In this document: piece by piece, positions 1 to 36,179 of the stretch
Layout of the letters: the number at the start of each line of letters is the position of its first letter
Position numbering within the stretch: position 1 is the stretch's first letter
Source of the DNA: an uncultured Flavobacteriaceae bacterium
Lineage (GTDB): Bacteria > Bacteroidota > Bacteroidia > Flavobacteriales > Flavobacteriaceae
Length of the DNA stretch: 36,179 nucleotides
Reading direction: 5' to 3'
Assembly: GCA_937936275.1 (NCBI GenBank)
Contig: CALHCJ010000010.1
Span: forward strand, 1-36,179
The notes under the pieces: model-generated
Database searches by the model: none
What the model was told of the DNA's origin: nothing
What the model saw: only the letters and a program-made list of their open reading frames with translations
Position numbers and translations under genes: made by a program

Positions 1-249
1 GGAATCAATGTCTACAAATTGAGAAAAAATATTATTGTTGTCACTTCCTCCAGTATAATTGTTCGTAGGATGTTCTGATAAAACGTTATTAGCTATCATT
101 GTAACATCTCCATTTACCGCCTCAGAAAAGCGAGGAGTGAAAGTGGTTTGTACTTGAGCTAAGCCACTAAAAGCTATAAGTGAAAAAACTCCAAAAAAGA
201 AGAGTAATTGAAATGTTTTGGTGTTTGGGGTAATATTCTGCATAAGCAT
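1..249 (-). CDS. N-terminal fragment of a large secreted surface/adhesin-like protein (truncated by window edge)
   Basis: Open minus frame from ATG at 249 to position 1: MLMQNITPNTKTFQLLFFFGVFSLIAFSGLAQVQTTFTPRFSEAVNGDVTMIANNVLSEHPTNNYTGGSDNNN...; signal peptide followed by an N-terminus resembling large flavobacterial exported repeat proteins. Not in the ORF track because it runs off the edge. Confidence 0.6.
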   Translation of the reverse strand, partial: MLMQNITPNTKTFQLLFFFGVFSLIAFSGLAQVQTTFTPRFSEAVNGDVTMIANNVLSEHPTNNYTGGSDNNNIFSQFVDIDS

Positions 250-604
250 GCCTTTAGAAACCGTATTCAACAAAGCATAGAGAAATAACTTCTCAAAAAG
301 TTGTAAAGAAATTATAAAATCTGTGGTTGAAGTACGTTGGTTAGGTTTAGATTTGGTTTTATAGTTTTAGGTTAAATTGTAAGTCAAAGAACGGAGGAAA
401 GACATCATTATTGTTAAAAAAAAGTTGAAACCATCTGTTTTTCAGGTAATTGACAGAATATTCGTTTAGGCGTAGGAATTTTTAGACAAGCGGCAATACT
501 GCTTTTTAATGGCGTTTCGTTGAATGGTATATTACTATCTGTGAACGAAAGAGTAAGAAAGCAAAACAAAGATTTTTTTACTTCAAATTGAGTGATGTAA
601 AAGG

Positions 605-640
605 AAAAGTCCTTCACAAATATGCTTGTGAAGGACTTTT
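605..640 (+). terminator. Strong Rho-independent-type hairpin
   Basis: AAAAGTCCTTCACAA (605-619) - loop ATATGC - TTGTGAAGGACTTTT (626-640): perfect 15-bp inverted repeat followed by TATATAT. Confidence 0.75.
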
Positions 641-810
641 TATATATAGACGCTCTCGCGGAATGAAAAATATATACGTATTAAATGATCATTTTAGACT
701 TCATCTAAAGCAATAATAATCGCGATTGATTTTAAAGCTTTTAGCACTAAGGTAGAAATACCGATTTTTACTAACTTTAAACCCTGTTCATCCAATTGCG
801 AATAGAATTT

Positions 811-2151
811 ATGATACAAACTTCAAAAAACATCGCCATCATCGGTTCTGGCCTAGTAGGTTCACTTTTAGCTATCTACTTAAGAAAATTAGGTCATAAG
901 ATTACAGTTTTTGATCGTAGACCTGATATTCGAAATATTGAGTTTTCTGGTCGTTCCATTAACTTAGCGATGAGTAATAGAGGCTGGAAATCACTGCGAG
1001 CGGTTGATATTGAAAGTGATGTTAAAAAGATCGCAATTCCTTTAGATAAACGTGCTATGCATGTTATTGGTCAACCTGAATATTATCAAAAGTATGGAAA
1101 AGACGGTGAAGCGATATGGTCAATTTCACGTGGTGTGCTAAATCGAAAAATGATTGATTTAGCTGAATGTGCTGGTGTGAATTTCAAATTTGAGGAAAAA
1201 GTATGGGATGTTGATTTGCCTGAAGCTCAACTATACACGGGAGAAACTGAGAAAGGGGAGTGGAAGGAATATCAATATGATCTTATTTTTGGTTGTGATG
1301 GCGCTTTTTCACGGGTACGGCATAAAATGCAAAGACGTAGTCGTTTTGATTATTCACAAGATTTTATTGATGTTGGTTACAAAGAACTAACAATTCCAGC
1401 CAATGAAGATGGTACGCATAAGCTTGATAAAAATTCATTTCACATTTGGCCAAGAGGTAAATTTATGCTGATTGCCATGCCCAATTTAGATGGTAGCTTT
1501 ACTTGTACACTCTTTATGCCATTTGAAGGGGAAGTATCTTTTGAGAATATAAAAACCAAAGAACAGGCCAAAACATTCTTTTTATCCTATTTTCCAAATG
1601 TCATGCAGGTTATGGATGACTTGTTAGAAGATTTCTTTAAAAATCCTACCAGTGCCATGGTTACCATGAAATGTTACCCATGGACGTATTGGGATAAAGT
1701 CGCTCTAGTTGGTGATTCAGCACATGCCGTGGTACCGTTTTATGGTCAGGGGATGAATGCAGGCTTCGAAGATATTTATGTTTTGAATCAAATCATCGCA
1801 AAACATGGTGATGATTGGGAGGCAATCTTTCAAGAATACCAAAAAGAACGCAAACCAAATGCTGACGCCATAGCCGAATTAAGTTATCGCAATTTTATAG
1901 AGATGAGTAGCAAAACCGCTGATCCGAAATTCTTATTGCAGAAGAAAATAGAGAAATCTTTCGCTAAGAAGCATCCTGAAAAATGGATGCCAGTATATTC
2001 TAGGGTGACTTTTTCTGATAGACCATATTCAGAAGCTTTAGCCATAGGTGATGAACAAGAAAAAATCATGCAGAAAGTAATGAAAATACCAGATATTGAA
2101 TCCATTTGGGAGCATGAGGTGGTAGAAAAGAAAATACTCAGCTTACTTTAG
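811..2151 (+). CDS. kmo: Kynurenine 3-monooxygenase (FAD-dependent)
   Basis: GSGLVGSLLAIYLRKLGHKITVFDRRPD Rossmann motif, FSGRSINLAMSNRGW, ALVGDSAHAVVPFYGQGMNAGFED. ATG at 811 preferred over the TTG at 796. Confidence 0.92.
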   Translation: MIQTSKNIAIIGSGLVGSLLAIYLRKLGHKITVFDRRPDIRNIEFSGRSINLAMSNRGWKSLRAVDIESDVKKIAIPLDKRAMHVIGQPEYYQKYGKDGEAIWSISRGVLNRKMIDLAECAGVNFKFEEKVWDVDLPEAQLYTGETEKGEWKEYQYDLIFGCDGAFSRVRHKMQRRSRFDYSQDFIDVGYKELTIPANEDGTHKLDKNSFHIWPRGKFMLIAMPNLDGSFTCTLFMPFEGEVSFENIKTKEQAKTFFLSYFPNVMQVMDDLLEDFFKNPTSAMVTMKCYPWTYWDKVALVGDSAHAVVPFYGQGMNAGFEDIYVLNQIIAKHGDDWEAIFQEYQKERKPNADAIAELSYRNFIEMSSKTADPKFLLQKKIEKSFAKKHPEKWMPVYSRVTFSDRPYSEALAIGDEQEKIMQKVMKIPDIESIWEHEVVEKKILSLL

Positions 2152-2582
2152 TCGATACCTTTTGAATCGGTAATTTCCGTTTTTCGCATGGGCATACTAT
2201 CAATTAGCGAAAATATTTCTTTTGGATTTACGATAAAAGCTTCCTTCAGTTTTAATCCTCCATCTTTACCAATAAGAACAAGGCCATTAAAGTCAGATAG
2301 GTCATAAGTAGAAATAATGGTGTCTGCACTTAAATCCATTATTTGTTTCCTATCGTTATAAACTAGATCATCTGTAATGATTAAGAGGAGTACTTCTCTT
2401 TCTTCGAGTTGTGTGCGATCTGCGTTCAATCTTTTCAATTGGGCTTGCAACCAATCTGATTCGAAAGTATTTGATTTTAAGAGGATGATTCGGTTTTTCC
2501 ACTGATAAACATCCAAATCTTGTGCTTTAATTTTAGAGCTCATTAAAGCAAATACAACAATTAAAAATAAAACTGAGCGCAT
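2148..2582 (-). CDS. DUF4174-like secreted protein
   Basis: Signal peptide, then LDVYQWKNRIILLKSN...LLLIITDD...VLIGKDGGLKLK, resembling the DUF4174 family. Confidence 0.75.
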   Translation of the reverse strand: MRSVLFLIVVFALMSSKIKAQDLDVYQWKNRIILLKSNTFESDWLQAQLKRLNADRTQLEEREVLLLIITDDLVYNDRKQIMDLSADTIISTYDLSDFNGLVLIGKDGGLKLKEAFIVNPKEIFSLIDSMPMRKTEITDSKGID

Positions 2583-2617
2583 TAATGTAAATTGAATGTC
2601 TTAAAATTAATCAAAAA

Positions 2618-2643
2618 AGCCATCCCTTTTGTGAGAGATGGCT
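2618..2643 (-). terminator. Intrinsic terminator downstream of the DUF164-like gene
   Basis: On the minus strand AGCCATCTC-TCACAAAA-GGGATGGCT followed by TTTTTTGATT. Confidence 0.7.
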
Positions 2644-2668
2644 ATAAAATATAGTAAATGGAATTAAA

Positions 2669-3448
2669 CTATAGTTTTTTAAACATTTTTTCCATTTTTA
2701 CCTGTTCTTCTTCTGCTAACACAGGGTCAACCAAAATTCGACCACTATGCTCATCAGTAATGATTTTTTTTCGTGAAGCGATCTCCACTTGAACTTGTGG
2801 AGGAATAGTGAAAAACGAACCACCAGAAGCACCTCTTTCGATGGGCACTACAGCTAAACCATTCTTTACATTTGTTCTAATACGATTATAGGCTTTCACT
2901 AATCGCTCTTCAATATCTTTCTGAAATTTGGCAGATTTATCAAGTAACGCTTTTTCTTCCTTTTCAGTCTCTGCTAAAATAGCATTCAATTCGCTCTTTT
3001 TATGCTTCAAGTGCGATTCACGTTCTGCTAATTTTTCTTTCGTTTCAGATACAATGACCTTCTTCTGTTCGATTTGAGCTTTAAATTCTTTAATGTTTTT
3101 TTCAGCCAATTGAATTTCAAGCTCTTGAAATTCTAACTCCTTGCTTATAGAGTTAAATTCACGACTGTTTCTAACATTTTTTTGCTGCTCTGTATATTTC
3201 TTAATTAAAGCCTTTGATTCATCGATCAAGTTTTTCTTGGCAGTAATCTCAAAATTTACAGTTTCAACATCGGTCTTCAATTTATCCATTCTTGTTTTCA
3301 GACCCAACACTTCATCTTCTAGATCTTCAACTTCTAATGGAAGTTCACCACGAACACTTCTGATTTCATCAACCCTAGAGTCAATTAATTGCAAATCATA
3401 TAGTGCTCTTAACTTATCTTCTACAGTAGCTTCTGCTTTTTTTGCCAT
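2669..3448 (-). CDS. DUF164/HP0958-like coiled-coil protein with degenerate C-terminal zinc ribbon
   Basis: Long Glu/Lys-rich coiled coil and C-terminal ribbon region ERGASGGSFFTIPPQVQVEIASRKKIITDEHSGRILVD; next to a Nif3-like gene, as in HP0958/HP0959. Confidence 0.85.
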   Translation of the reverse strand: MAKKAEATVEDKLRALYDLQLIDSRVDEIRSVRGELPLEVEDLEDEVLGLKTRMDKLKTDVETVNFEITAKKNLIDESKALIKKYTEQQKNVRNSREFNSISKELEFQELEIQLAEKNIKEFKAQIEQKKVIVSETKEKLAERESHLKHKKSELNAILAETEKEEKALLDKSAKFQKDIEERLVKAYNRIRTNVKNGLAVVPIERGASGGSFFTIPPQVQVEIASRKKIITDEHSGRILVDPVLAEEEQVKMEKMFKKL

Positions 3449-3450
3449 AT

Positions 3451-4545
3451 CTATAAATACTTGATTGGATTGGTTTTACTTTCCGCTAAACGGATTGCAA
3501 AATTAGGAATTTTTTTCGTAAGATAATCAACTAAAAGGTTTTTTGTAAATTGCTCAGTTTCAAAGTGTCCGATATCTGCGATCACCATTTGGTCTTCTGC
3601 CTCATAAAACTGGTGATACTTTACATCTGCCGTAATAAAAACATCAGCTCCAGCGGCTTTTGCGGCTGCTATTGCGAAAGCACCGCTACCTCCTAATACG
3701 GCAACTTTTTGTACTGGTTTTTCAATCAATTTTGAGTGTTTTATTCCTTCAGCATGCATGGTTTGCTTTACATGATTTAGAAATGTTAGTTCATCTACAG
3801 ATTTTTTCAATGATCCTATCATGCCCATGCCGATATGTTGATTGCTATTTTCGAGTGAATATACTTCGTAGGCAACCTCTTCGTAAGGATGATTTTTAAA
3901 AAGAGCATTCAAAACTTTTTGTTCTTGTGATTTTTGATAAGTAATATGAATTTGAGTTTCATCTTCAAAGTGAATTTCACCTATTTCACCTATTGAGGGA
4001 TTGGCAGAAACACCTGCCCGAAAACTTCCCGTACCCTCATTGATAAAACTACAATGGTCATAGTTGCCTATGCTTCCGGCTCCTGCTTCAAATAAAGCAG
4101 CTTTTACTTTGTCAACATCTTTTTTAGGAACATAAGTCGTTAGTTTTTTAATGGTTTTTTTTTGTGGAATTAGTATTTTCGGATTTTCTATTCCTAAAAC
4201 TTCACAGATTTTTGCATTAACTCCATGCTGTGAATTATCTAAAGCAGTATGCATGCTATAGATTGCTATATTGTTTTGAATCGCTTTGAGAACCACACGT
4301 TCCACATAGGTTTTTCCTGTTATTTTTTTAAGTCCCTTAAATATAATTGGATGAAAGCTAACCACAAGATTACATTTTGTTATAATCGCTTCATCAATGA
4401 CGTTTTCTAATGTATCTAAAGTGACTAAAATACCCGTTACTTCGTTATTTTGATCTCCGACTAAAAGTCCAACATTATCAAAATCTTCCGCATATGATAA
4501 CGGAGCTAGTTCTTCGAGTATTTGGGTAACTTCTTTTACAATCAT
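3451..4545 (-). CDS. Nif3-like dinuclear metal center hexameric protein
   Basis: EDFDNVGLLVGDQ, VSFHPIIFKGLKKITG, IYSMHTALDNSQHGVN, DVFITADVKYHQFYEAEDQMVIADIGHFETEQF. Confidence 0.92.
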   Translation of the reverse strand: MIVKEVTQILEELAPLSYAEDFDNVGLLVGDQNNEVTGILVTLDTLENVIDEAIITKCNLVVSFHPIIFKGLKKITGKTYVERVVLKAIQNNIAIYSMHTALDNSQHGVNAKICEVLGIENPKILIPQKKTIKKLTTYVPKKDVDKVKAALFEAGAGSIGNYDHCSFINEGTGSFRAGVSANPSIGEIGEIHFEDETQIHITYQKSQEQKVLNALFKNHPYEEVAYEVYSLENSNQHIGMGMIGSLKKSVDELTFLNHVKQTMHAEGIKHSKLIEKPVQKVAVLGGSGAFAIAAAKAAGADVFITADVKYHQFYEAEDQMVIADIGHFETEQFTKNLLVDYLTKKIPNFAIRLAESKTNPIKYL

Positions 4546-4593
4546 TCCGTAATTTTAAGATGCTCAAAGATAAAATATTATACTTTCGCTCTA

Positions 4594-5601
4594 ATGTGGT
4601 TGATTAGAAAAATACTTTTCCCTTTTTCATTGATTTATGGAATGATCGTATACGTACGAAATCGATTTTATGATTGGGGAATATTTTCGGCTAAATCTTA
4701 TAGCGTACCCATTATTTGCATCGGAAACTTAAGTGTTGGTGGTACAGGTAAAACGCCAATGGTTGAATTATTTATAGAGCTATTGCAAAGAGATTATAAA
4801 GTTGCCGTTTTAAGCAGGGGGTATAAAAGAAAATCAAAGGGATACTTTTTAGCAGATGCTGCCAGTTCTCCAGAACAACTCGGTGATGAACCTTTTCAAA
4901 TTCATTCAAAGTTTACTGATATTTCAGTAGCTGTTGATGCTAATAGGCAAAACGGAGTGGTAAAACTTCAGGAAGCAGTACAACCCGATGTTATTATCTT
5001 AGATGATGCCTTTCAACATCGAAAGATTACTCCTGGTTTTTCTGTTTTGTTGACTGCTTTCGACAGTATATACACACGTGATTGGTATTTGCCGACAGGA
5101 AACCTAAGAGATAGTAAGCGAGAGGCGCGACGGGCAGATGTTTTAGTGGTAACAAAATGTCCGATAGATAGTTCAGAAGCGGAGCGCTTAAATATTAGAC
5201 GTACGCTGGCACCAGAAGAGGGACAAATAACTGTATTCAGTTATTTGGCATACGATAGTCAACTTGGAGGTACAGGAACACTAAAAACTATTGCTGATTT
5301 AGAACATAAGGAAGTGACCCTGGTAACTGGTATCGCAAACCCCAAACCGTTGTTAAATTTTTTAACCAGCCTAGGGGTTTCATTTGAACACTATTCTTTC
5401 AACGATCATCATTTTTTTTCTAAAGATGAAATAGAAAGGTTAGCGTCTAAAACCAATATTTTGACTACTGAAAAGGATTTTGTGAGACTTAAAGATGCCT
5501 TAAATAACATCAATTACATTGCGGTGAAACACGAATTTTTCGGGGATGGCTTGGAAAGCTTACAAAGTGGTTTAAAAGAATTTATGAGCCAGTATTTCTA
5601 A
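4594..5601 (+). CDS. lpxK: Tetraacyldisaccharide 4'-kinase
   Basis: VPIICIGNLSVGGTGKTPMVE, VAVLSRGYKRKSKGY, LGDEPFQIHSK, ILDDAFQHRKI. ATG at 4594 preferred over the ORF-track start. Confidence 0.93.
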   Translation: MWLIRKILFPFSLIYGMIVYVRNRFYDWGIFSAKSYSVPIICIGNLSVGGTGKTPMVELFIELLQRDYKVAVLSRGYKRKSKGYFLADAASSPEQLGDEPFQIHSKFTDISVAVDANRQNGVVKLQEAVQPDVIILDDAFQHRKITPGFSVLLTAFDSIYTRDWYLPTGNLRDSKREARRADVLVVTKCPIDSSEAERLNIRRTLAPEEGQITVFSYLAYDSQLGGTGTLKTIADLEHKEVTLVTGIANPKPLLNFLTSLGVSFEHYSFNDHHFFSKDEIERLASKTNILTTEKDFVRLKDALNNINYIAVKHEFFGDGLESLQSGLKEFMSQYF

Positions 5602-7813
5602 CTTTTTTGCTAAAGATATTCTCACCTATTTTCTGATAAAAAACTTCTGGCTTAAAAGGTTTTGTGACCACATCGTTGCATCCTGCTGCATAAAAACTTT
5701 CTAAACTATCATCTAAAGAGATGGCAGTTAAAGCAATGATGGGCGTCATTTTATCGAATTTACGTATGCGTATCGTAGCCTCTTCACCACTAATTCCTGG
5801 CATATGAATATCCATGAGTACAGCATCGTAGGTATTATTTTTCACTAACTCAACTGCTTCCATTCCATTACTTGCGATATCACTTGTAATTTCTTTTTTG
5901 GTAAGCATTTTTTTCGTAATTACCTGATTGATTTTGTTGTCTTCAACAATAAGTATGTGTAGTCCTTTAAATTCAAAATCTTGCTGCGTAATTTCAAAAG
6001 GGATATCATCAACCAGACTATCTTTACTTTTCAGTTCTAATTCAAAAAAGAAAGAACTACCTTTTCCCTCTTCACTTTCGAGTTGAATTTTACTTCCAAA
6101 TAAACCCAATAAGCTCTTTACAATAGTAAGGCCTAAACCGGTTCCACCATATTCTCTATTAATTTGAATAGAGCCTTGTTCAAAGCCCTCAAAAATACTT
6201 TCTTGCTTTTCTTTTGATATTCCTATGCCAGTATCAGCTACTTCAAAGTATAAGGTTACGTCTTCATCTTCTTTTTTCAACATCTTGGCAATAACCGTAA
6301 CTTCACCATTCTTAGTAAACTTTAGTGCATTACCCACCAAATTCATAAAAATTTGAGAAAGTTTGATAGGGTCACTCATTAAATGGTTTGGAATGCTTTC
6401 GTCATAGTTTAGAATAATCTTTGAGTCATTTGCTTTAGCACTTTGTTTTAAGGAATCGATGACTTCTTGCAGTGTCCGTTTCAAGTTGAAATCAACATTG
6501 AGAGGCTCTAACTTGTCCGCATCAATCTTATTAATTTGTAGAATATCATTGATAAAGTTCAATAGATAATCACCAGAGAATTTAAGTGCTTTGAGGTGTT
6601 CTTGTTGACTCTTGCTTGGGTTTTCTTCTAATAATAGGTGCGTTAAACCTGTAACAGCATATAAGGGAGTTCGTAGTTCATGGCTAACGGTAGACAAGAA
6701 GTTAGTTTTAGCCTCCATCGCATTAACAGCTTCATCTCTTGCAGACTGCAATTCGCTATTTTTAGTCTGTAATAGATCATTCGTCTTTAATTTTATTTGA
6801 TTGTTACGATAAAGAGATACGGCTAAAAGGGAAATAATTATTAAAAAAGCAGAGACTAGAATAACAATAATTTCTGACCGATTCGTTTCATCGGTGAGAT
6901 CTTCAATCTGTTTATCTTGCTTATTTATTTGGTTAGTCATGAACTCAAACTGAATTTTATCTGCCGTTTTTGCTTCAGTTTTTATTTTTTCTATATTAAA
7001 GAGAGAATCTTTGATGCCTCCCAAATTTTCGTTGTTTTCAAGCGCTAAGTCAAAACGCCCCATTTTTTTATATATCTCTGCTAACAGTTCATTTGCTTCT
7101 TTAATCTCCCTAAAAAAATTATTTGCTTTGGCTAGCTTAAGAGCATTTTCACCATCCAATGCAGCCTCTCCAAGCTTCTCTGTTTTTAACCGAAGTTGGG
7201 CCATTCCTATGTGCGCTCTTGCTGCTAAATATTCTTTTTCGTAAATATCTGTATTTGCAATGAGCGAATTGTAATTTTTAGACGCTACTTCATATTTCTC
7301 AAGATCAACATAAATGTCAGCCTCCAACAACAAAATATGATTAAAAAAGTTTCGATCATTGTTGAGTTGTTTTGCTTCTTCGAGCATAAATATCGCCTGA
7401 AAATTGTTCTCTTTTCGATGCAACATTTTTGCCTCTACGTATTTAAAAATGGCATCTCCATAGGGGTATTCGATATCTTTGAGTAGTGTGTTTGAACGAC
7501 CCCAAAAGACTTCGGCGCTTTCCTCTTTATTTAACTGTAAATAGAGTAGTGCTAGTTTGTGATAACTATCAATTAGCGACTTAATGTCATTATTCTGTTC
7601 AGCTAGTTCAGAGGCTTTATTTAATGAAACTAAAGCAAAATCTAATTTGTTTTGGTTCTGAAGAACTCTCGCCTTGTCAAAATGCGTAGTGACATTTACG
7701 TTTGTCGCATTTGCTGTGCTATCTGTTTGGGCATTAACACCATAAACTAGTGTGCCCAGAAGTACTAGAGTCGCCAACTTTTTTAGCTCAATATGTAATT
7801 TTAAAAATCTCAA
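5582..7813 (-). CDS. Hybrid sensor histidine kinase/response regulator with N-terminal TPR-like sensor
   Basis: Signal peptide, TPR-like helices, TM helix (IIVILVSAFLIIISLLAVSLY), H-box FLSTVSHELRTPL, N-box NLVGNALKFTKNG, GGTGLGL, receiver VLMDIHMPGISG...TKPF. TTG start, overlapping the upstream GAPDH stop. Confidence 0.92.
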   Translation of the reverse strand: MRFLKLHIELKKLATLVLLGTLVYGVNAQTDSTANATNVNVTTHFDKARVLQNQNKLDFALVSLNKASELAEQNNDIKSLIDSYHKLALLYLQLNKEESAEVFWGRSNTLLKDIEYPYGDAIFKYVEAKMLHRKENNFQAIFMLEEAKQLNNDRNFFNHILLLEADIYVDLEKYEVASKNYNSLIANTDIYEKEYLAARAHIGMAQLRLKTEKLGEAALDGENALKLAKANNFFREIKEANELLAEIYKKMGRFDLALENNENLGGIKDSLFNIEKIKTEAKTADKIQFEFMTNQINKQDKQIEDLTDETNRSEIIVILVSAFLIIISLLAVSLYRNNQIKLKTNDLLQTKNSELQSARDEAVNAMEAKTNFLSTVSHELRTPLYAVTGLTHLLLEENPSKSQQEHLKALKFSGDYLLNFINDILQINKIDADKLEPLNVDFNLKRTLQEVIDSLKQSAKANDSKIILNYDESIPNHLMSDPIKLSQIFMNLVGNALKFTKNGEVTVIAKMLKKEDEDVTLYFEVADTGIGISKEKQESIFEGFEQGSIQINREYGGTGLGLTIVKSLLGLFGSKIQLESEEGKGSSFFFELELKSKDSLVDDIPFEITQQDFEFKGLHILIVEDNKINQVITKKMLTKKEITSDIASNGMEAVELVKNNTYDAVLMDIHMPGISGEEATIRIRKFDKMTPIIALTAISLDDSLESFYAAGCNDVVTKPFKPEVFYQKIGENIFSKKVRNTGS

Positions 7814-8820
7814 ACGTATTTTTTATTCACCAAAACGTCAATTAAATCTATGATACGACTGCTATAGCCTGTTTCATTGTCATACCAACCAATGATTTTC
7901 ACCATTTTTCCTATCACGGACGTCATCTGTGAATCAAACGTACAAGAATAAGAACTATTGTTGATATCAATAGATACAATTGGGTCTTCCGTATAAAGAA
8001 GAACTTTTTTTAGTTCATTTTTCGAAATTCTTTCAAAAGTATCATTAATTTCTTGAATATTTGTAGGTCTTTTAACATTGAAAGTGATATCGGTAAGAGA
8101 CCCATTCGGTACAGGAACTCGAATTCCGCAGCCTCCAATTACATCCGCTAGTTCAGGAAAAATCTTCGTTAAGGCCTTTGCTGCGCCCGTCGTTGTGGGA
8201 ACTATTGACTGTGACGCTGCTCTTGCTCTTCTTAAATCATGATGGGGTTGATCGTGTAAACTTTGATCAGAAGTATAAGAATGAATAGTTGTAATATATG
8301 CTTGTTCAATACCACACAACTCGTTGATCACTTTGATCATTGGTGCCGCATTATTCGTTGTGCATGAAGCGTTTGAAATAATATCATCTGCTTTGGTGAT
8401 ATCATTTTCATTTATGCCATATACGATCATTTTGATATCATCATCTGCTGGCGGCACCGACAATATCACTTTTTTCGCACCATTTTTTATATGGTGTTTT
8501 AAAGCATCATGTGATTTGAATTTGCCAGAACATTCCACAACGATGTCTACTTTGTGATTCTGCCAGTTGATGGTTTCAGGTGAGGTTTCATTGGATAATG
8601 AAATAGATTTGCCATCTACGATAATATTGCCTTCTGAATAATTGATACCCTTCTTGAAAACACCATGTATACTATCATATTTTAAGAGATGAGATAGTGT
8701 TCTAGCATCAGCAAGATCATTTATAGCAACAACTTCTAGATGTGCTTGTTCACTTAAAAGACGAAATAAGGTGCGACCAATTCTCCCGAATCCATTTATG
8801 CCTATGGTTGTTATTTTCAT
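7810..8820 (-). CDS. gap: Glyceraldehyde-3-phosphate dehydrogenase, type I (divergent paralog)
   Basis: IGINGFGRIGRTLFR, NASCTTN active-site Cys, TTIHSYTSDQSLHD, RRARAASQSIVPTTTGAAKA, WYDNETGYSSR. Confidence 0.92.
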   Translation of the reverse strand: MKITTIGINGFGRIGRTLFRLLSEQAHLEVVAINDLADARTLSHLLKYDSIHGVFKKGINYSEGNIIVDGKSISLSNETSPETINWQNHKVDIVVECSGKFKSHDALKHHIKNGAKKVILSVPPADDDIKMIVYGINENDITKADDIISNASCTTNNAAPMIKVINELCGIEQAYITTIHSYTSDQSLHDQPHHDLRRARAASQSIVPTTTGAAKALTKIFPELADVIGGCGIRVPVPNGSLTDITFNVKRPTNIQEINDTFERISKNELKKVLLYTEDPIVSIDINNSSYSCTFDSQMTSVIGKMVKIIGWYDNETGYSSRIIDLIDVLVNKKYV

Positions 8821-8861
8821 ACATATAATGTTTAAGGAAGGAAAAACTAAAAGAATTTTAG

Positions 8862-9734
8862 CTAGTGGATATGCTTATGAGCTTTGTAGGAAGAGCGAAC
8901 CAATGCACCACTTTCCACATGACGGAATCCCATTTCGAGACCTAATTCTTCGTATTTTTTGAATTGCTCTGGTAAGATAAATTCCTTCACTGGTAGATGT
9001 TTTTTAGAGGGCTGTAGGTATTGACCAATGGTAACGACATCAACATTGGCTTTCCGAAGATCTTCCATAGTCTCAATGACTTCTTCTTCTAGCTCTCCTA
9101 AGCCTAACATGATACCTGATTTGGTTCGGTTTACGCCCTCTCCAAGGTATCTTAAAACTTCTAGGCTGCGTTCATATTTGGCCTGTATCCGTACTTCACG
9201 AGTAAGTCTTTTAACAGTTTCCATATTATGAGAAACCACCTCAGGTTGCACTTCTATTATGCGGTCTATATGACGTTCTATACCCTGAAAATCAGGAATC
9301 AAAGTCTCTAAAGTAGTTTCAGGATTCATTCGTCGAATGGCTTTCACCGTTTCTGCCCAAATGATGGAGCCCATATCTTTTAAGTCATCGCGATCTACAG
9401 AAGTAACCACAGCATGTTTAATTCCCATAATTTTAATGGAGCGTGCTACTTTTTCAGGTTCTGCCCAATCCACATCCTCAGGTCGTCCTGTTTTAACTCC
9501 ACAGAACCCACATGAACGGGTACAGACGTTTCCTAAAATCATAAATGTTGCGGTGCCTTCTCCCCAACATTCCCCCATATTAGGACAGCTGCCAGAGGTA
9601 CAGATGGTATGTAAATCGTATTTCTCTACAAGGCCTCTTAGTTGTGTGTATTTTTTACCTGTTGGAAGTTTTACACGCAACCACTTTGGCTTTCCTTTTG
9701 GGGGTAAAACACTATTTAGGGTATCTGAACTCAT
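8862..9734 (-). CDS. lipA: Lipoyl synthase (radical SAM)
   Basis: [36 protein letters not shown]: both Fe-S cluster motifs. ATG at 9734 preferred over the upstream GTG. Confidence 0.96.
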
Positions 9735-9815
9735 CACAATATTTTGTACAAATATACGAACTATTCAGAGGATATTTTGAAGGTTTTGCAAGCGAGATGA
9801 TGTGTTTAAAGATCG

Positions 9816-10376
9816 TTATAATTTTTTCCGAATGACCTCTGCCAGTAGTTTTTTTGCTCGTAATAGTTTAACTTTTACGTTGTTCATAGGCTCCCCAAGT
9901 TGTGTTGCAATATCTGAATAACTAAGCTCATTAAAAAAACGAAGATTGATTACTTCTTGGTAATGCGGTTTTAGTTTTTTGATATGTTCTAGGAGGGTTG
10001 CTAAATTTTGTTCTGTAATCAAGCGATCTTCCGCAGTAGGGGCATCATCTAAAACTTTCTTTACGGCTTCATTACTACGCCACGCATCTAAAACATTTCG
10101 CTTGCGTTTTCGAACCAAATCAATATGAATATTCTTTGAAATAGTAATGAGCCAAGTTTTGAACTCGTATTCTTCTTTATAGGTATGAAGTTTATCGAAA
10201 GCTTTTGAAAAGGTTTGAATGGTAATGTCTTCTGCATCATTCTCGTTTTCAGTTCGTTTCAATTGAAAACCGTAAACGTCATTCCAAAACGTATCGAGCA
10301 AAGTACTAAAAGCGATTTGGCTTCCAGCCTTTGCTTTGATGATAGTGTCTTGAATAGTGTTTTCTATTTTATTCAA
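9816..10376 (-). CDS. ECF-type RNA polymerase sigma factor
   Basis: Sigma2 region (DAEDITIQTFSKAFDKLHTY...FKTWLITISKNIHIDLVRKRKR) and sigma4 region (YQEVINLRFFNELSYSDIATQLGEPMNNVKVKLLRAKKLL). Confidence 0.92.
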   Translation of the reverse strand: MNKIENTIQDTIIKAKAGSQIAFSTLLDTFWNDVYGFQLKRTENENDAEDITIQTFSKAFDKLHTYKEEYEFKTWLITISKNIHIDLVRKRKRNVLDAWRSNEAVKKVLDDAPTAEDRLITEQNLATLLEHIKKLKPHYQEVINLRFFNELSYSDIATQLGEPMNNVKVKLLRAKKLLAEVIRKKL

Positions 10377-10417
10377 AAGCTAAATTTATAAATATTGACC
10401 TGTTTGTAGTCAAGGGC

Positions 10418-10627
10418 TTACTGCAGTTCAGGGGTACTGTCTTTTTGACAATCTTGTTCATTTGGTAGCTTACCGCACATTCCACAAGCTTCTCCATCTT
10501 GATTTAAAAAAGGACTTTGACTAGCACAAGTTCCTGCAAATTTTCCATCTTTTTTTGCCCAAATTTTTATCGCAATTCCGGCTATGGCTACTGCTAAAAG
10601 TCCAACTGTAAGTAATAAAAGCTTCAT
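10418..10627 (-). CDS. Small membrane-anchored Cys-containing protein
   Basis: 69 aa: N-terminal TM helix, then CASQSPFLNQDGEACGMCGKLPNEQDC; compact spacing with the sigma-factor gene. Confidence 0.7.
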   Translation of the reverse strand: MKLLLLTVGLLAVAIAGIAIKIWAKKDGKFAGTCASQSPFLNQDGEACGMCGKLPNEQDCQKDSTPELQ

Positions 10628-10703
10628 TTGATCCTATTATTATTAAAATAGACGTAATTCGTTTGAGAAAATTACAACTGAATTAAAACAAAGGTATAAA
10701 AAT

Positions 10704-10725
10704 AAAGCCCCGAAATAGGGGCTTT
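10704..10725 (-). terminator. Intrinsic terminator after the anti-sigma gene
   Basis: AAAGCCCC-GAAATA-GGGGCTTT perfect 8-bp stem; minus strand continues ATTTTTATA. Confidence 0.85.
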
Positions 10726-10748
10726 CAAAATTTGTATGTTGTTATCTT

Positions 10749-11507
10749 TTAGTAGGTAATATTAGCAACAATATTTTCTACTGTTGGAACAGCATTTCCA
10801 CCTTGTGGTTCGATTGTGATGTAACTTACTGCTTTGTCTGCATATGGTAAGGCCATCAAATTACCTGAAGAACCTGCTTCTTTTAGAACTCCTAAATTTA
10901 CCATTTCACCATTAACTTCAGCCCACATTTGAAAACACTGATCTTCTGGTAAGTTGGGTAATTTACTCACATTAATGTAAGATAGCTTCTTAACAGGGTT
11001 TACATAAGCGACAGCTTTAAGTTCCTTCGCTTTTTTGTTACCGTTCACATTGTACTTTTTGGTGTTTTTGTTTTGGAGAACAATAAACTGATTTCGCATA
11101 TCATCTAACCCAGCCTCCATATCTTCTTTTAAAAGCTGAATTTGATTGGTAACCATTTCATTTTCTTGTTGTAAACTTTGATTTTGATCATAAAAAAAGT
11201 ACGATGCAGCAGCAAACAACAGTGCTGTAACACTTGCTGCAACAGCATATTGAAAGAATCTTTTTCTCCCAGCTTTTTCTCCTCTAATTCTAGAGATAAT
11301 TCGTTCTTTTAAACCTTCAGGAGTTTTTACTGCGTACATCTTAGCAAAAACTTCTAAATTTTCTTGTAACTCATCATATTCTTTAGTCACTTCAGGATAC
11401 ATGGCAATATATCGCTCTACCTGTAGCGTTTCTTCTTCCGTCGTATTGCCAAGTAAATATTTCTCTAAAAGATCAGTATCTAAAAATATACGTATTTTGT
11501 CTTTCAT
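10749..11507 (-). CDS. RskA-like anti-sigma factor
   Basis: N-terminal LLEKYLLGNTTEEETLQVERYIAMYPEVTKEYDEL, TM helix, C-terminal RskA-like domain (LPEDQCFQMWAEVNGEMVNLGVL); immediately downstream of an ECF sigma gene. ATG at 11507 preferred. Confidence 0.85.
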   Translation of the reverse strand: MKDKIRIFLDTDLLEKYLLGNTTEEETLQVERYIAMYPEVTKEYDELQENLEVFAKMYAVKTPEGLKERIISRIRGEKAGRKRFFQYAVAASVTALLFAAASYFFYDQNQSLQQENEMVTNQIQLLKEDMEAGLDDMRNQFIVLQNKNTKKYNVNGNKKAKELKAVAYVNPVKKLSYINVSKLPNLPEDQCFQMWAEVNGEMVNLGVLKEAGSSGNLMALPYADKAVSYITIEPQGGNAVPTVENIVANITY

Positions 11508-11541
11508 CTGTTTTGTATTTAAATTCCCTTGCGGGTTTGTG

Positions 11542-12108
11542 TCATAAAAACGCACTTAAAAAAAGTGCAATCATCGCCGTTGGATTATAAATTTTTCTCA
11601 ATTCACGTAGTCCGATTTTTAATCTTGATTTGATCGTTCCAAGGGGTATCTCTAACTCATCGCTAGCCTCTTGTTGCGTCATGCCTTGAAAAAAAAGTGC
11701 ATCAAGTACAATTTGATACTTTTCTTCTATTTTTTCTAAATTCTCACGTACGTCAAGTAAATCAGGTTTTGTTGTCTCAACACCTAAATTATATACGTCG
11801 GAAACATCTATTTGGATTTCCTTTGTTGTTTTAGTATTAACACTTCTTAATTTATCAATAGCAGTATTTCTCGTAATGCGAAACAACCACGTAAACAATT
11901 TTGCCTTCGATGGGTCGTAAGAATCTGATTTTTTCCAAATTTTCACAAAGCTTTCTTGTAAAACATCCTGAGCTAATTCATCATTGCGAACTACTTTGTG
12001 CGCAACACCGTATAGGGTGTCTCCGTAGTTTTCATACAACAAAGAAATAGCCTTCTCATTGCGCTCTTGAAGCAGCTCAACGATGTGTTTTTCTAGTAGT
12101 GTGCTCAT
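11542..12108 (-). CDS. ECF-type RNA polymerase sigma factor (SigK-like)
   Basis: DELAQDVLQESFVKIWKKSDSYDPSKAKLFTWLFRITRNTAIDKLRS and FFQGMTQQEASDELEIPLGTIKSRLKIGLRELRK. Confidence 0.93.
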   Translation of the reverse strand: MSTLLEKHIVELLQERNEKAISLLYENYGDTLYGVAHKVVRNDELAQDVLQESFVKIWKKSDSYDPSKAKLFTWLFRITRNTAIDKLRSVNTKTTKEIQIDVSDVYNLGVETTKPDLLDVRENLEKIEEKYQIVLDALFFQGMTQQEASDELEIPLGTIKSRLKIGLRELRKIYNPTAMIALFLSAFL

Positions 12109-12287
12109 AAAACAAGTTAGGTTCGGAAAAAAAATTCAGCTTGGGGCATCCAATTTAATTATCTCAACCGTATATAGGTAAACGCTAATTTATAAAATTG
12201 ATTGTTAAGTTAGGGTTTTAAAGATTTTAATTAGATAAATGTGTAGCTGGTAACTATACATTTAGTTTTTGGTTAGTTTGGTTTGGT

Positions 12288-12317
12288 ATAACCCTCGTTA
12301 TTTATAGCGAGGGTTAT
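12288..12317. terminator. Hairpin overlapping the murB stop codon
   Basis: ATAACCCTCG-TTATTTATAG-CGAGGGTTAT perfect 10-bp stem; only a weak T tract, on the plus side (TTTTAT). Confidence 0.5.
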
Positions 12318-13330
12318 TTTATGATATTAACCTCAGGTGTTATTTTTATTCCAAATTTTTCTTCAACACTTGCCATAATTCTAAGAGCTAAATCAAGTAT
12401 TTCAGTGCCAGTTGCTCTGTCATGGTTGACCAACACTAAAGCTTGATTCTTATGAATGCCCGCATCGCCGAACCGTTTACCTTTGTAGCCACATTGTTCA
12501 ATAAGCCAGCCTGCGGGAACCTTATAAGCATCTTCTGATATTTTATAGAAAGGTGCATCAGCATGGCTCTTTTGAAATTTATTGAATTTAACTTTGGATA
12601 GAATAGGATTTTTAAAAAAACTTCCGCTGTTTCCCAATTCTGCTGGGTCGGGTAGTTTGCTTCTGCGGATTGCAATAACTGCATTTGAGATATCTTTTAT
12701 CGTTGGATCGTCAATCTGCTGTTCTTTCAAAGCAGCTTCAATCGCTCCATAAGATGTATTTAGCACATGATTTTTTTTTGTCAATTTGAAATTTACTGAA
12801 GTAATCACATATTGACCTTTACCTGCATTTTTAAAATAAGAGTCCCGATATCCGAATTGACAGGCATCTTTAGAAAAGGTTTTAATTTCTTGAGAGGTGA
12901 TGTGCATTGCTTCACAAGAGACAAAAGAATCCTTTAACTCTACACCATAAGCTCCAATATTCTGAATCGGCGCAGTACCAGTATTTCCGGGTATTAATGA
13001 CATATTTTCTAGACCACCATAGTCATGATCTAGGGTCCATAATACCATCTCATGCCAGTTTTCACCTGCCATGACCTTAACTATTACGGAGTTATCATCT
13101 TCGGAAATAACAGTTATTCCTTTGAGATTGATATGCAAAACCAGTGCATCAACATCGCAAGTAAGTAGCATATTGCTACCACCACTAATGATAAATTTTC
13201 TGGGATACTCTTCGAGGCGCAGCGCCTCCGCCAAATCATCCAAAGAATTAATTTCGCAGAAATACTTCGCAGTTGCGGAAATACCAAAGGTATTGTATGC
13301 TTTTAGGCACTTATTTCGTTGAATGATCAT
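12314..13330 (-). CDS. murB: UDP-N-acetylmuramate dehydrogenase
   Basis: NTFGISATAKYF, FIISGGSNMLL, YGGLENMSLIPGNTGTAPIQNIGAYGVE, FGYRDSYFK, NSGSFFKNP, AGWLIEQCGYKG. Confidence 0.95.
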   Translation of the reverse strand: MIIQRNKCLKAYNTFGISATAKYFCEINSLDDLAEALRLEEYPRKFIISGGSNMLLTCDVDALVLHINLKGITVISEDDNSVIVKVMAGENWHEMVLWTLDHDYGGLENMSLIPGNTGTAPIQNIGAYGVELKDSFVSCEAMHITSQEIKTFSKDACQFGYRDSYFKNAGKGQYVITSVNFKLTKKNHVLNTSYGAIEAALKEQQIDDPTIKDISNAVIAIRRSKLPDPAELGNSGSFFKNPILSKVKFNKFQKSHADAPFYKISEDAYKVPAGWLIEQCGYKGKRFGDAGIHKNQALVLVNHDRATGTEILDLALRIMASVEEKFGIKITPEVNIIK

Positions 13331-14520
13331 TACCCTATATAACTCTTAAGGGCTTCCTTTAGTATGTTCACAGCACGCTTTAAGCTTTCTTTTTCAAGTA
13401 CATATGCGATTCTTATTTGATTTTTACCCAAACCTTTTGTTGCATAGAAACCTCCTGCCGGTGCTACCATGACGGTTTCATTATCAACACGAAAATCTTC
13501 TAAAAGCCATTGTGCGAAATCTTCAGCATCTGCAATGGGTAGCTCAGCAATACAGTAAAAAGCACCTTGCGGCTTTGCTACTCGCACACCATCTATTTTT
13601 TCTAACTCTTCAATCAAAAGATTACGTCGACCAACATATTCGGTTTTAACATCGTCGAAGTAACTTTGTGGTGTTTCTAATGCCGCTTCACTTGCGATTT
13701 GCGCATAGGTTGGCGGAGACAATCGTGCTTGAGCAAATTTCATTGCAGTTTTGATCAGGTTTTTATTTTTAGAAACCAAACAACCGATTCTTGCACCGCA
13801 CATGCTATACCTCTTTGAAACTGAATCTACTATAATTGCATGTTCATCAAGCCCATCTTCCTGTAAAATAGAGTAGTGCTCAGCTCCGTCATAGGTAAAT
13901 TCACGATAAACTTCATCAGCCACTAAAAAAAGATCATGTTTTTTTACCATTTTGGCCAGATCTTCTATTTCTTCATTACTGTACAGATATCCAGTAGGAT
14001 TTCCTGGATTACATATTAAAATCGCTTTGGTTTTTGTAGTGATTAACTTTTCGAACTCTTCGATAGGAGGTAAGGCAAAGTTATCTTCAATTCGAGATAT
14101 AACAGGAACTACATTCACCCCCGAGCCCCTGGCAAATCCATTATAGTTCGCATAAAATGGCTCGGGAATAATTACTTCATCTCCAGCATCGGCAATGCTT
14201 CCCATGACAAATGATAATGCTTCAGAACCGCCTGTGGTTACAATAATATCTTCAGGACTAACATGAATATCATTCTTATCATAGTATGCGGCAAGTTTGG
14301 TGCGATAGGTTTCCGATCCTTCCGTTATGCTGTATGCCAACACTTCGAGGTCATTATTTTTTACCGCATCTAAAGCAACTTGAGGTGTTTTAATATCGGG
14401 TTGACCAATATTTAAATGTAATACCTTAGCGCCCCTTTTTTTAGCTGCTTCAGCAAAAGGCACAAGTTTACGTATGGGCGATTCGGGCATATTCAGCCCT
14501 TTTTGAGATACTAATGGCAT
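13330..14520 (-). CDS. PLP-dependent class I/II aminotransferase (aspartate aminotransferase-like)
   Basis: VLHLNIGQPDIKTP, CNPGNPTGYLYSNEEI, LVADEVYREFTYD, VDSVSKRYSMCGARIGCL (PLP Lys). Confidence 0.93.
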   Translation of the reverse strand: MPLVSQKGLNMPESPIRKLVPFAEAAKKRGAKVLHLNIGQPDIKTPQVALDAVKNNDLEVLAYSITEGSETYRTKLAAYYDKNDIHVSPEDIIVTTGGSEALSFVMGSIADAGDEVIIPEPFYANYNGFARGSGVNVVPVISRIEDNFALPPIEEFEKLITTKTKAILICNPGNPTGYLYSNEEIEDLAKMVKKHDLFLVADEVYREFTYDGAEHYSILQEDGLDEHAIIVDSVSKRYSMCGARIGCLVSKNKNLIKTAMKFAQARLSPPTYAQIASEAALETPQSYFDDVKTEYVGRRNLLIEELEKIDGVRVAKPQGAFYCIAELPIADAEDFAQWLLEDFRVDNETVMVAPAGGFYATKGLGKNQIRIAYVLEKESLKRAVNILKEALKSYIG

Positions 14521-14669
14521 TTGAATATATTTTAAACAAAAATCGACAATCCTGATGGAGTAGGCAATAGCAAAGAATTCATTTTATTGCCTTGCTAAAA
14601 TGTTAAAACAAACATATTCTTTTAAATATATTGTAACTTAAAGAACAAAATTCTTTAAAAATCAATTCG

Positions 14670-16010
14670 TTGCGTAACAGAATCTTACATATCACTCTTT
14701 TTCTGTGCTGCTTTGCGTTTATAACGTCAGCGCAAAATTTTGATTTGCCAGATGGTCAGAAATACCAAAAAGTAAAATTTCAGCTGATTAATAATCTTAT
14801 GGTTATTCCCTTAGAAGTAAATGGAACTGAACTTTCATTTATTCTTGATTCGGGTGTAAGCACCCCTCTACTTTTCAATATCTCTGAACAAGATTCCATT
14901 CAAATCAATAAGGTTTCACAAGTGACGGTTCGTGGACTTGGTGATGGCGAACCTATACAGGCATTAAGTTCAAGAAATAATATATTTCGATTGGGTTCGG
15001 TTGTAAATCAAAATCAAGATTTGTATGTGGTTTTAGATGAAACTCTTAACTTCTCTCCGTCACTGGGCATACCAGTACATGGTATAATAGGGTATGACTT
15101 GTTTCGTGATTTTGTCGTTGAGATTAATTACAATGCTCAACACGTAAAATTTTATAATCCTGAATTGTACCACAGCAAAAGGGATAAGAAGAGTCAAACA
15201 TTACCCATATCAATTTTAAAGAAAAAGGCTTATGTTAATGGCTCGGTAGTTTTAAAAGATACCGAAGAGGTGCCTATTCGAATGCTTTTGGATACTGGAA
15301 GCAGCGATGCGATATGGCTCTTTGAAAATGAGGCTATTGGTATTCCAGATAACAACTACGTAGATTTTTTAGGAAGAGGTCTTGGGGGTGATGTTTTTGG
15401 TAAGCGCACGAAAGTACGCAGCATCAAAATTGGAAATTTTATTATTGAAGATGCTAAAACAGCATTTCCTGATATAACGTCTTTTAAAGGAATTAAGAGT
15501 TTAGGTGATAGAAATGGAAGTCTAGGTGGTGAAGTTTTAAAACGATTTAATTTTGTCTTTGATTATCAAAACAAAACCGTTACGCTTCGAAAAAACGGTA
15601 ATTTCAAAATGCCATTTCATTATAATTTAAGTGGAATAGATCTTCAACATAATGGCGTTAGATACATTACTGAAAGTATTGCCGATCCAAATGGGATTGT
15701 GAAAAAAAATGAATCCGTTACCTACAGTAATGTTCAAATTTTAATGGAGAATCAAACGCGTCTGAGTTTAGTCCCTGAAATTATAGTTTCTGGTATCAGA
15801 GCTGGAAGTCCTGCTGAAGGAGCTGGTTTGCAAGAGGGCGATGTAATTCTTGCAGTAAATGGAAAAAGTGTTCATACCTATAAGTTGCAACAAATTCTTC
15901 AAATGTTGAATGCAAAAAAAGGAAAACGGATTAGAGTGCTGATTGAACGCGCCAATGCTGATAAAGTTCTTACGTATGTTGTAAAAGATGTATTCAAAGA
16001 AAAACCCTGA
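14670..16010 (+). CDS. Secreted aspartyl protease-like protein: two retropepsin-like domains plus PDZ
   Basis: TTG start, signal peptide ending SAQ, LSFILDSGVSTPLLF and IRMLLDTGSSDAIWLF, then PDZ SGIRAGSPAEGAGLQEGDVILAVNGKSV. Confidence 0.85.
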   Translation: MRNRILHITLFLCCFAFITSAQNFDLPDGQKYQKVKFQLINNLMVIPLEVNGTELSFILDSGVSTPLLFNISEQDSIQINKVSQVTVRGLGDGEPIQALSSRNNIFRLGSVVNQNQDLYVVLDETLNFSPSLGIPVHGIIGYDLFRDFVVEINYNAQHVKFYNPELYHSKRDKKSQTLPISILKKKAYVNGSVVLKDTEEVPIRMLLDTGSSDAIWLFENEAIGIPDNNYVDFLGRGLGGDVFGKRTKVRSIKIGNFIIEDAKTAFPDITSFKGIKSLGDRNGSLGGEVLKRFNFVFDYQNKTVTLRKNGNFKMPFHYNLSGIDLQHNGVRYITESIADPNGIVKKNESVTYSNVQILMENQTRLSLVPEIIVSGIRAGSPAEGAGLQEGDVILAVNGKSVHTYKLQQILQMLNAKKGKRIRVLIERANADKVLTYVVKDVFKEKP

Positions 16011-16028
16011 AAGTTTGCTTTCAGGGTT
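16003..16028. terminator. Terminator hairpin between convergent genes
   Basis: AACCCTGAAAG-TTTG-CTTTCAGGGTT perfect 11-bp stem; minus side continues TTTCTTTG. It contains the plus-gene stop codon TGA (16008-16010). Confidence 0.8.
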
Positions 16029-16054
16029 CTTACAATTTATGATATCGGAAAGTA

Positions 16055-16447
16055 TTACTTCGTACCGCTATTTGGGTCTTTAATCTCTCCTTTGATTTTT
16101 AATACTTTGGTGGGGGTAGAGGCATTAGAAATAACCGTAATAGCTTTTCTAATAGGCCCAACTCTGTTGGTATCATATTTTACCTGAATTTCTCCAACTT
16201 TACCAGGTAGTATGGGTTCTTCTGGCTTCTTTGGTATAGTACAACCACAGCTCGAGCTTACTTTGCTAATGATAAGTGGAGCATCTCCGGTGTTCGTAAA
16301 TTCGAAAACACGAACTCCGTCTGAACCTTTATCAATCTGACCGTAATCAACGGTTTCTGTTTTAAATTCGATTTGAGCCACTTTTTCTTGCGCAGAAACG
16401 CTAATTGTAAGTAGGCCAACAAATAAAACAAGTACTAGTTTTTTCAT
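16055..16447 (-). CDS. DUF1573 domain-containing secreted protein
   Basis: Signal peptide; VDYGQIDKGSDGVRVFEFTNTGDAPLIISKVSSSCGCTIPKKPEEPILPGKVGEIQVKYDT. Confidence 0.92.
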   Translation of the reverse strand: MKKLVLVLFVGLLTISVSAQEKVAQIEFKTETVDYGQIDKGSDGVRVFEFTNTGDAPLIISKVSSSCGCTIPKKPEEPILPGKVGEIQVKYDTNRVGPIRKAITVISNASTPTKVLKIKGEIKDPNSGTK

Positions 16448-16599
16448 GTGTGTAATTTTTATTGTTCGTTAAGTTGCGATTTTGTCCAAATAATACATGG
16501 TTTTATGTCACTTTAATCACGTAACTACCTCGACTTCATCATTTTAATTTAGGGTGAACCTCAAAAGTATAATGTTTTTAAGGAACCTCCAAAATTCTT

Positions 16600-16628
16600 T
16601 TGTTATATACTAACGTTAGTTATTTTTG
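16600..16628 (+). promoter_or_regulatory. Predicted Bacteroidota-type promoter of valS with palindromic spacer
   Basis: TTG (16600-16602), 18-nt spacer, TATTTTTG (16621-16628) matching TAnnTTTG; spacer ends with perfect palindrome ACTAACGTTAGT (16609-16620). Confidence 0.5.
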
Positions 16629-16736
16629 TTTCGTATTAATTGATTCGTTAAAACCAACGAATATATTAGTTTAACATTCGTCTTTTTTGCGGCATTTTGA
16701 GTACCGCATAGGAGTTGGCAAAAACTGTTCCAAAAA

Positions 16737-19367
16737 ATGGAAATTCCTTCAAAATATGACCCCCAAAATGCTGAAAATCGCTGGTATGACTACTGGATGC
16801 AGCATAACTACTTTCATTCTATACCTGATGATCGTGAGCCTTATACCATTGTTATTCCGCCACCAAACGTGACCGGAGTGCTACACATGGGGCATATGCT
16901 TAATAATACCATACAAGACGTTTTGACACGTCGTGCTCGATTGATGGGTAAAAATGCGTGCTGGGTGCCTGGTATGGACCATGCTTCAATAGCAACTGAA
17001 GCAAAAGTAGTTGCAAAATTGAAAGCTGAAGGTATTGATAAATCAGATTTAAGTAGAGAAGAATTTCTAAAGCATGCTTGGGCATGGACAGACAAATATG
17101 GTGGAGTTATTCTGGAGCAACTTAAGAAATTAGGATGTTCTTGTGATTGGGAGCGTACTGCTTTTACTATGGACGACGAGCGATATGCCAGTGTCATAAA
17201 GGTTTTTGTTGATTTACATAACAAAGGTTTGATTTACCGAGGGCATCGCATGGTCAATTGGGATCCAGAAGCACAAACTACACTGTCTGATGAAGAGGTA
17301 ATTTATGAAGAAAAACAAGGTTTATTGTATTATTTGGAGTATCAAATTGAAGGGTCTGAAGAGAAGGTAACTATTGCTACTACAAGGCCTGAAACCATAC
17401 TCGGCGATACTGCTATATGTATTAACCCCAACGATAAGCGTTTTCATCATTTAAAGGGTAAAAAAGCGATCGTGCCTATTAATAATCGTGTAATTCCTAT
17501 CATTGAAGACGAGTATGTTGATATCGAATTTGGTACGGGATGTCTGAAAGTTACCCCTGCTCACGATATCAACGATAAGAATTTAGGCGAGAAACATAAT
17601 TTAGAAACTATTGATATTTTTAATGCAGATGCTACCCTGAATTCGTTCGGATTACATTATGAAGGCAAAGACCGCTTTGTAGTTCGAAAAGAGATTTCCA
17701 AAGAGTTAGAGGAAAAAGGTTTTTTAGTAAAGACCGAACAACATTTAAATAAAGTAGGAACCTCAGAAAGAACTAAGGCCGTTATTGAACCCAGACTCTC
17801 TGATCAGTGGTTTTTAAAAATGGAAGAGTTGGTAAAACCCGCTATAAAAGGGGTTTTAGAATCTGACGATATTAAGTTCTACCCTAAAAAGTTTGAAAAC
17901 ACCTACCGCCATTGGATGGAAAATATTCGCGATTGGAATATCTCACGTCAATTATGGTGGGGACAACAAATACCTGCTTATTACTTTGGGGACGCGCAAA
18001 ATGATTTTGTTGTAGCAGAAAGCAAAAAAGAAGCATTAAAACTAGCTCGAGAAAAATCTGGCAATACAGAACTTACAATTGACAGCCTACGACAAGACGA
18101 AGATGCCTTAGATACTTGGTTTTCATCTTGGTTATGGCCGATGAGTGTTTTCAATGGAATCACCGACCCGAACAATGAGGAAGTAAATTATTATTACCCA
18201 ACAAATGATTTGGTGACAGGTCCAGATATTATTTTCTTTTGGGTAGCGCGTATGATTATCGCTGGCTATGAGTTCAGAGATGAGAAACCTTTTCAAAATG
18301 TTTATTTCACGGGATTGGTTCGTGACAAGCAGCGTCGCAAAATGTCAAAATCTTTGGGAAACTCACCCGATGCTTTAGAGCTTATTGAGCAATATGGTGC
18401 AGATGGAGTTCGTGTAGGGATGTTGTTGTGTTCTGCCGCAGGGAATGATTTGATGTTTGATGAAGATTTGTGTCAGCAAGGCAAAAATTTTGCAAATAAA
18501 ATATGGAACGGCTTTCGCTTGGTAAAAGGATGGGAGGTTGCCGATATAGCGCAACCCGAAGCTTCCAAATTAGGAATTGAATGGTATCAATCTAAGTTCA
18601 ATCAGACTTTAGAAGAAATTGAAGATCATTTCAGTAAGTATCGTATTTCAGATGCTTTGATGTCGACGTACAAGTTAGTTTGGGATGATTACAGCTCTTC
18701 GCTGTTGGAAATCATAAAACCAGCTTACCAACAACCCATAGATAGAACCACTTTTGATCAGGTTATAGAAATTTTTGAACAGAATTTGAAGTTGTTGCAT
18801 CCTTTCATGCCATTTCTGACCGAAGAGGTTTGGCAGCATATCGCAGAACGAAGTCCAGAAGAAGCCTTAATAATCTCAGAATGGCCTAAAATTAAGACAA
18901 CCGATAATAATTTGATCGCTGGTTTTGAATTTGCAGATGAAGTGATATCTGGTATTCGAACCATTCGTAAACAAAAGAACATTCCGATGAAAGAAGCTTT
19001 GGAAGTTTTGGTTTTAAACGAAGAAAAGGTTTCAAAGCTTTGGGACACGGTGATTTGCAAACTCACCAATGTTTCCAGTATATCCTATGTTGATACCACT
19101 GTAGATGGTGCTTTGTCGTTTCGCGTAAAATCAAATGAATATTTCATACCAATTAGTGGTACGATTGATATAGAAGCTGAAGTTGCCAAGATTCAAGAAG
19201 AATTAAAATATACCAAAGGCTTTTTGATTTCCGTTCAGAAGAAACTTTCTAACGAGCGTTTTGTAAATAATGCTCCAGAAAAAGTTATTGAAATTGAGCG
19301 CAAGAAACAAGCAGATGCTGAAGCCAAGATTGAGACTTTAGAGAAAAGTTTGGCTAGTTTGGGTTAG
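16737..19367 (+). CDS. valS: Valine--tRNA ligase
   Basis: [21 protein letters not shown] (HIGH motif), [45 protein letters not shown] (KMSKS). Confidence 0.97.
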
Positions 19368-19369
19368 TT

Positions 19370-19765
19370 TTGGAAATGCATACAAAGGTTTCTGCAAAAA
19401 AACTTTTCTTAATTGACGCTATTGGAGCTTTGGTTTCAGCATTTTTTTTAGGAGTAGTACTAAGTGGACTACAAGAAAAGATTGGTATACCTAAACATAT
19501 ACTATATCTTCTAGCAATTCTACCTGTCTTCTTTGCGATCTATTCCTTTAGTTGTTACTTCTTTCTAAGGGAGAAGCAAAGGTTTTTTTTAAAAGGTATT
19601 GCCATTTTGAATCTTATGTACTGTTTTTTAACCATAGGTCTTCTTTTTTTCCATAACCGCAATCTTACTTGGTTAGGGTGGACCTATTTCGTAGTTGAAT
19701 TGATAATTCTATTTGTTTTGATTCGTATTGAATTGAAAGCGAGTACGAGTGATGTTATAAAATGA
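19370..19765 (+). CDS. Hypothetical membrane protein, four predicted TM helices
   Basis: 131-aa ORF 3 nt after the valS stop; hydrophobic segments throughout. Confidence 0.65.
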   Translation: MEMHTKVSAKKLFLIDAIGALVSAFFLGVVLSGLQEKIGIPKHILYLLAILPVFFAIYSFSCYFFLREKQRFFLKGIAILNLMYCFLTIGLLFFHNRNLTWLGWTYFVVELIILFVLIRIELKASTSDVIK

Positions 19766-19793
19766 AAACCAAAAAAATGTTTATTTTAGACCT

Positions 19794-19982
19794 ATGGATA
19801 TTAAAAAAATACTTGGTTTAGTCCTTACCTTATTAGGTATTGGAGGCTTAATTTACACCGCCATTTTATACGTAAATGGCTCAGGTGAATTTAAAATATT
19901 AGCGGTGTACGGCATTCTAGGTGCCATTTTCTTCTTTTCAGGCATGGGTTTGATCAAACGTTTAGGAAGTTCAAACGATTAA
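19794..19982 (+). CDS. Small two-TM membrane protein
   Basis: 62 aa with two hydrophobic helices, co-directional and closely spaced. Confidence 0.6.
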   Translation: MDIKKILGLVLTLLGIGGLIYTAILYVNGSGEFKILAVYGILGAIFFFSGMGLIKRLGSSND

Positions 19983-20013
19983 AACTATTTGCTATGGATA
20001 ATCAGAGAAGATT

Positions 20014-20523
20014 TTGAAAATCCATAACAGCACTTTAGAAGATATTCCTGAAATCTTCCGTTTATATGGTTTGGCAACCGAATATCAGAAAACTATCTTT
20101 CCTGAAAATACATGGCCGACTTTTGAACATCAACTTGTCACTACTGAAATTCAAGAGCAACGGCAGTTTAAAATCGTCATTGACGACCAAATCGCTTGTG
20201 TTTGGGCGATTACCTTTTCAGACCCGCACATCTGGGAGGAAAGCGAAAAAGACCCTGCCATTTACATACATCGTATAGCCACCAATCCTAGTTTTCGTGG
20301 ACAGAAATTTGTAACCCGAATTGTGCAATGGGTTCGGAAGTATGCAATATCTCACAAAAAAAAGTTTATAAGAATGGATACTTGCGGTAATAATCAAAAA
20401 CTAATCAGACACTACAAAAAGTGTGGTTTTGAGTTTTTAGGTATGGTTCGTCTAAGAAATACTAGTAAACTTCCAAGTCACTATCAGGATATCGATGTTT
20501 GTTTGTTTGAAATTCGCTGTTAA
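20014..20523 (+). CDS. GNAT-family N-acetyltransferase
   Basis: IYIHRIATNPSFRGQKFVTRIVQWVRKYA and RMDTCGNNQKLIRHYKKCGFEFLG; TTG start with an AGAGAAG-like site upstream. Confidence 0.85.
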   Translation: MKIHNSTLEDIPEIFRLYGLATEYQKTIFPENTWPTFEHQLVTTEIQEQRQFKIVIDDQIACVWAITFSDPHIWEESEKDPAIYIHRIATNPSFRGQKFVTRIVQWVRKYAISHKKKFIRMDTCGNNQKLIRHYKKCGFEFLGMVRLRNTSKLPSHYQDIDVCLFEIRC

Positions 20524-20620
20524 TCGAAATTTTGTTTATCTATCAAGTAGTTCATCGAATAGTAAGACTAAATCTTATAAAGATTGCGTTGTTGTCAAAA
20601 CCCCTTATTCAACCTAAATT

Positions 20621-20890
20621 ATGGAATTGGCCCAACGACTATTGACCTGCAAACAATGTGATAAGCGTAAGTTTGACCCAAATACCGGTCTTGTTTGCTC
20701 GCTAACCTTACGAAAACCGGAATTTGAAAACGATTGTAATGATTTTGTAATCGACCCAAAAGAAGTGGCAAAATTGAATGCAAAAGCTTATACTGCTGAA
20801 AAAGAATCTGGAAGCTCACTGTCTACTTGGGGGGTTATTGTAATTATTCTTTTTGTGATTCGATTTGTGATGCGAATGATGCGTGACTAA
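20621..20890 (+). CDS. Small Cys-motif protein with C-terminal TM helix
   Basis: LLTCKQCDKRKFDPNTGLVCSLTLRKPEFENDCNDF, then TWGVIVIILFVIRFVMRMM. Confidence 0.7.
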   Translation: MELAQRLLTCKQCDKRKFDPNTGLVCSLTLRKPEFENDCNDFVIDPKEVAKLNAKAYTAEKESGSSLSTWGVIVIILFVIRFVMRMMRD

Positions 20891-20960
20891 GTGAGTTTAA
20901 TATGATTTACAGCGTTAAAAAAATCTTCTTTTGAATTTTTGATTTAGCTTTGTGTTCGTT

Positions 20961-21539
20961 ATGATTGACGAAGTTCTAAAGACCCTTACCCTAAATATTA
21001 CTCCACTTTCTGATGAAACGCTCTCTGAGGTTAGAGAATATGCAAGAATAATACATGTTTCTAAAGGTGATGTATTGGTGAGAGAAGGAGAATTTTCTGA
21101 TCAATTATATTTTGTAGTTCAAGGAGGTGCCAGGGCTTTTTACCTCAAGGATGGCAAAACCATTACAGACTGGTTCGCTTTTGAAAACGATTTTATTTCA
21201 TCAATTATAAGCTTTTTTCTAGAGGTGCCGAGTCAACACTATGTTGAGGTGTTAGAAGATACCACGCTCATGGTATTACAACTTAGAGATCTAGAAACAC
21301 TTTGTGATAAATACCATGATTTTGAACGTTTTGCAAGGTTAAGTGTCACGAAAACGATGATAGAATTACAACAACGTATTGTATCCTTACAATTCAAATC
21401 GTCTAAGGAAAGATATAATAGCCTACTAGAAAATTATCCTAAGATAGAACTGAGAGCACCCTTAGGCGATATCGCGTCGTATTTAGGTATCACACAAGAA
21501 ACCTTAAGTCGTATTCGCAATTCTAAAAACGGAATTTGA
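20961..21539 (+). CDS. Crp/Fnr-family transcriptional regulator
   Basis: cNMP-binding-like fold VSKGDVLVREGEFSDQLYFVVQGGARAFYLKDGK and C-terminal HTH LGDIASYLGITQETLSRIRN. ATG at 20961 preferred; the ORF-track GTG at 20952 lies inside the likely promoter. Confidence 0.9.
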   Translation: MIDEVLKTLTLNITPLSDETLSEVREYARIIHVSKGDVLVREGEFSDQLYFVVQGGARAFYLKDGKTITDWFAFENDFISSIISFFLEVPSQHYVEVLEDTTLMVLQLRDLETLCDKYHDFERFARLSVTKTMIELQQRIVSLQFKSSKERYNSLLENYPKIELRAPLGDIASYLGITQETLSRIRNSKNGI

Positions 21540-21592
21540 TTTATATCAAAGGAACGGAATGTTACCTGCGTTACTTTTGATAAAAATAAAAG

Positions 21593-21985
21593 ATGAACAC
21601 CTTTTTAATCATTGCAAATGTACTAGTCTTATTTACTTTTATTGTCCATACTTTCGTAGGTGATAGAGAGTATCGAAAAATAGAACCTCAAGATATAAGC
21701 CCCAAAAGACTTCGCATATTTTGGACGATGGGTAGAGGAGCATTTCACATAGTTTCTATTGATTTTCTGTTTGCTTCGATAGGTCTGGCTACAATTAACT
21801 TCACAGATTATTTTGAAGACACAAACCTTCTCCTCCATCTTCTTGCTCTGTACTTTCTAGGCTATGGAGTTGCATTCTTAGTCACCCTTATCATGTCAAG
21901 AAAATTTGAAAATATCTATTGTAAAATGTGGCAATGGATATTGATGTTAGTTAATGCTGGACTAATTTATATGGGCAGTTATTAA
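21593..21985 (+). CDS. Hypothetical membrane protein, four predicted TM helices
   Basis: 130 aa, hydrophobic, between the Crp/Fnr gene and the flavodoxin-fold reductase. Confidence 0.65.
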   Translation: MNTFLIIANVLVLFTFIVHTFVGDREYRKIEPQDISPKRLRIFWTMGRGAFHIVSIDFLFASIGLATINFTDYFEDTNLLLHLLALYFLGYGVAFLVTLIMSRKFENIYCKMWQWILMLVNAGLIYMGSY

Positions 21986-22016
21986 CGTTCGAGAACTATA
22001 AAAAATATGTATTATT

Positions 22017-22592
22017 ATGAAGATATTACTTATTAATGGTCATCCAGATAGCGAAAGTTATAATCATGCCTTGGCGGAATCTTATATAAAAGGCGCTACC
22101 AATTCGGGAGCCGAGGTTAAGCAAATCAATGTTGCTGAATTGTCCTTCAATCCCAATTTGAAGTTTGGATATCGAATGCGTACCGAATTAGAACCCGATC
22201 TGCTCAAAGCTCAAGATAGCATTCAATGGGCAGATCATATTGTTTGGATTTATCCTGTTTGGTGGGGTTCTGTACCTGCCCTAATGAAAGGTTTTTTAGA
22301 TAGGGTATTACTCCCCGGTTTCGCATTCAAGAAAAGAGAGGGTTCTGTTTGGTGGGATAAATATTTGACAGGTAAAACATGTCGAATTATTTGTACATTA
22401 GATCAACCTGCATGGTATTATAGATGGATAAATAATAGACCAAGTTCAATGGCTATGAAAAAACTTACCATGAATTTTATAGGTATTAAAAAAGTCAGAA
22501 TAACTTCTATTGGTCCATTACGGTTATCGAAAGAAGAATTTCGACAAAAATGGTTGAGAAAAGTGGAGCAATTGGGTTTTAAAAATATGTAG
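22017..22592 (+). CDS. NAD(P)H dehydrogenase (quinone)/flavodoxin-fold oxidoreductase
   Basis: KILLINGHPDSESYNHALAESYIKGA, WADHIVWIYPVWWGSVPALMKGFLDRVLLPGFAF. Confidence 0.92.
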   Translation: MKILLINGHPDSESYNHALAESYIKGATNSGAEVKQINVAELSFNPNLKFGYRMRTELEPDLLKAQDSIQWADHIVWIYPVWWGSVPALMKGFLDRVLLPGFAFKKREGSVWWDKYLTGKTCRIICTLDQPAWYYRWINNRPSSMAMKKLTMNFIGIKKVRITSIGPLRLSKEEFRQKWLRKVEQLGFKNM

Positions 22593-22663
22593 TTAAACGG
22601 CTCACCCCTAGTTACCTGTTCTCGTTTGAAGGAATTTCCTATCTTTAGGGAAAGATCAAAATC

Positions 22664-23254
22664 ATGAAAAACTTATTTTCAATCACTATGGTTCTCTCCA
22701 TTTTTTCAGCGTGTGCTCAAAAGATAAAACCTGAAATCATGCCCAAGGATATTCAAATAAAAACTGCTTTATTACCGGCGCCAGAGGACAAAAAAGAAGA
22801 AGCCATGGTGTATGGTTATGATAAAGATGGAGAAATGATAGTTCTTCGTAAAGGAACCAATGATCTCGTTTGTTTGGCAGATAACCCATATAACGAAGGC
22901 ATAAGTGTTTCGTGTTACTTTAAAGAATTAGACCCGTTCATGCAAAGAGGTCGCGATTTGAAAAAAGAAGGAAAGGAAACCATGGCGATTCGTAAATTAC
23001 GAGGGGAAGAAGTAGCCTCAGGAAAATTAAAAATGCCAGAAGCACCTAGCATGATGTATATTTATTATGGAACTGAAGAAACCTATGACAAAACAAAAGG
23101 GACTCTCGGAGATGGCCAATTTAGATATGTAATTTATACCCCTTTTGCTACCGCAGAATCTACAGGTTTACCTTTAAAACCTCACGCTAAGGGAATGCCT
23201 TGGTTAATGGATCCGGGCACACATCGCGCTCATATTATGGTAGGTCCGAATTAA
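22664..23254 (+). CDS. Uncharacterised exported protein (possible lipoprotein)
   Basis: N-terminus MKNLFSITMVLSIFSACAQ (lipobox-like SAC), VYGYDKDGEMIVLRKGTNDLVCLAD, C-terminal PWLMDPGTHRAHIMVGPN. Confidence 0.7.
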   Translation: MKNLFSITMVLSIFSACAQKIKPEIMPKDIQIKTALLPAPEDKKEEAMVYGYDKDGEMIVLRKGTNDLVCLADNPYNEGISVSCYFKELDPFMQRGRDLKKEGKETMAIRKLRGEEVASGKLKMPEAPSMMYIYYGTEETYDKTKGTLGDGQFRYVIYTPFATAESTGLPLKPHAKGMPWLMDPGTHRAHIMVGPN

Positions 23255-23274
23255 AATTAGTTCTCGACGAGCTT

Positions 23275-24543
23275 ATGGAAACTTACGCGAAAGCCCTCTT
23301 ATACGCGATTCCCTTTTTTATGATTTTGCTGATGACCGAAATCTTATACGGCTATTTTGTAAAGAATCAGAAGTATAAGGTGATGGATACGGTTTCTAGT
23401 ATCAGTTCTGGATTTACCAATATCTTAAAAGATAGCTTAGGTTTAGGACTCATTCTTGTTACTTACCCGTATTTAGTTGAACATCTCGCACTAACAGAAA
23501 TCAAAACAACTTGGCTGGTTTGGTTCACTGCTTTTATTGCTATTGATTTTGCTGGATATTGGAATCATAGATTAAGTCACAAAGTAAATTTTTTTTGGAA
23601 CCAACATGTAATTCATCACAGTAGTGAAGAGTTTAATTTAGCCTGTGCGTTACGTCAATCGATTTCTAACTTGATAGGATATTTTCCGTTATTCTTGCTA
23701 CCTGCAGCTTTGTTGGGAGTTCCGTATAAAGTGATTGCCATTCTTGCCCCTATACATTTGTTTGCCCAATTTTGGTATCATACGCAGCATATTGGTAAGT
23801 TGGGTTGGCTAGAATATATTATTATTACACCTTCTCAACATCGTGTTCACCATGCAATAAATCCGGAGTACATCGATAAGAATTTAGGACAGATTTTATC
23901 TATTTGGGATCGTATTTTTGGTACTTTTCAAGAGGAACTAAAAGATGTGCCACCACAATATGGCGTGTTGAAACCTGCAGCTACATGGAACCCTGTGCTT
24001 ATTAATTTTCAGCACCTTTGGAGAATTTTTAAAGACGCATGGCGTACCAATAGTTATTGGGATAAACTTCGAATTTGGTTTATGCCTACGGGGTGGAGGC
24101 CATCAGATGTCAAAACCAAATATCCCATAGCTATTATTGAAGATGTATATTGTTTTAATCGATATCAAACACCCTCGAGCAAAGCGTTAAATGGGTATTC
24201 AATTTTTCAATTGTTTGCTACTTTAGGTTTTTTACTGTTCCTTTTTTATAATTATTCAAACATTGAGTTTAATAGCTTATTACTTTACGGCGCCTTCATT
24301 TTTGTGGGTATCTACGGATATACAACCTTGATGGACAGAACAAAGTATGCTGTTTGGATTGAGTTATTCAGGGGTTTTGCTGGTTTGATATTCATATTTT
24401 TAGTCAATGATTGGTTCGGATTAAATACCTATATCTCGGCTGGAAGCGCCCTAATAGGGCTATATTTCATCATTACCATTCTAGGTGCCATTTACTTTAC
24501 CTATATAGAAAATAAGGAGTTACCCATTAAAATATCTTTATGA
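23275..24543 (+). CDS. Sterol desaturase/fatty-acid hydroxylase superfamily, alkylglycerol monooxygenase-like
   Basis: His boxes HRLSH, NQHVIHHSSEEFNLACALRQS, QHRVHHAINPEYIDKNLG; multiple TM helices including a C-terminal set. ATG at 23275 preferred. Confidence 0.88.
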   Translation: METYAKALLYAIPFFMILLMTEILYGYFVKNQKYKVMDTVSSISSGFTNILKDSLGLGLILVTYPYLVEHLALTEIKTTWLVWFTAFIAIDFAGYWNHRLSHKVNFFWNQHVIHHSSEEFNLACALRQSISNLIGYFPLFLLPAALLGVPYKVIAILAPIHLFAQFWYHTQHIGKLGWLEYIIITPSQHRVHHAINPEYIDKNLGQILSIWDRIFGTFQEELKDVPPQYGVLKPAATWNPVLINFQHLWRIFKDAWRTNSYWDKLRIWFMPTGWRPSDVKTKYPIAIIEDVYCFNRYQTPSSKALNGYSIFQLFATLGFLLFLFYNYSNIEFNSLLLYGAFIFVGIYGYTTLMDRTKYAVWIELFRGFAGLIFIFLVNDWFGLNTYISAGSALIGLYFIITILGAIYFTYIENKELPIKISL

Positions 24544-24625
24544 TTTGCAATTCAATTCGATTTTTAAAATAGATTACTCTGATTTAGAAATCGCTTGTTA
24601 AGTTTGCTTTTAAACACAAAAAAAT

Positions 24626-25387
24626 ATGAGACCGTATATTTTAGCTGAAACAAACTGGAATGCTCTTAAAGATGCTAAATTTGATCTAGCGGTCTTACCT
24701 TGGGGAGCAACTGAAGCTCATAATTATCATTTACCATATGCCACAGATAATATACAGGCAGATCATATGGTTGCGGAATCTGCAAAAATTGCTTGGGAGA
24801 GAGGAGCTAAAGTGATTGTTCTACCAACCTTACCTTTTGGTGTGAATACAGGTCAGTCTGATATCTATTTAGATATTAATTTGAATCCCAGTACACAATT
24901 AGCGATATTGACTGATATTGTTGAGGTTTTAAATAGGCAAGGTATTTACAAATTACTTTTATTTAATGGGCATGGCGGGAATAATTTTAAACCATTAATA
25001 CGTGAATTAGGACTCAAGTTTCCCAAAATGTTTATTAGTCTTTCGTTTTTTCCAGGAACTTTAGATAAGTACGCTTACTTTGAAGAAACGGGTGATCATG
25101 CTGATGAAATGGAAACTAGTTTGATGTTATACCTTAGACCTGATTTAATTTTACCTCGCGAGGAATGGGGTGACGGTAAGGATAAAAGTTATAAGATAAA
25201 AGCCTTTTCTGAGGGTTGGGTATGGGCTGAGCGTAAATGGTCTGAAATTAGTGAGGATACTGGGGTTGGTAATCCTCATAAGGCAACTGCGGAGAAAGGA
25301 GAACGATTTTTCAAAGACCTTACGAAAAAGATAGGAGACTTGTTTTACGACCTTTGTAAAGCAGATCTTAATGATCTTTATGAATAA
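24626..25387 (+). CDS. Creatininase-family protein
   Basis: LAVLPWGATEAHNYHLPYATDNIQAD, LLLFNGHGGNNFKPLIRE, GDHADEMETSLML. Confidence 0.9.
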   Translation: MRPYILAETNWNALKDAKFDLAVLPWGATEAHNYHLPYATDNIQADHMVAESAKIAWERGAKVIVLPTLPFGVNTGQSDIYLDINLNPSTQLAILTDIVEVLNRQGIYKLLLFNGHGGNNFKPLIRELGLKFPKMFISLSFFPGTLDKYAYFEETGDHADEMETSLMLYLRPDLILPREEWGDGKDKSYKIKAFSEGWVWAERKWSEISEDTGVGNPHKATAEKGERFFKDLTKKIGDLFYDLCKADLNDLYE

Positions 25388-25400
25388 ATATTTGAATGAA

Positions 25401-25664
25401 TTACAGTGTTTTAAGCTCCTTTTTTACCAACTTGATATATTCTTTCATAGCACGCTCGCGATCAATATTTTTTGCCTGAATAAGAGCATTCGCTTTGAAA
25501 GCATTTATTAACGGGGTAGTGCTACCAGGATGCGTTTTATTCTCGTTGGCTATCTTATAATAGGCATAAAGTTTTAATAGCAAATCGGCAGGTAGCGGTT
25601 TTGTATAAGCATTGACATACTCAACCGCTTTTAAAAAATCAGAATGTACTTTTTCACCCTTCAT
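25401..25664 (-). CDS. Acyl-CoA-binding protein
   Basis: DFLKAVEYVNAYTKPLPADLLLKLYAYYKIAN...NAFKANALIQAKNIDRERAMKEYIKLVKK, an ACBP-type domain. ATG at 25664 preferred. Confidence 0.88.
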   Translation of the reverse strand: MKGEKVHSDFLKAVEYVNAYTKPLPADLLLKLYAYYKIANENKTHPGSTTPLINAFKANALIQAKNIDRERAMKEYIKLVKKELKTL

Positions 25665-26328
25665 GTTCTTTCTTAGTAACGGTCGCTGCAATACATGTTT
25701 TTGCTCCGATCACTGTTTGATTGAGTTGCACGGGTATGGCGCAATCAAGAGGTAAAAATAGGTCTACTCTAGAACCAAATTTTATAAACCCAGCATCCTC
25801 ACCTTGTTGCACGCTTTCACCCTCTTCGGCATAGTTAACGATACGTCGGGCAAGCGCACCAGCAACTTGACGATACAAAATTTCACCAAATTTTGGAGTG
25901 TTAATTACAACAGTTGTACGTTCATTATCTGTGCTTGATTTTGGGTGCCACGCTACCAAATATTTTCCAGGATGATATTTCGAATATTTTATGGTACCGC
26001 TAGCAGGATATCTGGTAACATGTACATTAATGGGAGACATGAAAATGGATACTTGTCGTCTACGATCATTAAAATACTCTGTTTCTTCAACTTCCTCGAT
26101 AACAACCACTTTACCATCAACAGGAGATAGAATTTCGTCAAAATCAAGTTTTACAACACGCTTCGGGTTTCTAAAGAATTGAAGTATTAAAATAAGGATC
26201 ACAATGCCCCCTATCTGAAGAAGCCAACGTAGCCAAGAAATATTTATGTAGTATTGAGCTATCAATACGAGTGCACAAATAATAAAAAACGTACTTATAA
26301 TAATGGTCTGTCCCTCTCTATGAAACAT
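25654..26328 (-). CDS. psd: Phosphatidylserine decarboxylase family protein
   Basis: LSPVDGKVVVIEEVEETEYF, IFMSPINVHVTRYPASGTI, GFIKFGSRVDLFLPLD (GS self-cleavage motif). Confidence 0.93.
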   Translation of the reverse strand: MFHREGQTIIISTFFIICALVLIAQYYINISWLRWLLQIGGIVILILILQFFRNPKRVVKLDFDEILSPVDGKVVVIEEVEETEYFNDRRRQVSIFMSPINVHVTRYPASGTIKYSKYHPGKYLVAWHPKSSTDNERTTVVINTPKFGEILYRQVAGALARRIVNYAEEGESVQQGEDAGFIKFGSRVDLFLPLDCAIPVQLNQTVIGAKTCIAATVTKKEHEG

Positions 26329-27139
26329 ATGAAAACATATTTAAGGTTAAATAGGCAAAAGGAGCAGCGAATACCATACTATCTAAACGGTCTAGCATCC
26401 CACCATGACCAGGTAAAATAGCTCCGCTATCTTTTACCTTTGCAACTCTTTTAAACTTTGATTCTACTAAATCACCAAGACTTCCGGCAACGACCACTAC
26501 TGAAGCTAAAACCATCCATTGTTTTGGATTAATTATTGGTTCATATAGGCCCATAATATAGGCAGCAACTAAAGCAAAAATTAATCCTCCTATTGTGCCT
26601 TCAACAGTCTTTTTAGGTGAAATGGTAGTGTATAACTTAGTCTTCCCTATTGTGGATCCTACGAGATAAGCGAAAGTATCATTTACCCAAACTAAGATAA
26701 AAATACCCATTATTAAAAGTTTTGCAAATTCTTCGTTTTTATAAGGTATCATCGTAAGAAAAATGCACCCTCCACCGATATAAAAAAGACCAATGATAAA
26801 TTTTTGAAGTGTATTAAAGATTTTATCTTTCTTAGAAAACAAATACACAAGAAGCACTAAATCGACAACGATAGTAAAAAACATTAACATGTTGATTAGA
26901 AACTTATCGTTTAGAAACACCTGGTCGGGCACTAAATAAATAAATAGCCACCAAATTGCTAGGTAAGCAATGAAAATATGATATCCTTTTAATTGTACTA
27001 ACCTCTTATATTCATATAAACAGGCTAAGCCAAAAGTCATAAATAGAAAGTCAAAAGCGTCTGTATCTAAAAATACTGCGGACAAGAGAAGTATGATATA
27101 CAAGGCCCCAGTTAATGCTCTCCTTAAAATTTCTCTCAT
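26318..27139 (-). CDS. cdsA: Phosphatidate cytidylyltransferase
   Basis: Multiple TM helices; SPKKTVEGTIGGLI and C-terminal SLGDLVESKFKRVAKVKDSGAILPGHGGMLDRLDSMVFAAP. Confidence 0.95.
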   Translation of the reverse strand: MREILRRALTGALYIILLLSAVFLDTDAFDFLFMTFGLACLYEYKRLVQLKGYHIFIAYLAIWWLFIYLVPDQVFLNDKFLINMLMFFTIVVDLVLLVYLFSKKDKIFNTLQKFIIGLFYIGGGCIFLTMIPYKNEEFAKLLIMGIFILVWVNDTFAYLVGSTIGKTKLYTTISPKKTVEGTIGGLIFALVAAYIMGLYEPIINPKQWMVLASVVVVAGSLGDLVESKFKRVAKVKDSGAILPGHGGMLDRLDSMVFAAPFAYLTLNMFSYVS

Positions 27140-27140
27140 A

Positions 27141-27752
27141 TTACAAATCCTCCAGCAGTAAAAGATACAAATTTTTGGAGCTACTTCCGTATGTTAAGAA
27201 ATCATCCGAATTTTCTTCATTTGCCTGAAAGTGCTTAAGAGTTGTAATATTAGCAGGAATGCTGTTGCTGTATTTTTTTTTGATTTTTTTGAGTCCTTCT
27301 CCAATAGACTCAACCAATTGACTTGTTGTTGCAAAAACAATTACATTAGATGGAAGCTCATTTAATTTTTTTTCCTTTAACTGATTAGAACACACTAAAA
27401 TGGAACCATTTTGTGCAATTAAGTGCTCGCAGGTCGTGAAAAATATCTCACTTTCTTTCGCTTTTTTTGTAAAAGAAACACCATCTTTTGAGAACCTGTG
27501 TTCTAAGGCAGAGTTTAGCACAAAAAAGGGGTTATTTTCCCAATTGTTTTCAAGAACAATGTTTTTCAATGCTTGAGAAATTTCCTTATCAGAATCACAA
27601 TACAAAAACTTACCACCGTTTTTTCTAAAATGTATGGTGAACTTTTCGTCAATAGGAATATTTAGATCTGGCATGTGAAGTCCTCGTGTCTCAGCTGTCT
27701 CTTTAGACACCTTTTTCTTTCCTCCCCCAAATAACTTATCAAATAGGCCCAT
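27141..27752 (-). CDS. LUD-domain (LutC-like) protein
   Basis: CEHLIAQNGSILVCSNQLKEKKLNELPSNVIVFATTSQLVESIGEGL resembles the LUD fold core; position between ftsH and cdsA. Confidence 0.65.
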   Translation of the reverse strand: MGLFDKLFGGGKKKVSKETAETRGLHMPDLNIPIDEKFTIHFRKNGGKFLYCDSDKEISQALKNIVLENNWENNPFFVLNSALEHRFSKDGVSFTKKAKESEIFFTTCEHLIAQNGSILVCSNQLKEKKLNELPSNVIVFATTSQLVESIGEGLKKIKKKYSNSIPANITTLKHFQANEENSDDFLTYGSSSKNLYLLLLEDL

Positions 27753-27815
27753 TTATATTTTTAACACTTTAAATGTAAAACACTAAATATAGCTGTTAAT
27801 CTTTATTTTTAAAAT

Positions 27816-29804
27816 TTAAGATACGGGGGTATCTTCTTCTCTATCTTCAGCGGTTCTTTCAGTTATCGCTTCTCCATTTTGATTAACTTCTTCTTCATCA
27901 AATGGTCTTTTTCCAAAGATTTTCTCAAGATCTTCTTTAAAAATAACTTCTTTTTCAAGCAGTCGTTCCGCAAGCGTTGTGAGTTTGTCTTTATGAACGG
28001 TCAGTACCTCAATTGCTCTTTGATACTGTGCTTCGATAATCTTTGAAATCTCCTGATCAATTTTTTGAGCAGTCTCTTCACTGTATGGTTTTGAGAAACC
28101 GTACGAATCTTGACCAGACGAATCGTAATATGTAAGGTTTCCTATCTCATCATTAAGGCCATATACGGTAACCATAGCTCTTGCCTGCTTTGTAACTTTT
28201 TCCAAATCGCTTAATGCACCTGTAGAAATTTTATTAAATATGACTTTTTCTGCAGCTCGACCGCCTAAAGTAGCACACATTTCATCAAGCATTTGTTCAG
28301 GTCGTACTATTAATCGCTCTTCAGGTAAATACCAAGCAGCACCTAAAGATTGACCTCTTGGTACAATCGTTACCTTAACTAACGGAGCTGCGTGCTCAAG
28401 CATCCAACTGGTAGTAGCATGACCTGCCTCATGGTATGCAATTGTCTTTTTCTCACCTGGGGTAATAATCTTATTTTTCTTTTCTAAACCGCCTACGATT
28501 CTGTCAACTGCATCTAAAAAGTCTTGTTTCGTTACCGCTTTCTTTTCTTTTCGAGCTGCAATAAGCGCCGCCTCATTACAAACGTTGGCAATATCAGCCC
28601 CAGAGAATCCTGGTGTCTGTCTAGCTAAGAAATCAAGATCTAATGTTTCAGCAGTTTTTATGGGACGTAAATGAACCTCAAAAATCTCTTTACGTTCTCT
28701 TATATCTGGTAGGTCAACATAAATCTGTCTGTCAAAACGACCAGCACGCATAAGGGCTTTATCTAATACATCAGCGCGGTTTGTGGCAGCAAGTACGATC
28801 ACATTCGTGTTCGTGCCAAACCCATCCATTTCCGTCAAGAGCTGGTTCAGTGTGTTTTCACGTTCGTCATTTGATCCTGTGAAATTATTCTTTCCTCTTG
28901 CACGACCAATAGCATCAATCTCGTCAATGAAAATAATCGCGGGAGATTTATCCTTCGCCTGTTTAAACAAGTCCCGTACTCTTGAGGCACCTACTCCAAC
29001 AAACATTTCCACGAAATCAGAACCTGATAATGAGAAAAATGGAACTTTTGCTTCTCCGGCAACCGCTTTAGCTAGTAATGTTTTACCAGTACCTGGAGGT
29101 CCTACCAGTAATGCTCCTTTGGGTATTTTCCCTCCCAAAGAGGTGTATTTATCAGGATTTCTCAAGAATTCTACAATCTCTTCAACTTCCTCTTTAGCAC
29201 CTTCTAAACCTGCCACATCTTTAAAGGAAGTACGTGTATCCGTTTTTTCGTCGAATAGTTTTGCCTTTGATTTTCCAATATTAAAAATCTGACCCCCGGC
29301 ACCGCCGCCGCCGCCGCCAGACATTCTTCTCATGAGGTAAATCCAGATACCTATAATTAGAACAAATGGAAGTACGGAAACAAGTATATCGAATAAGAGA
29401 TTACTTTCACTATCAAATTCAACTGTTGTATCTAAATTATTGTCAACAACGATTTCTTTAATATCATCCTCGAAGTTCTGCGGATCACCAAACTTCACCA
29501 TATACTGAGGGTTACCAGAACCTAAGAAGGCAGGTTTGCCAGAAACATCTTTATGCACTTCTTTGGTGAGAGCTTCGGTTGTTAAATAGACCTTAGCTTG
29601 TCGTGTATTGTTAATAACTACAACACGATTCACATCTCCGTTTCGTAAAAACTCATGTAAAGCAGAAATATTGGTTTCTGCCGTATTATTGAAACTACTA
29701 CTTCCAATAAATTGAAAACCAATTATTAAAACTGCAATTAATCCGTAAATCCACCAGGAATTAAATTTGGGTTTCTTCTGATTGGTGTTATTTTCTTTTG
29801 ACAT
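27816..29804 (-). CDS. ftsH: ATP-dependent zinc metalloprotease
   Basis: GALLVGPPGTGKTLLAKAVAGEA, AIIFIDEIDAIGR, SRH GRFDRQIYVDLPD, HEAGH zinc motif. Confidence 0.97.
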   Translation of the reverse strand: MSKENNTNQKKPKFNSWWIYGLIAVLIIGFQFIGSSSFNNTAETNISALHEFLRNGDVNRVVVINNTRQAKVYLTTEALTKEVHKDVSGKPAFLGSGNPQYMVKFGDPQNFEDDIKEIVVDNNLDTTVEFDSESNLLFDILVSVLPFVLIIGIWIYLMRRMSGGGGGGAGGQIFNIGKSKAKLFDEKTDTRTSFKDVAGLEGAKEEVEEIVEFLRNPDKYTSLGGKIPKGALLVGPPGTGKTLLAKAVAGEAKVPFFSLSGSDFVEMFVGVGASRVRDLFKQAKDKSPAIIFIDEIDAIGRARGKNNFTGSNDERENTLNQLLTEMDGFGTNTNVIVLAATNRADVLDKALMRAGRFDRQIYVDLPDIRERKEIFEVHLRPIKTAETLDLDFLARQTPGFSGADIANVCNEAALIAARKEKKAVTKQDFLDAVDRIVGGLEKKNKIITPGEKKTIAYHEAGHATTSWMLEHAAPLVKVTIVPRGQSLGAAWYLPEERLIVRPEQMLDEMCATLGGRAAEKVIFNKISTGALSDLEKVTKQARAMVTVYGLNDEIGNLTYYDSSGQDSYGFSKPYSEETAQKIDQEISKIIEAQYQRAIEVLTVHKDKLTTLAERLLEKEVIFKEDLEKIFGKRPFDEEEVNQNGEAITERTAEDREEDTPVS

Positions 29805-29813
29805 TCTTTTTGT

Positions 29814-30191
29814 TTACTGTTTTATACTACTCTCGATTTCAGTGAATTTAGCATCACCCCAGAGTCCTTCTATATCGTAGAATTCTCGTATGTGTTTTTG
29901 AAAGACATGAACTACTACATTGACATAGTCCATTAACACCCATTCGGCATTATTTTCACCTTCAACGTGCCATGGCTTGTCTTTGATCGCTTTACTAACT
30001 GTTTTTTGGATTGATCCTACGATGGCATTTACCTGCGTATTCGAAGTACCATTACATATTATAAAGTAGTCGCAAACTGTGTTGTCAATATCTCGAAGGT
30101 CAAGCAACATTATGTCGTGCCCTTTTACATCTTCAATTCCCTGTAAAATTAATGCAATCAATTCATCTGCGCTAGCTTTTCTTTTCTGCAT
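29814..30191 (-). CDS. rsfS: Ribosomal silencing factor
   Basis: DLRDIDNTVCDYFIICNGTSNTQVNAIV, EGENNAEWVLMDYVNVVVHVFQKHIREFYDIEGLWGDA. Confidence 0.95.
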   Translation of the reverse strand: MQKRKASADELIALILQGIEDVKGHDIMLLDLRDIDNTVCDYFIICNGTSNTQVNAIVGSIQKTVSKAIKDKPWHVEGENNAEWVLMDYVNVVVHVFQKHIREFYDIEGLWGDAKFTEIESSIKQ

Positions 30192-30284
30192 TCAATATTT
30201 TTAATTTCTACAAAGTTATTATTTTTTTGTTCTTTTAACCCTAAGTTTTTCATAATAGATACTTCATATTTACTTAGGTCACTC

Positions 30285-31016
30285 ATGCACTTAGTCAAAC
30301 TTGATGCCACAGATTCTACAAATCAGTATTTAAAAGAGTTAATACTTTCTAAAACTGTTGATGATTTTACGGTAGTTGTCGCGAAAAACCAGCGAAAGGG
30401 TAAAGGTCAAATGGGTGCCAAATGGCAAGCCAAGCCCGGTATGAACCTTACATTCAGTGTATTAAAAAAATTTGAGTCTCTAAACATTGCTGATCAATTC
30501 AGATTAAACGTTTGCGTATCGTTATCCATTTTAAAACTACTCAAAAATCTCTCAGTACCAGATTTAAGCATTAAGTGGCCTAACGACATTCTGTCAGGTA
30601 GTTCTAAAATTTGCGGTATTTTAATTGAAAACATTATCACTGGTCAGCAAATTACAGCCTCTGTTATCGGCATTGGCCTAAATGTAAATCAAACCACATT
30701 TAATACCCTAACAAACGTGTCTTCTCTTAAATTGTTGTTGGGTAAAACGTTGAATCTTGATGAATTACTAAAACATCTACTAGAGAATATCGAAAGTACT
30801 TTTATGAAAGAAGATTATGCTACAAATAATGCGCTATGGCTTGCATACGAAAAGCAGCTTTTTAGAAAAGATAAGCCATCAACATTCAAAGATGCAAATG
30901 ACGAAATATTCATGGGCTTTATTCGTAACATATCACCACAAGGAAAATTAGTTATAGAGTTGGAAGATGCTATTCTCAAGCAATTTGGTCTTAAAGAAAT
31001 AAAACTATTGTATTAG
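30285..31016 (+). CDS. birA: Biotin--[acetyl-CoA-carboxylase] ligase
   Basis: LDATDSTNQYLKEL, NQRKGKGQMGAKWQAKPGMNLTFSV, SIKWPNDILSGSSKICGILIEN, IGIGLNVNQ. Confidence 0.94.
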   Translation: MHLVKLDATDSTNQYLKELILSKTVDDFTVVVAKNQRKGKGQMGAKWQAKPGMNLTFSVLKKFESLNIADQFRLNVCVSLSILKLLKNLSVPDLSIKWPNDILSGSSKICGILIENIITGQQITASVIGIGLNVNQTTFNTLTNVSSLKLLLGKTLNLDELLKHLLENIESTFMKEDYATNNALWLAYEKQLFRKDKPSTFKDANDEIFMGFIRNISPQGKLVIELEDAILKQFGLKEIKLLY

Positions 31017-31408
31017 CTTATCTTTCCTAAATTCTCTGAAAGAGTATTCATAAAATTAGTTATCGGAGATTTAATCATCATTGCCATCATCGAATTAAAC
31101 TCACCAGAAAAACTTAAGGTTACTTCTGTTTCTGAAGAACCAATGCTATTTAAATCTGCGGTAAGCGTAAATGGAAGTTTTTCGCTGGCAGCACCAAGCA
31201 CTAACTGTCTGAATTCTGTTTGTGATTTGCGTTCAAGCACGATCTCTGGCATTCCCTTCAACGCAAAGAGAAAACGATCAGAAGTTAATACTTCAAATTT
31301 ATCAATGTTTTCAGGCATTAATTGCTCAAAATTTTTGAGATCGGTTAAAAACATATAAACTTCTTGCTCTGTTTTTGAAATTGTCTTTTTTGGGGATTCT
31401 ATGAACAT
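31013..31408 (-). CDS. SRPBCC-family protein
   Basis: 131-aa START/SRPBCC-like protein: VYMFLTDLKNFEQLMPENIDKFEV..., adjacent to pyrE. Confidence 0.75.
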   Translation of the reverse strand: MFIESPKKTISKTEQEVYMFLTDLKNFEQLMPENIDKFEVLTSDRFLFALKGMPEIVLERKSQTEFRQLVLGAASEKLPFTLTADLNSIGSSETEVTLSFSGEFNSMMAMMIKSPITNFMNTLSENLGKIS

Positions 31409-31412
31409 AATT

Positions 31413-32054
31413 TTATTGTTTCCAAGCGGAAGGATTTTCTCTCCATTCCATTAATGTATTTAACTCGTCTTCTTTAATATAACCTGATTCTGCAGCACGT
31501 TCAGCTAGATAAGCGTAATCACTGAGCGTATGAAGGTCCAAGTTTTTCTTTTCAAAATTTTCGATAGCCAGGTCAAATCCATAAGTAAAAATAGCTAACA
31601 TGCCTTTGATATTCGCACCAGCACTCTCGAGAGCATCCACGGCATTTAAGCTACTTTTGCCGGTACTGATCAAATCTTCAATTACCACAACGGTTTGATC
31701 TGTTTCAAGCTGACCTTCAACCTGATTTTTTCGACCATGCGATTTTGCTTCGGGGCGTACATATATAAAAGGTAAGCCTAGATATTCTGCGACTAAAACA
31801 CCTATACCTATTGCCCCCGTGGCCACACCTGCAATAATATCGGGCTTTCCGTACAGCTGTTCTACTTGCTTGCCAATTTCCTCACGCACATAGTTTCGTA
31901 TCGACGGATACGAAAGAATAATTCTATTGTCGCAGTAGATGGGTGATTTCCAACCAGAGGCCCAGGTAAAATGATTTTCTGGTTCCAACTTAATTGCATT
32001 AATTTGTAGTAGAAGCTCTGCTGTTTTTTTGGCGGTATCTTTGTTTAAAACCAT
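31413..32054 (-). CDS. pyrE: Orotate phosphoribosyltransferase
   Basis: FTWASGWKSPIYCDNRIILSYP, IIAGVATGAIGIGVLVAEYLGLPFIYVRPEAKSHGRKNQVEG, TVVVIEDLISTGKSS. ATG at 32054 preferred. Confidence 0.96.
   Translation of the reverse strand: MVLNKDTAKKTAELLLQINAIKLEPENHFTWASGWKSPIYCDNRIILSYPSIRNYVREEIGKQVEQLYGKPDIIAGVATGAIGIGVLVAEYLGLPFIYVRPEAKSHGRKNQVEGQLETDQTVVVIEDLISTGKSSLNAVDALESAGANIKGMLAIFTYGFDLAIENFEKKNLDLHTLSDYAYLAERAAESGYIKEDELNTLMEWRENPSAWKQ
32036..32043 (+). promoter_or_regulatory. Predicted -7 element (TAnnTTTG) for the NUDIX gene
   Basis: TATCTTTG ending 9 nt before ATG 32053 and 18 nt before ATG 32062. Confidence 0.5.
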
Positions 32055-32649
32055 GACGCAAATGTATAAAGTTTTTGTCAATGAACGCCCCCTCATTTTA
32101 ACAAATAAACTCTCAGAAATCTCAAATAGCAAATATTTCTTATTGAATGAAAATGCAATTCAGGAAGCTATTGATGCATTAAAAAAAAAGAAATTAGAGG
32201 AAGCCTTCATCTATCATCCTAATCATGAAGAAATTCTTAAAAAGTTTACAAATAAAATTCCGCTTGTAGTCGCTGGTGGTGGTGTTGTGACAAATAAAAA
32301 AGGAAAAGTGCTTTTCATTTACAGGAATGATAAATGGGATTTACCCAAAGGAAAGTTAGATAAAGGTGAAAGTATCGAAGAATGCGCTTTGAGAGAGGTT
32401 GAGGAAGAAACAAGCGTAAAAAAACTTAAAATCGAGAATTTTCTAAAAACTACCTACCACGTGTTTACAAAAAATGGAAAATACAAGTTGAAGGAAGTAC
32501 ACTGGTATGCAATGAAAACTTCGTACAAAGGTAAACTTGAGGGGCAAAAAAGCGAAGGTATTGAAAAAGTAAAATGGAAGGGTCCAAAAAAAATTGAGAA
32601 GGCTTTACAGAATTCATACGTAAATATTCGGATTTTATTTGGGTATTAA
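32053..32649 (+). CDS. NUDIX hydrolase
   Basis: Nudix box GKLDKGESIEECALREVEEETSV; start at ATG 32053 or 32062 rather than the ORF-track start. Confidence 0.88.
   Translation: MTQMYKVFVNERPLILTNKLSEISNSKYFLLNENAIQEAIDALKKKKLEEAFIYHPNHEEILKKFTNKIPLVVAGGGVVTNKKGKVLFIYRNDKWDLPKGKLDKGESIEECALREVEEETSVKKLKIENFLKTTYHVFTKNGKYKLKEVHWYAMKTSYKGKLEGQKSEGIEKVKWKGPKKIEKALQNSYVNIRILFGY
32059..32066 (-). promoter_or_regulatory. Predicted -7 element (TAnnTTTG) for pyrE
   Basis: Minus strand TACATTTG-CGTC-ATG, 4 nt before the pyrE ATG. Confidence 0.45.
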
Positions 32650-32698
32650 CCGAGGCAATTCAATTTCTAGGTAAACGTATATAAATATGGATATACAT

Positions 32699-34441
32699 TT
32701 ATTTCAAAATGCGATATATCGGATATTGCATATGCGCAGGCTCGTAATTCTTAGAGCGTTTAAAAAGCCAGTCTAGTTGTGCATACCAGCTTTGAGCAAA
32801 AATAGTATCACTTGATTTTTTTAACTCAAAGTATTCTTTTAACTCCGAATCTGCATTTAACATTTCTAAAGCTTCGTCTTCAAACACATACGGTGAAAAA
32901 CCTTCTTTTTGCTGCAGTATGGTGTCGAAAAAATTCCAATTAAAAAAAGAATCTATTGCGCTTGGTTCTAAAGTTTCTAAGATGTAACGTATTCCCAATT
33001 GATCTGTAAGTATAAGAATATCTCCTTCTGAAAACACTTTAGTTTCAGTAGTATTCTCAACGGCAGTGTTATAATGAGGATAATGACCTTCATATGCATT
33101 GCGCTGTGTTTGATAATTTGCTATACGATAAGAATCTACTGTAACCGTAGTGTCTTGCTTTATTAAAGAATACTTCACTTGGTTGATATCAAGAAGATCA
33201 AGAACTTTTGACCACCCTTTTTTAAGAATGTATGCTTTAGGAACTTCGATAGAATCTGTAGGAATAAAATAATTTTGATAAGAAACAGTTTTGATAAATG
33301 GTCTTTTTCTGTCATACTTTAACCTTTTCAAACCCGTTACTGGGCTAGTTATCTCATCTGCCTCATACCCCCTGAAACTTAGGTTTGATACATTAGTAGT
33401 GTCCACTGCCCAAGTCACTGGGTAATAGGTCCAATTTAGATGTCTTTTGTTAGCTGCCCTACGAAGCTTTTTTATTTTCTCTCCATCTTTTTCCGCTATT
33501 GCGATCATTTCATTCATCAAATAATAAGTGCCTTCAACTCGCTGTTTATAGGGTTTTAGCATATGTGTTTCTACCATCATGCCCAGCGTGTTCCACAGGG
33601 TAGTATAGCCTGTAGAATACCTCGGATGATCCATAAACTGAGAAAAACCTTTTTCAGGTACTTCATTGAATACATTTACATATGGAGTAATATCCCACGA
33701 TTTTGTCGCTAACTGTTTTTCTAGTCGTGGCATCATTTCGGTATGTAAATAGTTTCCTAATTCACCACCAAGTTTATTGTGCTGTGTAAATAAGTGCGTC
33801 AGCGTATACTGATAATCTGCCCCATTACTAACATGGTTATCAATAAAAATATCAGGATTGACCAAATGAAATATTTCTGAAAACGTACGGGCGTTTTTGG
33901 TATCTGCTTTAATGAAATCACGATTCAAATCATAATTTTGAGTATTCCCTCTGAAACCATAAGACTTCGGGCCATTTTGATTGGCTCTTGTATGACTGTT
34001 GCGATTTAAAGCTCCCCCCACATTATAAATGGGAATTGTAACAAGGATAGTATTTTGAGGAGGGCTAATTTTACCTACTGCCAAATCTCGATATAGTAAC
34101 ATGGTAGCATCGATACCATCACTTTCTCCGGGATGAATTCCATTGTTAATTAAAATGATAGTCTTATTGTCTGCAAGTTTTTTGAAATTAAATTCACTTT
34201 CAGTATTGAAGGTGACTATATGTAGTGGATTTCCACTATCCGTTTTTCCGATAGTCTGAATATTAATTTCAGGAAATTCTTTAGCTAATTGAATATAGAA
34301 GTCAATCACTTGAAGGTAGGTCGCTGTTTCTAAACCTTTAGATGTCTCAAAGTGCGTAGGAAAGTTAAGAGCCTCATCTTCTGGTTTTGTCTCGCACGAA
34401 AGAACTAAAAAAAGACAAAGAATAAATAATACAAATTTCAT
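32699..34441 (-). CDS. M14-family zinc carboxypeptidase-like metallopeptidase
   Basis: Signal/lipoprotein N-terminus (LFLVLSCETKP), IILINNGIHPGESDGIDATMLLYRD (HxxE), FIDNHVSNGADYQY, YDLNRDF. Confidence 0.88.
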   Translation of the reverse strand: MKFVLFILCLFLVLSCETKPEDEALNFPTHFETSKGLETATYLQVIDFYIQLAKEFPEINIQTIGKTDSGNPLHIVTFNTESEFNFKKLADNKTIILINNGIHPGESDGIDATMLLYRDLAVGKISPPQNTILVTIPIYNVGGALNRNSHTRANQNGPKSYGFRGNTQNYDLNRDFIKADTKNARTFSEIFHLVNPDIFIDNHVSNGADYQYTLTHLFTQHNKLGGELGNYLHTEMMPRLEKQLATKSWDITPYVNVFNEVPEKGFSQFMDHPRYSTGYTTLWNTLGMMVETHMLKPYKQRVEGTYYLMNEMIAIAEKDGEKIKKLRRAANKRHLNWTYYPVTWAVDTTNVSNLSFRGYEADEITSPVTGLKRLKYDRKRPFIKTVSYQNYFIPTDSIEVPKAYILKKGWSKVLDLLDINQVKYSLIKQDTTVTVDSYRIANYQTQRNAYEGHYPHYNTAVENTTETKVFSEGDILILTDQLGIRYILETLEPSAIDSFFNWNFFDTILQQKEGFSPYVFEDEALEMLNADSELKEYFELKKSSDTIFAQSWYAQLDWLFKRSKNYEPAHMQYPIYRILK

Positions 34442-34507
34442 TAATAAGATTTCATATGGAAACTGAATACTATGTAAAGCTAATGAAAATCTTAAAGTAA
34501 TGATATC

Positions 34508-34912
34508 CTAAGCAACCTTCGACATTTTTTCCAATTGGTCGCGACGCAGTGGCTTTCTGTTATAAGTAATGGTATGATGTGTCTTTGTCTTGTAGAGTTC
34601 CCAATTGCGTTGATCTACACTGTCTATTGAAGAGGTAACAATATTCACACGAACTCTATTGTCAATTGGTAGCGCGATAAATTTTTCTAAAAATTGCCAT
34701 CCATCCATGACTGGCATATTGATATCTAAAAATATAAGTTGAGGAGGCTCTTTGTCAGCATTCAACATATCTGTGATACCCTCAGCTGCTAGTTTGCCAT
34801 TGGCATAGGTATAAAGTTCTTCGTAAGAGATTATAGAATCTAACATTTTTCGAATTCCGAATACCACTATTGGATCGTCGTCGATGATACATACAGACTT
34901 AATCTTCATCAT
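34508..34912 (-). CDS. Single-domain response regulator
   Basis: CIIDDDPIVVFGIRKML, LIFLDINMPVMDGWQFLEKF, YNRKPLRRDQL. Start at ATG 34912 or 34909; overlaps the kinase 3' end. Confidence 0.9.
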   Translation of the reverse strand: MMKIKSVCIIDDDPIVVFGIRKMLDSIISYEELYTYANGKLAAEGITDMLNADKEPPQLIFLDINMPVMDGWQFLEKFIALPIDNRVRVNIVTSSIDSVDQRNWELYKTKTHHTITYNRKPLRRDQLEKMSKVA

Positions 34913-36179
34913 TGAAATAAATTTTAAATGTTGTGCCCTTATCCACCTGACTTTCGACGGTGACTTTTCCATTCATGGCTTCAATTTGATTTTTAGTAAT
35001 GTAAAGGCCAATTCCTTTTGAATCAGCATTATTGTGAAATGTTTTGTACATGCCGAAAATTTTTTCGCCATGTTTATCAAGATCCATTCCTAACCCGTTA
35101 TCTTCTATGCTCAGTACTGTATAATTGTCTTCCCTTTCTACACTTAAAATAACATGCGAATCTCTCTCCGGAGATTGATATTTGATTGCATTTGTTAAAA
35201 AATTAGTTAAGATACTGTCGATATAGGCAGGTACTACTTTAACTTTAACTTTTTCCGAAACCTTATTTATTAATTTTACCTTTTGAGTAACTAGGTCCGC
35301 TTTTAAACTTTGTTCAATAGTCTGTACTCTATCTTTAAGTCCGAGACGTTTTTTCTGTATTCCTAAGTTAGAATTGATATCAACAACCTCATTTAGATTA
35401 TTTATAGTCTCCAATAAGTTATCGGAAGAATTGACAAGCATTTCTATTATATTTTCACGTTCTTCTTCGGTGGTTTCTTGAACTAGAAAGCTGAGGAGCA
35501 TTGAAAAATTAGAGGTATGAGAACGTAGATTGTGTGATACGATATGTGCAAAATTAATGAGCTTTTCATTTTGCGAAGAAGTAACTTCAATCAAATTATG
35601 AAGTTCTAGTTCTTTTTGCTTCATTTCAGAAATATCCATACTTATACCAACAAGACCATAGGCCTGTCCGTCAGTATCTATTAAAGGTATTTTTGAAGTT
35701 AGAAAAGTTGTAGAGTCGCCGTTCTTTTTGACGTGAAACATTTCGCGTCCTAGAATAGGCTCTTTGTTTCTCATGACGGTGAGATCATCTTTGCGCGAAG
35801 CTTCTGCAGTTTCTCTATCGTAAATTGCAAAGTCATCTTTGCCAAGTAATTCTTTTTCATTTTTTGCTCCGCACCATTCCAACTCAGATTGATTTACAAG
35901 AATTTTACGAGATTCAAGGTCTTTTATAAACACATTTAAGGGTAGATTATCAATCAAAGTTCTTAATAAATGTTCATTCTCACCCTGTTTCTGTTCAGCC
36001 AAATAGAGTTCATTAATATCTTGTATAGTGCCTGTAAATCCTACAAATTTTCCATTTTTATAATGAGGTTTACCTGATGTTATAATCCATACCTCATTCC
36101 CTTTAGCTGTAACAATTTGTAATTTTTCTCGATAGGGGGCTTCTTCAGCAATGGCTCTGCTCAAAGTCATGGAAATGGT
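34899..36179 (-). CDS. PAS-domain sensor histidine kinase (5' end outside window)
   Basis: PAS/PAC segments (GFTGTIQDINELY, VGISMDISEMKQKELE), H-box FAHIVSHNLRSH, N-box LTNAIKYQSPERDS, DNGLGMDLDKHGEKIFGMYKTFHNNADSKGIGLYI. Confidence 0.88.
   Translation of the reverse strand, partial: TISMTLSRAIAEEAPYREKLQIVTAKGNEVWIITSGKPHYKNGKFVGFTGTIQDINELYLAEQKQGENEHLLRTLIDNLPLNVFIKDLESRKILVNQSELEWCGAKNEKELLGKDDFAIYDRETAEASRKDDLTVMRNKEPILGREMFHVKKNGDSTTFLTSKIPLIDTDGQAYGLVGISMDISEMKQKELELHNLIEVTSSQNEKLINFAHIVSHNLRSHTSNFSMLLSFLVQETTEEERENIIEMLVNSSDNLLETINNLNEVVDINSNLGIQKKRLGLKDRVQTIEQSLKADLVTQKVKLINKVSEKVKVKVVPAYIDSILTNFLTNAIKYQSPERDSHVILSVEREDNYTVLSIEDNGLGMDLDKHGEKIFGMYKTFHNNADSKGIGLYITKNQIEAMNGKVTVESQVDKGTTFKIYFNDED

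Follow-up and report, generated by a model that had tools for sequence, protein, structure and literature searches.

A cysteine-less DUF164 partner of Nif3 from an uncultured Flavobacteriaceae bacterium: one further example of a published lineage trait

Introduction

The nearest solved relative, in sequence and in fold, of the DUF164 (COG1579) protein described here is CT398/CdsZ from Chlamydia (4ilo; NF047363), which differs from it in carrying a C4 ribbon. MSMEG_4306 from M. smegmatis (5y05, 5y06) displays the same architecture, and its two CXXC motifs bind zinc (PMC5947703). HP0958/FlgZ from H. pylori (3na7) likewise combines a coiled-coil hairpin with a C-terminal ribbon and lies adjacent to a Nif3 gene (hp0959), but it is about 18% identical and carries the four cysteines, on which its protection of RpoN depends. 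The single exchanges C202S and C223S abolish the function of HP0958 (PMC3372290), and Cys loss is therefore not neutral in every member of the family. A comparative study from 2021 placed COG1579 first in frequency among the operon partners of DUF34/NIF3 (PMC8469502). For flavobacterial DUF164 proteins, Pereira et al. 2011 (PMC3372290) described an SXXS-X20-DXXS pattern substituting for the two CXXC motifs as well as synteny with Nif3 in Bacteroidetes, and both these authors and Pfam still count sequences without cysteines as DUF164 family. The loss of the four cysteines in Flavobacteriaceae DUF164 has thus been known since 2011, and a literature search for further reports of flavobacterial Cys loss returned only this study.

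We herein analyse the DUF164 gene within a stretch of 36,179 nucleotides from an uncultured Flavobacteriaceae bacterium (assembly GCA_937936275.1, contig CALHCJ010000010.1), referred to as the window. Motif, spacing and lineage of this gene are identical to those of the flavobacterial proteins of Pereira et al., with no difference found, and it is one further example of the published lineage trait.

Results

The window had previously been annotated in a sequence-only reading, which proposed a DUF164/HP0958-like gene. This assignment was borne out by the open reading frame (Table 1), by PF02591 (C4-type zinc ribbon) matches of 36.3 and 33.3 bits, both above the curated cut-off of 29.1 and the latter covering residues 208–239, and by profile matches to proteins of known structure. 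A PDB search with the sequence alone retrieved two chains, CT398 and HP0958, aligning over coil and ribbon, and a profile built from 44 relatives matched them with E 5e-18 and E 5e-8, respectively. The profile-profile match with C4 relatives extends along the full length at 62% identity, and C4 relatives with up to 62% identity occur in family f75 (L204, G469). The score of 57.8 bits against the CdsZ equivalog NF047363 lies below its cut-off of 275. Of the features by which membership of the family is judged, the profile match above cut-off, the N-terminal coiled-coil hairpin and the adjacent Nif3 gene, a frequent but not universal neighbour, are present and the two CXXC motifs are absent, replaced by S, S, D and S; not a single cysteine occurs among the 259 residues. 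Judged from these features, we place the protein within the sequence family as one of its Cys-less members and do not class it with the zinc-binding ribbons. A PF02591 search of the whole 3.38-Mb genome gave the window gene as its sole match, and with one DUF164 copy there is consequently no C4 backup paralogue.

Table 1. Positions in the window of the DUF164 gene, its replaced ligand residues and the neighbouring features.
Feature	Position	Strand	Basis
DUF164/COG1579 protein, 259 aa, coiled-coil hairpin and C-terminal ribbon-type domain	2669..3448	(-)	ORF and PF02591
Ribbon region, residues 198-241 (LAVVPIERGASGGSFFTIPPQ...TDEHSGRILVD)	2726..2857	(-)	conservation in 44 Cys-less sequences
S208, Cys-1 position, first CXXC	2825..2827	(-)	156-row alignment
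S211, Cys-2 position	2816..2818	(-)	alignment; invariant in 44 Cys-less sequences
D232, Cys-3 position	2753..2755	(-)	alignment; invariant in 44 Cys-less sequences
S235, Cys-4 position	2744..2746	(-)	alignment; invariant in 44 Cys-less sequences
Nif3/DUF34 with central PII-like domain, 364 aa	3451..4545	(-)	PF01784 E 4.7e-76; best PDB relative 2gx8 E 1.4e-72
F64 of Nif3, at the first position of the metal-site His pair (SFHP)	4354..4356	(-)	alignments
Terminator-like hairpin and T run just past the DUF164 stop	2618..2643	(-)	consensus scan, 10 pairs
DUF4174 protein, likely signal peptide	2148-2582	(-)	
FAD monooxygenase gene (kynurenine 3-monooxygenase-like)	796-2151		
lpxK	4522-5601	(+)	

Protein searches recovered the gene from 296 of the 297 genomes covered for the phylum and from 281 of the 295 covered for the class, and representatives were sampled from about 110 family-level groups. 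The resulting ligand alignment comprised 156 rows, i.e. the window and 155 relatives, of which 40 are Cys-depleted and 116 carry C4. It confirmed, together with the presence of the previously quoted C-terminus in the translation, that all four ribbon cysteines are lost, with the window displaying the spacing S208-x2-S211-x20-D232-x2-S235. Every sequence sampled from the window's own family, whose named relatives include Maribacter, Zobellia, Arenibacter, Cellulophaga and Muriicola, reads S or A, S, D, S, and the earlier guess of a lineage-wide trait held, the loss being common to every Flavobacteriaceae sequence examined. Since the four cysteines are equally absent from L002-L034 and from L122-L201, the 80 named Flavobacteriaceae loci, sequencing error or a pseudogene could be ruled out, the same change occurring in more than 100 genomes. 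Groups f54 and f7 show S, S, D, S and the sister family f2 shows P, S, D, S, while f75, the tree neighbour of these groups and of the window's family, retains C4. Elsewhere in the phylum, other states were observed: L042 and L043 read ACDS, their same-family relatives L041 and L088 being still C4, and L071-L077 and L081-L083 read AMDS or CMDS. Further groups show an AFCT/AYCT state, in which two residues are deleted from the first knuckle, or an AFSD state.

Three further observations concern single loci or groups. L116, placed among C4 relatives, reads C-DS (IDENSGRIL) with a shortened first knuckle and apparently represents a separate loss. A large group outside the class (L056-L070) has lost two residues from the first knuckle and reads C-E-H-T-G-R-I in the second, keeping a single Cys at the third position, except that L058 reads S..D there, the D..S order swapped. 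L271, from a 500 kb genome (G318), retains an intact C4 ribbon despite strong genome reduction; its reading frame is split into two overlapping frames at a run reading N, which may reflect a frameshift or an assembly gap.

Among 44 Cys-less sequences, the ribbon (residues 198–241) is the best-conserved part of the protein, with a mean pairwise identity of 88% compared to 70% for the coil and 57% for the tail. Residue 208 is Ser in 41 of the 44, while S211, D232 and S235 are invariant in all of them. For 25 of these sequences, the ribbon had a mean pN of 0.044 compared to 0.146 for the coil, synonymous sites being near saturation, and position 235 is encoded by AGY as well as TCN codons with the residue always Ser. 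The higher identity of the ribbon compared to the coil points to constraint and not decay; these comparisons show, at the level of sequence, strong purifying selection on the Cys-less ribbon in its present form.

The homolog alignment and the mapping of Cys loss on a tree, which had been suggested as a check, were carried out on the 156 rows. The tree was built from the coiled-coil columns with the ribbon excluded; it is a quick tree, 74 of its 153 inner branches being weakly supported. On this tree the label 'Cys lost' changes six times, a count for which the groups were defined once the sequences had been seen and in which gain and loss are pooled, and at least three of these changes are forced by well-supported branches. 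A single clade of all Cys losers was rejected (p-AU 8.7e-6), as was a single clade of all D..S rows (p-AU 5.8e-4), and with them a single origin. The direction from C4 to loss is adopted because C4 is the form in the solved Chlamydia, Helicobacter and Mycobacterium structures. The comparison with the 155 relatives suggests that similar Cys swaps arose several times within the phylum. Across the Cys-losing groups the second knuckle repeatedly becomes D-E-x-S-G-(R/K), a noteworthy recurrence given that two base changes separate Cys from Asp.

An AlphaFold model of the full protein shows two long helices (residues 9–90 and 95–178) with block pLDDT mostly between 74 and 93, and Foldseek placed 4ilo, 3na7, 5y06 and 5y05, all family structures, as its top four matches. 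In the same model the ribbon reaches a pLDDT of about 35–46, the input alignment, drawn from the window and its related loci, being shallow. When residues 178–245 were modelled in isolation, again from a shallow alignment, a strand-helix-strand arrangement with a pLDDT of 62 was obtained, for which Foldseek returned no significant match and no zinc ribbon.

The gene immediately upstream, proposed earlier to be Nif3-like, was confirmed as such by its PF01784 match (Table 1). Nif3 ends 2 nt before DUF164 starts, and this gap and the terminator-like hairpin after the DUF164 stop make the pair look like one transcript; from this arrangement the two genes are probably co-transcribed with the transcript ending at the hairpin, which is indicative only, since three terminator-like sites were found in the region against 1.9 expected. 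A promoter scan gave no more hits than expected by chance, and a repeat search of the region yielded nothing relevant. Over the 156 loci, Nif3 occurs in the flank of 143, comprising 36 of the 40 loci with Cys depletion and 107 of the 116 with C4, and wherever found it lies upstream on the same strand (36/36 and 107/107). Cys loss has therefore left the Nif3 association intact, in agreement with the retained Nif3 link of the sequence-only reading, adjacency being independent of Cys state.

Discussion

Taking these results together, we consider it reasonably likely, at a probability of roughly two thirds, that the window holds an ordinary Bacteroidota DUF164 Nif3-partner gene in the standard Cys-less form of the Flavobacteriaceae, with a ribbon-type tip whose folding does not need zinc. 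The backbone NH groups in the turn of a zinc knuckle donate hydrogen bonds to the first Cys of each CxxC. We propose a model in which the long coiled-coil hairpin would bear a small ribbon-type tip folding without metal, D232 would replace the knuckle Cys as backbone hydrogen-bond acceptor in an Asx turn that S235 closes (DEHSGR), and S208 and S211 would do likewise in the first knuckle. Knuckle shape and the binding surface of the tip (ERGA, PPQ and the GRILVD strand) would thereby be kept, and the tip would presumably serve the adaptor- or chaperone-like role of the family with Nif3 or other partners. We think that D232 and S235 take this hydrogen-bonding role, judging from known zinc-knuckle chemistry and from the recurrence of D..S. 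The low pLDDT of the ribbon, the weak tree branches and the loss of function of C202S and C223S in H. pylori count against the zinc-free reading as a whole.

Extended to the phylum, the zinc knuckle of Bacteroidota DUF164 may have been lost at least three and probably about six times, with the second knuckle repeatedly turning into a metal-free D-E-x-S-G-(R/K) Asx-turn mimic, a proposal to which we give even odds. If true, the two base changes needed for each Cys to Asp exchange would point to selection for a zinc-free knuckle that preserves the adaptor surface towards Nif3 or another partner. A literature search found no published remark on the recurrent D-E-x-S-G-(R/K), and the recurrent D..S replacement represents a modest extension of the known trait. 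Such recurrence would provide natural, evolved cysteine-free zinc knuckles in an operon that is conserved widely although its function is obscure. It opens the testable question of whether DUF164 zinc is only structural or is needed when the protein acts with Nif3 and RpoN; orthologues of the C4 and Cys-less types share their gene context and can be exchanged for one another. Zinc-ribbon ribosomal proteins offer a parallel, in which the C4 knuckle has repeatedly been lost while the protein was retained, as for the window DUF164. Paralogues of the two kinds, C4 and Cys-less, are often found together there under zinc control, whereas the window genome has one DUF164 copy.

It is conceivable, though we regard it as unlikely, that the C-terminal domain still binds metal, either by means of D232, E233, H234 and the serines or with the help of a partner protein such as Nif3. 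Such a site would fit the invariance of D232 and E233 across the Cys-less sequences, and Nif3, itself a metal-site protein, has been suggested to act as a metal chaperone or insertase (PMC8469502). However, H234 is variable (Tyr in L032) and is found in C4 relatives as well, where it lies outside the four ligands, Ser is a poor zinc ligand, and the first-knuckle residues differ among Cys-less groups (S, P, A).

Similarly doubtful is a joint change of role, in which zinc loss in the ribbon and an exchange in the Nif3 metal site would be linked steps of one Flavobacteriaceae shift. The metal site of DUF34/NIF3 comprises a His pair, HxxxD and HxxxE. The paired His motif reads HHP in the solved bacterial Nif3 relatives 2gx8 and SA1388 and SFHP in the window, while five further ligand positions that were checked (H65, H99, D103, H327, E331) are retained. 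Phe (SFHP or CFHP) is found throughout the window's family and its sister family f2 as sampled, and all these members also carry the Cys change, as expected for linked steps. Against this, the Cys-depleted loci L035, L206, L202, L203, L042-L043 and L071-L077 keep HH, FH occurs in six C4 rows, and an independent-pairs test on three supported pairs gave no signal. A strict link between Cys loss and HH to FH was rejected, each state occurring without the other. Phe at residue 64 of Nif3 resembles the Tyr reported for the first-His position in eukaryotes (PMC8469502).

Decay of the ribbon to a functionless remnant, for which the disappearance of all four metal ligands might be taken as a sign, is very improbable given that the ribbon exceeds the coil in conservation by both identity and pN and that the replaced residues are invariant. 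Mere resemblance to a C4 ribbon, named in the sequence-only reading as the outcome that would contradict it, draws on the low AlphaFold confidence in this region and is hardly credible, as the ribbon's own Pfam match, which exceeds the cut-off, the CT398 match (E 5e-18), the full-length profile match to C4 relatives and the C4 relatives in f75 instead support homology, so that by sequence the C-terminus is clearly homologous to the C4 ribbon.

With regard to function, a FlgZ-like role of the window protein together with RpoN is possible by analogy. RpoN (Sigma54_DBD) was detected in the window's genome and in 80 of 80 sampled genomes irrespective of Cys state, and its presence therefore does not discriminate for such a role. 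A tie between Cys loss and RpoN loss was rejected, with RpoN present in all 80 genomes.

Concerning the wider neighbourhood, the DUF4174 gene lies downstream of the nif3-DUF164 operon and separates it from the convergent FAD monooxygenase gene. At the opposite end, lpxK lies divergently next to Nif3; an lpxK-like ORF lies within the flanks at 75 of the 80 named Flavobacteriaceae loci, and in H. pylori another lipid A-core gene, kdtA, flanks flgZ (PMC3372290).
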